DNA of 64,000 nucleotides from an uncultured Lachnospiraceae bacterium (GTDB lineage: Bacteria > Bacillota > Clostridia > Lachnospirales > Lachnospiraceae): positions 48,916 to 112,915 of the forward strand of contig CANOVJ010000006.1 in NCBI GenBank assembly GCA_947570615.1, given 5' to 3'. Shown one piece after another: positions 1 to 64,000 of the stretch. Position 1 is the stretch's first letter. Each line of letters starts with the position of its first letter. The position numbers and the translations under genes were made by a program. Below the pieces are notes generated by a model that worked only from the letters and a program-made list of their open reading frames with translations, did no database searches and was not told the origin of the DNA.

Positions 1-34
1 CATCCCGATGCTGAGCTAAGAGGAGGGCGATATT

Positions 35-1057
35 GTGGAAAAGAAAAACATTGACTGGGCCAATCTCGGATTTGGCTATATCCACACAGATTACAGATTC
101 GTGTCGAATTATAAAAACGGCGCCTGGGACGAGGGCGTTCTGACAGAGGATGCCAGCGTGGTCATTAACGAGTGCGCGGGGGTTTTGCAGTATGCGCAGA
201 CGATCTTCGAGGGAATGAAAGCGTACACCACCTCCGACGGACGTATCGTGACCTTCCGCCCTGACTTAAACGGCGAGAGGATGGAGCAGAGCGCACAGCG
301 TCTGGAGATGCCCGTTTTTCCGAAGGATAAATTCGTAGAAGCAGTGCTTAAGACGGTGAAAGCCAACGAGGCGTATGTGCCTCCCTATGGCAGCGGCGCG
401 ACCCTTTATGTGCGGCCTTATATGTTTGGAAGCAGCTCCGTCATCGGGGTAAAGCCCGCGGAGGAATATCAGTTCAGGGTGTTTACCACGCCGGTGGGCC
501 CTTACTTTAAGGGAGGCATTAAGCCCCTCACCATCCGCGTCAGCGATTTTGACCGGGCGGCCCCCAACGGAACGGGACACATTAAGGCAGGGCTTAACTA
601 TGCCATGAGTCTCCACGCCATTGTGGACGCCCATAACCAGGGATTTGATGAGAATATGTATCTGGACGCCGCCACCAGAACGAAGGTGGAGGAGACCGGC
701 GGCGCGAATTTCCTGTTCGTGACCAGGGACGGCAAGGTGGTAACGCCCAAATCCTCCAGTATTTTACCTTCCATTACAAGGCGTTCTCTGATGCAGGTAG
801 CCAGGGAATACCTGGGGCTGGAAACCCAGGAGAGAGACGTTTATCTGGAGGAGCTTGACAGCTTTGCAGAGTGCGGCCTGTGCGGCACGGCGGCGGTAAT
901 CTCCCCGGTGGGCAGGGTGGTTGACCACGGCAGGGAAATCTGCTTCGACAGCGGCATGACGGAAATGGGGCCCGTGACGAAGAAGCTCTACGAGACCCTC
1001 ACCGGGATCCAGATGGGAACCATCAAAGCGCCCGATGGTTGGGTTGTGGAGGTTTGA
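35..1057 (+). CDS. ilvE: Branched-chain amino acid aminotransferase
   Basis: PLP-dependent transaminase for the last step of leucine, isoleucine and valine synthesis (and first step of their breakdown), exchanging amino groups with 2-oxoglutarate in the cytoplasm. The 340-residue length and sequence fit the class II (BCAT-type) fold IV family. The PLP-binding lysine is about residue 184 in GHIKAGLNY, and the PLP-phosphate loop region includes TGGANF and the C-terminal GTAAVISP. The start is a GTG at 35, preceded by a strong AGGAGGG at 21-27; no better ATG is near. It is followed by about 170 bases with a hairpin repeat before the next promoter, so it ends its transcription unit. The function call is secure; the exact substrate preference is inferred. 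Confidence 0.95.
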   Translation: MEKKNIDWANLGFGYIHTDYRFVSNYKNGAWDEGVLTEDASVVINECAGVLQYAQTIFEGMKAYTTSDGRIVTFRPDLNGERMEQSAQRLEMPVFPKDKFVEAVLKTVKANEAYVPPYGSGATLYVRPYMFGSSSVIGVKPAEEYQFRVFTTPVGPYFKGGIKPLTIRVSDFDRAAPNGTGHIKAGLNYAMSLHAIVDAHNQGFDENMYLDAATRTKVEETGGANFLFVTRDGKVVTPKSSSILPSITRRSLMQVAREYLGLETQERDVYLEELDSFAECGLCGTAAVISPVGRVVDHGREICFDSGMTEMGPVTKKLYETLTGIQMGTIKAPDGWVVEV

Positions 1058-1169
1058 TATAAGAGCTTACAATACCGGCAGATGCAGAGAGAGTTCTCCG
1101 CATCTGCTTTTCTATGCGCAGGGGTCGCACAGAAGAATTTGTTGCTCACGCAACGTGCGCCCCGCGCGC

Positions 1170-1197
1170 GGGCAGGGGAGAAAGACGTCCCCTGCCC
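1170..1197. repeat. Hairpin repeat, family D copy 1
   Basis: Perfect 10-base inverted repeat: GGGCAGGGGA at 1170-1179 and TCCCCTGCCC at 1188-1197, followed by GATT. Related elements occur at 45612-45638 (opposite orientation) and 47393-47416. It lies between ilvE and the promoter at 1232. It could act as a transcription stop for ilvE, but no T run follows. Confidence 0.7.
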
Positions 1198-1231
1198 GAT
1201 TGATCGCAGAGAATCCGGGAAAAGGCCGCTC

Positions 1232-1260
1232 TTGAGTTTGCCCCGGGAAAATGGTATGAT
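1232..1260 (+). promoter_or_regulatory. Sigma-70 type promoter for peptide ORF and ABC exporter
   Basis: TTGAGT at 1232-1237 and TATGAT at 1255-1260, separated by exactly 17 bases. It lies about 47 bases before the small ORF at 1307 and 129 bases before the ABC gene at 1389. Seen directly; activity is inferred. Confidence 0.65.
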
Positions 1261-1306
1261 AGAAACCGCAGAACAGGCAAATATTGCAGTGCAGGAGGTA
1301 ACGAAC

Positions 1307-1363
1307 ATGAGAAAAACAGAAAATATCAGAGCAACCATTGGCGGGAGGGTGATCAGAAAATAG
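1307..1363 (+). CDS. 18-residue peptide ORF upstream of ABC exporter
   Basis: Short reading frame encoding MRKTENIRATIGGRVIRK, with a near-perfect ribosome site (GCAGGAGG at 1291-1298) eight bases before its ATG. A promoter at 1232-1260 stands upstream. The last codons and stop lie in a hairpin, GGGAGGG at 1343-1349 pairing with CCCTCCC at 1364-1370, and the ABC transporter begins at 1389 behind its own GGAGG. It could be a leader peptide controlling translation of the transporter, or a small basic exported or sensed peptide. No family is recognised. The strong Shine-Dalgarno is the main reason to believe it is translated. Confidence 0.5.
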   Translation: MRKTENIRATIGGRVIRK

Positions 1364-1388
1364 CCCTCCCTGAAAAGTTGGAGGATCT

Positions 1389-3164
1389 ATGAGATCGCAG
1401 TTGATTAAAAAGAAAACAAAATACAGAATTTCGAAATTTTTATCTTATTACAGGCCGCACCGGAAGATTTTTATCATGGATATGTGTTTTGCGGCGCTGA
1501 GCGCCGTCAGTGTCCTGCTCTTTCCCCTGGTTTCCGGGTATATAACCGGAGAAGTGCTCACAGGGTGGGATGGAGATACCAGGAGGAAGCTTCTGGCAGC
1601 GGCGGCGGCTTTGATGCTGCTCACCATATGCAAGGTTGTGAGTAATATCATTTATGCTTATTTCGGGCACGCTATGGGAGCCAGGATGGAGGAGACCATG
1701 CGGGGAGAGCTCTTTGCCCACTATGAGGCCCTTTCCTTTGACTTTCACGCGCAAAACGGCGTCGGAAAGCTCCTGACGGTTCTCTCCAATGATCTGACCA
1801 GCATGACGGAGCTGTTCCACCATGCGCCGGAGGATCTGCTGATGACGGCGATCAAATTTGTGGGGGCGTTCGCCATCATGCTCAGCATCGATCTGCCCCT
1901 GACGCTGATTGTTTTCCTTACCCTCCCTTTTCTTGGGGTGGCGGCATGCCGTACCGATCAGAGGATGGAGAGACAGCTTTTGGAGAACAGAGGGCATCTG
2001 TCGGAGCTGAACGGGTATGCGGAGGACACCCTTTCAGGGATCCGCACGGTGAAGGCCTTCGGCAGGGAGAGGGAGCACGCCAGATGCTTTGCAGAAAAAA
2101 ACAGGCGTTATACGGCGAGTAAGTGCGCATTTTATAAGGTGGAGGCGTATTTTTATGAGACGGTGGAATCCTATCCCCAGTTTCTGACCATGCTGGTAGT
2201 GGTTTTTGGCTCCCTGTTTGTTGGCAGGGGAGAGCTTGACACCGCGGTGCTTGTGACATTTCTTCTCTATGCGGGGAGCCTGGCGGAGCCCATCCGAACA
2301 GGGCTGAATTTTATGAGGCTTTTCGAGGAGGGAAAGGCGGGCTTTGTCAGGTTTATGGATATGATGGAGAGGACGCCGTCGGTGACAGAGAAGGAGGAAG
2401 CGCTCTCACCGGAGCGCCTGGAGGGAGAGATCTGCTTTGACAGAGTTTCCTTCCATTACGGAAATTCCGGGGAAAATGTCCTTGAAGATATTTCGCTGAG
2501 GATCAGAAAGGGGCAGACGGTCGCCCTGGCAGGCGCTTCCGGCATAGGAAAAACGACGGTTGTTTCACTTCTGGCCAGATTTTACGATGTGTGCGAGGGG
2601 GCCGTCACAATTGGAGGGATCGATATCCGGGAGCTGTCTTTGAAGGTTATGCGGGATCAGATCGGTATCGTACAGCAGGAGGTTTATATTTTTGACGGAA
2701 CCATCAGAGATAACATATGTTACGGTAAGGACGGCGCAACACAGGAGGAAATCCGCGGAGCGGCTGTGTACGCCAATATTCATGATTTTATCCTTTCTTT
2801 GAAGGATGGATACGATACCGTGGTGGGAACCAGAGGGATCATGCTCTCCGGAGGACAGCGGCAGAGAATCAGCATCGCGCGGCTTTTCCTGAAGAATCCC
2901 GGGATTCTGATCCTGGACGAAGCCACCAGCGCGCTGGATTATGAGAGCGAGGAAGTTGTCAGGCAGTCCCTGGAACGGTTAAAGCAGAACCGGACCACGA
3001 TTGTGATTGCCCACCGGCTCTCAACGGTCAGGAATGCGGATCGGATCTTTGTCCTTTCCGGCGGGCGGATCGCGGAGCAGGGAACCCATGAGGAGCTTGT
3101 GGCGCAGGGCGGAGAATATGCGGCGCTTTGCAGGATCGGGGAACTTCGGGAGCAGGGGGCATAA
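1389..3164 (+). CDS. ABC exporter, fused membrane and ATPase domains (ABCB-like half transporter)
   Basis: A 591-residue half transporter that should work as a dimer in the cytoplasmic membrane, using ATP to export a lipid, peptide or drug-like substrate. An N-terminal six-helix exporter domain spans about residues 25-310; the intracellular coupling segment with TVKAFGRE is typical. The ATPase domain follows: Walker A GASGIGKTT near residue 381, signature LSGGQRQR near 486, Walker B ILILDEATSALD near 508, and the switch histidine in AHRLST. The start ATG has TTGGAGG upstream. Only one half transporter is present, so it probably homodimerises. The 18-codon ORF just upstream may be its leader or substrate; the substrate cannot be told from sequence. 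Confidence 0.85.
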   Translation: MRSQLIKKKTKYRISKFLSYYRPHRKIFIMDMCFAALSAVSVLLFPLVSGYITGEVLTGWDGDTRRKLLAAAAALMLLTICKVVSNIIYAYFGHAMGARMEETMRGELFAHYEALSFDFHAQNGVGKLLTVLSNDLTSMTELFHHAPEDLLMTAIKFVGAFAIMLSIDLPLTLIVFLTLPFLGVAACRTDQRMERQLLENRGHLSELNGYAEDTLSGIRTVKAFGREREHARCFAEKNRRYTASKCAFYKVEAYFYETVESYPQFLTMLVVVFGSLFVGRGELDTAVLVTFLLYAGSLAEPIRTGLNFMRLFEEGKAGFVRFMDMMERTPSVTEKEEALSPERLEGEICFDRVSFHYGNSGENVLEDISLRIRKGQTVALAGASGIGKTTVVSLLARFYDVCEGAVTIGGIDIRELSLKVMRDQIGIVQQEVYIFDGTIRDNICYGKDGATQEEIRGAAVYANIHDFILSLKDGYDTVVGTRGIMLSGGQRQRISIARLFLKNPGILILDEATSALDYESEEVVRQSLERLKQNRTTIVIAHRLSTVRNADRIFVLSGGRIAEQGTHEELVAQGGEYAALCRIGELREQGA

Positions 3165-3200
3165 TACATAACATCTGTTTTTTTACGGGAGGTGTTTTTC

Positions 3201-3956
3201 ATGGAAACGAGAGAGATACTGGAGCAGGTAAAGGCGGGCGTTATTTCCGTGGAGGAGGCGGAGCGGTTTTTCAGAAAGCCTCCCGTGGAGGAGATGGGCT
3301 ATGCCAGGCTGGATACACACCGGGAAATCCGTACCGGATTCCCGGAGGTGGTATATTGCAGTGGAAAGCCGGATGAATATCTGGTGAATATATTCAGAAA
3401 GCTGGCTGAGGAAAACGGGGAGGTGCTGGGCACCAGGGCGGACAGGCGTCAGTACGAGCTGGTGCGCGCGGCCCTGCCGGAGGCAGTCTACGACCAGGTC
3501 TCCCGTATTCTGAAGATCGAAAAGCCGGATAAAGAGAGAAAAGGAAGGATCGCCGTCTGCACCGCCGGGACGGCGGATATTCCGGTGGCGGAGGAGGCGG
3601 CCCAGACCGCGGAATACTTCGGCTCCCGGGTGGAACGGATTTATGATGTGGGAGTCAGCGGCCTGCACCGGCTGTTAGCCCGGCTGGATACCATTCAGGA
3701 GGCAAACTGCGTGGTGGCCGTGGCCGGGATGGAGGGGGCCCTTGCCAGCGTCCTCGGCGGGCTGGTGAGCAGGCCGGTGATCGCGGTACCCACATCCGTG
3801 GGGTACGGCGCAAGCATGCACGGTCTTTCGGCGCTTTTGACCATGATCAATTCCTGCGCCAACGGGATCGCGGTGGTGAATATTGATAACGGATACGGGG
3901 CAGGGTATATCGCTACCCAGATCAACCGGCTGGGATATGGCCAGGGGCAGGCATAA
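3201..3956 (+). CDS. larB: Nickel-pincer cofactor biosynthesis protein LarB
   Basis: LarB carboxylates nicotinic acid adenine dinucleotide at C5 and hydrolyses the phosphoanhydride, giving pyridinium-3,5-biscarboxylic acid mononucleotide, the first step to the nickel-pincer cofactor of lactate racemase. The 251-residue protein has the expected LarB-specific N-terminal part and a PurE-like C-terminal domain (about 115-250) with GMEGALASVLGGL and PVIAVPTSVGYGA. The ATG at 3201 is chosen over an upstream GTG at 3192 because GGGAGG at 3188 then has proper spacing. It is followed by larC 56 bases downstream, so the two are probably co-transcribed. Confidence 0.93.
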   Translation: METREILEQVKAGVISVEEAERFFRKPPVEEMGYARLDTHREIRTGFPEVVYCSGKPDEYLVNIFRKLAEENGEVLGTRADRRQYELVRAALPEAVYDQVSRILKIEKPDKERKGRIAVCTAGTADIPVAEEAAQTAEYFGSRVERIYDVGVSGLHRLLARLDTIQEANCVVAVAGMEGALASVLGGLVSRPVIAVPTSVGYGASMHGLSALLTMINSCANGIAVVNIDNGYGAGYIATQINRLGYGQGQA

Positions 3957-4012
3957 GCGGAAGAGAGTCTGTCTGAGAGCAGCCTGAGTTTTGAAAGGAG
4001 CATATTATAACG

Positions 4013-5350
4013 ATGGGAAAAACTTTGTATCTGGAGTGCCGCTCGGGAATCAGCGGCGATATGACGGTGGCGGCCCTGCTGGATCTGGGAGCGGATCAGC
4101 AGGCGCTTGAAAAGGCGCTTGGAAGCCTGCCGGTGCAGGGGTTTCGGACGCAGATCAGCCGGGTGGTGAAGGCCGGGCTGGATGTGTGCGATTTTGACGT
4201 AAAGCTGGATCAGGAGCATGAGAACCATGATCATGATATGGAGTATCTGCATGGACACAGCCATGACCATCATCACGGGCAGGAGCATGACCATCATCAT
4301 GACGCAGAACATCCCCATGGACACTGTCACGAACAGGCTCATGAGCACGCCCATCCCCACGGGCACAGAGGTCTGCCGGAAATCCTGGAGATCATTGACA
4401 AAGCGGACATTACTGACCGGGCGAAGGCCACGGCTTCCAGGATTTTCCGGATCCTGGCACAGGCCGAGGCAAAGGCCCACGGCGTAGCGGAGGATCAGGT
4501 GCATTTCCATGAGGTGGGGGCGGTGGACTCCATTGTGGATATTATCGCTGTGGCAGTCTGTCTGGATAATCTGGACATTACGCAGACGGTGATCCCCTTT
4601 TTGTGTGAAGGGAGCGGCACGGTGCGGTGCCAGCACGGGATTCTGCCGGTGCCGGTTCCGGCGGTGGTGAATATCCTTAAGGCTCATGCCATTGCCGTGG
4701 AGACGACTCAGGTGGAAGGGGAGTTGATCACGCCCACCGGAGCGGCCATTGCGGCGGCCATCGGCACGAGCGACAGACTGCCCAGGCGCTTTGTGATCCA
4801 AAAAACGGGAATCGGAGCGGGAAAGCGCAGCTATGAACGGCCCAGCCTGCTGCGGGCCATGCTGATTCAGGAATGTAGCGCAGAGCAGGATGAGCAGGTC
4901 GGCAAGGACGTCATTTACAAGCTGGAGACCAACATCGACGACTGCACCGGGGAGGCGCTCGGGTATGTCATGGACAGGCTGATGGAGGCCGGCGCCAGGG
5001 ACGTTCATTTTGTTCCGGTGTTTATGAAGAAAAACCGGCCGGCCTATGAGCTGGCAGTGATCTGCGACGAGGATAAGATAAAGGAGCTGGAGCAGGCGAT
5101 TTTCCAGGAAACCACCACCATCGGTATCCGCCGGATTCGGATGGAGAGAAGCCTTCTGCCAAGGGAGGCGTCAACCGTGACCCTGAAGGAGGGTGAGCTT
5201 AAGATCAAAAGGTGCGTCCTTCCGGGAGGGCAGGTGCGGTACTATCCTGAATACGAGAGCGTGATCCGGCTTGCACAGGAGAGCGGCCTTTCCTTTCAGC
5301 AGGTGATGGATGAGTTCAGACGGGTAAGCCATGGAGGGGGAACGGCATAG
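4013..5350 (+). CDS. larC: Nickel insertion protein LarC, single continuous frame
   Basis: LarC is the CTP-dependent nickel insertase (cyclometallase) that finishes the nickel-pincer cofactor. The protein has 445 residues with both halves in one frame, unlike Lactiplantibacillus plantarum, where larC1 and larC2 are joined by programmed frameshifting. A histidine-rich stretch at about residues 68-120 (DHHHGQEHDHHHD and similar) is a likely nickel store or delivery site. Downstream comes the conserved metal and nucleotide-binding core with FHEVGAVDSIVDI, and a C-terminal LarC2-like domain beginning near KLETNIDDCTGE. GAAAGGAG precedes the ATG. It ends 22 bases before a decayed gene. Confidence 0.93.
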   Translation: MGKTLYLECRSGISGDMTVAALLDLGADQQALEKALGSLPVQGFRTQISRVVKAGLDVCDFDVKLDQEHENHDHDMEYLHGHSHDHHHGQEHDHHHDAEHPHGHCHEQAHEHAHPHGHRGLPEILEIIDKADITDRAKATASRIFRILAQAEAKAHGVAEDQVHFHEVGAVDSIVDIIAVAVCLDNLDITQTVIPFLCEGSGTVRCQHGILPVPVPAVVNILKAHAIAVETTQVEGELITPTGAAIAAAIGTSDRLPRRFVIQKTGIGAGKRSYERPSLLRAMLIQECSAEQDEQVGKDVIYKLETNIDDCTGEALGYVMDRLMEAGARDVHFVPVFMKKNRPAYELAVICDEDKIKELEQAIFQETTTIGIRRIRMERSLLPREASTVTLKEGELKIKRCVLPGGQVRYYPEYESVIRLAQESGLSFQQVMDEFRRVSHGGGTA

Positions 5351-5372
5351 ACGGAAATATGAGGTATGTTTT

Positions 5373-6027
5373 ATGGGGAGATATCTGAATCCGGATAATA
5401 AGGGCTTCTGGAAAGCCATCCGCTCGGAAATCTATGTGGATAACAAAGGACGACGTGCTGACCCTTCTGATCCATCTGGGCTATCTTGCCTGCGACTCCG
5501 GGAAAAAAGAGGCCTTTATTCCCAACCGGGAGATTATTGAGGAATTCGAAAATGCCATGAGTGTGGGCTGATGGCAGGAGATTGTGAGCATTTTGAAAGC
5601 GTCGGAGAAGCTCCTTGCAGACACGCTCCTGGGCGACGAAAAAAGTGTCGCCGAAGGGCTGGACATGGCCCACATGCAGGCGGCGTCCGTGTTGACGTAC
5701 AACGATGAGAACTCGCTGGCCTGTGCTGTTGGCCTTGCGTATTACAGCGCCAGGAAGGATTACAGGATCATACGGGAGCTGCCCACCGGACGTGGCTTTG
5801 CGGACATGGTTTTTCTGCCTCTGCCCTACAGCAGAAAGCCGGCGCTGGTGGTGGAGCTGAAATATGATAAGTCCGCCCATGCGGCCATTGAGCAGATCAG
5901 AGAAAGGCGATATACCCAGGCATTGGAGGGCTACAGCGGCGAGATTTTGCTGGTGGGCGTGAATTATGATAAGAATAAAAGAGAGAAACCCCACAGCTGT
6001 GTGATCGAGAGGGTGGAGAAAAGCTGA
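5373..6027 (+). pseudogene. Remnant of AAA-ATPase-like / PD-(D/E)XK nuclease family protein
   Basis: The N-terminal start of the family is recognisable (MGRYLNPDNKGFWKAI, then SEIYVD), but within about 25 codons the sequence jumps to the C-terminal part in another frame (KDDVLTLLIHLGYLA), skipping several hundred codons. That frame is then cut by an in-frame TGA at 5569-5571 between SVG and WQEI. The rest is intact to 6027, with nuclease motif residues in RGFADMVF and LVVELKYDK. Intact relatives are roughly 500-600 residues. This is therefore an internal deletion plus a nonsense codon; the 3 prime open frame from the GTG at 5584 is probably not a functional product. It sits between larC and larE. 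Confidence 0.85.
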
Positions 6028-6068
6028 AAAACAGCCGGAGCGGATGATTCTTTTTTGCCTGACCGGCG

Positions 6069-6326
6069 TCATCGTTTTAAATAGTCGGAAAACTCCTTCA
6101 GCTCTTTTTTCTTATCCTCTGAAAGGCAGTTGTACTTCGTATCCGAAATGGCTCCCTCCAGAGTATACAGATGTACCAGGCAAACCTGGGGGAAGGCCGT
6201 TTTCAGCTTCAGGAAGGCTTCTTTGGAGCCGGTCTCGACGAGCTTTTCGCGGGAGTCGATTCCGACTGCGCACAGCTTTCGGGCCATTTCCTTACCGATA
6301 TTTTTCATGGATGTTAATTCTGACAT
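6069..6326 (-). CDS. TfoX C-terminal domain protein
   Basis: An 85-residue protein with the helix-hairpin-helix-like TfoX C-terminal fold: LTSMKNIGKEMARKL, GIDSREKLVETG, then KLKTAFPQVCLVHLYTLEGAI. Stand-alone TfoX-C proteins are common in Firmicutes and their role is unknown; in gamma-proteobacteria full TfoX is a competence regulator. The ATG at 6326 has GGAG upstream on its strand. It is transcribed against larE, with a 209-base AT-rich divergent gap (6327-6535) that should hold both promoters. It splits the lar genes into larBC and larE. Confidence 0.8.
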   Translation of the reverse strand: MSELTSMKNIGKEMARKLCAVGIDSREKLVETGSKEAFLKLKTAFPQVCLVHLYTLEGAISDTKYNCLSEDKKKELKEFSDYLKR

Positions 6327-6535
6327 CAGGGGCTCCTTTCGGGGGAGGGACGGATTTGCCGTTCGGTGACTGGATCATTGCTTATCATCTTTAATTGTAT
6401 GATACCATTTTTGGACTTTTATTTCGATAATAAATCTGAAAACATAAAAATTTTTATGCGGGAGCGCCTCCGGACGATATACGAAAAGGCCGGAAAATTT
6501 GAATGCCGTCTGACGACGGCGGAAGGGCGGTTCAT

Positions 6536-7360
6536 ATGAATCATTATCCCGAAAAAAAGAAATCCCTTTTACAGAAAATGAAGGCGTACGCCGCCCGGGA
6601 CGTGATGGTGGCCTTCTCCGGCGGGGTGGACAGCGCTCTGCTTCTGAAGCTGGCCTGCGACGCCGCCGCGGAGAGCGGGAAAAAAGTGTATGCGGTAACC
6701 GTGCAGACCCGGCTGCACCCGCCTGCGGAGATGGAGGAGGCAGGCAGAATCTGCGCGCAGATCGGCGCAGACCACATCCTGCTTACCGTGGATGAGCTGA
6801 GAGAGGCAGGGATCATGGACAATCCGGTGGACCGCTGTTATCTTTGCAAAAGACATCTGTTTCAGAGGATGCTGGCGCAGGCGGCGGAGCTTGGCGTCTC
6901 CACCCTGCTGGAGGGAACCAACGAGGACGATCTTCACGTGTACCGCCCGGGGATTCGGGCTCTTAAGGAGCTTGGGATCGACAGCCCGCTTGCGGACGCC
7001 GGTCTGACCAAGCAGGAGGTAAGGCTTCTGGCCGGGGAATACGGCCTGTCGGTGGCGTCCAGGCCAGCTACGCCCTGTCTTGCCACCAGATTTCCCTATG
7101 GGACGGCCCTTACCCCGGAGAAGATAAGGCAGGTGGAAAAGGGGGAGGCGTTTCTAAAAGGGCTGGGGCTGCGGAACGTGCGGCTGCGCGTTCACGGGCA
7201 GATCGCCAGAATAGAGGTGGACAGGCAGGACCTTTTGAGGATGGCGGAGCTTGGAGAGGAAATCGCCGCTCAGTTAAAAGGCCTTGGATACCGCTATGTC
7301 ACACTGGATCTGGAGGGATTCCGGTCGGGCAGCATGGACGCAGATTACCGGAACAGTTGA
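6536..7360 (+). CDS. larE: ATP-dependent sulfur transferase LarE
   Basis: LarE adenylates the carboxylates made by LarB and replaces them with thiocarboxylates, giving the nickel-binding dithiolate precursor. The 274-residue protein has the PP-loop FSGGVDSALLL near residues 26-36 and the family segment EGTNEDDLHVYRPG. Cysteines in DRCYLCK and in TPCLATRFPYG resemble the three-cysteine, iron-sulfur type of LarE, which recycles sulfur, rather than the single sacrificial cysteine type; that assignment is inference. ATG 6536 is preferred over the ATG at 6503 because GGAAGGG lies just upstream. It is separated from larBC by a pseudogene and a convergent gene. Confidence 0.92.
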   Translation: MNHYPEKKKSLLQKMKAYAARDVMVAFSGGVDSALLLKLACDAAAESGKKVYAVTVQTRLHPPAEMEEAGRICAQIGADHILLTVDELREAGIMDNPVDRCYLCKRHLFQRMLAQAAELGVSTLLEGTNEDDLHVYRPGIRALKELGIDSPLADAGLTKQEVRLLAGEYGLSVASRPATPCLATRFPYGTALTPEKIRQVEKGEAFLKGLGLRNVRLRVHGQIARIEVDRQDLLRMAELGEEIAAQLKGLGYRYVTLDLEGFRSGSMDADYRNS

Positions 7361-7392
7361 CCGGAAAACACGGTGGAAAGGAGAGGAACAGG

Positions 7393-8334
7393 ATGGGAGA
7401 TATACAGACAGGAAAAGTCCTTGTGATCGGAAGCATGAACGTAGATATGACAATCAGGGTGAAGGAACTGCCGAAGGCCGGGGAGACGATCCTTGCGGGG
7501 AATCTTTCCTTTGGCCTTGGAGGAAAGGGGGCCAATCAGGCGATGGCGGCCGCACGGCTGGGCGGAAGAGTCGGGATGCTGGGCTGCGTGGGGGATGATG
7601 ATTTCGGGAGAAAGCAGATTCAGGCGCTTGGGAATGCGGGGGTGGATGTCTCCGATATCAGGACCGACACTGCCGCCTCCACGGGGAGCGCGTTTATCTG
7701 TGTGGCGGAAAACGGAGGAAACTGCATTGTGGTCAGCCAGGGAGCGAATCTTTCCTGCGACGAAGCGTACATAAGAAGCAAAAGGGAGATCATCCGGGCC
7801 GCTGATCTTGTCCTGGCTCAGATGGAAATCCCGGAAAAGGCTCTCTACCAGGCGATCCGGGAGGCCAGAGCTGCCCAAAGGAGGGTAATCTTAAATCCGG
7901 CTCCCGCGCCGGAGGATATTCCGGACGAGGTTTACCGGGGAGTGGATTATCTGACGCCCAACGAGACGGAGCTGATGAAGCTCTGCGGCATGGAGGGAGA
8001 GCTTTCAGGCACCGCGGCGGATAAGCAGGCCATACAGGAGGGAGCGCGAAGACTGCTGGAGCGGGGAGTGCGCACAGTGATCGTCACTCTGGGAGAAAAG
8101 GGCTGCGGCGTTTTTAAGAAGGGACATACCGACTGGTTTGCCGCGAAACAGGTACAGGCCCTGGATACCACGGCCGCCGGGGACTGCTTTAACGGGGCTC
8201 TGGCGGTGGCATTGTCCGAGGGAAGGACGGAGAGGGAGGCGGTGGAATTCGCGATCTCCGCTTCCGCCATCGCCGTTACACGCAGGGGAGCGCAGGAGTC
8301 GCTTCCGCTGCGCGGGGAGGTAGAGCCGGTTTAG
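7393..8334 (+). CDS. rbsK: Ribokinase
   Basis: PfkB-family sugar kinase phosphorylating D-ribose to ribose 5-phosphate. The 313 residues include the N-terminal GSMNVDM, the sugar-binding GGKGANQAMAAARLGG, and the C-terminal ATP-site and catalytic-base motif TTAAGDCFNGALA. GGAAAGGAGAGG precedes the ATG. It begins 32 bases after larE and is followed after 24 bases by a nucleoside hydrolase. The pair makes sense: the hydrolase frees ribose from nucleosides and ribokinase traps it. Ribose is the most likely substrate but close sugars cannot be excluded. Confidence 0.9.
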   Translation: MGDIQTGKVLVIGSMNVDMTIRVKELPKAGETILAGNLSFGLGGKGANQAMAAARLGGRVGMLGCVGDDDFGRKQIQALGNAGVDVSDIRTDTAASTGSAFICVAENGGNCIVVSQGANLSCDEAYIRSKREIIRAADLVLAQMEIPEKALYQAIREARAAQRRVILNPAPAPEDIPDEVYRGVDYLTPNETELMKLCGMEGELSGTAADKQAIQEGARRLLERGVRTVIVTLGEKGCGVFKKGHTDWFAAKQVQALDTTAAGDCFNGALAVALSEGRTEREAVEFAISASAIAVTRRGAQESLPLRGEVEPV

Positions 8335-8358
8335 TATAATAAGGAAGGAGGTTTGTGG

Positions 8359-9357
8359 ATGGCGACAAAAATCATATTTGATACGGATATCGGATGCGAC
8401 TGCGACGATGCGGCGGCGCTGGCCCTGGCGCTGGAGCTGATGAATGCGGGAGAGTGCGAGCTGCTGGCGGTGACCCACTGTACCATGAACGAATCGGCGG
8501 CGGGCTGTATCGAGGCGATTCTGGAGTATTACGGGCATCCCGAAATTCCGGTGGGGACATTCAGGGATGGGGACGGTATCAGACCCAGCGAATGGCATGA
8601 TGTATACGCCTCGGATGTGGCGCTTCGATGGGACACCCGTTATAAAAGAGGAGCGTCCTATGAAAATACGGTAAAGCTTATGCGCAGGATCCTGGCGCAG
8701 ACGCAGGGGAAGATGACTCTTGTGGCTACCGGATCTTTTGCCAGTCTGGAAAGGCTCCTTAAGAGCGGACCGGACGAGCACAGCGATCTCTCCGGCCTGG
8801 CGCTGGTGGAGCAGAAGGTGGAGCGGACAGTGTGTATGGCGGGGCGCTTTAAGGAGGCCTGTCCGGAGCCTGAGGCGCCGGGAGCGGACTGTGCGGCGCT
8901 GGCGGAATGGAATGTAAAATGCGATATTCCCGCGGCTCAGGCAGTCTGCGACCATTGGCCGTCGGAGCTTATATTCTGCAGCTATGAGATCGGGCTGAAA
9001 ATGATTACCTGCGGCGGCCTTCAGCTAAAGGGAGCAAAGGACAATCCGGTCAGGCTCTGCTGCGAGAGCTGGAGCGGGAAGGACGGAGGAGGCGCTGTGG
9101 GCAGGGAAAGCTGGGACGGCGCAACCATGCTTTACGCGATCCGCCCGGATGCAGGGTACTGGGATCTGTATCCTTATGGAAGGATTCGTATCGACGATGA
9201 GGGAAGGAGCCTCTGGCAGGAGGAAGCCGGCGGCCGTCACAGCTTTCTGTTGGAGAGGACGCCTTATAAAAAGGTGGAGGGGCTCATCAACGAGATTCTG
9301 GAGCGGGATATCGGGCGCAGAGAGGGAGCACAGAGAAAGGACGGGATAAGCGAATAA
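8359..9357 (+). CDS. Nucleoside hydrolase family protein
   Basis: Likely hydrolyses the N-glycosidic bond of a nucleoside to base and ribose. The N-terminal calcium-site signature is DTDIGCDCDDAAAL, close to the family DTDxGxDD pattern but with two extra cysteines. VATGSFASLERLL and the later aspartate-rich segment fit the fold. The length of 332 residues is usual. The ATG at 8359 is seven bases after AAGGAGG. It sits in the operon with ribokinase. The sequence is divergent from well-known IunH/RihA types, so purine versus pyrimidine preference is unknown. Confidence 0.8.
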   Translation: MATKIIFDTDIGCDCDDAAALALALELMNAGECELLAVTHCTMNESAAGCIEAILEYYGHPEIPVGTFRDGDGIRPSEWHDVYASDVALRWDTRYKRGASYENTVKLMRRILAQTQGKMTLVATGSFASLERLLKSGPDEHSDLSGLALVEQKVERTVCMAGRFKEACPEPEAPGADCAALAEWNVKCDIPAAQAVCDHWPSELIFCSYEIGLKMITCGGLQLKGAKDNPVRLCCESWSGKDGGGAVGRESWDGATMLYAIRPDAGYWDLYPYGRIRIDDEGRSLWQEEAGGRHSFLLERTPYKKVEGLINEILERDIGRREGAQRKDGISE

Positions 9358-9402
9358 ACCAGAATATAATTTTTACTTATGATATATATAATAAATATTG
9401 AT

Positions 9403-9431
9403 TTTACTTATACTGCTCCCAGGGATATAAT
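9403..9431 (+). promoter_or_regulatory. Probable purA promoter
   Basis: TTTACT at 9403-9408 and TATAAT at 9426-9431, with a 17-base spacer, in an AT-rich gap ahead of purA. The -10 is perfect and the -35 weak. Confidence 0.5.
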
Positions 9432-9503
9432 AAATCCGGAAGTAAGCTTCCATAATTTTGCTGATGCAGGGATATTCCACTTTGAAAGGAGCAGATCTAT
9501 AAT

Positions 9504-10820
9504 ATGGTAAAAGCAGTAGTGGGCGCCAACTGGGGCGACGAGGGAAAAGGGAAAATTACGGATATGCTGGCCAGGGAGGCGGATATCATCGTCCGCTTTC
9601 AGGGAGGGGCCAACGCGGGGCACACGATCGTGAACGATTACGGAAAATTTGCGCTGCACACCCTTCCTTCCGGCGTGTTTTACAGCCATACAACCAGCGT
9701 GATCGGAAACGGGGTGGCGCTGAATATTCCGGTGCTTTTCAACGAGATCAGATCCATCACCGACAGAAATGTGCCGATGCCGAAAATACTGGTGTCCGAC
9801 CGGGCGCAGATGGTGATGCCCTATCACATCCTGTTCGACCAGTATGAGGAGGAGCGGCTGGGGGGAAAGTCCTTCGGTTCCACCAAATCCGGGATCGCGC
9901 CTTTTTATTCGGATAAATTTGCCAAAATCGGTTTCCAGGTGAGCGAGCTTTTTGACGAGGAGACTCTGCGGGAAAAGGCGGCGCGGGTGTGCGAGCAGAA
10001 AAATGTGATGCTGGAGCATATGTATCACAAACCGCTGATTGATCCTCAGGAGCTTCTGGAAACGCTGCACGAATATAAACGGATGATTGAGCCTTATGTG
10101 TGCGATGTGTCCGCTTATCTGGACCGGGCCCTGAAGGAGGGAAAGACCATTCTGCTGGAGGGACAGCTTGGCACCTTAAAGGACCCTGACCACGGCATTT
10201 ATCCCATGGTTACCTCATCCTCCACGCTGGCGGCTTACGGGGCCATCGGGGCAGGGATTGCTCCCTGTGAGATCAGGCAGATTATCACCGTCTGCAAGGC
10301 CTATTCCTCAGCGGTGGGAGCGGGGGCCTTTGTGTCGGAAATTTTTGGGGATGAGGCGGATGAGCTGCGGCGCAGAGGAGGCGACGGCGGAGAGTTCGGA
10401 GCCACCACAGGACGGCCCAGGCGGATGGGATGGTTTGACTGCGTTGCTTCCAGATATGGATGCAGGCTCCAGGGAGCCACCGACGTGGCCTTCACCGTGC
10501 TGGACGTTCTGGGATATCTGGATGAAATTCCCGTGTGCGTGGGCTATGAGATCGACGGGGAGGTGACCACCGATTTCCCGGTGACAGTCAGGCTGGAAAA
10601 GGCCAGACCGGTGCTGAAAAGGCTGCCCGGCTGGAAGTGTGATATCCGCCACATCAGAAAGTATGAGGATTTGCCCCGGAACTGCCGCAATTATGTAGAG
10701 TTCATAGAGGAGCAGATCGGTTATCCCATCACCATGGTCTCCAACGGGCCGGGGCGGGAGGATATTATTTACAGAGAGAGCCCGCTGAAAAGCAGCGCAG
10801 CTGCAGGCGCGCTGCTGTAA
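9504..10820 (+). CDS. purA: Adenylosuccinate synthetase
   Basis: GTP-dependent enzyme joining IMP and aspartate in the first committed step to AMP. The 438-residue protein shows the family signature WGDEGKGKI at the N-terminus, GGANAGHTI with the catalytic histidine, EGQLGTLKDPDHG (where many homologues have EGAQGT.LD.DHG), and TGRPRRMGWFD. Several substitutions relative to the commonest bacterial form suggest a divergent clade, but the core residues are there. AAAGGAG at 9483 precedes the ATG, and a promoter at 9403-9431 lies upstream. The following gene starts about 90 bases downstream and may be read through. Confidence 0.93.
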   Translation: MVKAVVGANWGDEGKGKITDMLAREADIIVRFQGGANAGHTIVNDYGKFALHTLPSGVFYSHTTSVIGNGVALNIPVLFNEIRSITDRNVPMPKILVSDRAQMVMPYHILFDQYEEERLGGKSFGSTKSGIAPFYSDKFAKIGFQVSELFDEETLREKAARVCEQKNVMLEHMYHKPLIDPQELLETLHEYKRMIEPYVCDVSAYLDRALKEGKTILLEGQLGTLKDPDHGIYPMVTSSSTLAAYGAIGAGIAPCEIRQIITVCKAYSSAVGAGAFVSEIFGDEADELRRRGGDGGEFGATTGRPRRMGWFDCVASRYGCRLQGATDVAFTVLDVLGYLDEIPVCVGYEIDGEVTTDFPVTVRLEKARPVLKRLPGWKCDIRHIRKYEDLPRNCRNYVEFIEEQIGYPITMVSNGPGREDIIYRESPLKSSAAAGALL

Positions 10821-10910
10821 GCGCATGGCTGAAAGCAGCATAGCAGCAAATGCATGTCGGCAGGCAGCATGGCTGAAAACATCTGCGGGGCCTCAGACAG
10901 GAGGTAAGGT

Positions 10911-11768
10911 ATGAAATTTTTTACAGGTGAAAATGTGCCGCTTCCCGCCGGTTGCGGGACGCTTACCATGATCAGGAGCAGGTCGGGAGAGCTGATGTAC
11001 CTGGCCCAGGGACAGGAGCGGGCGGTGCTGATGGATACCAGTGTGGGGATCAGAGGGCTTCGCGCCCTGGTGGAGGAGCTGACGGATAAGCCCGTCACGG
11101 TTCTGATCTCCCACGGGCATCCGGATCACGCCATGGGCGTGGGGGAATTTGAGACCGCGTACATGAACCATCAGGATCTTCCCTGTTACCAGGCCATGGG
11201 AAGCCTGAAGGAGAGAAGAGATTATGTGGAGATGTCCATCGGGCCGGAGGGGGAGAGGGTGCCGGAGGAGGAATATCTGCCCCTTTTGCCGGACTACGCA
11301 TTCCAGGAGCTGAGGGATGGCATGAGCTTTGACCTCGGAGGAATGCATGTGGATGTTTACGCCTTTCCCGGCCATACCAGGGGATGCATGGTCTTTCTGC
11401 TGCGGGAGGCCAGGATTCTGATCACAGGGGACGCCTGCAATAATTCCACCTTTTTGTTTGACGAAGGCTGCAGCACAGTGGAGGAGTATAAGGCGCAGGT
11501 GCAGGAAATCATGGAGCGGCTGGATGGAAAATACGACCGTGTTTTTGTCATGCATCAGGTGAGGGAGGCGGATCCGAAGCTTTTGTCCCAGATGCTCCTG
11601 GTGTGCGATCAGGTGATGCGCGGGGAGGCGGACGAGCTGCCCTTTGTGTTCATGGGAAGGAAAGCGCTGGTGGCCAAAGACCGGAACGAGAGGTGCGAGC
11701 GCACGGACGGCGGCTATGCCAATCTGGTTTACAACCCGGAGCGGATTTTCCGGGAGCAGAAGGCGTAA
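10911..11768 (+). CDS. Metallo-beta-lactamase-fold hydrolase
   Basis: A 285-residue cytoplasmic MBL-fold protein. The zinc motif HGHPDH (HxHxDH type) is near residue 67, another ligand histidine is in FPGHTRG, and GDACNN supplies the bridging aspartate region. The ATG at 10911 has CAGGAGG upstream. It lies between purA and an acetyltransferase-hydrolase fusion. MBL-fold proteins of this size act on thioesters, phosphodiesters or lactones; nothing here fixes the substrate. Confidence 0.82.
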   Translation: MKFFTGENVPLPAGCGTLTMIRSRSGELMYLAQGQERAVLMDTSVGIRGLRALVEELTDKPVTVLISHGHPDHAMGVGEFETAYMNHQDLPCYQAMGSLKERRDYVEMSIGPEGERVPEEEYLPLLPDYAFQELRDGMSFDLGGMHVDVYAFPGHTRGCMVFLLREARILITGDACNNSTFLFDEGCSTVEEYKAQVQEIMERLDGKYDRVFVMHQVREADPKLLSQMLLVCDQVMRGEADELPFVFMGRKALVAKDRNERCERTDGGYANLVYNPERIFREQKA

Positions 11769-11782
11769 AGACGGAAAAGAAA

Positions 11783-13309
11783 ATGGCAGATATCATAGCG
11801 AAGAACGGACATATTGTTATCAGAAAAATGAAGGAGACCAGGGAAGATTTTCAGTTGTTTCTGAAATGGATGACCGATCCGCAGACCATGAAGTTCTGGG
11901 AGGGGATGACGGAGAAATTCACATACGAAAGGGTGGCCCAAAACTACGCGGAGCATGTCAGAGAGCAGGTGGAACAGTGCCTGATCGAGTATGAGGGCAG
12001 GGCTATCGGCTACTGTCAGTTTTGTGTGCTGGACGCACAGGGCTTCGAGGTTCCGGAGGAGGAGTTTGAGAAATTTGCCGGTCAGTCCAAAGCGTATGGG
12101 ATCGATATTTTCCTGGGAGAGGTTGAATGCCGGGATCATGGGATCGGTACGCAGTGTCTTAAGGCGCTGATGAAGGCGCTCTTTGAGGAATGGGGCGCGG
12201 ATGTCCTCATGATCGATCCCAAGATTCACAATACAAGAGCGATCCGCTGTTATCAGAAATGCGGATTCAGAAACCTGTTTGTCGTTCCCCAAAGAGAATT
12301 GCAGGACGGGATCCGTCATGACAGCCAGATCATGGGCGTGAAAAAGCCGGATTTTATGAGGGACTGCGACGTGTGGGGCAGACGAAGGAGGGAGATGGCA
12401 GAAATAATCGGGATCACAGCTTCGGACCCTGCCAGCCCTGTCCCTTACCGGATCATAAAATCTGACAGAGAGGATGGATATACGAGGCAGCTCATCGAGT
12501 ACGATTCCGGCCAGGACAAAGTCCCCGCCTTTTTGCTGATTCCCGAAGGGCGCGGCCCCCATCCGGCGGTGCTGATCCATCACCAGCACAACAGAGAGCA
12601 TCATCTGGGAAAAAGCGAGGTATGCGGCCTTGCCGGAGATCCCCTTCAGGCCTTTGGGCCGGCGCTTGCGAAAAGAGGATTCGTGGTGCTGGCCCCCGAC
12701 TCCGTCTGCTTTGAGGACAGGCGCAGAGGCTCTCTGGCGGAGGGATTTGACTTCTGGCAGCATTTTGACGAGATGTGTTATCGGATCGTCAGGGGCGACT
12801 ATCTGATGAAAAAGGTACTGGAGGATGCCGTCTGCGGAATCACCCTGCTCGCCGGGCTTGCCTTTGTGGACAGCGAAAGGATCGGCACGCTGGGACATTC
12901 CTACGGCGGGAATACGGTTTTGTTTCTCTGCGCGCTGGATGGCAGGATCGCCTTTGGCTGTGCGAGCGGCAGCGCCTGCACCTATGAAACGCGCATGAAA
13001 AACGGTACGGGAATCGAGATGGCAAGTGTGATTCCGAGTTTTCACGGCAAATACGATATTGACGATCTGGTGTCCTGTATTGCCCCGAGACGTTTTCTGA
13101 TCGTTTCCGCCAGGGAAGATAAATATTCGGCGGATGCCCCGGACATTGTTGCGAAAGCTCTTCCGGCCTGGCACAGGGCCGGCGCACCGGAGAATCTGTG
13201 CCACAGAAGGTATCCCGGCGCTCATGCCATGACCCGGGAGAGATTTGACGATATTATAGAGTGGCTTACGCAGAGCGCAGCTTCTTACGCCCGGGCTGGC
13301 TGTGTATAA
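11783..13309 (+). CDS. Fusion: GNAT acetyltransferase + alpha/beta hydrolase (dienelactone hydrolase-like)
   Basis: One open frame of 508 residues with two enzyme domains. Residues about 1-200 look like a GNAT acetyltransferase of the aminoglycoside 6-prime-acetyltransferase type (FLKWMTDPQTMKFWEG; acetyl-CoA region RDHGIGTQCLKALMKAL; RCYQKCGFRN). Residues about 205-508 form a serine hydrolase with nucleophile elbow GHSYGGN near residue 374 and a C-terminal histidine in YPGAHAM. No stop separates them. An ATG at 12395, right behind AAGGAGG, could start the hydrolase alone, so both a fusion and an internal-start product are possible. The upstream ATG at 11783 has only a weak ribosome site. Substrates are unknown. 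Confidence 0.75.
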   Translation: MADIIAKNGHIVIRKMKETREDFQLFLKWMTDPQTMKFWEGMTEKFTYERVAQNYAEHVREQVEQCLIEYEGRAIGYCQFCVLDAQGFEVPEEEFEKFAGQSKAYGIDIFLGEVECRDHGIGTQCLKALMKALFEEWGADVLMIDPKIHNTRAIRCYQKCGFRNLFVVPQRELQDGIRHDSQIMGVKKPDFMRDCDVWGRRRREMAEIIGITASDPASPVPYRIIKSDREDGYTRQLIEYDSGQDKVPAFLLIPEGRGPHPAVLIHHQHNREHHLGKSEVCGLAGDPLQAFGPALAKRGFVVLAPDSVCFEDRRRGSLAEGFDFWQHFDEMCYRIVRGDYLMKKVLEDAVCGITLLAGLAFVDSERIGTLGHSYGGNTVLFLCALDGRIAFGCASGSACTYETRMKNGTGIEMASVIPSFHGKYDIDDLVSCIAPRRFLIVSAREDKYSADAPDIVAKALPAWHRAGAPENLCHRRYPGAHAMTRERFDDIIEWLTQSAASYARAGCV

Positions 13310-13365
13310 GGAGCGGACAGCATGGGAATATTGTTCTGAAAAGGAAGAACGAAAGGAATCAATCA

Positions 13366-13899
13366 ATGCAATATGTAAATTATTACGAAACGCCTCTGGG
13401 AGAAATCTTACTTGCGGCGGATCAGGACGGACTCACCGGGCTGTGGTTTTCCGGACAGAAATACTATGCCAGCCGTCTCGACCCGGAGCCGGAGGAAAAG
13501 GATCTGCCTGCCTTTGACGAGACGAGGCGGTGGCTGGAGGTCTATTTTGCAGGGAAGAAGCCGGACTTTATGCCGCCGATCCATATGGTCGGGACGCCCT
13601 TTCAGATCGCGGTCTGGGAAATTATGCGCAGGATTCCCTACGGAGAGACTGCCACTTACGGAGAGATCGCCAGGGAATTTGCCAGAGAAAGGGGCCTGCC
13701 CCGAATGTCCGCGCAGGCTGTGGGAAGCGCAGTGGCACATAACAGAATTTCCATCCTTATTCCCTGCCACAGAGTAACGGGGACAAACGGAAGTCTGACC
13801 GGCTATGCAGGAGGACTTGACAGGAAGGTGAAGCTGCTGACCCTGGAGAAAGTCGATATGAAGGATTTCTTTGTTCCCCACAGGGGGACGGCATTGTGA
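13366..13899 (+). CDS. ogt: Methylated-DNA--protein-cysteine methyltransferase
   Basis: Suicide repair enzyme that takes the alkyl group from O6-methylguanine onto its own cysteine. The 177-residue protein carries the active-site IPCHRV motif near residue 128, preceded by the recognition helix region (QAVGSAVAHNRIS) and followed by SLTGYAGGL. The ATG at 13366 gives the expected N-terminus QYVNYYETPLGEI; an upstream in-frame extension is rejected as unlike the family. The ribosome site is AAAGGAA. It follows the GNAT-hydrolase gene by 56 bases. Confidence 0.93.
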   Translation: MQYVNYYETPLGEILLAADQDGLTGLWFSGQKYYASRLDPEPEEKDLPAFDETRRWLEVYFAGKKPDFMPPIHMVGTPFQIAVWEIMRRIPYGETATYGEIAREFARERGLPRMSAQAVGSAVAHNRISILIPCHRVTGTNGSLTGYAGGLDRKVKLLTLEKVDMKDFFVPHRGTAL

Positions 13900-13932
13900 G
13901 ACGCACAGGGCTGTGAAAGATGACGGATACCG

Positions 13933-14166
13933 TCACTGTGGCAGCAATTCGTTCATCTTCAGGACTTCAATGACCGTTCCCATCTCGTCCTTAAGCTCAA
14001 AAATATCGCGCCGGATCTCTCTCACGGCGACGGCAACGTCAAGGCGCAGATCCTCCAGTTTTCTGGCTGTGCGATCCTGCTTAAGCTCTATGGCGTCAAA
14101 ACGGTTGTCTATCCTGTCAAGATGATTTAAAATTTTTTCGAACATTTCACGGCTTTCCTTATCCAT
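13933..14166 (-). CDS. Small coiled-coil protein
   Basis: A 77-residue, highly charged protein, nearly all helical by eye, with heptad-like spacing (FEKILNHLDRIDNRF, then KLEDLRLDVAVAV and REIRRDIFELKDEM). There is no membrane segment or signal. The ATG at 14166 has AGAGAGG upstream and is preferred over a GTG at 14214. Similar short coiled-coil proteins are widespread in clostridia and phages, without a known function. Confidence is mainly in its being a real gene. Confidence 0.6.
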   Translation of the reverse strand: MDKESREMFEKILNHLDRIDNRFDAIELKQDRTARKLEDLRLDVAVAVREIRRDIFELKDEMGTVIEVLKMNELLPQ

Positions 14167-14367
14167 ATGGCGTACCTCTCTGTGTATGTCTGCAGGTTCT
14201 TCCGGAATATTCACAGCGCAGGGAGCTTAGGTTCTGAGCTTTTTCATACAGGGGATTGGGTAAAAAGCAGATAATTTTACGGATGCGTGCGCAGAATTTC
14301 AGATTTCCGGATGTGTCTGAAATTATGATAGCACATCTGCCTGTATTTTGTAAAGCGTTTTTTGATT

Positions 14368-15432
14368 TCAAACAGAGGGTTTTGGATTTTCAGAGGGCAG
14401 ATTCTCCTTAAGAATCCGCACGACCTCCTCCGCACAGTCGGCGAACTCCCGGATTTTCGCAACGATCCGATCCCGCCGGCGCCTGTCCTGCAAAGCTTCC
14501 AGGGTGATATTAAACCCGCCTCCGATTGCCTCCAGTCCGTCGGGATCCGTTTGCCACATACGCTGCATTTTGGCGTATATCTGATCCACCTGCCCGATAA
14601 AGGCAAAGTCGGGGTTGAAGCGCCGGGCCCGGTTTAAAAATTCATGGCAGCAGCTTGCGTTTGTGGCAGGGACACAGACATAATTACAGTATATGAACCA
14701 GGAGTCAAATTCCTCCGGCTTCATGGCGTCGTATCTGCCGCTCTCTATTTCGTCGGCCCAGGCGCGGAAGGCCGAAGCGCCGAAGCAATAGCTTTTTGTG
14801 CGGGTTGTCAGAAGACCTGGGAGATTTATGATGGCGTCCCGGTAGATCTGTCCCGGATCCTTTTGCTCTTTCTTTTCCCCCACAAAGAGAAAGCCGCGGC
14901 TCTCATCGGTTTCGCCGCCGCAGGTCTCACAGAACACATCCTGTGCGCAGACACGTTCAGGCCCGGTCATATTGTCTGTCATAAACAGCAGGGTTTTCCC
15001 GCCGTCCTCATAGCCCACAAAGACGATCCAGGCCGAATGTCCCAGGATGATCAGATTGCTGATCACGGGAATGCCTCTGTCGATATATGTAAGGAGTTTC
15101 TATAAGTACGTTTCCCGGTGGGCCTTCAGTTCCTTTTCCGCCACGAACAGGGAATCATATCCGTATTTTTCGAAGATCTCCCCGATAAAGGACGGATCCC
15201 CGTCGCTGAGGAGACAGTCGGTCACCCCATCCCACCGGAAACGGTCATAAGTATAAATCTGTGCGAACACATCGCCCGTTACGCCTGCGAAAAACTCATA
15301 GTCATAGTCCGGCTCGCCCGGCGCGCCCATGACATAACGTCCGCAGCCGTTGAACCAGCAGTTTTCTCCCAGTTCATCTGTAATGAATCTGTGAATGTGA
15401 GGAATTATGTTGCCTTTGTGTTTTGTCATCAT
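14368..15432 (-). pseudogene. BtrH-like (butirosin biosynthesis H / C39-like) gene broken by an in-frame TAG
   Basis: Two open stretches, 15432-15103 and 15099-14368, lie in the same frame on the minus strand, separated only by a TAG at 15102-15100. Together they would encode about 343 residues resembling the BtrH-like family with a C39-peptidase-like N-terminal part: ENCWFNGCGRYVMGA with the expected catalytic-type cysteine, GDVFAQIYTYDRF, then after the stop IDRGIPVISNLIILGHSAWIVFVGY, and a helical C-terminal half. The residue at the stop is flanked by RETYL and KLLTYIDRG, so CAG to TAG is the simplest event. It may be a point-mutated pseudogene, a sequencing error, or a read-through site. 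BtrH itself is an acyltransferase; the role here is unknown. Confidence 0.75.
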
Positions 15433-15674
15433 GGCAAAGCCACCGTATGTCTGGCGCTGTTTCCTATCCTGTTCCCAATATGATACACCGCAATGAAGCG
15501 GCTGTCAATTTCACAGCCTTTTCACAGTTTTCCCACAGACTGATCACAGAATTTCCACGGATGCTTCACTTTTTATGCTTATACTTTCTGTAAAATAATG
15601 TAAAAGCTCCGGACGGGGATGAATCTGTGAGTGAGGCGGCATCCCCGGAACGGAAAACAGGAGGTTAAAAGAAA

Positions 15675-16880
15675 ATGAGACAGAAGACACTTTCACAAAC
15701 CCGGTTAAGAACTTCAATTTCTTCCAGGGCCGCCATCCTGGCGGCTGTGCTTGCGGCAGCGCTTTACCTGGCGCTCTCGTGTATGCAGGTTTCGGCCGCA
15801 GAGGGCTTTCATCTCTACACGGATACCCCCGGAATCCGGGTGACGGCGGGAGACTCGGTCAGCTTCGATCTGCATCTTTCCGGTGCAAATGCGGCGGGAA
15901 AGGATGTGGCCCTGTCTGTGGCGTCCATGCCCGAGGGGTTTGGCGGGTACATAAAGAAAGGAAGCTATGAGGTTTCCAGGGTTCATACAGACGGGGATGG
16001 AACAGAGGCGGCGGCTTCCTTTCAGGTCACGGTTCCTTCCGAAGCGGCCGAGGGAGCTTATGAGATTACGCTGCACGCCGCCACCGACGACGGCTTTGAG
16101 GACGATCTGAATCTGGAGCTGACGGTCAGCGGACTGGAGGCGGGGGAGAGCAATTTCCATGTGGAGTATCCCGACCAGGAAGGGGTATCCGGCACTTCTT
16201 TTTCCTATTCCACGACCATAGCCAATAATACCCTTTCCACGCAGAACTATAACTTTTCCTCCGACGCCCCTGCCGGATGGATGGTCTCCTTTGTGAGCGA
16301 TTCCAAACAGGTTTCCAGCCTGGAGGTGGAGTCCGGACAGAGCGCGGCCGTGACCATCACGGTGACGCCTCCGGATAAAGTGGATGCGGGGGATTATCAG
16401 ATCGGCTGCGCGGCGGCCTCCGCCAGGGAGCAGCTCTCCACCACGCTGACTGTGAAGATTCTGGGCACTTACGAGATGAATCTGTCCACCGTGGACGGAC
16501 GGCTTTCTCTGGACGCCTTTGCAAAAAAGGAGTCGGACGTGACCGTGAAGCTCACCAACAACGGAAATATTGATCTGGAAAATATCACGCTGGCCAGTCA
16601 GGCTCCCGCGGGATGGGAGGTTTTACTGGATACTGCCACGGTGGATGTGCTGGAGGCCGGGGCGTCGAAGGAGATCGTCGCCCATATCACGCCGGGAAGC
16701 GATTCCCTCACAGGGGACTATGTGACGGTGATCACCGCGGACTGCGATAATCAGTCGCGCGCCATGGAGCTGCGGGTGACCCTGAAAACCCGGACCGGGT
16801 GGGGCGTCTTTGCGGTGGCGATCATCCTTGCGGTAGCGGCCGGGCTGTATCTGGTGATGAAAAAGTATGGCAGGAGGTAA
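15675..16880 (+). CDS. Exported, membrane-anchored NEW3-domain protein
   Basis: A 401-residue protein with a positively charged N-terminus and signal segment (about residues 18-38, ending near VSAAEG), a long extracytoplasmic part of beta-sandwich NEW3/COG1470-type repeats (NNTLSTQNYNFS..PAGW, then LTNNGNIDLENITL..PAGWEV), and one C-terminal membrane helix (VFAVAIILAVAAGLYLV) ending in basic residues. The ATPase gene starts four bases after its stop, and a permease follows, so it is the extracellular partner of an ABC system. NEW3 proteins beside NosF/NosY-like pairs are common in clostridia; their cargo is not known. Confidence 0.85.
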   Translation: MRQKTLSQTRLRTSISSRAAILAAVLAAALYLALSCMQVSAAEGFHLYTDTPGIRVTAGDSVSFDLHLSGANAAGKDVALSVASMPEGFGGYIKKGSYEVSRVHTDGDGTEAAASFQVTVPSEAAEGAYEITLHAATDDGFEDDLNLELTVSGLEAGESNFHVEYPDQEGVSGTSFSYSTTIANNTLSTQNYNFSSDAPAGWMVSFVSDSKQVSSLEVESGQSAAVTITVTPPDKVDAGDYQIGCAAASAREQLSTTLTVKILGTYEMNLSTVDGRLSLDAFAKKESDVTVKLTNNGNIDLENITLASQAPAGWEVLLDTATVDVLEAGASKEIVAHITPGSDSLTGDYVTVITADCDNQSRAMELRVTLKTRTGWGVFAVAIILAVAAGLYLVMKKYGRR

Positions 16881-16883
16881 GTG

Positions 16884-17912
16884 ATGGCTGGAGCGGAAAA
16901 GGGAAGTCCCGCCGTGATCCGGACGGAAGGACTTACCAAAAGATATGGAGAACTGACGGCGGTGGATCATCTGGATCTGAGCGTGCTTAAGGGGGAGGTT
17001 TTCGGACTGCTCGGCCCCAACGGCGCGGGCAAAACCACCACCACCCTGATGCTTCTGGGGCTCACCGAGCCGGACGAAGGGCAGGCCAGGATCGGCGGCC
17101 TTGACTGCACCAGAGACGCCATCGAGGTGAAAAGGACGGTGGGCTATCTGCCCGACAACGTGGGCTTTTATTCCGCCATGACAGGACGGGAGAACCTTCG
17201 CTTTACCGGCAGGCTCAACGGACTTGCAGGAACGGAGCTGGAGGAGAAGATCGACGCTCTTCTGGAGCGGGTGAACATGACGGACGCCGCGGACAAAAAG
17301 GCGGGAACCTATTCCCGGGGGATGCGCCAGAGGCTGGGGATTGCCGATGTGCTGATGAAGGATCCCCGGGTCATCATCATGGATGAGCCCACCCTGGGGA
17401 TCGACCCCCAGGGCGTACGGGAGCTGATGTGGCTGATCCGGGATCTGGCGGAGGGGGACGGCAGGACGGTACTCCTCTCCTCCCATCAGCTTCACCAGGT
17501 GCAGCGGGTGTGCGACCGGATGGGAATTTTTGTACAGGGAAAAATGATTGCCTGCGGCACCCTGGAGGAGCTGGGCAGACAGATCGATCACGACGGAGTC
17601 AATACCCTGGAGCTGGCGGCCTATCCGGACAACGTAAAGCTCTCAGGTATTATAAAGGCCATGAACGGTGTGATGGACGTGGAAAAAAACAGCGATATGT
17701 ATATCATCCATTCCTCCTTCGATCTGCGCAGGGCCCTGTCCCGGGAGCTGGCGCAGCAGGGATATACCATCATGCACCTGCGGCAGGCGGGAAGCGATCT
17801 GGATGAGATTTACCGGAAATATTTTGAGAAGGAGGACGGTCAAAATGGAACAGGCACTGACACCGGAAAAAGACGGGAAAGCAAAATATCACATTCTGAG
17901 AGTGCTCTTTGA
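16884..17912 (+). CDS. ABC transporter ATP-binding protein (NosF/CcmA-like)
   Basis: Cytoplasmic ATPase of an ABC-2 type transporter. Of its 342 residues, the first 220 or so hold Walker A GPNGAGKTTT, signature YSRGMRQRLGIA, Walker B VIIMDEPTLGIDP and the SSHQLHQV switch histidine. The rest is the C-terminal extension seen in exporters of this class. The ATG at 16884 follows AGGAGG at 16872; a GTG at 16881 is an alternative. Its 3 prime end overlaps the permease gene by 68 bases, so the two are translationally coupled. Confidence 0.9.
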   Translation: MAGAEKGSPAVIRTEGLTKRYGELTAVDHLDLSVLKGEVFGLLGPNGAGKTTTTLMLLGLTEPDEGQARIGGLDCTRDAIEVKRTVGYLPDNVGFYSAMTGRENLRFTGRLNGLAGTELEEKIDALLERVNMTDAADKKAGTYSRGMRQRLGIADVLMKDPRVIIMDEPTLGIDPQGVRELMWLIRDLAEGDGRTVLLSSHQLHQVQRVCDRMGIFVQGKMIACGTLEELGRQIDHDGVNTLELAAYPDNVKLSGIIKAMNGVMDVEKNSDMYIIHSSFDLRRALSRELAQQGYTIMHLRQAGSDLDEIYRKYFEKEDGQNGTGTDTGKRRESKISHSESAL

Positions 17913-18840
17913 GAAGGAGACGGCGGATTTTATTTGCGGCAGGCGGATGATCCTGTTTGTGATTCTCATGGGACTGATCACGGTGACGGGCTTTTATGCC
18001 GCCGCATCGGGGCTGGCTGACGCCATCGACAGTGGAAGCTCATCCGCCAGCTTTCTGTTTCTGAAGCTGTTTACGGTGAGCGCCAACTCCATTCCCTCCT
18101 ACAATTCCCTGATGGCTCTGATGGGCCCCTTTATCGGGATCTTTATGGGATTTGACGCCATAGGGAGCGAACGGGCGGAAGGAACCTTAAACCGGCTGGT
18201 GAGCCAGCCGCTTTACCGGGATCATATTATTATAGGAAAATTCCTGGCGGGGCTTTTTCTGGCGGCGGTGATGGTGTTTTCCTCCGGCCTTGTGATCGCG
18301 GCGGTGGGTCTGATCGCGACCGGGCTGGTTCCCACGGCCGCAGAGGCGGCGAGACTGCTGATCTATCTGTGCTTCTGCGTGGTTTATATCGGATTGTGGC
18401 TGGCGGTGGCCGTCTGGTTTTCCACCGTCTGCCGCCACGCCGCCACATCGGCCCTGGCGTGCATTGCGCTGTGGCTGTTCTGCTCCATCTTTATCAGCCT
18501 GCTGGCGGGGATCGTGGCGGACGCCCTCTACCCTGTGGGGGGAGGCGACATGGCGGCGCTGATGAATGAGATGAAGAATTATACCTGCGAGATGAATCTG
18601 AACCGCTTATCCCCTTACTATCTTTTCGGGGAGGCCACATCCACGCTCTTAAATCCCGGTGTGCGCTCCATCAACGCCGTGACCATGACGCAGCTTTCGG
18701 GGGCGCTCTCAAGCACCCTGTCCGTGGGGCAGAGTATGCTGCTGGTATGGCCTCACCTGACGGCCCTTGTGGCGCTGACTCTGGCGGCCTTTGCGGGGGC
18801 GTACGTGTCCTTTATGAGACAGGAGATCCGGGCGCGGTAG
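17845..18840 (+). CDS. ABC-2 type permease (NosY-like)
   Basis: A 331-residue integral membrane protein with about six hydrophobic segments: FVILMGLITVTGFYAAA near the start, then around FIGIFMGFDAI, FLAGLFLAAVMVFSSGLVIA, IGLWLAVAVWFS, LACIALWLFCSIFISLLAGI and a last one before RQEIRAR. The cytoplasmic N-terminus and the loop with SERAEGTLNRLVSQPLYRDHIIIGKF are hallmarks of ABC-2 membrane subunits. The ATG at 17845 has GGAGG at 17831 and lies inside the ATPase gene. A strong terminator follows at 18859. Export of an unknown substrate is likely. Confidence 0.88.
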   Translation: MEQALTPEKDGKAKYHILRVLFEKETADFICGRRMILFVILMGLITVTGFYAAASGLADAIDSGSSSASFLFLKLFTVSANSIPSYNSLMALMGPFIGIFMGFDAIGSERAEGTLNRLVSQPLYRDHIIIGKFLAGLFLAAVMVFSSGLVIAAVGLIATGLVPTAAEAARLLIYLCFCVVYIGLWLAVAVWFSTVCRHAATSALACIALWLFCSIFISLLAGIVADALYPVGGGDMAALMNEMKNYTCEMNLNRLSPYYLFGEATSTLLNPGVRSINAVTMTQLSGALSSTLSVGQSMLLVWPHLTALVALTLAAFAGAYVSFMRQEIRAR

Positions 18841-18858
18841 CGGACGGCGTTGGTGGCA

Positions 18859-18891
18859 GCAGGCTGCCATGCAGAGCAGCCTGCATTTTTT
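18859..18891 (+). terminator. Rho-independent terminator of the NEW3/ABC operon
   Basis: Nine-base-pair stem GCAGGCTGC (18859-18867) with GCAGCCTGC (18876-18884), eight-base loop, then A and six T residues. Confidence 0.85.
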
Positions 18892-18961
18892 GTGCAAACC
18901 AGGACAGGACATTTCAGGGAGGATGGGATATAATCATGCCATACAGGAGGGACAGACTGAA

Positions 18962-19894
18962 ATGTCAAATATAGAACGGATCCAGCAGGCCATATGCTAT
19001 ATGGAGGAACATATTCTCGAGGACATAAGCTATGTGGAGGCGGCGAAAAGCGTCCATATGTCCAGCTACAATTTTCACCGCACATTCAGCTTTATCACCG
19101 GAATGACGGCCAACGAATATATCAGAAGCAGGCGCCTTACCCTGGCGGGTCAGGAGCTTCTGACCACCGCCTGCTCTGTGACGGAGGCGGCGTATAAGTA
19201 TGGATATGAATCGCCGGAGAGCTTTTCCAGGGCATTTTCCCGGTTTCACGGCTCGACTCCCCGGCAGGTCATGTCCCGGCAGGTCACGTCCGGATCGGAT
19301 AAGTCCGTTCCGGACATGGGAAAGGGCGCCAGTCTGCATCTGTTTAACCCTCTTGTAATCAAAATAACAGTGGAGGGCGGAAGTATTATGGATTACAGAA
19401 TCGAACACAGAGAAAGTCAGAGGTTCCTGGCATTGAAGAGGGCTTTTTCCAATGAGAACAGTATGGATGAAAACGGGCGGAGCATTCCCGAGTTCTGGGA
19501 TGAATGCCATGATAAGGGGCTGATCGAGCCTGTGCGGTCGCTTCGCCCGGAGGGAAAGAGAGATCTGTACGGGCTGTGCAGTCCCAGGGACAGTGAGGGA
19601 AGCTTTGACTATGGGATCGGGATCATCCTCGACGAGGATACCGATCCCACGCAGCTGGAGCGTCTGGTAAAGGAAGGCTGCTTTTTATGGGAAGCGTCGC
19701 CTGCGGACTACGCCGTGTTCAAATGCATCGGATCGGACGGAGAGTGTATCGGGGAGACCTGGAGCAAGTTTTTTAAGGAATTTGTCCCCCAGACGGGATA
19801 TACCCAGACGGACGATACGGATTATGAAATTTATTTTGAAAATGGGGAGAGCGACGTGTTCTGCGAGCTGTGGATCCCGGTCAGGAAGGGATAA
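18962..19894 (+). CDS. AraC-family regulator with GyrI-like effector domain
   Basis: A 310-residue transcription factor. Residues 1-110 are an N-terminal AraC-type double helix-turn-helix (DISYVEAAKSVHMSSYNFHR, then SVTEAAYKYGYESPESFSRA). Residues about 140-310 are a GyrI/SOUL-like small-molecule binding domain ending in DYEIYFENG..CELWIPVRKG. The layout matches Rob/BmrR-like regulators, which bind hydrophobic compounds. GGAGGGAC precedes the ATG at 18962. A hairpin and a terminator follow immediately. No drug pump lies next to it, so the target is unknown. Confidence 0.88.
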   Translation: MSNIERIQQAICYMEEHILEDISYVEAAKSVHMSSYNFHRTFSFITGMTANEYIRSRRLTLAGQELLTTACSVTEAAYKYGYESPESFSRAFSRFHGSTPRQVMSRQVTSGSDKSVPDMGKGASLHLFNPLVIKITVEGGSIMDYRIEHRESQRFLALKRAFSNENSMDENGRSIPEFWDECHDKGLIEPVRSLRPEGKRDLYGLCSPRDSEGSFDYGIGIILDEDTDPTQLERLVKEGCFLWEASPADYAVFKCIGSDGECIGETWSKFFKEFVPQTGYTQTDDTDYEIYFENGESDVFCELWIPVRKG

Positions 19895-19932
19895 AGGATT
19901 TCTCCTGAGGAGTTCTTCTCAGGAGAAATCCT
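19895..19932. terminator. Perfect 15-bp hairpin after AraC/GyrI gene
   Basis: AGGATTTCTCCTGAG (19895-19909) pairs perfectly with CTCAGGAGAAATCCT (19918-19932), starting right at the stop codon of the regulator gene. There is no T run, but the terminator at 19941 follows. Confidence 0.6.
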
Positions 19933-19940
19933 CATTTAAA

Positions 19941-19966
19941 GACGGTCTGGAAACAGGCCGTCTTTT
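19941..19966 (+). terminator. Rho-independent terminator
   Basis: Nine-pair stem GACGGTCTG / CAGGCCGTC (one G-T pair) with GAAA loop, followed by TTTT. It ends the regulator gene. Confidence 0.8.
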
Positions 19967-20048
19967 GTGGTAGGATGGTATTCAGAAAAATGATGCAGAT
20001 GGAACACCGGGATGTCTGGAGCATATATGACAGGGAGATAAAAGTGTC

Positions 20049-20717
20049 ATGAATCGGAATTATTCGCGGGAGCTGGAGAGGATACTGGAGAGGGAGGAGA
20101 ATCGGGGGAAGAGCCTGTTTCTCCACAGCTGCTGTGCGCCGTGCAGCAGCTATGTGCTGGAGTATCTGAGGTCGTTTTTCCGCATTACGGTTTTTTATTA
20201 TAATCCCAATATCACGGAGGATGAGGAGTACCGAAGGCGCGCGGCGGAGCAGAAGCGTCTGATCGCGGCGTTTAATGCGCAGCCGCAGGATGGGCGGGGG
20301 CAGGCCTTCCCCATCCGGGTGGTGGAGGGGGCGTATCACAGGGAGCGGTTTTTTGACTGCGTGAGGGGACTCGAGCAGTGCAGGGAGGGCGGCGAGCGGT
20401 GTCTGGCCTGCTACGAGCTGCGGCTTTCAGAGACGGCCAGAGAGGCCGCAGAGGCCGGGGCGGATTACTTTACCACAACCCTCACCATCAGCCCGCTGAA
20501 AAACGCGGCCAGGATCAACGAGATCGGGGAGCGGCTGGCCGGAGAGTATGGAGTAGCGCATCTTCCCTCGGATTTTAAGAAAAAGGACGGCTACCGGCGG
20601 TCGGTGGCGCTCTCCAGGGAATATGATCTTTACCGGCAGGATTACTGCGGATGCGTGTTCTCCAGAGCGGAGCGGGATGAGAGGGACAGGAGCAGGGAGA
20701 TACAGCATGAAAAATAA
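20049..20717 (+). CDS. queH: Epoxyqueuosine reductase QueH
   Basis: Catalyses the last step of queuosine tRNA modification, reducing epoxyqueuosine, and replaces the unrelated QueG in many anaerobes. The 222-residue protein (formerly DUF208) carries the N-terminal cysteine set HSCCAPCSSYVLEYL and the later pair in GERCLACYELRL, which bind the metal and 4Fe-4S cofactors. YFTTTLTISPLKN and the basic C-terminal end fit the family. GGGAG lies upstream of the ATG. The next gene overlaps its end by 11 bases. No other queuosine gene is in the window. Confidence 0.92.
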   Translation: MNRNYSRELERILEREENRGKSLFLHSCCAPCSSYVLEYLRSFFRITVFYYNPNITEDEEYRRRAAEQKRLIAAFNAQPQDGRGQAFPIRVVEGAYHRERFFDCVRGLEQCREGGERCLACYELRLSETAREAAEAGADYFTTTLTISPLKNAARINEIGERLAGEYGVAHLPSDFKKKDGYRRSVALSREYDLYRQDYCGCVFSRAERDERDRSREIQHEK

Positions 20718-20988
20718 CGACTGCTATTTACATTCGGACGGCAGAGAACCTTTTTGCCCGGAGAAAATCCATACCACACAGATGGGACAGGAACGGATCA
20801 GAAGGAATCTGTCTCTGGAGACGGAGGATGTTGTGCCATGGTGTGTGGAAAGGATCACCTCCCCCGGCGCGGAAGCCGTGAGAAAGGGAAAAAACTGGTA
20901 TGTGACGGCGGGGCCTTACGTTTTCACGGTCAACGCATACAGCTGTACGATCATTACCGCCCACATGAAAAAGCGTCCGTCCGATTGA
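20707..20988 (+). CDS. DUF3781 family protein
   Basis: A 93-residue protein matching my memory of DUF3781: KIHTTQMGQERIRRNL, VVPWCVERI, then KGKNWYVTAGPYVFTVNAYS and TIITAHM. The ATG at 20707 lies inside the end of queH, behind AGGGAG, implying translational coupling. Members are small cytosolic proteins of unknown function, often near regulators; nothing links it to queuosine apart from the overlap. Confidence 0.75.
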   Translation: MKNNDCYLHSDGREPFCPEKIHTTQMGQERIRRNLSLETEDVVPWCVERITSPGAEAVRKGKNWYVTAGPYVFTVNAYSCTIITAHMKKRPSD

Positions 20989-21063
20989 ATCCGTTCATGA
21001 GAAATTTCTTCTTGACCCGGACACGATGTCGTTCTTTATACTCTTTTGCAGGAGGAAGGAAAA

Positions 21064-22053
21064 ATGGAAGAAATGACAATCAGCGAGGTTTCCAGAAGGT
21101 ATCAGATTTCTGCAAGGATGCTGCGGCACTATGAAAAGCTGGGCATGATCGAGAGCAAAAGACGGCAGGGCTATGCCTACCGGGTCTATGACGGGGAAGC
21201 CGTCAGAAGAGTCCGGCAGATCATCGTCCTGCGCAGGCTCCAGATCCCGCTGAAGAAGATCCGGCGGATGCTGGAGGGGGACAGGGAGCAGGCCATCTGT
21301 ATTCTCGAGGATCAGATTCGGGATGTGAGACAGAGCGCGGCGTCTGTAAAACAGATAAGGGATGCCCTTGAAAAGCTGCTGGAGCTGCTGCAAAGAGAAA
21401 CCTTTGCGGAAAATCATCTGGATACCATCTCGGAGGCTGAGCTTTTGAAAATGACGGAATTTCTTCCTCTGGAAAAATATCATCTTAAGGAGGAGAGAGG
21501 AATGGAACAGACGAAAGAGACAGACCGGATGCAGGAAATGGTGAAAAAGGCAGAAAACGTGCGTTATGTAATGCTCCCGCCATGTACCGTGGCCGCTTAT
21601 CAGTACATCGGAGAGAACCCGGAGGATCATGCGGGAAATGTGGTCTGCGAGTTTGTACGGGAGAGCAGGCTTTATGAGAAAAAACCGGACGCCCGGATGT
21701 TCGGCTTTAATCATCCCGACCCGGAGGAGGGGAAGGAGATCTATGGATACGAGTTCTGGGTGACCATACCGGAGGATATGGAGGCGCCCGCGCCGCTGGT
21801 GAAGAAGGAGTTTTCGGGAGGATTGTACGCCGCCTGTACCATTAAGTTTCCGGACTTTCACGAGTGGCAGTTCCTGGTCGAATGGGTAAAACAGAACGAG
21901 CGTTATCAGGAGGATTACAGCGATATGTCCGAGAAAAATATGGGCGGGTGTCTCGAGGAGCATTTAAACTGGGTTTACAGCGCCCATATGGGATGGCCGG
22001 AAAACGGGATCGATGGAAAGCTGGATCTGCTGCTTCCGATTAAGCCCAGGTGA
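21064..22053 (+). CDS. MerR-family regulator with GyrI-like effector domain
   Basis: A 329-residue transcription activator of the BmrR type. The N-terminal winged helix (TISEVSRRYQISARMLRHYEKLG) is followed by a dimerising coiled coil (about 85-140) and a C-terminal GyrI-like ligand pocket (YEFWVTIPEDME, then FPDFHEWQFLVEWVKQ). The ATG at 21064 has AGGAGGAAGG upstream. It is the second GyrI-domain regulator within 3 kb. MerR proteins usually act on a promoter with an extended spacer near their own gene; no clear such site or target pump was recognised. Confidence 0.9.
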   Translation: MEEMTISEVSRRYQISARMLRHYEKLGMIESKRRQGYAYRVYDGEAVRRVRQIIVLRRLQIPLKKIRRMLEGDREQAICILEDQIRDVRQSAASVKQIRDALEKLLELLQRETFAENHLDTISEAELLKMTEFLPLEKYHLKEERGMEQTKETDRMQEMVKKAENVRYVMLPPCTVAAYQYIGENPEDHAGNVVCEFVRESRLYEKKPDARMFGFNHPDPEEGKEIYGYEFWVTIPEDMEAPAPLVKKEFSGGLYAACTIKFPDFHEWQFLVEWVKQNERYQEDYSDMSEKNMGGCLEEHLNWVYSAHMGWPENGIDGKLDLLLPIKPR

Positions 22054-22171
22054 GGAGAATAAACCGGACGGACAGAACATTTTCTGTGGAGGTATATTGT
22101 CGTATTCCTTTTCCGGGTGATCTGTGTTATACTACTGCTGAGGATATTTCAGGAAAAGGAGAGATGATATT

Positions 22172-24196
22172 GTGATCGCGAAAGAATCAGACTCCCGAAG
22201 TCGGGAGATCAGAGGAAGTCTCAACAGGAGGATATTGAGAAGTACGACCCTTAATATCCTCCTGTTGGTTATTATCTGCTGTGCGATTATGGCGTATTCC
22301 ATGCAGTCGCTGGCAAACAGTATTTTACTGGACAGCCTCCAGCCTATGGCGAGGCAGGCGGCCAAAACAGTGGAAGCCAACATCCATATGCTGGCGGATC
22401 GGATGATGACGATTGCGGCGGACGGCCGCCTGTACCCTTCTGCTGACACGGTAGGAGGGGAGACAGAGGGGGAAGCGGATGCCCGGTCAGGACGGGAGGA
22501 GGTTCTCACGCAGGCCTTTGAGATTTATGAGTTCTATACCATTGCGCTCTACGATATGCAGGGAGAATTGCTCCAGGGGGTCGGGGATGCGCCGGAGAGT
22601 CTGGAGGAAAATTTTTTTGGCCTGTTGAAGGAGACAGACAATCTGACCACCGCTCCCTACACCGTTTTCCAGGAAAGGTCAGGCATTATCATGGGAATGC
22701 CGGTGAAGGCGCAGGGTGAGACGGCGCTGTATGTGGCAGGCGTTTATAAATACGATACGCTCAATGATGTGATCAGCGGCATCAATCTGGGAAAACACGG
22801 TATGGCCTATATGGTCAACCGGGAGGGAATCGTCACCGGGCACCCGGACGAATCGCAGGTACTGCAGGGAAGCACGCTGGCGGAGCTGAACGAGGGCGAT
22901 GAGGAGACTTTAAGCCGTGTGACTACCGGGGAGACCGGCGCGACGGAATTCCCGGTGGAGGGGGAAGATATGCTGGTGGCCTTTTCTCCCATCAGAGGCA
23001 CGCAGTGGTCTCTGGTGATTCAGGTTCCCAAATCGGACTATCACCCTCTGATCAGCGAGGCGCTGATGATGGCGCTGTGGGTTACCCTGGCGGTTCTGGC
23101 AATTTCCATTTTGCTGGTCCTGCATCTGTCCCGTTCCATCTCCCGTCCGGTGAAGACTGTGACCAGCCGCATGGTGGCACTCTCCGACGGGGATCTGCAT
23201 ACACAGGTGGAGCCTGTGCGCTCCGGGGATGAGCTGGAGGTAATGACCAGGACGCTGGAGACTACGGTGAAGACGGTTAACGGATACATTTCGGATATTC
23301 AGCAGGTGCTGACCCGGATGGCGGAGGGAGATCTCTGTGTGGAACCACAAAAGGGCTACAAAGGAGATTTTGCCCTGATCCGTGCGAGCCTTATGACGAT
23401 TCTTCAGTCAATGCGCGGAACCATCGCGGGTTTCAGCTCTGCCGCCAGCCGGCTTGCCGATATGGCAGATGAACTTAACGGCCAGTCCGGTCAGCTTCAT
23501 CAGGCTTCCGTGGAACAGAATCAGTCTACGCAGGCTCTGGTTCACGAGGTGTCCAATGTGAAGGACCGGCTTTTGAGCGTCACCGAGAGCAGCGGACAGA
23601 CCCGGGCCGGGATGGAGGAGATCGTCCGCTGCGTACAGCAGGCCAATATCCGGATGGCTTCTCTGTCCGGGGCCATGGATGATATCAGCGCCAATGCCCG
23701 GGAGATCACGCAGATAGCCAGGGTCATTGGGGATATCGCGTTCCAGACCAACATCCTGGCGTTGAACGCTTCTGTGGAGGCTGCCCGGGCCGGAAGCGCC
23801 GGGGAGGGCTTCGCTGTGGTGGCGCAGGAGGTCAGAGAGCTTGCATCCCGAAGCGCGAAGGCAGCCAGCAATGCTGCGGAAATCGTGAACAGCACCACAG
23901 ACATTATTCAGACAGGGGTGGAGCTGACAGCGGATACTGCCGGTTCTCTGCGGGATATTTCCACTGTCTCCGATCAGATCGGTGCGATTACAGATCAGCT
24001 TGTGGCGGCGGTGCAGGGGCAGCAGAGCGCTCTGACCATCATGGAGGAGAGAATCGAAAATATTTCCACCATCGCTGACCGGAATCTGCAAAATGCCATG
24101 GGGACAGAGCAGTCCAGCGGACTGCTTGCAAAGGAAGCGGAGAGCCTGCGGGTTCAGGTGAAAGAATTTGTTTTGAAGGAGGATGGCGACAGATGA
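22172..24196 (+). CDS. Methyl-accepting chemotaxis protein with extracellular Cache domain
   Basis: A 674-residue chemoreceptor: cytoplasmic N-terminus, TM1 about residues 22-45, extracellular double-Cache-like sensor to about 285 ([30 protein letters not shown]), TM2 about 290-312, HAMP, and a signalling domain with tip region [18 protein letters not shown]. There is no C-terminal CheR pentapeptide. The GTG start at 22172 is preceded by AGGAAAAGGAG, and no ATG in frame is near; a TTG at 22235 behind AGGAGG is an alternative. Codons 7-32 hold two perfect hairpins. The lipoprotein gene overlaps its end by four bases (ATGA), hinting at a joint sensing role. Confidence 0.92.
22192..22266 (+). 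promoter_or_regulatory. Two perfect hairpins at the 5 prime end of the chemoreceptor gene
   Basis: First hairpin: CTCCCGA (22192-22198) with TCGGGAG (22201-22207). Second: AACAGGAGGATATT (22223-22236) with AATATCCTCCTGTT (22253-22266), a perfect 14-base-pair stem that would mask an internal AGGAGG. Both are in the coding region or in an untranslated leader, if translation starts at TTG 22235. A role in translation control is inference. Confidence 0.55.
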
Positions 24197-24642
24197 GACG
24201 GATATTGTGTGCGACGGTTCTTTTTCTGGCTCTGGCCATGCCGCTGACGGCCTGCGGCGAAGCGCAGGATCAGGGCCTTAAGGACGGGTACTATACGGCC
24301 CAGGCCGCTGAGTACAACTTCGGCTGGAAGGAATACATCACGATCATGGTCAAGGGTGGGAGTATCGTTTCTGTAGAGTATAATGCGGAGAATCTCAGCG
24401 GCTTTATCAAGAGCTGGGACAATGCCTATATGCAGAACATGTTCCACTCCAACGGCACATATCCCAACGAGTATACCCGCTACTATGCCGGACAGCTCCT
24501 GGAGGGGCAGGGCAGGGGCGGAATTGACGTGATCAGCGGCGCTTCCTCCTCCGGAGCCTCCTTTCAGAAGCTGGCAGCGGCTGTACTTGAGCAGGCGCGT
24601 AAGGGGGATTCGGGGATTGTCCTGGTGGATACCGCTGAGTGA
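24193..24642 (+). CDS. FMN-binding domain lipoprotein
   Basis: A 149-residue predicted lipoprotein: signal peptide with lipobox LTAC (Cys about residue 21), then a single FMN-binding domain. The segment [13 protein letters not shown] matches the ApbE flavinylation region (D..SGA[T/S]), with Ser in place of the usual Thr, so covalent FMN through a phosphoester is likely but not certain. [23 protein letters not shown] is cut here only as description: the beta strands GGSIVSVEY are typical. Its ATG overlaps the stop of the chemoreceptor (ATGA), so both are made together. It may carry electrons or present a redox signal to the receptor; that is inference. Confidence 0.85.
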
Positions 24643-24759
24643 AGTGCGGTGAAGCGCAGGAGAGTCTGATGACAATTAATTCCCTGAAAAACCCTATATG
24701 AAATGACAGGATAATCTGTAGTTGTTTACATTCCGGTGATAAAGGAGCGGCGTATAAGG

Positions 24760-26526
24760 ATGAAGAAATTTCTTGATTTGATTTCAGAGGAAATGAAAAA
24801 AGCATTTGAGGCGGCGGGCTATGACGGGGCGCTGGGAAAAGCGACCCTCTCGAACCGGCCCGACCTGTGTGAATATCAGTGTAACGGAGCGATGGCGGGG
24901 GCTAAAATCTATAAAAAAGCACCTGTTATTATTGCGAATGAGGTTGCCGGAAAGTGTGCGGACAGCAAAATTTTTTCCAGCGTGGAGGCGGTAGCGCCCG
25001 GGTTTTTAAATCTGAAGGTGAGGGAGGATTTTGTGAGGGATTATCTCGCCAGGATGCGCGGGGAGGATAAGTTTGGTCTGGAAATGCCGGAGAAGCCCTG
25101 TAAGATCGTTATCGATTACGGCGGACCGAATGTAGCCAAGCCCCTTCACGTGGGGCATCTGCGCTCCGCCATTATCGGAGAAAGCGTTAAGCGCATTGCC
25201 AGGTATGCGGGGCATGATGTGACCGGCGATATCCATATGGGCGAGTGGGGCCTGCAGATGGGGCTGATCATGACGGAGCTTCGGGAGCGTCAGCCGGATC
25301 TGGCATATTTTGATGAAAATTTTGAGGGGGAATATCCAAAGGAGCCGCCCTTTACCCTGGCGGAGCTGGAGGAGATTTACCCCACCGCCAGCAAGAAGTC
25401 CAAAGAGGACGCCGCCTATAAGGAGCGGGCCCTGGAGGCTACCTTTAAGCTGCAGAGCGGCGTGCGGGGGTATCATGCCCTGTGGGAGCACATCATGGCG
25501 CTCTCGATTCCCGATTTGAAGCGGAATTATAAGGAGCTGAACGTGGATTTCGATCTCTGGAACGGAGAGGCGGCCGTTAAGGATATCATCCCTGGCATGG
25601 TGGAGGATATGAAAAAGAAGGGCTACGCCTATATCAGCGAGGGCGCTCTGGTGGTAGATGTGAAGGAGGAGACCGACGCCAGGGAGATCCCACCCTGCAT
25701 GATCCTGAAATCGGACGGCGCGGCGCTCTACAATACCACAGATCTGGCCACGATCATAGACAGGGTGAAAACCTTCCATCCTGACAGGATCATTTATCTG
25801 GCGGACAAGCGGCAGAATCTTTACTTTGAGCAGGTATTCCGCTGCGCCAGAAAGACCGGGCTGGTGGAGCCGGAGACGGAGCTTTTGCACATCGGCTTCG
25901 GGACCATGAACGGAAAGGACGGCAAGCCCTTCAAGACCAGGGAGGGCGGGGTCATGCGCCTGGAGAACCTGATCCGGGAGATCAACGAGGAAATGTACCG
26001 CAAGATCGCCGAAAACCGTCAGGTGGATGAGGAGCAGGCGGGGGAGACCGCCAGAGTGGTGGCGCTCTCCGCCATCAAATACGGGGATCTGTCCAACCAG
26101 GCCTCCAAGGATTATATTTTTGACATCGACAAGTTTACCTCCTTCGAGGGGGATACCGGGCCTTATATCCTCTACACCATTGTCAGGATTAAGTCTATTT
26201 TAAATAAGATAGAAGAGCAGGGAGGCGAAATCTCCGGCGCGACGCTGCAAAAGGTCCGGAGCGAGGCAGAGAAAGCCCTGATGCTGGAAGTGACAGGCTT
26301 TAACGCCATGATGGAGACGGCCTATGCGGAAAGCGCCCCTCATAAGGTCTGCGCATACATTTATAATCTGGCCAATGCCTTTAATCATTTTTATCATGAG
26401 ACAAAGATCGTCACGGAGGAGGATGAGGAGAAAAAGGCCGGGTGGGTTGCCCTGCTTGTACTGACCAGAGATATTCTGGAGACCTGTATCGACGTTCTGG
26501 GCTTCTCCGCGCCGGAGAGGATGTAG
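24760..26526 (+). CDS. argS: Arginyl-tRNA synthetase
   Basis: Class I aminoacyl-tRNA synthetase charging tRNA-Arg with arginine. The 588 residues hold an N-terminal Arg-tRNA additional domain (1-110), the HIGH-type motif PLHVGHLRS near residue 130, DGAALYNTTDLATI and YLADKRQNLYFEQVF in the catalytic core, and the C-terminal anticodon-binding DALR domain ending DVLGFSAPERM. The KMSK site is replaced by KPFKTREGG, as in many ArgS proteins. ATG 24760 is chosen over an upstream ATG at 24736 for its AAGGAGC spacing and family fit. Confidence 0.96.
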   Translation: MKKFLDLISEEMKKAFEAAGYDGALGKATLSNRPDLCEYQCNGAMAGAKIYKKAPVIIANEVAGKCADSKIFSSVEAVAPGFLNLKVREDFVRDYLARMRGEDKFGLEMPEKPCKIVIDYGGPNVAKPLHVGHLRSAIIGESVKRIARYAGHDVTGDIHMGEWGLQMGLIMTELRERQPDLAYFDENFEGEYPKEPPFTLAELEEIYPTASKKSKEDAAYKERALEATFKLQSGVRGYHALWEHIMALSIPDLKRNYKELNVDFDLWNGEAAVKDIIPGMVEDMKKKGYAYISEGALVVDVKEETDAREIPPCMILKSDGAALYNTTDLATIIDRVKTFHPDRIIYLADKRQNLYFEQVFRCARKTGLVEPETELLHIGFGTMNGKDGKPFKTREGGVMRLENLIREINEEMYRKIAENRQVDEEQAGETARVVALSAIKYGDLSNQASKDYIFDIDKFTSFEGDTGPYILYTIVRIKSILNKIEEQGGEISGATLQKVRSEAEKALMLEVTGFNAMMETAYAESAPHKVCAYIYNLANAFNHFYHETKIVTEEDEEKKAGWVALLVLTRDILETCIDVLGFSAPERM

Positions 26527-26724
26527 AAGCGGACTCAAAAAGGCATAAGCGTCAGGGGAGCGCAGGCGAATGCGTTGCGTCTTTGGAGAAGACGCGCTGT
26601 ATGGCAGACCAGGAAGCCGTGACAGGCAGCGGGGAAAGAATGGAAAAGGTGTGACAGAGCCGTCAGGGAAATTCGCGAAGTACAGCTCTGTGGCGGCGTA
26701 CAGGAAAGGGAGGAACAGATTGAT

Positions 26725-28422
26725 ATGCAGTCGGCAACAGATTTACGGAATAAACTGAGAACCATCGACCATCGCAGCTATCCGGCCTACAAGGATCTGC
26801 GGGGGCAGTATGACTTTACGGATTACGTGCTTTCCATCGACCACGTGCAGGGAGACCCCTTTGCGGCGCCCTCCCGGCTTTCCGTGCTGGTAAGCGCCCG
26901 GAGGGCGGCTTTTCCGGCGGCGTTTTATGATACGTATGCCAAAAGAGTGACTTTGCAGGATCACCTTACCCGTCTCTTTGCAAGGGAGGTGAGCGGCGGC
27001 AGCTTTCAGGCGAAGGGCTCCGGAAAGAGCGGCCTGCTGGGCGTTTCCAGATGCGGTCAGCAGGTGTTAGAGCGCACGGCCATGCGCGTAAAGGATGGAA
27101 ATATCACCCTCCGTTTTGAGGCGGGTTTCCCGGCCAACGGAAGAACCATCAACGCCAGAGAGCTGGAGAAGATGCTCTTTGACATTCTGCCGGACTGTGT
27201 GAGAAAGAGCCTCTTTTATGTAAAGATCGACCAGAATAAATTAAAGCAGGCCATCTGTCTGTGCGAGGATCAGCAGTATATCCGTGAAAAGCTGCCGGAG
27301 CTGTCCCTGTGTGCCTTTGTGGCGGACGGGGCGATCCTTCCCAGGGAGAGCGGCGTCTCCGAGCGGCCCATGAAGGGGGCTGTTCCCTTCCAAAGCCCGG
27401 ATTCTCTGCGGGTTACGCTTGATCTGCCCAATCAGGGGACAGTGACCGGGATGGGGATCCCCAGAGGAATCACCCTTTTTGTGGGGGGAGGCTATCACGG
27501 GAAATCTACCATTTTGCAGGCCCTGCAAAACGGCGTATACAACCACATAAAGGGAGACGGACGGGAGCTGGTGATCACCGACGACACGGCGGTAAAGCTG
27601 CGGGCGGAGGACGGACGGAGTATTGCCAGTGTGGATATTTCCCCTTTTATCGGGAATCTCCCCAATAAAAAGGATACGGCCCATTTTTCCACAGAGGATG
27701 CCAGCGGAAGTACCTCCCAGGCGGCCAACCTGATGGAGGGGATCGAGGCGGGGAGCAGTCTGCTTCTCATCGACGAGGACACGTCAGCCACCAATTTTAT
27801 GATCCGCGACCAGCTCATGCAGGAGGTGATCAGTGCCGGGGAGGAGCCCATCACGCCCTTTATCTGCCGGGTGCAGAGCCTTTACCGGGATCTGGGGATC
27901 TCGTCCATCATTGTGGCGGGCAGCTCCGGCTCTTATTTCCATGTGGCGGACACGGTGATCCAGATGAAGGAGTATGTGCCCTGCGATATCACACAGAAGG
28001 CCAGGGAGGCGGCGAAAGGGTATCCGGCCATGACCGGAGGTAAGGAGAGCTTCCCGGGTTATCTGGATAAGAGGAGCCCCCAGCCGGATATGGGGCTGAA
28101 GAGGGACGACCGAATTAAGATCCGGACCACGGGCACCAGCGAGCTTTCCCTCTCAAAGGAGAGCGTGGAGCTGCGCTATCTGGAGCAGCTTAAGGATCAG
28201 GAGCAGACGGCGGCCCTGGCATGGATTCTGAAGTTTGCAGAGTTAAGGCTCATGGACGGGCGCAAAACCTTAAAGCAGATCGGGGATTTCCTCGAAAAGC
28301 AGCTTGATCAGAACGGGCTCGAGAGCCTGTTTGACCATGGAGATGTGTCCTCCAGTCTGGCAAGGCCCCGCAGGCATGAGATCATGGCCTGCATCAACCG
28401 CTACCGGAAATTGAAATTTTAG
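26725..28422 (+). CDS. Predicted ATPase of the ABC class (COG3044)
   Basis: A 565-residue soluble P-loop protein. Walker A is in GGGYHGKSTILQAL near residue 252, the Walker B region is LLLIDEDTSATNFM near residue 349, and a signature-like STSQAANLMEG precedes it. The N-terminal 200 residues (YPAYKDLRGQYDF, DHVQGDPFA) are the family-specific domain, and the C-terminal part is helical. There is no membrane domain. The family is widespread but its role is not established. The ATG at 26725 follows a weak AGGGAGGAAC. The stop codon abuts the tRNA-Gly promoter. Confidence 0.88.
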   Translation: MQSATDLRNKLRTIDHRSYPAYKDLRGQYDFTDYVLSIDHVQGDPFAAPSRLSVLVSARRAAFPAAFYDTYAKRVTLQDHLTRLFAREVSGGSFQAKGSGKSGLLGVSRCGQQVLERTAMRVKDGNITLRFEAGFPANGRTINARELEKMLFDILPDCVRKSLFYVKIDQNKLKQAICLCEDQQYIREKLPELSLCAFVADGAILPRESGVSERPMKGAVPFQSPDSLRVTLDLPNQGTVTGMGIPRGITLFVGGGYHGKSTILQALQNGVYNHIKGDGRELVITDDTAVKLRAEDGRSIASVDISPFIGNLPNKKDTAHFSTEDASGSTSQAANLMEGIEAGSSLLLIDEDTSATNFMIRDQLMQEVISAGEEPITPFICRVQSLYRDLGISSIIVAGSSGSYFHVADTVIQMKEYVPCDITQKAREAAKGYPAMTGGKESFPGYLDKRSPQPDMGLKRDDRIKIRTTGTSELSLSKESVELRYLEQLKDQEQTAALAWILKFAELRLMDGRKTLKQIGDFLEKQLDQNGLESLFDHGDVSSSLARPRRHEIMACINRYRKLKF

Positions 28423-28423
28423 C

Positions 28424-28452
28424 TTGACTTTGGAGGATTCCTGTGATATATT
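28424..28452 (+). promoter_or_regulatory. Promoter of tRNA-Gly
   Basis: TTGACT (28424-28429), 17-base spacer, TATATT (28447-28452), ten bases before the mature tRNA 5 prime end. Confidence 0.7.
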
Positions 28453-28461
28453 ACAGGAAGT

Positions 28462-28532
28462 GCAGATGTAGTTCATTGGTAGAATATCAGCTTCCCAAGC
28501 TGAGGAGGCGGGTTCGATTCCCGTCATCTGCT
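28462..28532 (+). tRNA. tRNA-Gly (anticodon CCC)
   Basis: A 71-base cloverleaf: acceptor GCAGATG / CATCTGC, D arm with TAGTTCATTGGTAGAA, anticodon stem TCAGC / GCTGA around loop TTCCCAA giving CCC, and T arm GGGTTCGATTCCC. The discriminator is T and CCA is not encoded. It reads GGG glycine codons. A promoter lies just upstream and a terminator just downstream, so it is a single-gene unit. Confidence 0.95.
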
Positions 28533-28535
28533 TGT

Positions 28536-28565
28536 AAAGAGCTCTGGAATAGCAGGGCTCTTTAT
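28536..28565 (+). terminator. Terminator of tRNA-Gly
   Basis: Eleven-pair stem AAAGAGCTCTG / CAGGGCTCTTT (one T-G pair) with a six-base loop, running into TTTATTT. Confidence 0.75.
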
Positions 28566-28898
28566 TTGTGTGTTGTATTTCGTGTTGCCTGGATTTGCCA
28601 CCATTCTTTTTCCATTCCGGTTTATCAGACTGTCAGGGCAGTGGACGTCCAATGTGGTGAACGAACTGACCGCAATGGTGCTGACAGATAACCATATCAC
28701 GCCGACGATTCCCGGTGAGGAAATCATAAACAGAAATCCAGGGCGTGACGGTCAGGGGATATATGCGTATACGTTGAAAATATGGAAAAGATACAGTATA
28801 ATGAAAACGGTATCAGAAAATATTGATCAGAAAGAAAATGCCGGATATTAATCAGGAAACAACAAAGCCTTATAATCACACGATATGAGGAAATGATT
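28566..28898. other. Unassigned region between tRNA-Gly and an AT-rich gene
   Basis: About 330 bases without a supported gene. Open frames exist on both strands (28570-28851 plus; 28524-28727 minus), but neither shows a recognised family, ribosome site or coding look. AT content rises through the stretch toward the next gene. It may be remnant DNA of an insertion beside the tRNA; no direct repeat of the tRNA end was seen. Confidence 0.4.
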
Positions 28899-29393
28899 AT
28901 GCTTTTTAAAATACTGTATGTAATTCTGATTTTCATTGTTTGCCTTGTTGTTTATCGTAAAGTTAAGAAGAAAGAACATTCTCTGCCATATATTATTATT
29001 ACAGGTCTTATTGCAGGAATAATCGGAAACCTGCTTATTCCGTCAGATATATCAATCTTTAGTGTTGCCCGATTCTTTAAAGAATATTCTAAGGAACATA
29101 AACAGACAACACTGGAAATTTTCGAACAGGATTCAAATTATAAAAGTATTACTGTCGGAAGTTATAAAGTATCAGAGGGGGAATCAGAAATTTTATTCAT
29201 ACCTCCATATGATGGCCAATATGTTCTTCATATTACGGGCCTGACGGAGGATAATATTGCTGGTATGACTGTCACTGATAAATATGGGAACATACAGGGA
29301 TTTACTTCGCGAAAGATAGAGGATGAATATGAAATTACGGTAGATGGTCTGGTTTCAAATGAAGAATATACGATTAATATATCCATAGATTAG
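28899..29393 (+). CDS. Orphan AT-rich membrane protein
   Basis: A 164-residue protein I do not recognise. Two hydrophobic segments form the N-terminus (LYVILIFIVCLVVY, about 4-18, then YIIITGLIAGIIGNLLI, about 29-45), joined by a lysine-rich loop. The rest is a soluble beta-rich domain with EGESEILFIPPYDGQYVLHI, resembling the extracellular beta-sandwich parts of small surface proteins. The ATG at 28899 lies eight bases after GAGG; one at 28893 is also possible. Its base composition is clearly more AT-rich than its neighbours and it sits next to a tRNA gene, so horizontal gain is likely. Confidence 0.6.
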   Translation: MLFKILYVILIFIVCLVVYRKVKKKEHSLPYIIITGLIAGIIGNLLIPSDISIFSVARFFKEYSKEHKQTTLEIFEQDSNYKSITVGSYKVSEGESEILFIPPYDGQYVLHITGLTEDNIAGMTVTDKYGNIQGFTSRKIEDEYEITVDGLVSNEEYTINISID

Positions 29394-29565
29394 AATTTTT
29401 ACCTGGGTAAAACTGCCAACGGACGGAAAATAAGATTTGTCCTGTGCATGTAAAAAGCGGCGACGCCCCGCAGAGACCGTCACCGCTTACCCCTTTTACA
29501 ATTACAAGTATAGCCTGAGGCCGCAGGGATGTAAAGCATCAGTCATCGCGCAGAAAGGACCGTTT

Positions 29566-30168
29566 ATGACACAAAAATATTACGCAGTTAAGGCCGGGAA
29601 AAAGACGGGGATCTTTACCTCCTGGGAGGAGTGCAGGGAGAGCGTCCACGGTTATCCCTGCGCCGTTTACAAGAGCTTTAAGACCCGGGAGGAGGCGCTT
29701 GCCTATCTCGAAAAGAATGATTTTGTGGAAAAAGATGGATTGAATGATAAGAGCCGTGTTAAAATATATGTAGACGGAAGCTACGATCAGGCCACCGGGG
29801 AGTTTTCTTATGGTATGGTGGCGCTCACCGGGGAGCAGGAGGAGCACTTTTGCCGGAAGTTTCAGGACCCGGAGCTCGCCCTGATGCGCAACGTGGCGGG
29901 GGAGATTAAGGGAGCCCAGGCGGCCATGCAGTACGCCCTTGACCGGAAAATCGGAGCGATCGATATTTATCATGACTATGAGGGAATCGCCCGGTGGTGT
30001 CTGGGAGAATGGAAGACCAATAAGGAGGGCACCAGGGCCTATAAGGAGTTTTTTGACAGGGCGGCCAGGCAGGTGGATATCCGGTTTGTGAAGGTGGCCG
30101 GGCATTCGGGCGATAAATACAATGATATGGCGGACGAGCTGGCGAAAAAGGCGCTGGGGCCTGGCTGA
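29566..30168 (+). CDS. Viroplasmin-domain ribonuclease H (RNase HI type)
   Basis: A 200-residue protein with an N-terminal viroplasmin/hybrid-binding domain (YYAVKAGKKTGIFTSWEEC, then YPCAVYKSFKTREEALAYL) and a C-terminal RNase HI domain. Acidic active-site residues are seen in VDGSYDQATG, AGEIKGAQAAM and later HDYEGI and HSGDKYNDMADELAK. It cleaves the RNA strand of RNA-DNA hybrids. The ATG at 29566 follows GAAAGGA. The viroplasmin domain raises affinity for hybrids in the eukaryotic RNase H1 counterpart. Confidence 0.9.
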   Translation: MTQKYYAVKAGKKTGIFTSWEECRESVHGYPCAVYKSFKTREEALAYLEKNDFVEKDGLNDKSRVKIYVDGSYDQATGEFSYGMVALTGEQEEHFCRKFQDPELALMRNVAGEIKGAQAAMQYALDRKIGAIDIYHDYEGIARWCLGEWKTNKEGTRAYKEFFDRAARQVDIRFVKVAGHSGDKYNDMADELAKKALGPG

Positions 30169-30192
30169 ACATCTTCCTGAAAAACATCTGTT

Positions 30193-30231
30193 ATTACAAT
30201 AAGCCGGCCCGCAGAGCGGGAGAGCGTTTGT
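30193..30231. repeat. Dispersed hairpin repeat, family A copy 1
   Basis: A 39-base element: ATTACAATAAGCCGGCCC start, hairpin CCCGC-N3-GCGGG (read on the minus strand), AGCGTTTGT end. The copy at 40730-40768 has the same length and shares both ends; a partial copy is at 60484-60508. It lies between RNase H and the MraY-like gene. Confidence 0.65.
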
Positions 30232-30269
30232 CTTTATGAGCCCGCCCGGGCGGGCAGATGGGAGTTGAA

Positions 30270-31229
30270 ATGATACACTTTTTTCTGAAGGGAAACCAGC
30301 CTCTGGCGGCCGCTTTCGGGTTGCTTCTGGCCTTCGCGGGGACATGTATCCTCACGACGAAGCTGAGTTATCTGCTGCCCAGGGACGGGGGGCGGGAGTT
30401 TGCCGTGGAGGGAAAGCTCTCTGCCGGAAAGCCCAGAGGGGCAGGGATCATTTTTATTTTTGTCTTCGTGGCGGCGGCGCTTATCTTTGCCCCGGTGAAT
30501 CCGGAGATGGTGATCTATCTGATCCTGATCGTGGCGGAGATGCTCACAGGCTTTATGGACGACGCGGCGGAGCGCCCCTGGGGGGAGCTGAAAAAGGGGC
30601 TTCTGGATCTGGTGGTGGCGGTGATTGTGGCGGTCACCTATCTGAATTTTAATTCCAACACCATAAGGCTTGCGGTGTTCGATGCAAACCTCACCATTCC
30701 GCCCCTGCTCTTCGGAGCGCTTACCGTGGCGCTGGTGTGGGGCTCTGTCAATGTGACCAACTGCTCCGACGGGGTGGACGGGCTCTCGGGGACGCTGGCG
30801 ATCATCACCCTGGCCACCTTTTACGTCATCGACAATATCACAGGGAAGGACGATTTTACCTTCCTGATCCTGATTTTTATCATCTGTATTCTGGGGTATC
30901 TTTGGTACAACGCCACGCCCAGCAGACTGATCATGGGGGACGCGGGGAGCCGGGCCATGGGGATTTTTATCAGCATCACGGCCCTGAAGAGCGGGAGTCC
31001 CTTCATGTATCTTCCAGTGGCGGCGGTGTTTATCCTGGACGGCGGCCTGGGGCTTTTGAAGGTGTCGCTGATACGGCTTTTCAAAATTCATATCTTAAAC
31101 CATGTGAGAACCCCCCTGCATGACCATGTGCGAAAAAATATGGGCTGGTCCAACACCCAGACGGTGGTGCGCTTTGCCATCATCCAGATCGTGGTGTCGC
31201 TGGCCATGGTGTATGCGGTGCTGCTGTAG
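30270..31229 (+). CDS. mraY: MraY-like phospho-N-acetylmuramoyl-pentapeptide transferase
   Basis: A polytopic membrane enzyme (319 residues, about 9-10 hydrophobic segments) of the UDP-sugar:polyprenyl-phosphate transferase family. It would make lipid I for peptidoglycan. The acidic motif FMDDAAERPWGEL, the core NVTNCSDGVDGLSGTLAI and LIMGDAGSRAMG are present. The C-terminal loop reads PLHDHVRKNMGW in place of the usual PLHHHFE, a variant I associate with lachnospiral MraY. The ATG at 30270 is preferred to 30258 because GGGAG then has good spacing. It is outside a cell-division cluster; a different polyprenyl transferase is possible. Confidence 0.82.
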   Translation: MIHFFLKGNQPLAAAFGLLLAFAGTCILTTKLSYLLPRDGGREFAVEGKLSAGKPRGAGIIFIFVFVAAALIFAPVNPEMVIYLILIVAEMLTGFMDDAAERPWGELKKGLLDLVVAVIVAVTYLNFNSNTIRLAVFDANLTIPPLLFGALTVALVWGSVNVTNCSDGVDGLSGTLAIITLATFYVIDNITGKDDFTFLILIFIICILGYLWYNATPSRLIMGDAGSRAMGIFISITALKSGSPFMYLPVAAVFILDGGLGLLKVSLIRLFKIHILNHVRTPLHDHVRKNMGWSNTQTVVRFAIIQIVVSLAMVYAVLL

Positions 31230-31273
31230 AGGATGCACGGGAGGATAGCGGCGGAACAAAAATCGGAGGACAT

Positions 31274-31765
31274 ATGAAAGCGCGCAGAGACAAAATAAAT
31301 TATTATCTCGATCTGGCGGAAACGGTGGCCCGGCGCAGCACCTGTTACAGGCGCTGGTACGGCGCCGTGATCGTGAAAAACGACGAGGTGATCTCCACAG
31401 GCTATGTGGGAGCGCCCAGAGGGCGCAGAAACTGCACGGACACCGGAAGGTGTATCCGGCAGGAGCTGAATATTCCCAGAGGGGAGCGGTATGAGCTGTG
31501 CCGCAGTGTCCACGCGGAGATGAACGCCATCATCAGCGCCTCCAGGGACAAAATGATCGGCAGCGCCATGTACATGACAGGACTGGATGCACAGACCGGG
31601 GAATATGTTTCCAATTCCAACAACTGTTCCATGTGTAAAAAGGTGATGATCAACGCAGGGATCGAGCGGGTTTACATCCGGGACAGCAGGGACGAATACC
31701 GGATGATCCTGGTGCAGGACTGGATCGACAATGACGAATCCCTGGAGGGGACGAGGGGATATTAA
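31274..31765 (+). CDS. Deoxycytidylate deaminase-like protein (ComEB type)
   Basis: A 163-residue zinc deaminase converting dCMP to dUMP for dTTP synthesis. The zinc site is HAEMNAIISA (His and catalytic Glu) with the cysteine pair in NNCSMCKKVMINAG. CYRRWYGAVIVKNDEVISTG forms the first strands; GAPRGRRNC and RCIRQELN lie between. The ATG at 31274 has CGGAGGA upstream. It follows the MraY-like gene by 44 bases, perhaps in one transcript. Confidence 0.88.
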   Translation: MKARRDKINYYLDLAETVARRSTCYRRWYGAVIVKNDEVISTGYVGAPRGRRNCTDTGRCIRQELNIPRGERYELCRSVHAEMNAIISASRDKMIGSAMYMTGLDAQTGEYVSNSNNCSMCKKVMINAGIERVYIRDSRDEYRMILVQDWIDNDESLEGTRGY

Positions 31766-31852
31766 AGACGACAGGGGACTAAGCGGCGCGGGAGGCCGGG
31801 CGGTGAGAGCGCCCGGTCATACCCGGCTCACGGAGGGCGGCGAAGAGCGGTT

Positions 31853-33154
31853 ATGAGTGAATTGTATGACAGAGCAGGGCCCCTGGGGGAAAAGGTGCTG
31901 CGCTTTGCCAGAGACAGTATTCTGGTGAATATGCGTTTTCTGGACACGGCGCTGTCGGCCCTTAAGACGGCCTCGCAGGAGGGATGCGCAGGCTTTTCCA
32001 CGGACGGCGTAACGATTTATTATGATCCGGTTTTTCTTTTGCGCAGATACAGAGAGGAACCGGCTTTTGCGGTGCGGATGTATCTGCACATCCTCTTTCA
32101 CATGATTTTTTCTCACAGCTTCCGGTTCGATCAGGTGGATCAGGAGGCGTGGAGCCTGGCCGCGGATATGGCGGCGGAGGCGGCCATCCTGGAGCTGGAG
32201 CTGCCGGGGATTTCCATGTCCCGGGATGAGGAGGCGCGGAGGAAGCTTTCCCTGGTCAGGGAGGAGATACATAGTCTCACCGCTGAAAGGATTTACCGGT
32301 ATCTGCACAATTTTCAGGTGACGGAGAAAGAGCGCGCCTCTCTTCGGAGTCTTTTTTTCATGGACAGTCACAGCCGCTGGCTGCCCCGGGAGGAGCTTAT
32401 GGTCTCAGCACAGCAGTGGAAGCGGATCAGCGAGCGGGTGCGGGCGGATTTAAAGTCTTTTTCGAAGGGAAAGACCAGGTCGGAGAGTCTTGAGAAGAAT
32501 CTTCTGGAGGCGTCCCGGGAGAGGCATTCCTACGACGAGCTTCTGCGGCGGTTTATGGTGATGAATGAGGATATGAGGGTCAACGACGAGGAGTTTGACT
32601 ATATCTACTACACCTATGGGCTTTCCACCTACGGAAACATGCCCCTGGTGGAGCCTCTGGAGTATAAGGACAGCAGAAAGGTGCGGGAGTTCGTGATCGC
32701 CATCGACACCTCGGCCTCCTGCCGGGGAGAGGTGGTGCGCGGCTTTTTGCAGGAAACCTGGGGGATTTTAAGCGGGGAGGACAGCTTTTTTTCCAAAATG
32801 AACGTACACATTATCCAGTGTGATCATCAGGTTCAGCGGGATACGAAGATCACCTGCAGGGAGGATCTGGATTATTTTCTCCATCATGAGAAGCTCACGG
32901 GCTTTGGCTCCACAGATTTCCGCCCGGTGTTCGCTTATGTGGCGGAGCTTGTGCAAAAGGGGGAATTTGAGAATCTGAAGGGGATGCTCTATTTTACGGA
33001 CGGATACGGCGTGTATCCCGAAGTCATGCCGCCCTGGGAGGTGATGTTCGTATTTCCGGATAACGGGGACGAGGGGCCTGAGGTGCCCCCCTGGGCGGTG
33101 AAGGTGCTGCGGGAGATGAGGAGCGATTATGAATATAAAACAGGCAAAGAATGA
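31853..33154 (+). CDS. VWA-like metallopeptidase-domain protein (DUF2201)
   Basis: A 433-residue protein. The N-terminal part resembles a putative metallopeptidase domain (HILFHMIFSHSFRFDQ; ADMAAEAAILELEL), but the classic HExxH is altered to HILFH. The C-terminal part is a VWA-type domain with a MIDAS-like AIDTSASCRGEV and later YFTDGYGVYP. DUF2201 proteins are usually paired with a MoxR-type ATPase, exactly as here: the next gene overlaps it by 26 bases. The pair is thought to act as a metal-insertion or remodelling chaperone; the client is unknown. Confidence 0.85.
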   Translation: MSELYDRAGPLGEKVLRFARDSILVNMRFLDTALSALKTASQEGCAGFSTDGVTIYYDPVFLLRRYREEPAFAVRMYLHILFHMIFSHSFRFDQVDQEAWSLAADMAAEAAILELELPGISMSRDEEARRKLSLVREEIHSLTAERIYRYLHNFQVTEKERASLRSLFFMDSHSRWLPREELMVSAQQWKRISERVRADLKSFSKGKTRSESLEKNLLEASRERHSYDELLRRFMVMNEDMRVNDEEFDYIYYTYGLSTYGNMPLVEPLEYKDSRKVREFVIAIDTSASCRGEVVRGFLQETWGILSGEDSFFSKMNVHIIQCDHQVQRDTKITCREDLDYFLHHEKLTGFGSTDFRPVFAYVAELVQKGEFENLKGMLYFTDGYGVYPEVMPPWEVMFVFPDNGDEGPEVPPWAVKVLREMRSDYEYKTGKE

Positions 33155-34763
33155 TATCGAAAATACGGTGAGGCTTTATCTGAAGCGGGATGAGTTTGGG
33201 GAGTACCGGATCCCTCTGGTGCGCCAGAGGCCGGTCTTTTTGCTGGGCGCGCCGGGAATCGGAAAGACCGCCATCATGGAGCAGGTGGCGCAGGAGCTGG
33301 GGATCGCGCTGGTCTCCTACTCCATGACCCACCACACCAGGCAGTCTGCCCTGGGGCTTCCCTTTATCTCCCACAGAAAGTATCAGGGGATGGAGTACGA
33401 CGTGTCGGAGTACACCATGAGCGAGATCATCGCCTCGGTCTATGAGGTGATGGAAAAAAGCGGTATCCGGGAAGGGATCCTGTTTCTGGATGAGATCAAC
33501 TGCGTGTCGGAGACCCTTGCCCCCTCCATGCTGCAGTTTTTGCAGTACAAGGTCTTCGGGCGGCACAGGGTGCCGGAGGGCTGGGTGATCGTGACGGCGG
33601 GAAATCCCCCGGAGTATAACAAGTCTGTGCGGGAGTTCGACGTGGTGACCATGGACCGCCTCAAGGTGCTGGAGGTGGAGGCGGACTATAAGGCCTGGAG
33701 GGAATATGCCAGGGCGAGAAGGCTCCACGGGGCGATTCTGAATTTCCTTGAGCTGAAAAAGGATTATTTTTACCGGATCGAGACCACGGTAAACGGCAGA
33801 AGCTATGTCACCGCCAGAGGGTGGGAGGATCTGTCGGAGATCCTGTGTCTCTACGAGGAGGAGGGGATGCAGGCGGATGAATCGCTGGTGGGACAGTATA
33901 TCCGCAACGAGCGGGTGGTGAAGGAGTTTACCGCCTACTATGACCTGTTCAATAAATATAAGAAGGAATACGAGACGGAGGAGATCTTAAACGGCTCCTG
34001 GCAGGCCCGCACGGCGGAGCGGGCCAGGACCGCGCCCTTTGACGAGCGGCTCTCCCTGCTGGGAATGCTCATCGACAGGGCGGCCGGCGAGATGGGCGAA
34101 AATATGGAGACCGGCGATTATCTGACAGAGCTTTTAAAGAACCTGAAATCCATTCAGGCGGCGCTTGAGAAGATGGGACAGAGGACGGAAAAAGCAGAGG
34201 GAATGTCTGCCGCGGAAATATCGGTCGCCGATATATCGGTCGCCGATATATCCGTCGCCGATATATCCGTCACGGATATGCTGGAGCGTCAGATCCAGGG
34301 CAGGAAAAAGCAGATGGAGTCCGCCCGGATGGCCGGGAGTCTTTCTGCCAGGGATCAGCGCAGAGGCAGACGGCTGATTGCTTTTCTGGAGGAGGAGAAA
34401 AGAGAGCTTCTTCTGGAAGGGGGAGCCCTGGCGGAGAAAGGACAGGAGAGACCGGCGGCAGAGTTCTCTCTCATAAAAAAGGCGTTCGAGAGCCGGACGG
34501 CGGAGCTTCGCAGGCAGGTGGCGCAGACGAAGGAGCGCGTGGAAAACCTCTTTGCCTTTGTGGAGGACGCCTTTGCTCAGGGGAACGAGATGCTGATTCT
34601 GGTGACGGAGCTGACGGTGAGGGAGGACTGCGCCCGTTTCATCGGGCAGTTTGGCTGTGCGTCGTACCACAGGCATAACCAGGAGCTGATGCTCTCGGAG
34701 CGGGGGAGCGACCTCATGGAGGAGGTGGCGGCCTTAAATCTTGAGCAGGCAGATGGAAAATAA
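33129..34763 (+). CDS. MoxR-type AAA+ ATPase with helical C-terminal extension
   Basis: A 544-residue protein with an AAA+ domain at about residues 20-260: Walker A GAPGIGKTAIM near 40, Walker B GILFLDEINCVSE near 117, sensor region VTAGNPPEYNKS, and arginine-rich MDRLKVLEVE. A long, mostly helical, charged tail follows. The tail contains four perfect or near-perfect five-residue repeats (EISVA, DISVA x2, DISVT) near residues 363-382, coded by a 15-base tandem repeat. The gene overlaps the VWA gene and precedes a leucine-rich repeat gene, so the three probably form one operon and complex. Confidence 0.88.
   Translation: MNIKQAKNDIENTVRLYLKRDEFGEYRIPLVRQRPVFLLGAPGIGKTAIMEQVAQELGIALVSYSMTHHTRQSALGLPFISHRKYQGMEYDVSEYTMSEIIASVYEVMEKSGIREGILFLDEINCVSETLAPSMLQFLQYKVFGRHRVPEGWVIVTAGNPPEYNKSVREFDVVTMDRLKVLEVEADYKAWREYARARRLHGAILNFLELKKDYFYRIETTVNGRSYVTARGWEDLSEILCLYEEEGMQADESLVGQYIRNERVVKEFTAYYDLFNKYKKEYETEEILNGSWQARTAERARTAPFDERLSLLGMLIDRAAGEMGENMETGDYLTELLKNLKSIQAALEKMGQRTEKAEGMSAAEISVADISVADISVADISVTDMLERQIQGRKKQMESARMAGSLSARDQRRGRRLIAFLEEEKRELLLEGGALAEKGQERPAAEFSLIKKAFESRTAELRRQVAQTKERVENLFAFVEDAFAQGNEMLILVTELTVREDCARFIGQFGCASYHRHNQELMLSERGSDLMEEVAALNLEQADGK
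34215..34274 (+). repeat. 4 x 15-base tandem repeat in the MoxR gene
   Basis: Units GAAATATCGGTCGCC, GATATATCGGTCGCC, GATATATCCGTCGCC, GATATATCCGTCACG follow one another in frame. Each unit keeps the reading frame, so copy number could vary without breaking the protein. Confidence 0.85.
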
Positions 34764-34811
34764 CGGCCGGCGGGGTTTGCCTGGATCTGACGGAATGCGG
34801 GGAGGTGCGGT

Positions 34812-35723
34812 TTGGGGAAAATGGAACAGGAAAAGGAAACGCAGGTACAGGGGGGAAGGTTGACCTTTGAGGTCAGAGAGGGCGGGATTTGCATCAAATC
34901 CTGCAAAGTAATTTCGGAAAGAGTCATAATTCCACCGGAAATTGAGAACACACCTGTTACGGCAATCGGGAGAAAAGCGTTCTTAAGCTGTAAGAATCTC
35001 AGGGAAATCTGGCTCCCGGAAAGGACAGCAGGGCTTGGCGACTGGGCCTTCGCCTATTGCAGCAATCTGGAGACCATTCATCTTCCCAGGAGTCCCCTTT
35101 CCCTGGGGAAGGACGTGTTTAAGGAGTGCAAAAGACTCTCCCGTATCGCCCTTTCGGACCTGGATGGTCAATCCGAAGAGGGAATCGGCGCGCTTCTGGG
35201 GGCGGCGGTGATGAAGCTGGAGGCTCTGTATCTCTTTGCGCCCCAGGAGGTGGGAAGCCGGACCTGGTTTGGCCGGTTCGACGATAAGCTGCGGGAATTT
35301 CTGGCGGCCCCGGACGAGGACGGCTTCGTGAAAATGGTCTACTGCGGCGAGGAGGATATTGTGGCCAATGTGGAGTTTTATCTGGCGGAGCGCAGAAGGG
35401 AGAAGGCAAGGCTGTGTTTTCTGCGGCTGATCTGTGACGACGCGCTCTCCCCGGACCTGCAAAAGGAGCTGGCCGCTTATCTGGCCGGGCATACGAAGGG
35501 CTGCGAATCCGAGGCCGCCTGGGAGGTGGTCTTTAAGGAGCACGGGAGCGAGCGGGCCTGGTATGAAGCCTTTGTGGAGGCCGGGTGCCTGACGTGGGAG
35601 AACTGTGATGAGATTCTCACCCAGATGGGGGAGAGCTTTCCGGAGATGAAGGCCTGGCTCATGCGCTGGTGGGCGGGACAGGGACAGGAGGAGGATTTTT
35701 TCGCGGGATTGACGCTGGACTGA
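34812..35723 (+). CDS. BspA-type leucine-rich repeat protein
   Basis: A 303-residue protein without signal peptide. Residues about 10-110 show BspA-like LRRs (VIIPPEIENTPVTAIGRKAF, CKNLREIWLPER, CSNLETIHLPRSPL, CKRLSRIAL). The remaining two thirds is helical and unlike LRRs. A TTG at 34812, six bases after GGAGG, is the best start; the ATG at 34821 is too far from it. It follows the MoxR gene by 48 bases. In this setting the LRR part may choose clients for the ATPase; that is inference. Lack of a signal peptide argues against a surface adhesin role. Confidence 0.8.
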   Translation: MGKMEQEKETQVQGGRLTFEVREGGICIKSCKVISERVIIPPEIENTPVTAIGRKAFLSCKNLREIWLPERTAGLGDWAFAYCSNLETIHLPRSPLSLGKDVFKECKRLSRIALSDLDGQSEEGIGALLGAAVMKLEALYLFAPQEVGSRTWFGRFDDKLREFLAAPDEDGFVKMVYCGEEDIVANVEFYLAERRREKARLCFLRLICDDALSPDLQKELAAYLAGHTKGCESEAAWEVVFKEHGSERAWYEAFVEAGCLTWENCDEILTQMGESFPEMKAWLMRWWAGQGQEEDFFAGLTLD

Positions 35724-35764
35724 AACGGATGATACAGATCATGAAAAAAGAACAGGAGGAAGTT

Positions 35765-38563
35765 ATGGCAAAAATGGTACTGGACATGGAAAAGTATGCG
35801 GAGTGCGCCAGAGCGGCGGCGGCGGAGGGACAGGTGCTTCTTTGCAATGAAAACAATGTTCTTCCCATTCCGGAAGGGGGAAGGGTGGCAGTATTTGGCA
35901 GAATTCAGACCCACTATTACAAGAGCGGAACCGGCTCGGGCGGAATGGTGAATGTGGACAGGGTTGTGGGGATTCTCGACGCCCTGCTGGAGGATGATTC
36001 GGTGGTGGTGAACCGGAGGCTACTGGAAATCTACCGGGAGTGGGAGAAGGCCAATCCCTTTAACGAGGGCATCGGATGGGGAAACGAGCCCTGGTCTCAG
36101 GAGGAGATGCCTCTCACAGAGCAGATCGTCCGGGAGGCGGCGCAGGAGTCAGAGTATGCGCTGGTGATCATCGGAAGAACGGCGGGGGAGGATCAGGACA
36201 ACCTGGAGAGTCCCGGCTCCTGGCTTTTGTCCCGGGAGGAGGAGGACATGCTGCAGAAGGTCCGGGATGGCTTCGGTAAGATGATCGTGGCTCTGAACGT
36301 GGGCAATATCATGGATATGAGCTTTGTGGAGAAATACCGGCCCGACGCGGTGCTCTATGCCTGGCAGGGCGGCATGGTGGGCGGATACGGCACGGCGGAT
36401 GTTCTCACCGGAAAGGTAAATCCCTCCGGAAAGCTCTCCGACACCATCGCTTATGCGCTTTCCGATTATCCCTCTCACAGTAATTTCGGGAGCCCTGACC
36501 GGAATTTTTATCAGGAGGACATCTATGTGGGCTACCGCTATTTTGAGACGGCGGCCGCAGACAGGGTGCAGTATCCCTTTGGCTTCGGTCTTTCCTACAC
36601 CGCTTTTAATATGGAAGGAACAGGCGTAAGGGCTCAGGACGGAAAGGTAAAGCTTTGTGTCAGCGTGAAGAACACCGGCTCCCGTCCGGGAAAGGAAGTG
36701 GTGCAGATCTACGTAAACGCCCCCCAGGGAGTCCTCGGCAAGCCCGGGAAGGTACTTGCAGCCTTTGGAAAGACCAGGGAGCTGGCGCCGGGGGAGGAGC
36801 AGCACATGGACTTTTCCGTTCCCTTCGAGGCCTTTGCCTCCTACGATGAGACGGGGGCTGCGGGGTATGAATCCTGCTATGTGTTGGAAAAAGGGACCTA
36901 CCGGATCCTGACGGGAAGCAGCGTAAGGGATCTGCGGGAGGCGGGAAGCTTTACCCTGGAGAAGACCCTGGAGCTGGCCAGGTGTGGACAGGCCATGGCT
37001 CCCCGGAGAGCGTTCCGGCGCTTTAAACCCTGCGCAACGGCGGACGGGAGGATGGGCTTTGATTATGAGGATGTTCCTCTGTCCGCACAGACTCAGCAGG
37101 CGAAGAGAGAACGCGGCCTGCCCCAGGGCTTTTCCATCACGGGGGACAGAGGCTATCGGCTTAAGGATGTGAAGGAAGGGACTGTGTCCATGGAGGCCTT
37201 TATCGCTCAGCTCTCAGCGGAGGATCTCTCCGCCATCATCCGCGGCGAGGGCATGGGAAGCCCCAAGGTGACGCCTGGAACGGCGGCGGCCTTCGGCGGA
37301 ATCTCACAGAGCCTTAAGAATTTCGGAATTCCCTGCGGGTGCTGTACGGACGGCCCTTCCGGGATGCGCATGGACAGCGGGGCCAGGGCTTTCAGTCTGC
37401 CCAATGGAACCCTCCTTGCCTGTACCTTTAACACGGAGCTGGTGGAGGAGCTGTTTGCCTTTACCGGGGTGGAGATGGTGAAAAATAAGATCGACGCGCT
37501 CCTGGGCCCCGGCATCAATATCCACAGACATCCGCTGAACGGGCGGAATTTTGAGTATTTCTCCGAGGATCCTCTGCTCACCGGAAAGATGGCTGCGGTG
37601 CAGATTAAGGGGATGCGCCGGGCAGGGGTAACCGGTACCATCAAGCATTTCTGTGCCAACAATCAGGAGACCAGGAGGCACTTTGTGGACAGTGTGATCT
37701 CCGAGAGAGCCCTCCGGGAGATTTATTTAAAGGGCTATGAGATTGCGGTGAAAGAGGGCGGCGCGGACTGTGTCATGACCAGCTACGGGGCGGTAAACGG
37801 AATCTGGACCGCCGGAAGTTATGAGCTGAACACCCTGATCCTGCGAAAAGAGTGGGGCTTTAAGGGGATCGTCATGACGGACTGGTGGGCGACCATGAAC
37901 CAGGAGGGGGAGGAGACTGCCAGCAAGACCAATCTGGCGGCCATGGCCAGGGCCCAGAACGATATTTACATGGTATGCCCGGAGGCGGACAAAAACACCG
38001 AGGGCGATAACACTCTCTCCAGCCTGGAGGCGGGCAGCCTGACCCTGGGAGAGCTTCAGAGAAACGCCATGAATATCTGTGCTTTTATGATGAACACTCA
38101 CGCCTTTTCCCGCAGCATTGGCCAGGAGGATGAGGTGGAAGTGATCGGCCGCAGCGGCGAGGTGCAGGAGCAGGAGGAGGAGATCGTCTACCATAAGGCC
38201 GGGGCGGAGGGAATTACCTTAAGCCTTGAGGGGGTGGAGGCGAAAAAGGGGAGCTATTATTCCTTTGCCCTTGACCTGGAGGGAACCGGCGGCTACCGGG
38301 TGGCGCTTACGGTCAGGTCCGATCTGGGCGAGCTGGCGCAGATCCCCGTCACCCTGCAGGTGGGCGGTACGCCCAGCGCTGTTTTTACCTTTAACGGAAC
38401 CGGAGGAGCCTGGGCGTCCATAGAGAAAAAGGTGGTGTTCCCTCACAAATATGCCCTTCTCCGACTTTACTTCGGCCAGAGCGGGCTGGATGTGAAGGAG
38501 ATCAGATTTACATTCGATAAGCCCTTCGGGGAGCTGGCCGGGGATGCGTCCTACGCCATGTAA
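35765..38563 (+). CDS. Glycoside hydrolase family 3 with reversed domain order
   Basis: A 932-residue cytoplasmic beta-glycosidase. The usual GH3 order is swapped: the alpha/beta sandwich (GYGTADVLTGKVNPSGKLSDT, with fibronectin-like segment GRKEVVQIY-type sequence GKEVVQIYVNAPQG) comes first, and the TIM-barrel domain second (from about residue 480; GPGINIHRHPLNGRNFEYFSE is represented by GPGINIHRHPLNGR). The catalytic nucleophile aspartate is in VMTDWW near residue 706. Such reversed GH3 enzymes are known from Ruminococcus albus and Butyrivibrio. The ATG at 35765 follows AGGAGG; there is no signal peptide, so it acts on imported oligosaccharides. Substrate is likely a beta-glucoside or xyloside. 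Confidence 0.88.
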   Translation: MAKMVLDMEKYAECARAAAAEGQVLLCNENNVLPIPEGGRVAVFGRIQTHYYKSGTGSGGMVNVDRVVGILDALLEDDSVVVNRRLLEIYREWEKANPFNEGIGWGNEPWSQEEMPLTEQIVREAAQESEYALVIIGRTAGEDQDNLESPGSWLLSREEEDMLQKVRDGFGKMIVALNVGNIMDMSFVEKYRPDAVLYAWQGGMVGGYGTADVLTGKVNPSGKLSDTIAYALSDYPSHSNFGSPDRNFYQEDIYVGYRYFETAAADRVQYPFGFGLSYTAFNMEGTGVRAQDGKVKLCVSVKNTGSRPGKEVVQIYVNAPQGVLGKPGKVLAAFGKTRELAPGEEQHMDFSVPFEAFASYDETGAAGYESCYVLEKGTYRILTGSSVRDLREAGSFTLEKTLELARCGQAMAPRRAFRRFKPCATADGRMGFDYEDVPLSAQTQQAKRERGLPQGFSITGDRGYRLKDVKEGTVSMEAFIAQLSAEDLSAIIRGEGMGSPKVTPGTAAAFGGISQSLKNFGIPCGCCTDGPSGMRMDSGARAFSLPNGTLLACTFNTELVEELFAFTGVEMVKNKIDALLGPGINIHRHPLNGRNFEYFSEDPLLTGKMAAVQIKGMRRAGVTGTIKHFCANNQETRRHFVDSVISERALREIYLKGYEIAVKEGGADCVMTSYGAVNGIWTAGSYELNTLILRKEWGFKGIVMTDWWATMNQEGEETASKTNLAAMARAQNDIYMVCPEADKNTEGDNTLSSLEAGSLTLGELQRNAMNICAFMMNTHAFSRSIGQEDEVEVIGRSGEVQEQEEEIVYHKAGAEGITLSLEGVEAKKGSYYSFALDLEGTGGYRVALTVRSDLGELAQIPVTLQVGGTPSAVFTFNGTGGAWASIEKKVVFPHKYALLRLYFGQSGLDVKEIRFTFDKPFGELAGDASYAM

Positions 38564-38624
38564 GAGCGCATTCTGAGCCTGAGTCGATGAGAGGGCGGAT
38601 AAAGCTGAGAGAGGGGGAGCTTTT

Positions 38625-39869
38625 ATGGGATTGGCAAAGCGGCATCTGGAGGAAACCGAGGCAAGGGGATACGGCGATACGGACAGGGTGGTTTGTGCAG
38701 GCTGTATCGGCGATCCATATATTCATAACAGAATTCGGTATTCCCATCGCTCAGGAACCTGCAGCTTTTGCGGTTCCCACCGAAATATTCTTCCTCTGGA
38801 GGAGGTTCTGGCGATGATGATGCCGGTCATTCGCCGTGATTATCTGCCGGCGCTGGACAACGTGCCATGGGACAGAGAGGAAGGATATCTGAGCTCTGCC
38901 CATGGGGTATATGATCCGTATGAGTTTGTATATGAAGAGCTCAACACCTGGCTGGAGATCGAGAACGACGATCTTTTACAGGAGATCGCAGATACGCTGG
39001 CCGCTGAGGACAGAGTGTCTGCATACAGGTTTTCGCTCCGGCAGGAAGAAAGGGATATGGAGAAGTGGAAGGAGTACAGTAAGCTGGTGACGAATACGCC
39101 TCTTTCCGCGGAGCAGATCGTATCGCTCACCGATAAACCGGATCGTCTTCCGGAGGATTTGCAGGCGATCCGGGCCACGCTGGATATGGTGTACGACTAT
39201 TGCAGAGAGCTGCGTCTGACCACAGATCTGTATGGGCTGAGCAGTCAGTTCAGGCCCCGAAGCATCTATCGCTGCGTCAATTTCCTGGACTGGAATCCGG
39301 ACTATGCGGGGCTGTCGTTTATCCCGGCCACGCTTGTAGGGACCGCGCCCGCCAGGAGCGTTGAGGATAACCGGATGAGTGAAAAGGGAGATATGATGTT
39401 CTACGGTGCAGAGGATAAAAGGGTGGCGGCGACTGAGGTTGGCAGGAATGCTTCCTGTCCGTCCAGACCGGCAACGATTGGCACCTTTCATCCCGGCAGG
39501 AGGCTCAGAGTTCTGGATCTGACAGATATTGCAAGCTGGAAGCTTCCCGGTATTTTTGACGTGGAGCACGAGAAAATCAGGAGCTGCTGGTTCTTCCTGA
39601 AAGCTTTTACAGACCTGATATCAGAGGAAAAAAGAGACGGAGACAGCTATAAACCCACGCAGGTACTGACAAAATATATCCAGCGGAAAACAGATTTGCA
39701 GGGGATCAGATACAACAGTTCGAAGGTAAGGGATGGAAACCGGGGATGCTATGTGCTGTTCGTCACGAACCGGGATTGCCTGGAAAAAGGAGACTGCCTG
39801 GACACTACGCGGAATCAGCTGGTGATGGAAAAGGTCGAACAGGTGGATTTTGCAGGTATGGGAATATAA
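38625..39869 (+). CDS. RES-domain protein with zinc-ribbon and HEPN/RES N-terminal region
   Basis: A 414-residue protein. Residues about 20-50 hold two cysteine pairs (CAGCIGD, CSFCGS) forming a zinc ribbon. Residues about 60-200 are helical and fit the N-terminal domain often fused to RES. Residues about 215-405 are a RES domain: arginine/tyrosine in SIYRCVNF, GDMMFYGAEDKRVAATEV with the conserved tyrosine-glutamate region, and the later RYNSSKVRDGN serine. RES toxins degrade NAD+ by phosphorolysis. No Xre/MbcA-like antitoxin gene is adjacent. The ATG follows AGAGGGGGAGC. Toxic activity is inferred from the family only. Confidence 0.75.
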   Translation: MGLAKRHLEETEARGYGDTDRVVCAGCIGDPYIHNRIRYSHRSGTCSFCGSHRNILPLEEVLAMMMPVIRRDYLPALDNVPWDREEGYLSSAHGVYDPYEFVYEELNTWLEIENDDLLQEIADTLAAEDRVSAYRFSLRQEERDMEKWKEYSKLVTNTPLSAEQIVSLTDKPDRLPEDLQAIRATLDMVYDYCRELRLTTDLYGLSSQFRPRSIYRCVNFLDWNPDYAGLSFIPATLVGTAPARSVEDNRMSEKGDMMFYGAEDKRVAATEVGRNASCPSRPATIGTFHPGRRLRVLDLTDIASWKLPGIFDVEHEKIRSCWFFLKAFTDLISEEKRDGDSYKPTQVLTKYIQRKTDLQGIRYNSSKVRDGNRGCYVLFVTNRDCLEKGDCLDTTRNQLVMEKVEQVDFAGMGI

Positions 39870-39983
39870 TGGTTCTGTCGCGGGAGGCAAACCTGCCTTA
39901 CGAAATTTTTAACATCTCCTGCCGGGGCGCATACGATAAAGTAATGACATTTTTGTGCCACGACCGCACGGACAGGAGCGCAT

Positions 39984-40625
39984 TTGAAAAAAATTCTGAT
40001 CGCCGGAGAGCCGGGCAAAACCGGAAACTACGAAAACGCTCTGGGCCGCGTGGGGGTCTGCGTGGAGACCGGGCTGCACGTGCCGGACACCACGGTCTAC
40101 GACGGGCTGCTTTTGCCGGGAGGAGGGGATATCGATCCCAGGCTTTTCGGACAGCTTCCGGCGGGAACCCGCTCCTTTGACCCGGAGCTGGACCGGGTGC
40201 AGCTCCATATCCTGGATGCATTCGTGACGGAAAGAAAGCCGGTGCTGGGGATCTGTAAGGGGATGCAGCTGATCAACATTTATTTTGGCGGAGATCTGAT
40301 CCAGCATCTGTCCACGGCCGGCGTCCACGAGTATGTGGGAAGGGATCAGCTTCATGAGACCACTGCCTGTAAGGATTCCTTCCTGGGAAAGCTCTATGGG
40401 GAGCGGTTTGTGGTAAACAGCGCCCACCACCAGGGGGTGGGCGCGCCGGGCAGGGGAATCCTTCCGCAACAGTACGCCCGGGACGGCGTGACGGAGGGGC
40501 TCTCCCACAGAAGTCTCCCGATATACGGGGTGCAGTGGCACCCGGAGCGTCTGTGTCCGGAGAAGGCCGGGGCGGGCGCGGTGGACGGAGCGGCGCTGCT
40601 TGGTTTTTTTGCAGATTCGCTGTAA
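39984..40625 (+). CDS. Peptidase C26 / gamma-glutamyl-GABA hydrolase-like amidotransferase
   Basis: A 213-residue class I glutamine amidotransferase-fold protein, near the PuuD family, which hydrolyses gamma-glutamyl amides. The nucleophile cysteine is in VLGICKGMQLINIYFGG near residue 94, and the catalytic His-Glu pair is in YGVQWHPERL near residue 183. The start is a TTG at 39984, six bases after CAGGAGC; the N-terminal KKILIAGEPG fits. GGGDIDPRLFG is the usual family loop. It stands alone between the RES gene and convergent minus-strand genes. Confidence 0.85.
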   Translation: MKKILIAGEPGKTGNYENALGRVGVCVETGLHVPDTTVYDGLLLPGGGDIDPRLFGQLPAGTRSFDPELDRVQLHILDAFVTERKPVLGICKGMQLINIYFGGDLIQHLSTAGVHEYVGRDQLHETTACKDSFLGKLYGERFVVNSAHHQGVGAPGRGILPQQYARDGVTEGLSHRSLPIYGVQWHPERLCPEKAGAGAVDGAALLGFFADSL

Positions 40626-40671
40626 AGGGATGACTGGTCTGCTCAGTCGCCCATTGTTCCTCCTTAATGGC

Positions 40672-40711
40672 AAAAAACAGAGCATATAGATTTCAGTTTC
40701 TATATGCTCTG
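40672..40711 (-). terminator. Rho-independent terminator for minus-strand genes
   Basis: Thirteen-pair perfect stem CAGAGCATATAGA (40678-40690) / TCTATATGCTCTG (40699-40711); read on the minus strand it is followed by six T (A run at 40672-40677). It ends the small gene at 40772 and the ECF gene. Confidence 0.88.
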
Positions 40712-40729
40712 ACGCTGTTACTATATTTG

Positions 40730-40768
40730 ATTACAATAAGCTGGCTCACGGAGCGTGGCAGCGTTTGT
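40730..40768. repeat. Dispersed hairpin repeat, family A copy 2
   Basis: Same 39-base length and ends as the element at 30193-30231 (ATTACAATAAG and AGCGTTTGT), with a diverged centre that still pairs (CACG/CGTG). It lies between the small minus-strand gene and its terminator. Confidence 0.65.
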
Positions 40769-40771
40769 TGA

Positions 40772-40909
40772 TTATGCCAACTGCATAACCTCGGTTTCAA
40801 TTTCTTTTAATTCGTCAAATGACAGAGAAGATACACAATCCGCAATTTCTTCAAGTGTCATTTTCCCCTTTCGTATCATTTGTTCGGCTGTCTTTCTTAT
40901 AATAGCCAT
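40772..40909 (-). CDS. 45-residue small protein
   Basis: A short frame starting ATG at 40909 and ending TAA at 40772. It codes for a charged helical peptide with KGKMTLEEIADCVSSLSFDE, similar in style to the C-terminal tails of Rpn/PD-(D/E)XK transposase-like nucleases in this bacterial group. It may be a stand-alone small protein or a leftover of such a gene. The ribosome site is weak (GAGAG). The perfect terminator 60 bases downstream supports transcription through it. Confidence 0.45.
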   Translation of the reverse strand: MAIIRKTAEQMIRKGKMTLEEIADCVSSLSFDELKEIETEVMQLA

Positions 40910-40995
40910 GCATTTCTCTCAGCCTGCAAACTTTGGGCCGCAGGCACTTCTTTTAAGCCATCAAAAAACAGACCCCGGAATATCGCCCCGGGCAA

Positions 40996-41592
40996 TCACT
41001 GTGAGCGGCCGGTCGGCTGTGAATCCAGACGACTTTTCCGGAACAGGCTGGCCAGCTTAAATCGGAAGCACAGCGCCATGGCTGCCACCGCCCCCACAGC
41101 CGCCTGCAAAATCTGGAAGGGGAGCTTTAAGATTGCGTATTCAACCGTGCTGTAGAGAAAGGCCCTGCCCAGGGAATAACCTGTCACCATGATGACGGCG
41201 CCCAGGAAGACGCCCAGCCCTGCGGCCAGCGCTTTCCTTCCGGGAAAGAGACGGCGTGTACACACAGAGATCACCACCGCCTGGAGTCCATGGGTAAAAA
41301 GCGATACGAACATGGGAGTGGGATAAAAGAAAAAATCTCCCAGAAAGGAGCCGACGCCGCCCACCACAAAGGCGCTGAACGGATCCAGAAGGATGGCCGC
41401 CGTGCAGATCACGATATCGTTTAAGTAAAGATGTCCGCCGGGAACCGGCACGCCGAAGGAGCTTAAGGCCACATTCATCGCCATGAACATGGCGGTGACG
41501 GTAAGACGGCGCAGGGAATATTTCTCAGGCGAAGCAATCTCAGGCGAAGCTATCTCAGGCGAAGCCTGAGGGGAAGTCTGTAGGGTTTTCAT
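40996..41592 (-). CDS. ECF transporter S component
   Basis: A 198-residue integral membrane protein with about six hydrophobic segments (LTVTAMFMAMNVALSSFGV; LYLNDIVICTAAILLDPF; VGGVGSFLGDFFFYPTP; later AAGLGVFLGAVIMVTGYSLG). It is a vitamin- or cofactor-binding S subunit that works with a shared ECF energy module encoded elsewhere. The N-terminus has a repeated PEIAS segment coded by a 15-base tandem repeat. GGAGG precedes the ATG at 41592. The 248-base upstream leader holds no riboswitch I can recognise, so the substrate is unknown. Confidence 0.82.
   Translation of the reverse strand: MKTLQTSPQASPEIASPEIASPEKYSLRRLTVTAMFMAMNVALSSFGVPVPGGHLYLNDIVICTAAILLDPFSAFVVGGVGSFLGDFFFYPTPMFVSLFTHGLQAVVISVCTRRLFPGRKALAAGLGVFLGAVIMVTGYSLGRAFLYSTVEYAILKLPFQILQAAVGAVAAMALCFRFKLASLFRKSRLDSQPTGRSQ
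41524..41568 (-). repeat. 3 x 15-base tandem repeat in the ECF S gene
   Basis: CTCAGGCGAAGC recurs every 15 bases at 41524, 41539 and 41554, coding the ASPEI repeats at the cytoplasmic N-terminus. Confidence 0.85.
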
Positions 41593-41840
41593 AAAATAGT
41601 CCTCCGTTTTTCAGTTGTTTTGCTACAGAGAACCGGCCGGGAAGTAGCTTATCTAAGCATAAAGGAAAACTGGACTGCAATAAAGTGCCAGAATTGATAT
41701 TTTAGACCATACCAGATTTGGGAGACTGCCATGCTCCGGGAGCAGAGAGCGTTCCCGGAGAGCCTTCCTGCGTGGCCCGGAGAGCATGGCTGTGAGGACG
41801 AATGACACAGTATGTGGCGGAACCGGAGCGCAACAGCTTT
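41593..41840. other. 248-base intergenic region between symporter and ECF S gene
   Basis: Contains inverted segments such as GCTCCGGGAGCAGAGAGCGTTCCCGGAGAGC-type sequence (around 41735-41765, given here by position) and a probable leader of the ECF gene. No gene and no known riboswitch class was recognised. Confidence 0.4.
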
Positions 41841-43157
41841 CTACAGCTCTGTCCGAAGAAATCTCCGCAGCAGAAACAGCGCCGCCACGTTCGGAAGGAT
41901 CATCAGGGCGTTGATCAGATCCGTACATTCCCATACCAGACTTAAGGGCAGTACCGCGCCGATATAGATCATCACAATATAGGCCACCTTGTAGACGAAA
42001 ATTCCCCGGTTTCCCGTCACATAGCGGTAGGCCTGCTCGCCCAGATAGGACCAGCCGATCAGGGTGGTGATGGCGAAGGCCACCAGGCACAGGGACAGGA
42101 ACCCGTTTCCGAGCAGGGGCAGATACGAAAAGGCGGCCTCTGTGAGCCCGGCGTCCCCCACGCCCCGGACGGATAAGGGATGAAGGAGCATGTTGCTGAC
42201 AATCACCAGCCCGCTGAGCAGGCACATGACCACGGTGTCCCAGAATACGGCGGTCATGGACACATAGGCCTGGCGGGCGGGGCTGTCGGTCTGCGTCGCG
42301 GCGGCGGCGATGGCGGCGGTGCCGATTCCGGCCTCGTTGGTGAACAGGCCCCTGGCGATGCCATAGCGGGCGGTGAGGATCAGGGAGGAGCCCGCAGCGC
42401 CTCCCAGAGCGGCCCGGGGAGCCAGGGCGTGGGTCAGGATCAGGCGGATGGCGGGCAGCAGAGCCTGCCGGTTTAAGACAAGGAGCGCCAGGCAGCTTGC
42501 GGTGTAGAGGATGGCCAGGAAGGGCACGAGCTTCATGCATACTTTGCCGATGGAGCGCACGCCCCCCACGATCACCAGCCCGGCGAGGATGGCGGCGGCA
42601 AAGCCTGCGATATGGGGATTTAAGCCAAAGCTTAAGGAGGTGGTCTGGGTGATGGAGTTGGACTGGGTGGTGCAGCCCACGCCGAAGGCTGCCACCAGCG
42701 TTAACAGTCCGTAGAGCCTGCCCACAGAGGGCCTGTGCAGCGCGTTCTGCCATACATACATGGGGCCGCCCTGCCAGGTCCCGTCCTTATCCCGGCTGCG
42801 GAAGCGGACGCTTAAAAAGCATTCCGCGTAGGCCGTGGCCATCCCCAGGATTCCGGTGATCCAGCACCAGAAAATGGCGCCGGGGCCTCCCAGGGCCACG
42901 GCGGTGGACACGCCGATGATGTTCCCCGTGCCCAGTGTGGCGGCCAGAGTGGTGGAGAGGGTGGCAAAGACGGAGAGGTTGTTTTCATCCTTTTTTCCCG
43001 AGGGAGAAACCGAAAGACGGATGGCCTTTAAAATATTTTTCTGCGGAAAGCGCAGTTTCATGGTAAAATAAAGGTGTGTCCCCATGAGCAGGAATAAAAG
43101 GGGACCGCTCCACAAAAACTGATTGATGGACTGTATGAGAGGTAAAATGGCGTGCAT
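41841..43157 (-). CDS. Sodium:alanine/glycine symporter (AGCS family)
   Basis: A 438-residue polytopic membrane protein importing alanine, glycine or related amino acids with Na+. The family hallmarks are seen: GTGNIIGVSTAVALGGPGAI near residue 75, EC-containing FLSVRFRSRDKDGTWQGG-type loop (WQGGPMYV), and LFTNEAGIGTAAIAAAA. About 10-11 membrane segments are apparent. The ATG at 43157 follows AGGAAG and is preferred over an upstream frame extension. It is divergent from the DUF3810 gene; the 90-base gap must hold both promoters. Confidence 0.93.
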   Translation of the reverse strand: MHAILPLIQSINQFLWSGPLLFLLMGTHLYFTMKLRFPQKNILKAIRLSVSPSGKKDENNLSVFATLSTTLAATLGTGNIIGVSTAVALGGPGAIFWCWITGILGMATAYAECFLSVRFRSRDKDGTWQGGPMYVWQNALHRPSVGRLYGLLTLVAAFGVGCTTQSNSITQTTSLSFGLNPHIAGFAAAILAGLVIVGGVRSIGKVCMKLVPFLAILYTASCLALLVLNRQALLPAIRLILTHALAPRAALGGAAGSSLILTARYGIARGLFTNEAGIGTAAIAAAATQTDSPARQAYVSMTAVFWDTVVMCLLSGLVIVSNMLLHPLSVRGVGDAGLTEAAFSYLPLLGNGFLSLCLVAFAITTLIGWSYLGEQAYRYVTGNRGIFVYKVAYIVMIYIGAVLPLSLVWECTDLINALMILPNVAALFLLRRFLRTEL

Positions 43158-43247
43158 AGGCTTCCTGACCGGCCTTAAAGGCCTGGCAGCTTTATTATAA
43201 ATATAGTAAAGGCCGGGGACGGTTAGAACAGGCACGGGGGGTAGTGT

Positions 43248-44393
43248 TTGAAAAAAAGGAAATTATGGATACCGGGAGCGCTGCCTGGGCTTTCTGTCCT
43301 GCTCAATCTGGCAGGGCGGTTTTGGAAGGGCTTCAGCGATTTTTATGTAAAGCATATTTTTCCTCTGTGGGTGGAAAGCTTTGGAAGGCTTACCGGGGCG
43401 CTGCCCTTTTCCCTGGGGGAGTGGATGCTTTATCTGGCGGTTTTGCTCCTGATCCTTCTGGCGGCGGGGGCTCTGGCAAAGGGGATTATGAAAATTTTTG
43501 GCAGAAGGCTGGAGCGGTTTTGCAGGCTGTACGGGAGGTATGCTTTATTTTGCTGGTGGATTGTGGGAATCTTTTCCCTGGTCATGACGCTGAACTGTTT
43601 CCTTCTGTATCAGGTTTCGCCCTTTACAGAGCGCTATGCGCCGGGCGGCGCTCCCCGGAAGGAGTACGGGGCGCAGGAGATCGCGGCCCTGCGGGATTAT
43701 GTGGTGGAAAATGCCAACGCGCTCTCTCCGGTGTTTGAGCGGGATGAGAGGGGATATATTCTGTGCGGCCAGGAGCGGATCGGGGAGATAAAGCAGACCG
43801 CCAGGGAGCAGATGCGGCGGCTGGGGGAGCGCTTCGGTGGACTGGGCGGCTATTATCCCGCGCCCAAGGGTCTTGCTCTTTCCGGCTTTTACAGCCAGCA
43901 GTATATTATGGGCTATTATTTTCCTTTTTCCCTGGAGGCCAACTATAACAGGCAGATGTACGTGACCAATATGCCGGTGACCATGTGCCATGAGCTCTCT
44001 CATCTGAAGGGCTTTTTGCTGGAGGACGAGGCCAATTTTATCGGCTATCTGGCCTGTGTGGACGCGCAGGATCCTCTTTTTTGCTACAGCGCGTATCTGA
44101 GCGTGATCGGCTATCTGGACAGGGATTTTAAGAGAGCCGTCGGATGGGATGAGGAGACTTACCGCTCCCACCCTGAGATTGCGGATCAGGTGTGGGCGGA
44201 TAAAAAATTTCTCACACAGGAGGCCTGGGAAGAGGTGGAGCAGAAGGCGGTTCTGCCCACAGAGACGGTAAAGGCCGCGGCGGATACCTTCCTGGATACC
44301 AACCTCACGCTCAACGGCGTATCCGACGGGACAGTGAGCTACAGCCGGGTGGTGTCGCTGCTGCTCTGGTATTACGACGGAAAACTGTATTGA
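43248..44393 (+). CDS. DUF3810 membrane protein with HExxH motif
   Basis: A 381-residue protein with three N-terminal membrane segments (about 10-25, 60-82 and 102-122) and a long soluble domain. The zinc-protease-like motif is MCHELSHLKGF near residue 246 with EDEANFIGYLAC a few residues later supplying a third ligand, as in gluzincins. The start is a TTG at 43248 after ACGGGGGG. DUF3810 is a known uncharacterised family in Firmicutes and Bacteroidetes; membrane-bound proteolysis is the best guess. Confidence 0.83.
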   Translation: MKKRKLWIPGALPGLSVLLNLAGRFWKGFSDFYVKHIFPLWVESFGRLTGALPFSLGEWMLYLAVLLLILLAAGALAKGIMKIFGRRLERFCRLYGRYALFCWWIVGIFSLVMTLNCFLLYQVSPFTERYAPGGAPRKEYGAQEIAALRDYVVENANALSPVFERDERGYILCGQERIGEIKQTAREQMRRLGERFGGLGGYYPAPKGLALSGFYSQQYIMGYYFPFSLEANYNRQMYVTNMPVTMCHELSHLKGFLLEDEANFIGYLACVDAQDPLFCYSAYLSVIGYLDRDFKRAVGWDEETYRSHPEIADQVWADKKFLTQEAWEEVEQKAVLPTETVKAAADTFLDTNLTLNGVSDGTVSYSRVVSLLLWYYDGKLY

Positions 44394-44498
44394 GGCCCGG
44401 AGGGATCTGCCTGCGATATGCCGGCGTGATAAGAACGAAAAACGGGAGATTCATCTCTCTGAGAAAATCGCCGCCCAGGCGGCGGAATGCGAGGAAAC

Positions 44499-45599
44499 AT
44501 GGCGAACATCATCGATTATCTGAAGGAATGGGGAAAATACAGCTTTACCAGTCGTCCCTTTAATGAGGCGGACAATCTGGTACTGTGCCAGCTTGCGTAC
44601 CTGAATTATGAAGGGTTTGTGCCCGAGCTTCACAGAAGGAGCGTCCCGGTGGGCATCCGGAGCATTCAGGAGCATCCTGACAGAGACAGGATTTTTGAGG
44701 GGTACTGGTATCGGGAGAACAATAAGGAGCTCTTTGCGCTGGCGGCCGCATCCCGGCGGTTCGGTTCTCTGAAAATGGATTTTTATGTGAATATCATCAA
44801 CGAGGATCAGCAGACCCAGTTCAGCGCCATGACTTATATTCTGGGGGACAAAAGCGTTTATCTGGCCTACCGGGGGACGGACGCCACCATCGTTGGCTGG
44901 AAGGAGGATCTGAACATGGCCTTTTCAAAGCCCCTGCACAGCCAGAAAATCGCGGTGGAATATATGAATAAGGCGGCCTCTTATGTCTCCGGGGATTTTT
45001 ATGCGGGAGGGCACTCCAAGGGAGGAAATCTGGCGGTATATGCGGCCATGAACTGTTCGCCGGAGATCAGAGACAGGCTGATCCGGGTGTACAGCAACGA
45101 TGGCCCGGGCTTCCGGCCGGAGATCCGAAGGGAGGGGCATTTTGAGGAGATTGAGCAGAGGGTTTCCAAGTTTATTCCCCGCTCCTCTCTGGTCGGGATG
45201 ATCCTGGAGGATCACAGCGAATATGAGATCGTGGAGAGCAGGGCAATCGGTATGCTTCAGCACAATACTTACACCTGGAGGATCGAGGAGGGCTCCTTTG
45301 TCCGGGCAAAGAATATGGCCGGAGCCAAAATTGTGCGGGATACGGCCTTAAATGAGTGGATTCTCTCCCTGTCCGAGGAGGAGATCCACGCCTTTGTGGA
45401 CACGCTCTACGAGGTGGTCTGCGCCTCCCAGGCCTCCAATGTGTTTGAGTTCGGGGCGGACTGGAAGAGGTGCCTGCAGCACGTGCTTCGGGCGGCCAGA
45501 GGGGTGGACGATACGACCCGCAAAACCATACAGAAAATGCTGCGCTCGCTGTTTGAGATTCTGCTGGAGAACGTGAAGCAGGGAGGGGGACGGGGGTAA
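44499..45599 (+). CDS. DUF2974 (Mbeg1-like) alpha/beta hydrolase
   Basis: A 366-residue cytosolic lipase-like protein. The N-terminus MANIIDYLKEW and DNLVLCQLAYLNYEGFVP are typical of DUF2974, and the nucleophile elbow is GGHSKGGNLAVYAA near residue 172. VYSNDGPGFRPE and the later helical end also fit. The start at 44499 is chosen for family match; an ATG at 44487 is in frame. Function in the family is unknown beyond esterase-like fold. Confidence 0.85.
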   Translation: MANIIDYLKEWGKYSFTSRPFNEADNLVLCQLAYLNYEGFVPELHRRSVPVGIRSIQEHPDRDRIFEGYWYRENNKELFALAAASRRFGSLKMDFYVNIINEDQQTQFSAMTYILGDKSVYLAYRGTDATIVGWKEDLNMAFSKPLHSQKIAVEYMNKAASYVSGDFYAGGHSKGGNLAVYAAMNCSPEIRDRLIRVYSNDGPGFRPEIRREGHFEEIEQRVSKFIPRSSLVGMILEDHSEYEIVESRAIGMLQHNTYTWRIEEGSFVRAKNMAGAKIVRDTALNEWILSLSEEEIHAFVDTLYEVVCASQASNVFEFGADWKRCLQHVLRAARGVDDTTRKTIQKMLRSLFEILLENVKQGGGRG

Positions 45600-45611
45600 A
45601 TTGCAGTAATC

Positions 45612-45638
45612 GGGCAGGGGAGACTTTCTCCCATGCCC
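45612..45638. repeat. Hairpin repeat, family D copy 2 (inverted)
   Basis: GGGCAGGGGAGA (45612-45623) with TCTCCCATGCCC (45627-45638), one mismatch. The reverse complement aligns over about 45 bases with the element at 1170, including the CCGCGCG flank and the CTGCCCGATT end. Confidence 0.7.
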
Positions 45639-45707
45639 GCCGCGCGGCCCGCATGCTGCACCGGCAGCAGACTTCCATATGCGGGCCTGCAACACAAAAT
45701 GCAACAC

Positions 45708-45742
45708 AAAAAAAGAAGCCCTTACTTTCGGGGCTTCTTTCA
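45708..45742 (-). terminator. Terminator of tRNA-Leu
   Basis: Eleven-pair stem AAAGAAGCCCC / GGGGCTTCTTT; on the minus strand it runs into a T tract (A run at 45708-45714). Confidence 0.9.
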
Positions 45743-45744
45743 TG

Positions 45745-45826
45745 CAGGAAAAGAGACTTGAACTCTCATGGTATTGCTACCACACGGACCTGAACCGTGC
45801 GCGTCTGCCAATTCCGCCATTCCTGC
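45745..45826 (-). tRNA. tRNA-Leu (anticodon CAG)
   Basis: An 82-base class II tRNA on the minus strand: acceptor GCAGGAA / TTCCTGC, discriminator A, anticodon stem CACGG / CCGTG around loop TTCAGGT giving CAG, variable arm TGGTAGCAATACCA, and T arm GAGTTCAAGTCTC. CCA is not encoded. It reads CUG codons. It has its own consensus promoter and terminator. Confidence 0.96.
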
Positions 45827-45837
45827 GAACGATTGTT

Positions 45838-45866
45838 ATTATATCTTTCTTTTTTCCTTCTGTCAA
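45838..45866 (-). promoter_or_regulatory. Consensus sigma-70 promoter of tRNA-Leu
   Basis: On the minus strand TTGACA (45866-45861), 17-base spacer, TATAAT (45843-45838): both hexamers perfect. Confidence 0.9.
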
Positions 45867-46070
45867 CAGTTTTCGAAAATTTTCTTAAATTAAAATTTTA
45901 CCTGAAGTGAAAAGCTTTTTCCATTTTGAATAAGTGGAAATGACGGGGCGTAAACAGATAGATTTTGTATTCTGAATATGGTATACTGATCGCAGAAGGA
46001 AGCTCTCTCACTTTTAACCGTCTGAGGGACAGGCTCACAGATCCTGATAAGATAAAGGAAAGATTGGACA

Positions 46071-47363
46071 ATGGGAAACAGAAAAGCTGCTTATGATTCA
46101 CTGACCCGGCTGCGGGATCGGAAAACTTTTTTTGAGGATGTCAGAGAATACCAGGCCACGGGCGGACAGGCCCACATTATTATGGTTCAGCTCACGCGGC
46201 TGATCAATGTCAACCGCCAATACGGCGTCGGAGCCGGCGACGGGCTGCTGAAGGAGATCGCAGGCTATCTGGCGCAGGCCCACCCGGATTACAGGGCCTA
46301 CCGGATCGCCAACTCAAGGTTTATGCTGCTTGGGCCGCAGTGCCGCCAGCGTCAGGCGGAAGGGATGGCCGCCCTTTTACATAAAAGGTTCGAACAGGAC
46401 TGGCGGGTTGTCCACGACGAGGGAAGCTGCGAGGCGAAGGCAAAGGCGCATCTGGTACATTTTTTTGCGCAGCCCGGGGATTCGGCGAACGACCTGCTCG
46501 ATAAAATGAATTATGCGATGACGGTTTTCCCCGTCAGGGGAAGAAGCGGCGTGCTCTTTTTTGACGGGGAGATGTGCGATGCCCTGACGCATAAGCAGTA
46601 CGTGATGGGAGAGGTCCGTTTTGCGGTGGAGCAGAAAACCTTTCAGATGTACTACCAGCCGATTATCGACTGCAGGGAAAATGGGTTTGTGTCCGCGGAG
46701 TCGCTGATCCGCCTGGTGGGTCGGGACGGCACTTTTATCAGTCCGAATGAGTTTATCCCGATGGCCGAGGAAAGCGGGCTCATCGACGACATAAGCTGGA
46801 TCGTTCTGGAAAAGGTGTGCGAATTTCTGGGAGAGCATCCGGCGCTTCCCATTAAAACCATTTCCGTGAACATGACCGGGCAGCAGGTTCTCAACCCCGT
46901 GTTCGAGGAGCGGATCAGCGAGAATCTGGCGCGGTATCACGTGGCGGGGGAGCGGCTTCGCATCGAGATCACCGAGCGCACGGTCACGGAGAATTTCGAT
47001 AAGGTGAAGCAGGTGATGGAGCGTCTTGGGGAAAAGGGGATCCGCTTCTATCTGGACGATTTCGGCACGGGCTATTCCAATCTTTCCAGCATGCTCTCCC
47101 TTCCCTTCGAGGTGATCAAGTTTGACCAGTCCCTGATGCGGATTATGATGGAGTCGGAAAAGGGGCTGCTGACCATCGATCTTCTGGCGCAGATCATGCA
47201 TGTAAACGATTATATTATTGTGGCAGAGGGGATCGAGACCAGGCAGCAGGACATGGCGGCCAGAGAGCGGAAGCTGGATCGGATTCAGGGATACTACTAT
47301 TCCAGACCGCTTCCGGGCGGGGAGCTGATCCGGTTTCTTGAGCAGGAAGCCCGCAGGGAATAA
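46071..47363 (+). CDS. EAL-domain cyclic-di-GMP phosphodiesterase with degenerate GGDEF
   Basis: A 430-residue cytoplasmic protein. Residues about 1-160 are a GGDEF-like domain lacking the GGDEF site (GVGAGDGLLKEI; RIANSRFMLL). Residues about 180-425 are an EAL domain in which catalytic residues look kept: ESLIRL for EAL near 210, SVNMTGQQ, EITERT, LDDFGTGYSNLS, EVIKFDQS and VAEGIET. It should hydrolyse c-di-GMP to pGpG. There are no membrane segments or sensor domains. AAGGAAAG precedes the ATG. A TGG-TATACT extended -10 lies at 45979-45987. Confidence 0.9.
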   Translation: MGNRKAAYDSLTRLRDRKTFFEDVREYQATGGQAHIIMVQLTRLINVNRQYGVGAGDGLLKEIAGYLAQAHPDYRAYRIANSRFMLLGPQCRQRQAEGMAALLHKRFEQDWRVVHDEGSCEAKAKAHLVHFFAQPGDSANDLLDKMNYAMTVFPVRGRSGVLFFDGEMCDALTHKQYVMGEVRFAVEQKTFQMYYQPIIDCRENGFVSAESLIRLVGRDGTFISPNEFIPMAEESGLIDDISWIVLEKVCEFLGEHPALPIKTISVNMTGQQVLNPVFEERISENLARYHVAGERLRIEITERTVTENFDKVKQVMERLGEKGIRFYLDDFGTGYSNLSSMLSLPFEVIKFDQSLMRIMMESEKGLLTIDLLAQIMHVNDYIIVAEGIETRQQDMAARERKLDRIQGYYYSRPLPGGELIRFLEQEARRE

Positions 47364-47392
47364 CAGGGGGCGGACAGAGATAAGGAAAGGAC

Positions 47393-47416
47393 GGGCAGGG
47401 GCAGAAGTCCCTGCCC
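47393..47416. repeat. Hairpin repeat, family D copy 3
   Basis: GGGCAGGG (47393-47400) pairs with CCCTGCCC (47409-47416) and is followed by GATT, as in the copy at 1170. It ends just before the -35 of the next promoter and after the EAL gene. Confidence 0.65.
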
Positions 47417-47419
47417 GAT

Positions 47420-47468
47420 TTGACAGATGCAGACTATTGTGATAGTATTATATAACTACTGAAATAGT
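47420..47468 (+). promoter_or_regulatory. Promoter and double operator of the BlaI-type operon
   Basis: TTGACA (47420-47425) with TAGTAT (47443-47448) at 17 bases. Dyad 1, ACTATTGTGATAGT (47433-47446), covers spacer and -10; dyad 2, ACTACTGAAATAGT (47455-47468), follows 22 bases centre to centre. The sites match the half-site style (ACTA/TAGT) of BlaI/MecI operators, so self-repression is expected. A sister arrangement lies at 50102-50154. Confidence 0.8.
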
Positions 47469-47520
47469 CTGAGAGACGGCATTCCGGGACGGTATTGCGT
47501 CGGAAAGGGGTTGATACCAT

Positions 47521-47877
47521 ATGATAAAGCTGTTTGATTCGGAGCGGAAGGTTATGGAGGTGCTCTGGCGGGAGGGGGATCTTCCGGCGGGGCAGATCGT
47601 GAAGATATTAAAGGAGGAAACCGGATGGAACCGGAACACCACCTACACCGTGATCAAAAAGTGCGTGGATAAGGGCGCGGTGCGACGGACGGAGCCGGGC
47701 TTTGTGTGCAGCGCGCTGATCTCCAGGCAGGAGGTGCAGGACTATGAGACGGAGGAGCTGATCGACAGGATGTTTGACGGCTCCAGGGAAAAGTTTTTTG
47801 CCGCTTTCCTGGATGGAGGCAAGCTCTCCCGGCAGGAGGTGGAGCAGCTCAAAAAGATGATCGACAGGCTGGAATGA
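47521..47877 (+). CDS. BlaI/MecI/CopY-family repressor
   Basis: A 118-residue dimeric winged-helix repressor. The N-terminal DNA-binding part (FDSERKVMEVLWREGDLPAG, then TGWNRNTTYTVIKKCVDKGA) and the C-terminal dimer helix (DYETEELIDRMFDG..KKMIDRLE) fit the family. It should bind the dyads at 47433 and 47455 and those at 50115 and 50141. It is followed 46 bases later by an M56 membrane protease, the usual partner that inactivates BlaI after sensing a ligand. The start ATG at 47521 follows AAAGGGG. Confidence 0.92.
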   Translation: MIKLFDSERKVMEVLWREGDLPAGQIVKILKEETGWNRNTTYTVIKKCVDKGAVRRTEPGFVCSALISRQEVQDYETEELIDRMFDGSREKFFAAFLDGGKLSRQEVEQLKKMIDRLE

Positions 47878-47923
47878 GAAGCGAGGGGTTCGGGCGCAGG
47901 CTCCGGCCCATGGGAGAGAAGAA

Positions 47924-49459
47924 ATGAATCTGATTCAGATGAGTGTGACAGCGGGAATTCTGATCGCCGGGATCACGGCTTTCCGCTTCCTGTTTAATAA
48001 CAGGGTTTCGAGAAGGGTTATGGTGCTTCTCTGGGAGATTGCGATTGTGCGGCTGATTTTCCCTTTCTGGCTGCCGCTTCCCTTTCGGGGGATCGGTGAT
48101 CTGGCCACCGCCACGGTGTCAGAGGAGAAGGTGGAGATCATGCAGGTCACGGTATCGGATGTCGGACCGGAGCTGATGGGCTGGCAGATTACGCTGGGAG
48201 CCGGGGGGAAAGGCCTGGACAGAGAGGAGAGCTTTTGTGTGACGGAGGATACGGCCGTCGCGGAAGAGGCGGGCACAGGCAGAATCCTGTGGGCGGTGTA
48301 CGCTCTGGCGACGTCGGCCATGACGGCGGGCTCTTTGTATCGTTACATGCGTGACCGGCAGCAGTTCCGGGAGGGACTGCCCATGCCGGAGCGGGAGAAA
48401 GCGCTTCTTCTCGGGATGCTGGAGGAGAAGGAAGCAGAGAGGCTGGGACGGGTGAGGTTTTGTATTTCAGACCGCACCGCATCCCCTGTGACCTGCGGAA
48501 TCTTCCGGCCTGCCATTGTATTTCCAAAGGGGATTTCTCACAGTACGCAGCAGGAGGTCGTCTTCTGGCTGCGGCATGAGCTGGTGCATATCCGGCATCA
48601 CGACAATCTGAAAAAAATTATCGCCCGCGGCGTTTTGTGTCTGCACTGGTTCAATCCGCCTGTGTGGGCGATGTATGTGTTTTTTAACCGGGACATGGAG
48701 ATTCTCTGCGACGAGACCGTGGTGCGAAGCAGAAGGGAGAGCCGTAAAGACTATGCCCTGGCGCTGCTTTCCATGGCGGAGAAAAGGAGTCTGGGCTTTC
48801 AGACCGGAATGGGCTTTGGAAAAAATGCGGTGACTGAGAGGATCACCGCCGTTATGAAGCTGAAAAGGATGAATGCCCTCACGACTCTGGCGGCGGTGGC
48901 AGCGGTGACGGCGGCGCTCACGGCCCTGGGCTCTCATTCCGTATCCTTTGCCGCAGGCGTGTCCGGGGCGACAGAGTGGGCCCAGGTCCCGGGAGGCGAG
49001 GAGACGCAGGATTACCAGATCACAGTGACGGCAGATTTCCAGGAGGCGACCACCGCGGAGGCGGTCGTTGACAGCGCATATGTGGTGGAGAGCGATACGT
49101 CGTCCACCGCGGCGGAAACCTCCGTCGCGGAAGAGTCCTCCGCCATGGCGCAGGGCGGAGGGCAGACCCAGGAGACCGGTATTGCACAGATTATGGAGGA
49201 GTACCGGGAGCTGGGGATCAGCGTCACCGTTTCCGGAGACGATTATCAGCTTTACTATGAGGGCGAGCCAGTCTTCTTTTTTGCGGACAACAGGATACCG
49301 GAGGAGGAGGGATTTTCGGGCAGACTGTTTTTGCGCCCTGCCAGCCGGAGGAACGGCATGACAGGCGTTGTCACCGTTTGTGGAAGCGACGGGAAAATAA
49401 GCGGGGTAAGACACCTTTCCCGGGAGGAGTCGGAGGCTTATGCCGACAGATGGAGATAA
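47924..49459 (+). CDS. BlaR1/MecR1-like M56 membrane metallopeptidase with atypical sensor
   Basis: A 511-residue membrane protein. The N-terminal half has about four membrane segments (residues 6-20, 31-48, 122-140, 328-348) around the zinc site RHELVHIRHHDN near residue 218, with FNPPVWAMYVFFNRDMEILCDE downstream shown here by its core CDETVV. BlaR1 has a penicillin-binding sensor at the C-terminus; this protein instead has about 160 extracytoplasmic residues: a serine/threonine/alanine-rich linker and a small beta domain (ISVTVSGDDYQLYYEG). So its signal is probably not a beta-lactam acylating a serine. GAGAGAAG precedes the ATG. Confidence 0.88.
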   Translation: MNLIQMSVTAGILIAGITAFRFLFNNRVSRRVMVLLWEIAIVRLIFPFWLPLPFRGIGDLATATVSEEKVEIMQVTVSDVGPELMGWQITLGAGGKGLDREESFCVTEDTAVAEEAGTGRILWAVYALATSAMTAGSLYRYMRDRQQFREGLPMPEREKALLLGMLEEKEAERLGRVRFCISDRTASPVTCGIFRPAIVFPKGISHSTQQEVVFWLRHELVHIRHHDNLKKIIARGVLCLHWFNPPVWAMYVFFNRDMEILCDETVVRSRRESRKDYALALLSMAEKRSLGFQTGMGFGKNAVTERITAVMKLKRMNALTTLAAVAAVTAALTALGSHSVSFAAGVSGATEWAQVPGGEETQDYQITVTADFQEATTAEAVVDSAYVVESDTSSTAAETSVAEESSAMAQGGGQTQETGIAQIMEEYRELGISVTVSGDDYQLYYEGEPVFFFADNRIPEEEGFSGRLFLRPASRRNGMTGVVTVCGSDGKISGVRHLSREESEAYADRWR

Positions 49460-49496
49460 GACTGGAAGCTTCAGATGATGGAAATATTTTCGATCC

Positions 49497-49524
49497 GGAG
49501 ATTTGCGCCGGGCACAAAATCTCC
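49497..49524. repeat. Hairpin repeat, family E copy 1
   Basis: GGAGATTTGCGCC / GGCACAAAATCTCC inverted repeat between the M56 gene and the GNAT gene. The copy at 56065-56092 shares the ends and the preceding TTTTC-ATC. Confidence 0.6.
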
Positions 49525-49562
49525 TGGACAAAAAGTCGCTGGCTTTGGGATGGAGCATGAAA

Positions 49563-50069
49563 ATGAATTTCAGAATTGCCTCCATGGGGGATCTGCCGGA
49601 GATAAAGGCTGTGTACCGGCAGATTGTCAGAAGGATGGAGGAGGATCAGATACAGATATGGGATGATATCTATCCCTGCGAATTTTTTGAGGAGGACATC
49701 AGAAGGGAGCGCCTTTACCTTATGAGGGAGGGGACGGAGATTGTCTCCGCCTTTGCGCTGTGCGAATCCGGTCCGGGTGATGAAGGCGTGGAATGGGAGA
49801 GCCCCTGTGCCAGGGCGTTGTATCTGGATCGTCTTGGGGTGAATGTGGATTTCAGGGGAAGAGGCGCGGGCGCTCTGGCGCTGGCCGCAGCCATGGAGCG
49901 GGCCGGCGCTCTGGGAGCGGATTATCTGCGTCTGTTCGTGGTGGATCAGAACACCCCCGCCATTCATCTTTATGAAAAGAACGGTTTCGTTCGGGCCAGG
50001 GGCGTTTATGATGAGGTGATCGACAAGGAGCTTGTGCTTCACGAATACGGGTACGAAAAAAGGCTCTGA
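49563..50069 (+). CDS. GNAT-family N-acetyltransferase
   Basis: A 168-residue acetyl-CoA-dependent transferase. The acetyl-CoA pyrophosphate loop is VDFRGRGAGALALAAAM near residues 97-113, and NTPAIHLYEKNGFVRARG is the usual C-terminal signature. ATG 49563 is chosen because GGAG lies seven bases upstream; the ATG at 49557 is too close to it. The gene lies between the M56 gene and the operator-controlled ABC operon. Its substrate is unknown; a resistance role would suit the context but is not shown. Confidence 0.82.
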   Translation: MNFRIASMGDLPEIKAVYRQIVRRMEEDQIQIWDDIYPCEFFEEDIRRERLYLMREGTEIVSAFALCESGPGDEGVEWESPCARALYLDRLGVNVDFRGRGAGALALAAAMERAGALGADYLRLFVVDQNTPAIHLYEKNGFVRARGVYDEVIDKELVLHEYGYEKRL

Positions 50070-50101
50070 CAGATAAGGCAGCAGTGAGGATAAAAAACTG
50101 T

Positions 50102-50154
50102 TTGACACAGAATGACTATTGTGATAGTCTTTATTTACAGACTATTGCAATAGT
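50102..50154 (+). promoter_or_regulatory. Promoter and double operator of the ABC operon (BlaI-type sites)
   Basis: TTGACA (50102-50107), 17 bases, TAGTCT (50125-50130). Dyad 1, ACTATTGTGATAGT (50115-50128), is identical to the one at 47433-47446; dyad 2, ACTATTGCAATAGT (50141-50154), is a perfect palindrome. Centres are 26 bases apart. This strongly suggests control by the repressor encoded at 47521. Confidence 0.82.
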
Positions 50155-50252
50155 CATTTTGCGTGGAAGAAACCGCAGGGGGAGTCATTCCCTGCAGGAA
50201 ACCAACGGCTCTCCGGGCGGGATATCCATAATCAGGGAAAGGAGTCTTGAGG

Positions 50253-52727
50253 ATGAAAAAAAGATCTGTCAGAAAAATACTGTGTCTGCTCACCGCCACA
50301 GCGCTGATGCTGGCGTCGGGCTGCGGCGGGCAGGACGTTCCGGGGGAGGGGACAAAGGGAGCCCAAAAGAGCCCTGCGGGGGAGGACAGCGCCCGGGGAG
50401 AGGAGGACGCCCAGGGGCAGGAGGGCTCCATGGGGCGCTATATGGAGGAGGAAATCGACCTGACCGATGTCCTGGAGCAGCCCGGCGGCCTGTGCATGCG
50501 CCCGGACAAAAGTCTGACGATCACGGACCGCTATCGGAATCTGCAAAGCTCGCAGGATCAGGGCGTTTCCTGGGCGGAGGAGAAAAATGCGTGGCTGGAG
50601 AATAAAATGGAATCCGCCTTTTTCCTGGACGTTCAGATGGCGCCGGACGGCACGCTGGCCGTGATTTACGAGGATTATGAGGAGGATAATCCGGGGATTG
50701 AGGCAGAAACCGCAGGACAGAGTGAGGAGGAAACCGGCGGGCAGGAAGGGGAAACCGGCGGGGCAGAGCCCGCGGAGGACGATATGGAGGATGCGGGGGA
50801 TTCGGAGGAAAACGAATCCGCCTTTTCCCTGGATCCGGACTGCGCCCTCATCCGGCCGGACGGAACGGTGATTCCCGTGGCCTTTTCCGTCCCTGAGGAG
50901 GAAATGTATCCGAACCGCTTCTGGATCTCGGATTCCGGCAGAATCTTCTTTACCGCCCTTGGGGAGAGTGTCTATGAGGTGTCTGAGGACGGCAGCAGCG
51001 AGCTGTTTCTGGAGGCCGGGGGGAGTGTGCAGCTTGTCCGGTTCGCGGGGGAGCTGATGATCCTGGACGGCTATGATTTCGCAGCTCCCCTCCTGTATGA
51101 CATGGAAAAAAAGGAGTATGTGGAGGATCAGGCTCTTGCGGATTTTGTGCAGGAGAACTACGCCGACAGGCAGTTCAACGGAGGAAGCTGGTATGATCTG
51201 TATCTTTTCCCCGGAGAGGAGGGGGAGATTTATCTGGCGGGAAGTAAGGGGCTGCACCGTCATGTGATCGGCGGGCAGGATGTGGAGCGGCTCATAGACG
51301 GGGAGCTGTCCAGGCTTGGCAGTCCCAGATACGGCATAAAGGACATGGCGCTGCTGGAGACTGGGGAGTTTCTCGCCCTCTTTGCCAGCGGGAAGGTGGT
51401 GCGGTTTACCTGGGACCCTGACGTGGCGTCCGTTCCTGACAGAAGGCTTAAGGTTTACAGCCTTCAGGAGAGCTATGATCTGCGGGTGGCGGCCAGCGCC
51501 TATCAGGTGGAAAATCCGGAGGTCTTCGTGGAATATGAGGTGGGAATGGAGCAGGGCGGCGTATCCGGCCGGGACGATGCGCTGAAAAAGCTCAATACAC
51601 AGATCCTTGCGGGGCAGGGGCCCGATGTGCTGATGCTGGACGGACTTCCCGGGGATTCCTACATTGAAAAAGGCCTTCTTCTGGAGCTGAGTGATTTTCT
51701 GGAGGAGTTCGGGGAGCAGGAGCTGTTCATGAATCTGATTAAGGCCGCCGGGAAGGACGGCGCTGTCTACGGGATTCCCACCCAGATCGCATTTCCTGTG
51801 CTTCTGGGAAAGGAGGAGTACGTCTCCGGTATGCGGGGACTTGACGCGATAGCGGAGGGCGTGGAGCGGCTGCGGGCGGACAATCCGGGGAAGAACCTGC
51901 TGGGAGTCTGCTCTGAAAAAGGGATCATGAAGGTCTTTTCGGTTGTCAGCGAGAGCGCATGGCTGAAGGAGGACGGCGGGATGGACCGGGAGGCGATCTC
52001 TGAATTCCTGACACAGACCAGGCGGATCTATGAGGCGCAGATGGACGGGATCGATCAGAAAAGCCTGGACTACTGGTATTCCTCCGCCGAGATCGCCGCA
52101 CGGGATTACGGGGAGGACTGGGAGTACGATATCTCCTTTTACGGAGGGATGTCCCTGGAATATGTGGGAGGGCGGCTGCAGCTCCTGGCAGGACTGACCA
52201 CCTACCCTTACGGCTATTATGATATAACCTCGATTCACAAGGCGAAGGGCTTTGAGGACGCCAGGCTGATTCCTCTGGAGGGGCAGTGCAGTAAGGTGTT
52301 TCTCCCCGGAACCGTGCTGGGGATCAGTCAGGCCTCCTCTCAGAAGGAGCTGGCCATGGATTTCCTTGAGCTGTTTCTGGGAAAGGAAAATCAGGAGGCG
52401 CTGGGCGGCTTTTCCGTCAACCGTCAGGCGATGGAAGCGCTTTTTACGCCGGAGGACGGATATGTGGGCGAGGACGGGGAGTACGGCGCCATCGCCATGG
52501 TGGATGAGGACGGTGTGGAGACAATGCTCAACATTTATCTCCCGGATCAGGAGGAGATGGATACCTTTTACGGCTGGATGGAGAACTCGGATACGCCCTG
52601 TATCGAGGACAGGGTTCTGGAGGAGGCGGTGTTCGAGGAGGGGGAGAAGTATTTCCGGGGAGAGGCTGACCTGGAGCAGACCCTGGACGCGGTGGAGCAG
52701 AGACTTGAGATTTATATGGCGGAGTAA
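50253..52727 (+). CDS. Extracellular solute-binding lipoprotein with N-terminal propeller-like region
   Basis: An 824-residue lipoprotein: signal peptide with lipobox ASGC (Cys about residue 25), a low-complexity acidic linker (residues 130-180, rich in E, G, T), a beta-rich region of about 350 residues with repeated short blade-like units (ISDSGRIFFTALGESVYEVS; APLLYDMEKKEY; GEIYLAGSKGLHRHVIGG), and a C-terminal family 1 solute-binding domain (about 395-800; LNTQILAGQGPDVLMLDGLP, then YGIPTQIAFPVLLGK). Ordinary sugar-binding proteins are about 400-450 residues, so the N-terminal half is extra. The ATG at 50253 follows AAAGGAG. First gene of the ABC set. Confidence 0.88.
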   Translation: MKKRSVRKILCLLTATALMLASGCGGQDVPGEGTKGAQKSPAGEDSARGEEDAQGQEGSMGRYMEEEIDLTDVLEQPGGLCMRPDKSLTITDRYRNLQSSQDQGVSWAEEKNAWLENKMESAFFLDVQMAPDGTLAVIYEDYEEDNPGIEAETAGQSEEETGGQEGETGGAEPAEDDMEDAGDSEENESAFSLDPDCALIRPDGTVIPVAFSVPEEEMYPNRFWISDSGRIFFTALGESVYEVSEDGSSELFLEAGGSVQLVRFAGELMILDGYDFAAPLLYDMEKKEYVEDQALADFVQENYADRQFNGGSWYDLYLFPGEEGEIYLAGSKGLHRHVIGGQDVERLIDGELSRLGSPRYGIKDMALLETGEFLALFASGKVVRFTWDPDVASVPDRRLKVYSLQESYDLRVAASAYQVENPEVFVEYEVGMEQGGVSGRDDALKKLNTQILAGQGPDVLMLDGLPGDSYIEKGLLLELSDFLEEFGEQELFMNLIKAAGKDGAVYGIPTQIAFPVLLGKEEYVSGMRGLDAIAEGVERLRADNPGKNLLGVCSEKGIMKVFSVVSESAWLKEDGGMDREAISEFLTQTRRIYEAQMDGIDQKSLDYWYSSAEIAARDYGEDWEYDISFYGGMSLEYVGGRLQLLAGLTTYPYGYYDITSIHKAKGFEDARLIPLEGQCSKVFLPGTVLGISQASSQKELAMDFLELFLGKENQEALGGFSVNRQAMEALFTPEDGYVGEDGEYGAIAMVDEDGVETMLNIYLPDQEEMDTFYGWMENSDTPCIEDRVLEEAVFEEGEKYFRGEADLEQTLDAVEQRLEIYMAE

Positions 52728-52734
52728 GGTCCGG

Positions 52735-53601
52735 ATGAAAATGGAGAGAAAGAAAAGAAAATATTTTTGCCTGTTTGTGCTGCCGGGTTTTGTGGGGATC
52801 ACGGCCTTTGTCCTGCTTCCCTTTCTGGATGTGGCGAAGCGTTCCTTCACCACGGCGGTGACGGGGGAGTTTAACGGGGTGAAGAACTACCAGAGCATTT
52901 TTCAGAATCAGGCCTTTTTGCTGGCGGTGAAAAATACGGTCCGGTTCACCCTGGTGTGTATCCCCATCCTGGTGGGGGCGGGTCTTGTGATGGCGCTGAT
53001 GCTGAGCTCCCTGAAAAAGAAGGGGTTTATCAAATCCCTCTGTCTCTTTCCTCTGGCCATGCCCACGGCCACGGTGGTGATGGTGTGGAAGCTGGTCTTC
53101 TATAAGCAGGGGTTTCTGAATCTGCTTCTCACCCGCCTGGGGCAGTGGACAGGGCTGTATGGGGAGGTACATATGGATTATCTGGGCACGGGGGCGGCTT
53201 TCCAGGTGCTGGTGGCAAGCTATGTCTGGAAAAATATGGGCTATACGATGATTCTCTGGCTGGCCGGGCTCTCGGGGATCTCTGCGCAGATGATCGAGGC
53301 GGCCCGGGTGGACGGGGCGGGAGGCTGGCAGCGGCTGTGGCGGATCGTATTGCCCAACTTAAGGGGGAGTTTGTTTACCATCGTGATCCTGTCCTTTTTA
53401 AACTCCTTCAAGATTTACAGGGAGGCCTATCTCACGGCGGGGGCCTATCCCGATAAGAGCATTTATCTTTTGCAGCACCTGTTCAACAACTGGTTTGTGA
53501 ATCTGGAGCTGGACAAGATGGCGGCGGCAGCGGTGTGTACCGGAGGCGTTCTGATGGGGGCGATCCTGCTTCTGCAGAGGCTGTGGGAGGGATCGGAATG
53601 A
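52735..53601 (+). CDS. ABC permease, MalF/UgpA-like
   Basis: A 288-residue membrane subunit of an import-type (CUT1) ABC transporter, with six hydrophobic segments beginning FCLFVLPGFVGITAFVLLPF and the cytoplasmic EAA loop EAARVDGAGGWQRLWRIVLP near residues 188-207, which docks the ATPase. Eight bases separate it from the binding-protein gene, and its stop overlaps the next start (ATGA). No ATPase gene is nearby, so it must use a shared one such as an MsmK/UgpC type encoded elsewhere. Confidence 0.9.
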   Translation: MKMERKKRKYFCLFVLPGFVGITAFVLLPFLDVAKRSFTTAVTGEFNGVKNYQSIFQNQAFLLAVKNTVRFTLVCIPILVGAGLVMALMLSSLKKKGFIKSLCLFPLAMPTATVVMVWKLVFYKQGFLNLLLTRLGQWTGLYGEVHMDYLGTGAAFQVLVASYVWKNMGYTMILWLAGLSGISAQMIEAARVDGAGGWQRLWRIVLPNLRGSLFTIVILSFLNSFKIYREAYLTAGAYPDKSIYLLQHLFNNWFVNLELDKMAAAAVCTGGVLMGAILLLQRLWEGSE

Positions 53602-54488
53602 AAAAACGGCCTGTTTTTACGGAGAAGCTTTTGAAGCTGCGAAGACCGGCGGGCCGCGCCCTTCTTACTGTGGTATTGCTTTTGCCCGCTCTGACGGTGA
53701 TTCTGCCTGTTCTGCTTCTTTTGTCGGGGGCTCTGATGGACGCCTGGGAGCTGGGCGGATACATCGGCACGGTATTTACGGACGGAACGGAATTTATCCG
53801 GTGGAAATTCCTGCCGGATTACCCCTCCTTTGCAAACTATGGAAGGCTGCTGTTTGAGACGCCCCAGTTTTTCGTGCTGTTCTGGAATTCCATGAAGCTG
53901 GTCGTCTGTATCCTGGCGGGACAGCTCGCAGTGGCGGTTCCGGCGGCCTGGGGGTTCGCGGTGTATCAGACCAGGGCAGGCCGGGGACTGTTTGCCCTGT
54001 ATGTGGTGCTGATGCTTCTGCCCTTTCAGGTGACCATGCTCTCCAGTTATCTGGTGCTGGGCAGGCTGGGGCTTTTGAATACCCATGGGGCGATCATTCT
54101 GCCCGCGGTGTTTTCCACCTTTCCGGTGTTCCTCTCCTACGGGGGATTTCGCAGTATTCCCTGTCAGATGCTGGAGGCGGCCCGGGTGGACGGGGCGGGG
54201 GAGATCACCATATTTGTACGGCTGGGCCTTCCCCTTGGAAAGAGCGGGCTTTTGTCCGCCATGGTGCTGGGCTTTCTGGAATACTGGAATCTGATGGAAC
54301 AGCCCATGGCCTTTCTGGAGGATAAGGCCCTCTGGCCCCTGTCCCTGTATCTGCCCCAGATCACCTGGGGGCAGGCGGGGTTTGCATTCTGCGCCAGCGT
54401 GATCACCCTGATCCCGGCGGCGTTTGTGTTTGTGATCGGGCAGGACTATCTGGAGCAGGGGATTATTTATTCGGGGCTGAAGGAGTAG
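53598..54488 (+). CDS. ABC permease, MalG/UgpE-like
   Basis: The 296-residue partner permease with six membrane segments (first ALLTVVLLLPALTVILPVLL) and EAA loop EAARVDGAGEITIFVRLGLP near residues 194-213. The ATGA overlap with the upstream permease gives coupled translation. A typical MalG-type end is present (FVIGQDYLEQGIIYSGLKE). The substrate is unknown; carbohydrate is the family default. Confidence 0.9.
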   Translation: MKKRPVFTEKLLKLRRPAGRALLTVVLLLPALTVILPVLLLLSGALMDAWELGGYIGTVFTDGTEFIRWKFLPDYPSFANYGRLLFETPQFFVLFWNSMKLVVCILAGQLAVAVPAAWGFAVYQTRAGRGLFALYVVLMLLPFQVTMLSSYLVLGRLGLLNTHGAIILPAVFSTFPVFLSYGGFRSIPCQMLEAARVDGAGEITIFVRLGLPLGKSGLLSAMVLGFLEYWNLMEQPMAFLEDKALWPLSLYLPQITWGQAGFAFCASVITLIPAAFVFVIGQDYLEQGIIYSGLKE

Positions 54489-54522
54489 CCTGCGTTCTCT
54501 GGAAAGGAGCGTGGTTTTAATT

Positions 54523-55824
54523 ATGAAAAAGGTTGTGGCAGGATTCGGTATTTTTCTTGCGTTTATGGTTGTATGTACGCTGGTGTCAAAAAGCGTGTAC
54601 GCTTACCGGCTTCCCATGGTGGGCGTCGTCACGCCGGAGTCAAAATATGTGGAGCATAAGGTGGAGGCGCAGGGGATTGTGGTCGCCGGGGGCGAGAAGC
54701 CTTTCACGTATCTGCCGGGCCTTCGCATCGCCTCCATGCCGGTCCGGGTGGGAGATCGGGTGGAGGAGGGCGACGTGCTCTTTCAGATCGATCTGGAGGA
54801 TCTTGGGGAGATGATGCAGGAGAAGGAAAGGGAGATCCACAGGCTCTCCCTCCAGGTGGATACCATCCTGGAGAACCGGGCGATTCAGGAGCAGAAAAAG
54901 GAGCTGGAGCTGGCCAGGGCAAGGGAGGATTATGACACCGCCGCCAGATTACAGGATACCCAGGTGGGCCGGGCGATGGAGAGCTATGTGCAGGCGGAAA
55001 ACGACCTGGAGGAGGAGGCCGGACAGGGGCAGGACGACGCCTTAAAGGACGCTCTGCAGAGCGCGGCCTACGGGGAGGCGGACGCGAAGGCGCAAAGGGA
55101 TGAGGCGCTCAGGCAGGCGGGACGGAAGGTGGAGGATATACTTCTGCCGGATGACGCCACCGCCGACCTGGAGACGGCGCGGCTGGAGATCTCCGCAGTC
55201 TCCGACGGCCTGAGCAGTCTGCAGCAGATTGCGGAGAGCCAGGGCGTGGTCAGAGCCCCCTTTGGCGGCGTGATCACACAGATCCTGGTGGGAGCGGGGG
55301 GAAGGACCGGGGATACGGCGCTGATGCTGATCTCGGACGATACCCTTCCCTGCCGGCTTAAGGTCACTCTGGATAAGGAGCAGAAAAAATATATCAGCTT
55401 GGGGGATCCGGTCTCGGTAAAGCTGGAGGGAGAGAAAAAGGAGCTGGAGGAAGAGGTGGCCTATCTGGCACAGAGCCGGGAGTCCTCCGAAATCTACGAG
55501 GCGCTGACAGAGCTCCCGGAAGGGGTTGGGATACCGGGCATGTCCGGCAGTATCTCCCGCTCGGAGCAGGGAGAGAGGCACAGACTCTGCCTGCCGGTGT
55601 CCGCACTGCACGAGAAGGATAAACGGTATTCGGTGTATGTGTTAAAGGAGCGGGAAGGGATTCTGGGTCAGGAGTATTATGTGGACGAGGTAAGCGTCAG
55701 GGTTCTGGATCAGAACGATAACTGGGCGGCCATCGAGGAGGGGGCGCTGGATACGCAGAGCAGAGTGATCGTCTCCGCCACGAAGGAGATCCGCACCGGG
55801 GAGACGGTCAGGTGGGAGGAGTGA
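54523..55824 (+). CDS. HlyD/RND-type adaptor (membrane fusion) protein
   Basis: A 433-residue protein with one N-terminal membrane segment (VVAGFGIFLAFMVVCTLV) and an extracytoplasmic adaptor body. A split lipoyl-like domain (APGG-type strands: VVAGGEKPFTYLPGLRIA; VRVGDRVEEGDVLFQIDL and VVRAPFGGVITQILVGAGG) flanks a long helical hairpin (about residues 100-215), followed by a beta-barrel. Such adaptors normally serve exporters (MacA, HlyD), not sugar importers. It follows the permeases by 34 bases in the same direction and looks like the last gene of the set. Ribosome site AAAGGAG is a little far from the ATG. Confidence 0.85.
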   Translation: MKKVVAGFGIFLAFMVVCTLVSKSVYAYRLPMVGVVTPESKYVEHKVEAQGIVVAGGEKPFTYLPGLRIASMPVRVGDRVEEGDVLFQIDLEDLGEMMQEKEREIHRLSLQVDTILENRAIQEQKKELELARAREDYDTAARLQDTQVGRAMESYVQAENDLEEEAGQGQDDALKDALQSAAYGEADAKAQRDEALRQAGRKVEDILLPDDATADLETARLEISAVSDGLSSLQQIAESQGVVRAPFGGVITQILVGAGGRTGDTALMLISDDTLPCRLKVTLDKEQKKYISLGDPVSVKLEGEKKELEEEVAYLAQSRESSEIYEALTELPEGVGIPGMSGSISRSEQGERHRLCLPVSALHEKDKRYSVYVLKEREGILGQEYYVDEVSVRVLDQNDNWAAIEEGALDTQSRVIVSATKEIRTGETVRWEE

Positions 55825-55909
55825 GGATTTGCAGGGATGACCTTCTTTCTATGGGAAAGCGGCGGATTTGGGATCTGCACCGCAGTATATGTATTTTCGG
55901 AAAGCGGCG

Positions 55910-55938
55910 TTGAAAACGGCGGCAAAGTAAGGTATAGT
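55910..55938 (+). promoter_or_regulatory. Promoter upstream of the methyltransferase gene
   Basis: TTGAAA (55910-55915), 17 bases, TATAGT (55933-55938). A long leader of about 180 bases with hairpins follows before the gene. Confidence 0.65.
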
Positions 55939-56039
55939 AGAGGGAGTCGAGATATAAAACAACGGGCAGCGCGCCCTGCGGGTCAGCTTACGGTATCAGC
56001 CGATGATATGCTCTGCAGAGGGCGCCGTCAGGAGGACAA

Positions 56040-56092
56040 GATTGAAAATTAAAATTTTCAATCTGGAGATTTGTGCTACGCACAAAGTCTCC
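56040..56092. repeat. Two palindromes, including hairpin repeat family E copy 2
   Basis: GATTGAAAATT (56040-56050) pairs with AATTTTCAATC (56053-56063); then GGAGATTTGTGC (56065-56076) pairs with GCACAAAGTCTCC (56080-56092). The second is related to the element at 49497-49524. Both sit in the leader of the gene at 56127. Confidence 0.65.
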
Positions 56093-56126
56093 GGGATTTT
56101 GAAAGGAGTATGGTTATAAATATGAT

Positions 56127-56771
56127 ATGATTTCCACACAGATAAAAAATGTTGAGCTGGAGTTCGAGACAGACCCTTTGGGTTTCTCGCCGCACAGGAT
56201 TGATGCGGGGACGCTGGCCATGCTCTCCGTCACGGATTTTCATCCGGGAGAGCGGATTCTGGACCTGGGCTGCGGCTACGGCGTGGTGGGGATTCTGGCG
56301 GCGAAGCTGGCCGGTCAGGAGAATGTGATTCTGTGCGATATCTCCGAAGGCGCGGTGGAAAGAGCCAGAGCGAACGCCCGGCGTAATCAGGTGCCGGAGT
56401 TGGAGATCCGGGTGAGCGACGCCTTTTCCGGTGTGCCGGAGAGGAATTTTGCTCTGATTCTGTCCAATCCGCCCTATCACGCGGACTTTTCCGTGCCCAG
56501 AAGGTTTATCGAGGAGGGCTTTAAAAGACTGGCTGTGGGCGGAAGGATGGTCATGGTCACCAAAAGGCTGGACTGGTACAAAAACAAACTGACCGCTGTT
56601 TTCGGCGGCGTGAAGGTATACGAGATAAACGGGTATCATGTTTTTGTGGCGCACAAGCGCGCCTCCACGGTGAAAAAGAAGGATAAGACGGCGGGGAAGC
56701 TCTCGAAGAAGCTGCAGAGGAAGCAGGGCAGGAAAGAAAACAGAAAAAAGGCCATGAAGGCGGCAGAATAA
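56127..56771 (+). CDS. RsmC-like class I SAM methyltransferase
   Basis: A 214-residue methyltransferase with SAM motif I DLGCGYGVVGILAAKLAG near residues 51-68 and catalytic motif ILSNPPYH near residues 112-119, the N-P-P-Y type used for amino methylation of guanine or adenine. Closest in layout to the catalytic half of RsmC (16S rRNA m2G). The C-terminal 40 residues are extremely lysine-rich (KKKDKTAGKLSKKLQRK), likely for RNA binding. The ATG at 56127 is 18 bases from GAAAGGAG; an ATG at 56110 would start only a seven-codon frame (MVINMI) ending on the gene start, a possible coupling leader. Confidence 0.85.
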   Translation: MISTQIKNVELEFETDPLGFSPHRIDAGTLAMLSVTDFHPGERILDLGCGYGVVGILAAKLAGQENVILCDISEGAVERARANARRNQVPELEIRVSDAFSGVPERNFALILSNPPYHADFSVPRRFIEEGFKRLAVGGRMVMVTKRLDWYKNKLTAVFGGVKVYEINGYHVFVAHKRASTVKKKDKTAGKLSKKLQRKQGRKENRKKAMKAAE

Positions 56772-56808
56772 AATAGATGATCGCCTGGCGCCGGAGGGAG
56801 GACGAAAG

Positions 56809-57306
56809 ATGGCAAAACAAAAACTGATTATTATTACAGGCTCGCCTTGCGTGGGCAAGACCACTGTCACACAGGAGCTCTTTACTTCTTATGAGAACAG
56901 CGCCTTTTTTGACGGCGACTGGGCATGGTGCGTCAACCCGTTTTCACTCAATGATCCGAGACTGCGAAACGGTGACAAAACAATGTCCTTTGCATTATCT
57001 ACCTATCTGAATTCGGGCTTTGACTATGTTTTCTTTTCGTCGGTGGTCGTTGGGGATAAAGCAATCCGCGAGGCGATATTGAAGGATGTGACTGCAAAAG
57101 ATTACGCTGTGGTGGGCATTACCCTGACCTGTTCTGAGGAAACCTTGCGGGAGCGTCACAAAAAACGCGGAGATGCAAATGAATGTTCTTTTTTCTGGCT
57201 GCATTTAAAACCGTATGAGGGCGATCATGTGATCAACACAGATCACAAAAGTGTCCGGCAAATCGTTGAGGAAATGAGGGCCGTGATAGACGGCGGGAGA
57301 GAATGA
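56809..57306 (+). CDS. P-loop nucleotide kinase-like protein
   Basis: A 165-residue protein with Walker A GSPCVGKTTVTQEL near residues 11-24 and a layout like small-molecule kinases (acceptor aspartate in FFDGDWAWCVNPF; lid-type arginines in TLRERHKKRGD). It could phosphorylate a nucleotide, antibiotic or metabolite. GGAGGGAGGAC precedes the ATG. Its stop overlaps the next start (ATGATGG). The base composition is a little more AT-rich than its neighbours, suggesting the pair may have been gained together. Confidence 0.75.
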   Translation: MAKQKLIIITGSPCVGKTTVTQELFTSYENSAFFDGDWAWCVNPFSLNDPRLRNGDKTMSFALSTYLNSGFDYVFFSSVVVGDKAIREAILKDVTAKDYAVVGITLTCSEETLRERHKKRGDANECSFFWLHLKPYEGDHVINTDHKSVRQIVEEMRAVIDGGRE

Positions 57307-57815
57307 TGGAGCTTTACACCAGGGACTTAATACTGCGTACCGTGACTCAAGACGATCTGAAGGAGATTGCAAGAATGTGGGAATATCCCCGTGAGACAAC
57401 GATAGATCAGGCGCGGGAGGCATTAAGGTATATGGAGGACACCCATCGGAAAAACCGGCCGAAGGCAATCTGCCATCTGTGTCTGGGGGTTTTTCAGAAG
57501 GAAAAGCCGGATGTGATCACAGGCTGGTGCGGGCTGGACGGCGAAGCGGAACAGGGAAAGACAGTTCTTTTTTATGTCATTGAGGAAAAGTACCGTAACC
57601 GGGGGTATGCCACCCAGTGCGCTGTGGAATTGCTTCGTTATGCCTTTGAGGATATGGAATACGACATTATTTATGGAGGATGCGCAAAGGATAATACAGG
57701 ATCGTACCGCGTGATGCAAAAGGCGGGAATGGTTCAGAGCTCCTTTTATGAGGATGGAGGGTATATTTTTTCCATCGACAGGGAAAGGTACATTCGTTCC
57801 GGCAGACAGGCCTGA
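57303..57815 (+). CDS. GNAT-family N-acetyltransferase (RimJ/RimL-like)
   Basis: A 170-residue acetyltransferase. N-terminal LYTRDLILRTVTQDD is typical of the RimJ/RimL-like subgroup; the acetyl-CoA loop is EEKYRNRGYATQCAVELLRY near residues 95-114, with NTGSYRVMQKAGM after it. Either of two adjacent ATGs (57303, 57306) may be used, overlapping the kinase gene by four bases, so the two are coupled. The substrate is unknown. Confidence 0.83.
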   Translation: MMELYTRDLILRTVTQDDLKEIARMWEYPRETTIDQAREALRYMEDTHRKNRPKAICHLCLGVFQKEKPDVITGWCGLDGEAEQGKTVLFYVIEEKYRNRGYATQCAVELLRYAFEDMEYDIIYGGCAKDNTGSYRVMQKAGMVQSSFYEDGGYIFSIDRERYIRSGRQA

Positions 57816-57885
57816 ATACTGTCGGAGGCTGATGACAGTCTGCCACAGGGTCTGATCCGTCTGTGGCGGAGAGGAGAAAGCGCAT

Positions 57886-58674
57886 ATGGATTTTGGATTG
57901 CCCACACTCATTGAACATGAAAATCTTAAGGCTGCGGCGGACCTTTGCGGGAGGCTGGGATTTCAGTTCGTGGAAATCAACATGAATTTCCCCATGTATC
58001 AGCTTTTGCTGCTGGAAAAGACAGATGAGCTGAACGCGCTGGCCGGCAAATACCGGATCTATTTTACCATCCATCTGGATGAAAACTTAAATGTGTGCGA
58101 TTTCAACCCCCTGGTGGCGGAAGCTTACCTGGAGACGGTGGAGAGGGCCATAAGGGCGGCCGGAGAAATCGGCGCGCCGCTTCTGAATATGCACATGAAT
58201 CATGGGATTTACGTCACTTTGCCGGACCGGAAGGCAGCGCTTTATGAGCGGTACAAAGAGGAATATCTTTCGTCCATCCGCCGGTTCAGAGAGCGGTGCG
58301 GTCAGGCCGCCGAGGAGGTCGGAACGAAAATCTGCATTGAGAACACGGACGGCTTCCGGGAATATGAGCGGGAGGCCATCGATCTTCTCTTGCAGAGCGA
58401 TGCGTTTGCCCTGACCTGGGATATCGGACACTCTCACGCCTGTGGCAATGCGGACGAGCCTTTTCTGATGGAGCGCAGGGACAGGCTGTGTCATTTCCAT
58501 ATTCATGACGGACTGGGCGGGAAGAACCATCAGACTCTGGGGACGGGAGAGATCGATTTGGCTCATCGGCTTGGCGTTGCCGAATCCTGCGCCGGGCGTT
58601 GTGTGGTGGAGACCAAAACCGTGGAAGCGCTGGAGGAATCGGCGGCATGGCTGCGGGAGAGGGGATATCTGTAA
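57886..58674 (+). CDS. Sugar phosphate isomerase/epimerase-like TIM-barrel protein
   Basis: A 262-residue AP-endonuclease-2-like TIM barrel. Metal-ligand type residues appear in order: GAPLLNMHMNHG, IENTDGF with the glutamate, TWDIGHSHACG with Asp and His, HFHIHDGLGG, and a final VVETKT glutamate. The family includes xylose isomerase-like epimerases and IolE/IolI. GGAGAGGAG precedes the ATG. It begins 70 bases after the GNAT gene and is followed after 17 bases by an S66 peptidase. The substrate is unknown. Confidence 0.82.
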   Translation: MDFGLPTLIEHENLKAAADLCGRLGFQFVEINMNFPMYQLLLLEKTDELNALAGKYRIYFTIHLDENLNVCDFNPLVAEAYLETVERAIRAAGEIGAPLLNMHMNHGIYVTLPDRKAALYERYKEEYLSSIRRFRERCGQAAEEVGTKICIENTDGFREYEREAIDLLLQSDAFALTWDIGHSHACGNADEPFLMERRDRLCHFHIHDGLGGKNHQTLGTGEIDLAHRLGVAESCAGRCVVETKTVEALEESAAWLRERGYL

Positions 58675-58691
58675 AGAACAGGAGGATAAGA

Positions 58692-59579
58692 ATGAGAGCA
58701 AAATGTCTGTCGGAAAAGGGAACCATCGGAATCTGTTCCCCCAGCCATGTGGCGCTGAGGGAGGAATATCAGAGCTTTATAGCCGGGATCAGGCAAAGGG
58801 GTTTTGACGTGCGGGAAGCGGACAACCTGTACAAAGATACATATGGCTATCTGGCCACGCCCAGGGAGCGCGCGCAGGATTTCAATCAGTTGATCGCAGA
58901 TCCCCAGGTGGAGCTGGTTCTTTTCGGCGGCGGCGAGGGGAGCAATGAGCTGCTTCCTTATATTGACTTTGAACAGATCCGCCGCAATCCCAAACGGATC
59001 TGCAGCTACAGCGACGGAACCACGATTCTGAACGCCGTCTGGGCGCTGACCGGTCTGGAGACCTACTATGGGCAGACCCCCAAGCTGTTTGCGGATTTCA
59101 CCGCCTATGATGAGACGCAGTTTCAGTCCCATCTGGTCCGGGGGGATGTGAAAAAGCATGTCCCGGGCAGCAGATGGCAGGTACAGACGCCGGGAAAGGC
59201 CAGGGGGATTCTCACAGGGGGGTATTGCCGGAATTTTGCCATGCTTCTGGGAAACCCTTATTTTCCGGTGGATCTGAAGCAAAGGTACCTCTTATTCCTG
59301 GAGGATCATGAAGGGTTCGGAGGCGTGGATTACGTCAGCGCCATGCTTTCCCACATGGAGCAATATGATTTCATGCAGTCGGTGAGCGGCCTGGTGTTTG
59401 GCCACTATTCGGAGAAGGTCCCTGCGGATCTGCTGGCGAGGCTGAGGCGGCTTGGCCAAAAGTACCGGATTCCGGTGGTATACTGCGACGACTTCGGGCA
59501 TGGCAGGAATCACGCCATCTGGCCCATCGGCAGGGAGGCGGAGCTGGATACGCAGGAGGGGACGGTTTATTTTCGCTGA
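58692..59579 (+). CDS. S66 family LD-carboxypeptidase / MccF-like peptidase
   Basis: A 295-residue serine peptidase with the S66 fold: KGTIGICSPSHVA at the N-terminus, FGGGEGSNELLPYID, the nucleophile serine in CSYSDGTTILNA, and catalytic Glu/His in LEDHEGFGGVDY and FGHYSEK. S66 enzymes trim tetrapeptides in peptidoglycan recycling (LdcA) or cleave microcin C-type aminoacyl nucleotides (MccF). This sequence looks closer to the MccF/LdcA-like group without signal peptide. GGAGGAT lies upstream of the ATG. It converges on the AraC gene with a three-base gap. Confidence 0.87.
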   Translation: MRAKCLSEKGTIGICSPSHVALREEYQSFIAGIRQRGFDVREADNLYKDTYGYLATPRERAQDFNQLIADPQVELVLFGGGEGSNELLPYIDFEQIRRNPKRICSYSDGTTILNAVWALTGLETYYGQTPKLFADFTAYDETQFQSHLVRGDVKKHVPGSRWQVQTPGKARGILTGGYCRNFAMLLGNPYFPVDLKQRYLLFLEDHEGFGGVDYVSAMLSHMEQYDFMQSVSGLVFGHYSEKVPADLLARLRRLGQKYRIPVVYCDDFGHGRNHAIWPIGREAELDTQEGTVYFR

Positions 59580-59582
59580 TTT

Positions 59583-60443
59583 TCAGCTCACACTGCACTG
59601 GGCATACTTCTTCGGGGAAATTCCCACCGCCTTCGTAAAGGCCTTGAAAAAGTTGCTGTAGTCGGAAAAGCCGCTCTTTTCCCAGGCCTGCGTGACGCTG
59701 GCCCCGTCGCTCAAAAGGGACTTGGCGATGCTGATGCGCCGGGCGTTTATGTATTTGCCGATGGTGGTGCCGGTGGCGGCCTTGAAGATCCGGCAGATAT
59801 AGGATTCGCTGAGAAAGAACTCCCCGGCAAGCTGCTCGATGGAAACGGGCGAGGTGATGTTGGCGTTGATGTAGGCCAGGATGTCGTCCACCTGGTGATT
59901 GTAGCCATAGCCGCCGGAGCTGGCCTGTGTCTGATGGCAGGTGCGCAGGGCATTGTTGACCAGAAGCATCAGCTCCATGAAGGCGCTCTGCTCCAGAATA
60001 TCGTGGCCGTAGCCGTCCGCCCCGGTGATCTTGTTGACAAAGTAGAGAAACCGGCTCTGCTGCTCTCTGCTTAAGGAGATCCGGTGGCAGAAGTCCTTCG
60101 GCCGGTCATAAAAGCAGGCGTCCAGGTTGGTCTGCGAAGTGGAGAGACGTCTGGTGTATTCCGGGTGGATGGAGAGCACAATCCGCTCGTGGACCATGCT
60201 GTCCACCTGGGTGATCTTGTGGCTTTCATACTGGTTGATGATGAACAGATCGCCCGGGTCGATGGTGTAAAATTTGTTGTCGATCAGGAATTGCCGTCCC
60301 CCGGAGATGGAGTAATAGATTTCATAACAATCATGGATATGCATATCCATGGTTTTTTCTTCTTTATAGAGATGGGCGATGGCAAAGGTTTCCGTAGCGG
60401 AACAGTTTTCCATCGCCTGTTTGCAGGAATAAAGCTCTTCCAT
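59583..60443 (-). CDS. AraC-family regulator, probable controller of the kdu genes
   Basis: A 286-residue regulator: N-terminal cupin sensing domain (about 10-140; DMHIHDCYEIYYSISGG, DPGDLFIINQYESHK) and C-terminal double helix-turn-helix (about 185-284; VSIEQLAGEFFLSESYICRI, then SVTQAWEKSGFSDYSNFFKA). The ATG at 60443 has GAGGAG upstream; a longer open frame from 60704 is rejected. It is divergent from kduI across a 236-base gap with promoters for both, so it likely responds to a uronate-derived ligand and drives kduI-kduD. Confidence 0.9.
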   Translation of the reverse strand: MEELYSCKQAMENCSATETFAIAHLYKEEKTMDMHIHDCYEIYYSISGGRQFLIDNKFYTIDPGDLFIINQYESHKITQVDSMVHERIVLSIHPEYTRRLSTSQTNLDACFYDRPKDFCHRISLSREQQSRFLYFVNKITGADGYGHDILEQSAFMELMLLVNNALRTCHQTQASSGGYGYNHQVDDILAYINANITSPVSIEQLAGEFFLSESYICRIFKAATGTTIGKYINARRISIAKSLLSDGASVTQAWEKSGFSDYSNFFKAFTKAVGISPKKYAQCSVS

Positions 60444-60483
60444 AGAAACTCCTCTCTGCTCCCGAAGCATTTTGCGCCTGTTC

Positions 60484-60541
60484 CGGCCCGCCGCCTGGCA
60501 GCGTTTGTTATTATTATAAAAGGAAAGTTCAAAATTTGCAA
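60484..60541 (-). promoter_or_regulatory. AraC-gene promoter and partial family A repeat
   Basis: On the minus strand TTGCAA (60541-60536), 17 bases, TATAAT (60518-60513). Just downstream, 60508-60484 resembles the family A repeat (ACAAACGCTGCC). Confidence 0.65.
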
Positions 60542-60561
60542 GATTTACAGAAATATTTGAA

Positions 60562-60590
60562 AGGACATAGACAATTTTCTGATGTATACT
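60562..60590 (+). promoter_or_regulatory. Probable kduI promoter
   Basis: AGGACA (60562-60567), 17 bases, TATACT (60585-60590). The -35 is weak, as expected for an activator-dependent promoter. An imperfect dyad CTGAT/ATCAG spans 60579-60602. Confidence 0.45.
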
Positions 60591-60679
60591 GAATACTATC
60601 AGAGGCGGTCCTGCCGGCGCAGGGCGGCCGGGAAACGAGAGAATTTCGCAAGGCGATGAAAGGGAAAGGAGCGAGGAAA

Positions 60680-61540
60680 ATGGAACTGAGAACAGCCGCT
60701 TCACCGCGGGATGTGAAGCACTATACCACCGAACGGCTTCGGGAGGAATTCCTGATTCAGAACCTGTTTGTACCGGGCGAAATAAAGCTGGTGTACAGCC
60801 ACATCGACCGGATCATCACAGGGGCCGCGGTTCCCACGGAGCCTTTAAGGCTCACGGCGGGAGAGGAGCTTCGGGCACAGTATTTTCTTGAGAGAAGAGA
60901 GATGGGCGTGATCAATATCGGTAATCCGGGCACGATCACCATAGACGGCAGAAAATACGAGGTGGGCTTTAAAGAGGGCATGTATATCGGGATGGGAGCC
61001 AGGGACATTGTGTTTGAGAGCGCAGATCCCGAAAATCCCGCGAAATTTTATTTAAACAGCGCCCCCGCCCACAGGACTTACCCCACGGTGCTGATCAGGC
61101 CGGAGGGAGAGCCCCGGGAGGGCGTGGTCATTGTGAAGGATGAGAACAAGGTGGAGCTTGGCTCCCTGGAGGACGCCAACCACAGAGTGATCTGCAAATA
61201 CATCCTTCCGGGACAGGTGGAGAGCTGCCAGCTTGTGATGGGAATGACGAAGCTGGCGCCGGGAAGCGTGTGGAACACCATGCCCTGCCACACTCACGAC
61301 AGGCGGATGGAGGTTTACCTTTACTTTGAGATGCCCCAGGACGCGTTCGTGATGCATTACATGGGAGAGCCCGAGGAGACCAGGCACATCGTGGTGCGGG
61401 GTGAGGAGGCGGTGATCTCCCCGAGTTGGTCCATCCACGCGGGCTGCGGCTCGAGAGCCTACACCTTTATCTGGGGAATGGTGGGCGAAAATCAGGACTT
61501 TGACGACATGGATCATGTGGCCATGAAGGATCTGAGGTGA
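60680..61540 (+). CDS. kduI: 5-Keto-4-deoxyuronate isomerase KduI
   Basis: Zinc cupin-type isomerase converting 5-keto-4-deoxyuronate (from unsaturated uronates released by pectin, heparinoid or hyaluronan lyases) into 2,5-diketo-3-deoxygluconate. The 286 residues match throughout: MELRTAASPRDVKHYTTERL at the N-terminus, FVPGEIKLVYSHIDR, and the zinc site MPCHTHDRRMEVYLYFEMP with two histidines and a glutamate. AAAGGAG lies eight bases from the ATG. It is first in an operon with kduD and an RpiB-like isomerase. Confidence 0.96.
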   Translation: MELRTAASPRDVKHYTTERLREEFLIQNLFVPGEIKLVYSHIDRIITGAAVPTEPLRLTAGEELRAQYFLERREMGVINIGNPGTITIDGRKYEVGFKEGMYIGMGARDIVFESADPENPAKFYLNSAPAHRTYPTVLIRPEGEPREGVVIVKDENKVELGSLEDANHRVICKYILPGQVESCQLVMGMTKLAPGSVWNTMPCHTHDRRMEVYLYFEMPQDAFVMHYMGEPEETRHIVVRGEEAVISPSWSIHAGCGSRAYTFIWGMVGENQDFDDMDHVAMKDLR

Positions 61541-61618
61541 CGAACCGCCGCCTGATATCTGAAGCGTTTAACCGTCAGGATTCAAGCGTCGCCTCAGGGC
61601 GGCAGAATGGAGGAAAAA

Positions 61619-62425
61619 ATGAGCGATTTTATGAAGAAATTTTCACTGGAAGGCAAGATTGCGCTGGTAACGGGAGCGTCCTACGGCATCGGCTTTGCCA
61701 TCGCCACCGCTTACGCCCAGGCGGGAGCCACCATCGTTTTTAACGACATTAAGCAGGAGCTGGTGGACAAAGGCCTGGCCGCCTATAAGGAAAAAGGAAT
61801 CGACGCCCACGGCTACGTCTGCGACGTGACCAATGAGGAGGCGGTGCAGGCTTTCATCGCCCAGGTGGAGAAGGAAGTGGGCGTGATCGACATTTTGGTG
61901 AACAATGCGGGGATCATCAAAAGGATTCCCATGTGTGAGATGACGGCAGAGCAGTTCCGCCAGGTGATCGACGTGGATCTGAACGCGCCCTTTATCGTGT
62001 CCAAGGCTGTGATTCCCAGTATGATCAAAAAGGGTCACGGAAAGATTATCAACATCTGTTCCATGATGAGCGAGCTCGGACGTGAGACGGTTTCCGCCTA
62101 TGCGGCTGCCAAGGGCGGTCTTAAGATGCTCACCAGGAACATCGCCTCCGAGTACGGCGAGTTCAACATCCAGTGTAACGGCATCGGCCCCGGCTACATC
62201 GCAACGCCTCAGACCGCTCCTCTTCGGGAGATCCAGCCGGACGGCAGCAGGCATCCCTTCGACCAGTTCATCATCGCCAAGACCCCCGCGGCCCGCTGGG
62301 GAGAGGCGGAGGATTTACAGGGCCCTGCAGTGTTTTTGGCCTCCGACGCATCCGATTTTGTAAACGGCCACGTGCTCTATGTGGACGGCGGTATCCTGGC
62401 GTACATTGGAAAGCAGCCCCAGTAA
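61619..62425 (+). CDS. kduD: 2-Deoxy-D-gluconate 3-dehydrogenase-type KduD
   Basis: Short-chain dehydrogenase that reduces 2,5-diketo-3-deoxygluconate to 2-keto-3-deoxygluconate with NADH, the step after KduI. The 268-residue protein has the nucleotide motif TGASYGIG near residue 19, NNAG near 95, and the catalytic Ser and YAAAK (in SAYAAAKGG). The C-terminal FVNGHVLYVDGG is standard. ATG 61619 is chosen behind GGAGG; an ATG at 61607 is possible. It follows kduI by 78 bases. Confidence 0.93.
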   Translation: MSDFMKKFSLEGKIALVTGASYGIGFAIATAYAQAGATIVFNDIKQELVDKGLAAYKEKGIDAHGYVCDVTNEEAVQAFIAQVEKEVGVIDILVNNAGIIKRIPMCEMTAEQFRQVIDVDLNAPFIVSKAVIPSMIKKGHGKIINICSMMSELGRETVSAYAAAKGGLKMLTRNIASEYGEFNIQCNGIGPGYIATPQTAPLREIQPDGSRHPFDQFIIAKTPAARWGEAEDLQGPAVFLASDASDFVNGHVLYVDGGILAYIGKQPQ

Positions 62426-62449
62426 ATTCTGAGAGGAGAGAAACCCAAA

Positions 62450-63088
62450 ATGAAAATCGCATTGATCAATGAGAACAGTCAGGCGGCCAAAAACGACATG
62501 ATCTGTTCCACCCTGAAAAAAGTGGTCGAGCCCATGGGCCATGAGGTCTTCAATTACGGAATGTATTCCGCCCAGGACGAGCACCAGCTCACCTATGTCC
62601 AGAACGGTATTCTGGCGGCGGTTCTCTTAAATTCCGGTGCGGCGGATTACGTGATCACCGGTTGCGGCACCGGAGAGGGCGCCATGCTGGCCTGCAACTC
62701 CTTCCCGAAGGTGCTCTGCGGCCACATCACCTCCCCGCTGGACGCGTATCTGTTTTCCCAGGTGAACGACGGCAACTGCATCGCCCTTCCCTTCGCGGAG
62801 AATTTCGGCTGGGGCGGAGAGCTGAACCTGGAGTATATTTTTGAAAAGCTTTTCTGCGCGCCGGGAGGCGGCGGATACCCCAAAGAGAGGGTAGTCCCGG
62901 AGCAGAGAAACAAGAAAATCCTCGACAGCGTGAAGGAAGTCACCCACACAGACATGGAGACCATCCTCAGAGACCTCGACCGGGAGCTGGTTAAGGGCGC
63001 GTTATCCGGGGAGAAATTCAAAGAGTATTTCTTCGCCAACTGCAAATGTGACAGGCTTGCACAGTGCGTTCGGGAAATCCTCGGCTGA
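62450..63088 (+). CDS. RpiB/LacA/LacB-family sugar isomerase (DhuI-like)
   Basis: A 212-residue isomerase of the RpiB/LacAB fold: KIALINENSQAAKND, VITGCGTGEGAMLACNSFP with the active-site type TGxGxGA, and a C-terminal extension (from about 140) beyond ordinary RpiB (about 150 residues). The length and extension recall streptococcal DhuI, an RpiB-fold enzyme doing the same reaction as KduI on hyaluronan-derived uronates. GAGAGGAG precedes the ATG, 24 bases after kduD. Whether it duplicates KduI or acts on a different sugar phosphate is open. Confidence 0.85.
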   Translation: MKIALINENSQAAKNDMICSTLKKVVEPMGHEVFNYGMYSAQDEHQLTYVQNGILAAVLLNSGAADYVITGCGTGEGAMLACNSFPKVLCGHITSPLDAYLFSQVNDGNCIALPFAENFGWGGELNLEYIFEKLFCAPGGGGYPKERVVPEQRNKKILDSVKEVTHTDMETILRDLDRELVKGALSGEKFKEYFFANCKCDRLAQCVREILG

Positions 63089-63445
63089 GTTTTTCCATGA
63101 TTTTCATGAGCCATCTGCAGGACTGAAAATGTCTGCGGGGCTTAAGAGCGCAGGCAGGCGCAAAAGGCAGGGCTTTTCGGCATATTCAATATGGCCGGGG
63201 GTTCTGCTTTTTTGTGCGAAGATCCGCATATGATGATTGTCTGACCGGTTGATAGCGGTATAGCGTTCGACATTTTTTATAAATATCACGGCAGCACGGC
63301 GGGGAGCCGGGAATTGGCGGCACTTGTGGGGCAGAACGGGGCAAATCGCGGCAGTTGGGAAAGTGGGTTAATACGAGTGAGGAAACGAAAAAAGAGCCTT
63401 TGATTTGAGCCTTTTTTTCGCGATTATGCACTTGGTTTTACTTTC
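63089..63445. other. Intergenic region after the kdu operon
   Basis: About 350 bases with no supported gene. A T-rich tract near 63410-63418 may stop transcription, but its flanks form a direct (GAGCC) rather than an inverted repeat. Short palindromes lie near 63250-63265 (ATAGCGGTATAGC). Nothing else recognised. Confidence 0.4.
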
Positions 63446-63763
63446 TCAGGATGCCTGTTGCGGCTCTGCAAAAAGGCATTTTTCCAAAAGAATCTCTTTG
63501 CAGTCAGAATAACCGAGTAAGTAGGCGGGCATCCCATACCGGGATCAATAGCACAAGATTGTGCTATGCGCGTTCTGTTCGCTGACGTAGCTGTCTATCA
63601 GCAGCCGGGCTTCCTTCGACAGATTTATTTTATCCAGCTTGTCGGAGTATTCGTCCGTTTTTCGGATGATCGCCTGATATTCCCCGTCCCCGTTTGTGAT
63701 GCCGTTCATGACACTGTTCATGCGGATGCCCATCAACTGGTGTAATGCAGGTTCCATTCCCAT
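63446..63763 (-). pseudogene. Small Lachnospiraceae protein gene broken by an in-frame TGA
   Basis: The frame starts at ATG 63763 behind GGAAGGAGGG and runs 72 codons to a TGA at 63547-63545. In the same frame it continues 32 codons to a TGA at 63446, and that part (SRYGMPAYLLGYSDCKEILL) reads as the normal C-terminal end of small proteins of this group, joined to ...LLIDSYVSEQNA. The codons at the break include a perfect palindrome AGCACAATCTTGTGCT (63550-63565), which looks like a small insertion that brought the stop. The family is often found in mobile or accessory regions; no function known. Confidence 0.65.
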
Positions 63764-63942
63764 CCAATCCCTCCTTCCCTGGTGTCGTATCTTACCTCTG
63801 AAACGGAGGATTAGCAAGCGGAAAAGAGACTATAAAAAATTCATAAAAGTTTTGTTGCCTTAGTCGATAAAGATAATAAAATAGAGATAGAAAAGTATGA
63901 ATTGCATCGGAAGAACCATACTGACAAAGGGAGGTGTTTATT

Positions 63943-64000
63943 ATGACAACTTCAAGTATCACAAAGAATTTTGTCATTTCCGGCAAGGAACAGGTGGAGA
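63943..64000 (+). CDS. Start of a small protein, cut by the window end
   Basis: Nineteen codons are visible: MTTSSITKNFVISGKEQVE. The ATG at 63943 follows GGGAGG. A possible promoter with -10 TAAAAT (63877-63882) and -35 TTGCCT (63855-63860) lies upstream. The beginning resembles short clostridial proteins of unknown role often encoded beside toxin-antitoxin-like genes. The rest is outside the window. Confidence 0.6.
   Translation, partial: MTTSSITKNFVISGKEQVE

Follow-up and report, generated by a model that had tools for sequence, protein, structure and literature searches.

In a group of gut bacteria, a sugar-type import operon is apparently under the control of a BlaI-family repressor

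The DNA that we analysed, called the window below, is a stretch of 64,000 nucleotides from a Lachnospiraceae genome. On its forward strand lies a gene for a BlaI-type repressor (47521..47877). The protein passes the curated cut-off of the Penicillinase_R family (PF03965; 90.5 bits, cut-off 22.6) and its recognition-helix region reads GWNRNTTYTVIKKC. Among structure chains, MecI was matched over residues 5-115 and BlaI chains over residues 4-62 and 6-115. The protein is below the NCBIfam cut-offs for BlaI (62.8 against 180 and 19.6 against 250) and MecI (33.1 and 32.3, each against 250). The highest score among the repressor models was obtained with CopY, but this too is below the cut-off (63.6 against 121.95 bits). 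CopY proteins are copper repressors of the same superfamily, and their systems are not known to include an M56 partner. When the repressor was aligned with MecI at the Asn101-Phe102 proteolytic site, Phe was kept at P1', while P1 was Ala and not Asn.

The neighbouring gene encodes an M56 membrane metalloprotease (47924..49459, forward strand; PF05569, 133.8 bits, cut-off 31) with the HEXXH and EXXXD motifs. Its zinc-motif residues H218, E219, H222, E259 and D263 are invariant in 7/7 aligned rows, and the Asp and Tyr that have been assigned to the active site of BlaR1 are retained as well. BlaR1 structures were matched weakly (E 5e-4), with chain residues 21-263 as the sole significant stretch, and the blaR1_generic model gave 69.5 bits against 400. 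The last 178 residues had no Pfam match even at E 10, and no penicillin-binding domain was found. This C-terminal domain was seen in this lineage only, among the M56 C-termini compared. Judged by its sequence, the M56 protein does not qualify as a beta-lactam sensor; cell-wall stress as the signal therefore finds no support here. A GNAT acetyltransferase gene (49560..50069, forward strand) follows, upstream of the second predicted operator. In the relative loci compared, no ORF labelled GNAT lies between the M56 gene and the solute-binding-protein (SBP) gene.

The operon behind the second site consists of four forward-strand genes (50253-55824). The first encodes the SBP, a lipoprotein (50253..52727) in which an N-terminal mostly-beta, propeller-like domain (residues ~60-392) is fused to a sugar-type solute-binding protein (~397-824). 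Its closest solved relative by sequence is CbpC (E 1.3e-11, profile positions 647-790). Neither the N-terminal domain of the SBP nor the C-terminal domain of M56 received a convincing Pfam name. ABC permease 1 (52729..53601; PF00528, MalF/UgpA/GlcT-like) and ABC permease 2 (53595..54488; PF00528, MalG/UgpE-like) come next, and the last gene of the operon encodes a HlyD/MacA-type membrane-fusion protein (54526..55824). The SBP together with two BPD_transp_1 permeases is the composition of a CUT1-like sugar-type importer. An earlier note on this DNA had counted five target genes. A fifth gene is not supported, since ~300 bp with two promoter-like matches separate the four from a methyltransferase gene. 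No ATPase gene was found inside the operon. A MalK/MsmX-like ATPase is encoded elsewhere in the genome (G000:C14:10079-11185) with no permeases adjoining, and the permeases probably borrow a shared ATPase of this MsmX-like kind.

The blaI-M56 promoter (47420..47448, forward strand) has TTGACA at 47420-47425, a spacer of 17 nt and the -10 box TAGTAT at 47443-47448. Predicted operator dyad 1 of blaI, ACTATTGTGATAGT (47433..47446, assigned to neither strand), begins 7 nt after TTGACA, occupies the spacer and overlaps the -10 box. The promoter of the transporter operon (50102..50130, forward strand) is built in the same way: TTGACA at 50102-50107, 17 nt, and a weak -10 box TAGTCT at 50125-50130 preceded by TGA. 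Here the identical dyad 1 (50115..50128, neither strand) also lies in the spacer, 7 nt after TTGACA. A second predicted dyad follows each first one, again without strand. At blaI it is the imperfect ACTACTGAAATAGT (47455..47468, 3 mismatches) and at the transporter operon the perfect palindrome ACTATTGCAATAGT (50141..50154, 2 mismatches). The earlier note had reported both first dyads and both second dyads, and all four were found where it placed them. It also had the first dyad overlapping a TTGACA-N17-TAGT promoter in both places. By sequence this is so; a consensus promoter scan, however, recovered the blaI promoter (10/12 matches, TG before the -10 box) and missed the transporter promoter, whose -10 box has 3/6 consensus bases. 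We call the latter a promoter because it is conserved and has a -35 box, with TGn just upstream of the -10 box. No RNA element was found at Rfam gathering scores in 46000-57000.

The half-site of the dyads is GACTAY at both promoters. The staphylococcal BlaI-BlaR1 and MecI-MecR1 systems likewise pair a Penicillinase_R repressor with an M56 metalloprotease that carries HEXXH and EXXXD. These Staphylococcus systems are autoregulated and their half-site is TACA/TGTA. The pair described here differs from them in its half-site, in the M56 protein without a detected penicillin-binding sensor domain, in the predicted transporter target and in missing the NCBIfam cut-offs for BlaI, MecI and BlaR1.

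In the genome of 4.05 Mb the exact dyad occurs in these two places only. Likewise, TTGACA-N7-ACTATTGTGATAGT has exactly two exact copies, one ahead of blaI and one ahead of the transporter operon. When up to 3 mismatches were allowed in this longer pattern, the whole genome gave one further match, with 3 mismatches, and the reversed control gave 0. The dyad at up to 3 mismatches had 8 matches in the window against an expected mean of 1.81, and 0/100 shuffles were as high. We rejected imperfect single dyads as evidence. At up to 2 mismatches the whole genome has 13 of them and 12 matches of the reversed pattern; being no commoner than this control, they mean nothing alone.

Across 37 genomes of the same genus we found the double dyad at 30 sites and the reversed pattern at 0. 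Of these sites, 19 are ahead of the SBP gene and one is ahead of permease 1. Another 8 are ahead of a blaI gene (6 blaI orthologues and 2 blaI paralogues), and the remaining 2 are ahead of a 181-aa ORF that has a blaI paralogue at a distance of 2-9 kb. In one genome (G185) the SBP gene is absent and the double dyad is positioned ahead of the permeases, and two genomes without a dyad-bearing operon (G157 and G164) have kept the double dyad at blaI. TTGACA stands exactly 7 nt ahead of the dyad in 20/20 distinct dyad-bearing transporter promoters. That the dyads are chance or mere promoter/terminator symmetry would agree with the frequency of imperfect single dyads, but it is untenable given this conservation, the fixed 7-nt distance and the reversed pattern, which was absent from these genomes and from all 348 genomes of the family.

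An SBP match of at least 52% identity was found in 20 genomes of the genus, the own genome included, and 19 of them bear the double dyad ahead of the SBP gene. The link between repressor, operator and ABC operon that the earlier note had drawn is thus supported by the comparison of related genomes which the note itself had suggested. The one exception (G172) lacks the double dyad there and has a two-component system instead, and its best blaI match, at 56%, is no close orthologue. The double-dyad score was 20 out of 20 in 18/18 relative loci of the dyad group and at most 15 in 40/40 other loci.

A blaI gene of at least 79% identity is present in 20/37 genomes and an operator-bearing transporter operon in 20/37; both are present in 18 (Fisher p 1.7e-6, with species that are not independent). 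The strict double dyad lies upstream of 6/20 blaI orthologues, one consensus dyad upstream of 12 and variants upstream of 2. In some form, a predicted dyad operator overlaps the own promoter of all 20. Two of the 20 genomes with the operator-bearing operon have no close blaI orthologue (G180, 78% complete, and G182, 96% complete and 8% contaminated), which calls for either a different regulator or a gap in the assembly in these cases. These two would fit a reading in which another regulator binds the dyads everywhere and blaI is merely nearby. We consider this very improbable, since 8 of the 30 genus sites directly precede blaI, as do 16/17 sites in other genera in a blind search of the 348 family genomes for promoter-embedded double dyads. 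The same half-site has also been reported for a BlaI: in a study on Clostridium thermocellum, DAP-seq and EMSA gave BlaI_1845 the half-site GACTAT in two pairs of inverted repeats (PMC8457756).

The likeness of the predicted regulon to those of BlaI_1845 and BlaI_0696 extends from the half-site (BlaI_1845) to two inverted-repeat pairs per target, autoregulation of blaI-blaR1 and a very small regulon. In contrast, BlaI_1845 and BlaI_0696 target blaI-blaR1 operons together with hypothetical genes or genes for peptidoglycan, and the section consulted names no import-type ABC operon (PMC8457756). The description of BlaI families in the earlier note as known for beta-lactamase and mecA control covers only some of them and is too narrow, as seen from these C. 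thermocellum regulons, the CopY repressors and, by its title and abstract start, a mycobacterial BlaI paper. Among the matches listed in the open PMC literature, none had, by title and abstract start, a BlaI/M56 pair with a solute-binding or ABC transporter target.

The identical SBP-permease-permease-HlyD layout occurs in Lachnospiraceae modules linked to two-component systems, one of them (L085) in the same genome. There, an OmpR-type response regulator and a histidine kinase adjoin in place of BlaI/M56, and there are no dyads. Such an OmpR-type system lies within 3.5 kb of 34/40 dyad-less related modules compared. The dyad clade is one group placed among these modules. It probably arose by regulator exchange, and we infer the direction to be that BlaI/M56 replaced the two-component system which adjoins most related modules. 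Sensing through a proteolysed repressor would then stand where most relatives have a phosphorelay, beside the same transporter module. Two loci (L107 and L118), where a two-component system adjoins a dyad-bearing operon, were considered as a transitional state with both regulators. This was rejected: with an identity of just 31-32% to the response-regulator family of the module itself, their response regulators were taken as unrelated neighbours. The L107 regulator comes closest, at 50%, to an unrelated second regulator of L087.

We think it quite likely that BlaI is an autoregulated repressor of both blaI-M56 and the SBP-permease-permease-HlyD operon, relieved via cleavage by M56. Two BlaI dimers would occupy the two adjacent dyads, which fill the start region and the spacer between the -35 and -10 boxes, and would block RNA polymerase at the own promoter and at the transporter promoter 2.7 kb downstream. 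M56 would detect an extracellular cue and cleave BlaI, and the sensor pair and the transporter would rise together. BlaI/M56 pairs elsewhere respond to beta-lactams, according to two reports (PMC9834060, PMC7593790). In other genera, HlyD is followed by a gene of cluster c5 (15 loci); the single member of c5 that was scanned matches MacB_PCD weakly (23.6 bits, below the cut-off of 27). Twelve loci have a neighbour from another cluster, of which the single member scanned is a D-alanyl-D-alanine carboxypeptidase. These observations would suit a different role of the same operators, in which M56 senses general envelope damage with no ligand-cued cleavage of BlaI, and the transporter acts as a pump for defence or repair whose HlyD-type protein matters more than import. 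We regard this as unlikely, since M56 lacks a recognisable penicillin-binding domain, the permeases and the SBP are of the sugar-import kind and the c5 gene is in none of the dyad-bearing loci compared.

Returning to the ligand-cued switch, we put forward a further, tentative idea that goes beyond it. The module may have moved in one lineage to the BlaI/M56 proteolytic switch, and M56 may have acquired an extracytoplasmic domain, specific to this lineage and not of the penicillin-binding kind, which would read the substrate of the module itself. If this were true, BlaI/M56 would serve gut Clostridia as a general device for sensing nutrients or envelope ligands across the membrane, and a single cell would contain several repressor-operator pairs insulated from one another.

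These genomes contain many BlaI-like genes (7 matches in the own genome, up to 13 in one relative), which are easily taken for beta-lactam resistance. Here, one BlaI is tied to an import-type operon via predicted sites that are directly testable. The helix WNxNTTYTxIKxC of these BlaI proteins also occurs in copies whose promoters bear another site type, AAGACTG..TAGT. This weakens a simple helix-to-operator code: with two types of site for one helix pattern, more than the helix is needed to account for the operator. Clade-2 BlaI proteins may be candidates for the regulator in G180 and G182. Six promoters of their genes were examined, and one of them (L207 of G182) has no TTGAC. The other five (L206 of G180, L208, L209, L200 and C22 of the own genome) carry AAGACTG..TAGT..ACTAC..GTCTT sites or close variants.

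The Penicillinase_R protein (BlaI; 47521-47877, 90.5 bits, cutoff 22.6) is encoded ahead of an M56 protease (47924-49459; 133.8 bits, cutoff 31). The gene of a solute-binding lipoprotein (SBP) lies at 50253-52727 and is followed by two BPD_transp_1 permease genes and the gene of an HlyD/MFP-type adaptor, which ends at 55824. The earlier note had spoken of a five-gene target, and the count behind the second operator is corrected here to these four. The four-gene transporter operon holds no import ATPase. A MalK/MsmX-like ATPase gene is found elsewhere in the same genome (G000:C14:10079-11185, OB_MalK 59 bits), flanked by genes for a PucR-type regulator and a DUF624 protein, and is a candidate for an ATPase shared with the transporter. 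After the M56 gene, a GNAT gene (49560-50069) sits between it and the second operator, a place where no GNAT-labelled ORF was found in the relative loci. A GGDEF-EAL protein gene (46071-47363) lies directly upstream of the blaI promoter.

The candidate operator dyads (dyad 1 at 47433-47446 and 50115-50128, dyad 2 at 47455-47468 and 50141-50154) and the promoter hexamers are present in the sequence where they had been placed earlier. The window contains 8 dyad matches at up to 3 mismatches against 1.81 expected, and none of 100 shuffles reached as many. Exact copies of the dyad across the genome (4,047,824 bases in 112 contigs) are limited to the sites before blaI and before the transporter operon. 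With up to 2 mismatches we obtained 13 matches versus 12 for the reversed control, the pattern read backwards, so single imperfect dyads carry no weight alone. A search for TTGACA-N7-dyad, allowing 3 mismatches, returned 2 exact matches and 1 with 3 mismatches. A consensus promoter scan detected the blaI promoter and not the transporter promoter, where the -10 is poor.

The SBP was used as a query against 37 genomes of the genus and gave a match of 52-64% identity in 19 besides its own. The double dyad stands upstream of the SBP gene in 18 of these 19, so the check named earlier, that relatives with the SBP keep the dyad, came out in its favour with one exception. In that genome (G172; SBP 55%) a two-component system lies upstream instead, the best blaI match reaches 56% and is no close orthologue, and the SBP locus (L123) branches just outside the dyad group. 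Since both the blaI orthologue and the dyads are absent there, G172 leaves the odds of BlaI control unaffected. The strict double dyad was found at 30 sites in 24 of the 37 genomes, and its reversed pattern nowhere in them. All 30 were assigned to a downstream gene: the SBP gene (19 sites), the first permease gene (one, G185), the blaI orthologue (six; G000, G150, G157, G164, G181 and G183), a blaI paralogue (two; G175 and G177) or a 181-aa ORF with a blaI paralogue ~9 kb or ~2 kb away (two; G151 and G155, respectively). In G185 (L199) the SBP gene is absent between M56 and the permeases, and the operators lie directly ahead of the first permease gene. At all 20 distinct dyad-bearing transporter promoters TTGACA is exactly 7 nt ahead of dyad 1, which terminates in the TAGT of the -10. 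This distance recurs in 33 of 44 promoter rows; the other 11 are blaI promoters, and most of these depart from it since the search there took the second dyad of the pair as its first consensus match. In G182 (L107:10281-10533) a roughly 250-bp inverted-repeat element, recognised by eye, separates the operators from the SBP start.

In 20 of the 37 genomes there is a blaI with 79% identity or more; 18 of these genomes have the operator-bearing operon (17 with the SBP gene, G185 without), compared with 2 of the 17 genomes lacking such a blaI (G180, G182; Fisher's exact p 1.7e-6, the species not being independent). The expected co-occurrence thus holds in 18 genomes and is imperfect: G180 and G182, together with G157 and G164, where blaI-M56 and its operators are retained in the absence of a dyad-bearing operon, count against a perfect match. 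In the latter two (L197, L198) three BlaI-M56 pairs lie close together, and the middle one is the orthologue that retains operators. At blaI itself the strict double dyad was found for 6 of 20 orthologues and a single consensus dyad for 12; the G184 and G170 promoters have variant dyads such as GACTGCTGTGATAGTC.

We fetched 58 relative loci with an SBP, these being the better-scoring matches, with the own-genome paralogue included. Dyads are present in 18 and absent in 40. Of the dyad-free loci, 34 encode a member of a single response-regulator family (each with 56-99.6% to its best match among the other members) no more than 3.5 kb from the SBP gene; the 18 dyad loci encode none there. The remaining six are L090, L091, L095, L129, L131 and L137; a gene pair of comparable size lies farther away or on the module's opposite side in L090, L091 and L129, and L131 runs to the end of its contig. 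In L124 Pfam identifies the pair as Response_reg/Trans_reg_C and HisKA/HATPase_c. In a quick SBP tree of 59 rows (LG+G4) a single branch (SH-aLRT 100) separates the 19 dyad rows, window included, from all others, with L123, L129 and L131 adjoining them, and G159 and G169 each hold a dyad copy plus a close dyad-free copy. A regulator exchange in the dyad lineage is probable. From these sequences, replacement of a two-component system by BlaI would be the more economical direction, short of proof because the root was not inferred. Between response regulator and SBP, 15 loci have an unassigned gene of ~170-220 aa (cluster c7; L124:10830-11447 and kin), common in the two-component-linked modules of the genus.

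A blind scan of 348 family genomes with TTGAC-N8-dyad-N6-18-dyad had hits in 19 genomes: a pair of sites in G000, another pair in G150, and 17 outside the genus; the reversed control gave none in the 348. In the other genera 16 of the 17 sites directly precede a blaI gene, and the 17th (L229) precedes a 181-aa ORF adjoining an ORF with a weak resemblance to M56 (26.6 bits). The 181-aa ORF behind double dyad and TTGAC (L200:15490-16139, L201:10577-11227, L229) has an N-terminus resembling a signal sequence and matches no Pfam family. WNxNTTYTxIKxC is the helix pattern of all 16 BlaIs from the scan. In its place, four further BlaIs encoded in the window's genome carry WERTTVLT, WKKSTTYT, WKRTTAYT or WSPKTIQT and, where visible, different promoter sites. 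The dyads at or near the promoters of the copies on contigs C22, C11, C4 and C17 (L210, L212, L214, L213) differ, e.g. AAGACTGTAGTAGT, GTCTAATAATGTTAGAC, GTCTATAGTTGTAGAC and ATGTAATATTTTAATTATTACAT; perhaps the copies form a set of insulated repressor-operator pairs. The helix alone does not set the operator, since WNxNTTYTxIKxC also occurs in BlaIs with AAGACTG..TAGT promoter sites (L206, L208, L209, L200).

Half-site and layout are the same as those of Clostridium thermocellum BlaI_1845. In PMC8457756, DAP-seq gave the motif GACTAT, four copies of which, as two pairs of inverted repeats, lie upstream of its own operon; EMSA was done on single repeats, and the authors consider that two pairs appear to be a strict requirement. 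In M56, H218-E219-x-x-H222, D227, E259-x-x-x-D263 and Y277 are kept in 7/7 aligned orthologues, and they match the BlaR1 active-site residues named in PMC9834060. The protease half is thus like that of BlaR1, whereas by its sensor M56 is not a BlaR1: the match of its profile to BlaR1 structures is weak (E 5e-4), reaching significance only over chain residues 21-263, and its last 178 residues have no Pfam match. Among the ORFs compared, no protein other than the M56s of this lineage matches the last 96 residues, the M56 genes of other genera being mostly cut before the C-terminus. The best reading is that BlaI represses both promoters and is removed by M56. Two BlaI dimers would span the -35/-10 spacer and the start region of each promoter, and cleavage of BlaI by M56, on a suitable cue, would release both. 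This type of switch is already known; among the matches listed in our literature searches, no paper describes a BlaI/M56 switch with such a transporter target.

The AlphaFold model of the SBP (14 sequences, mean pLDDT 73.4) has a signal region, then a mostly-beta domain at ~60-392 (24 strands, two helices) with a low-confidence insert at 144-192, and the SBP fold from 397. We read the beta domain of this model as a putative beta-propeller. The nearest solved relative of the SBP by sequence is CbpC.
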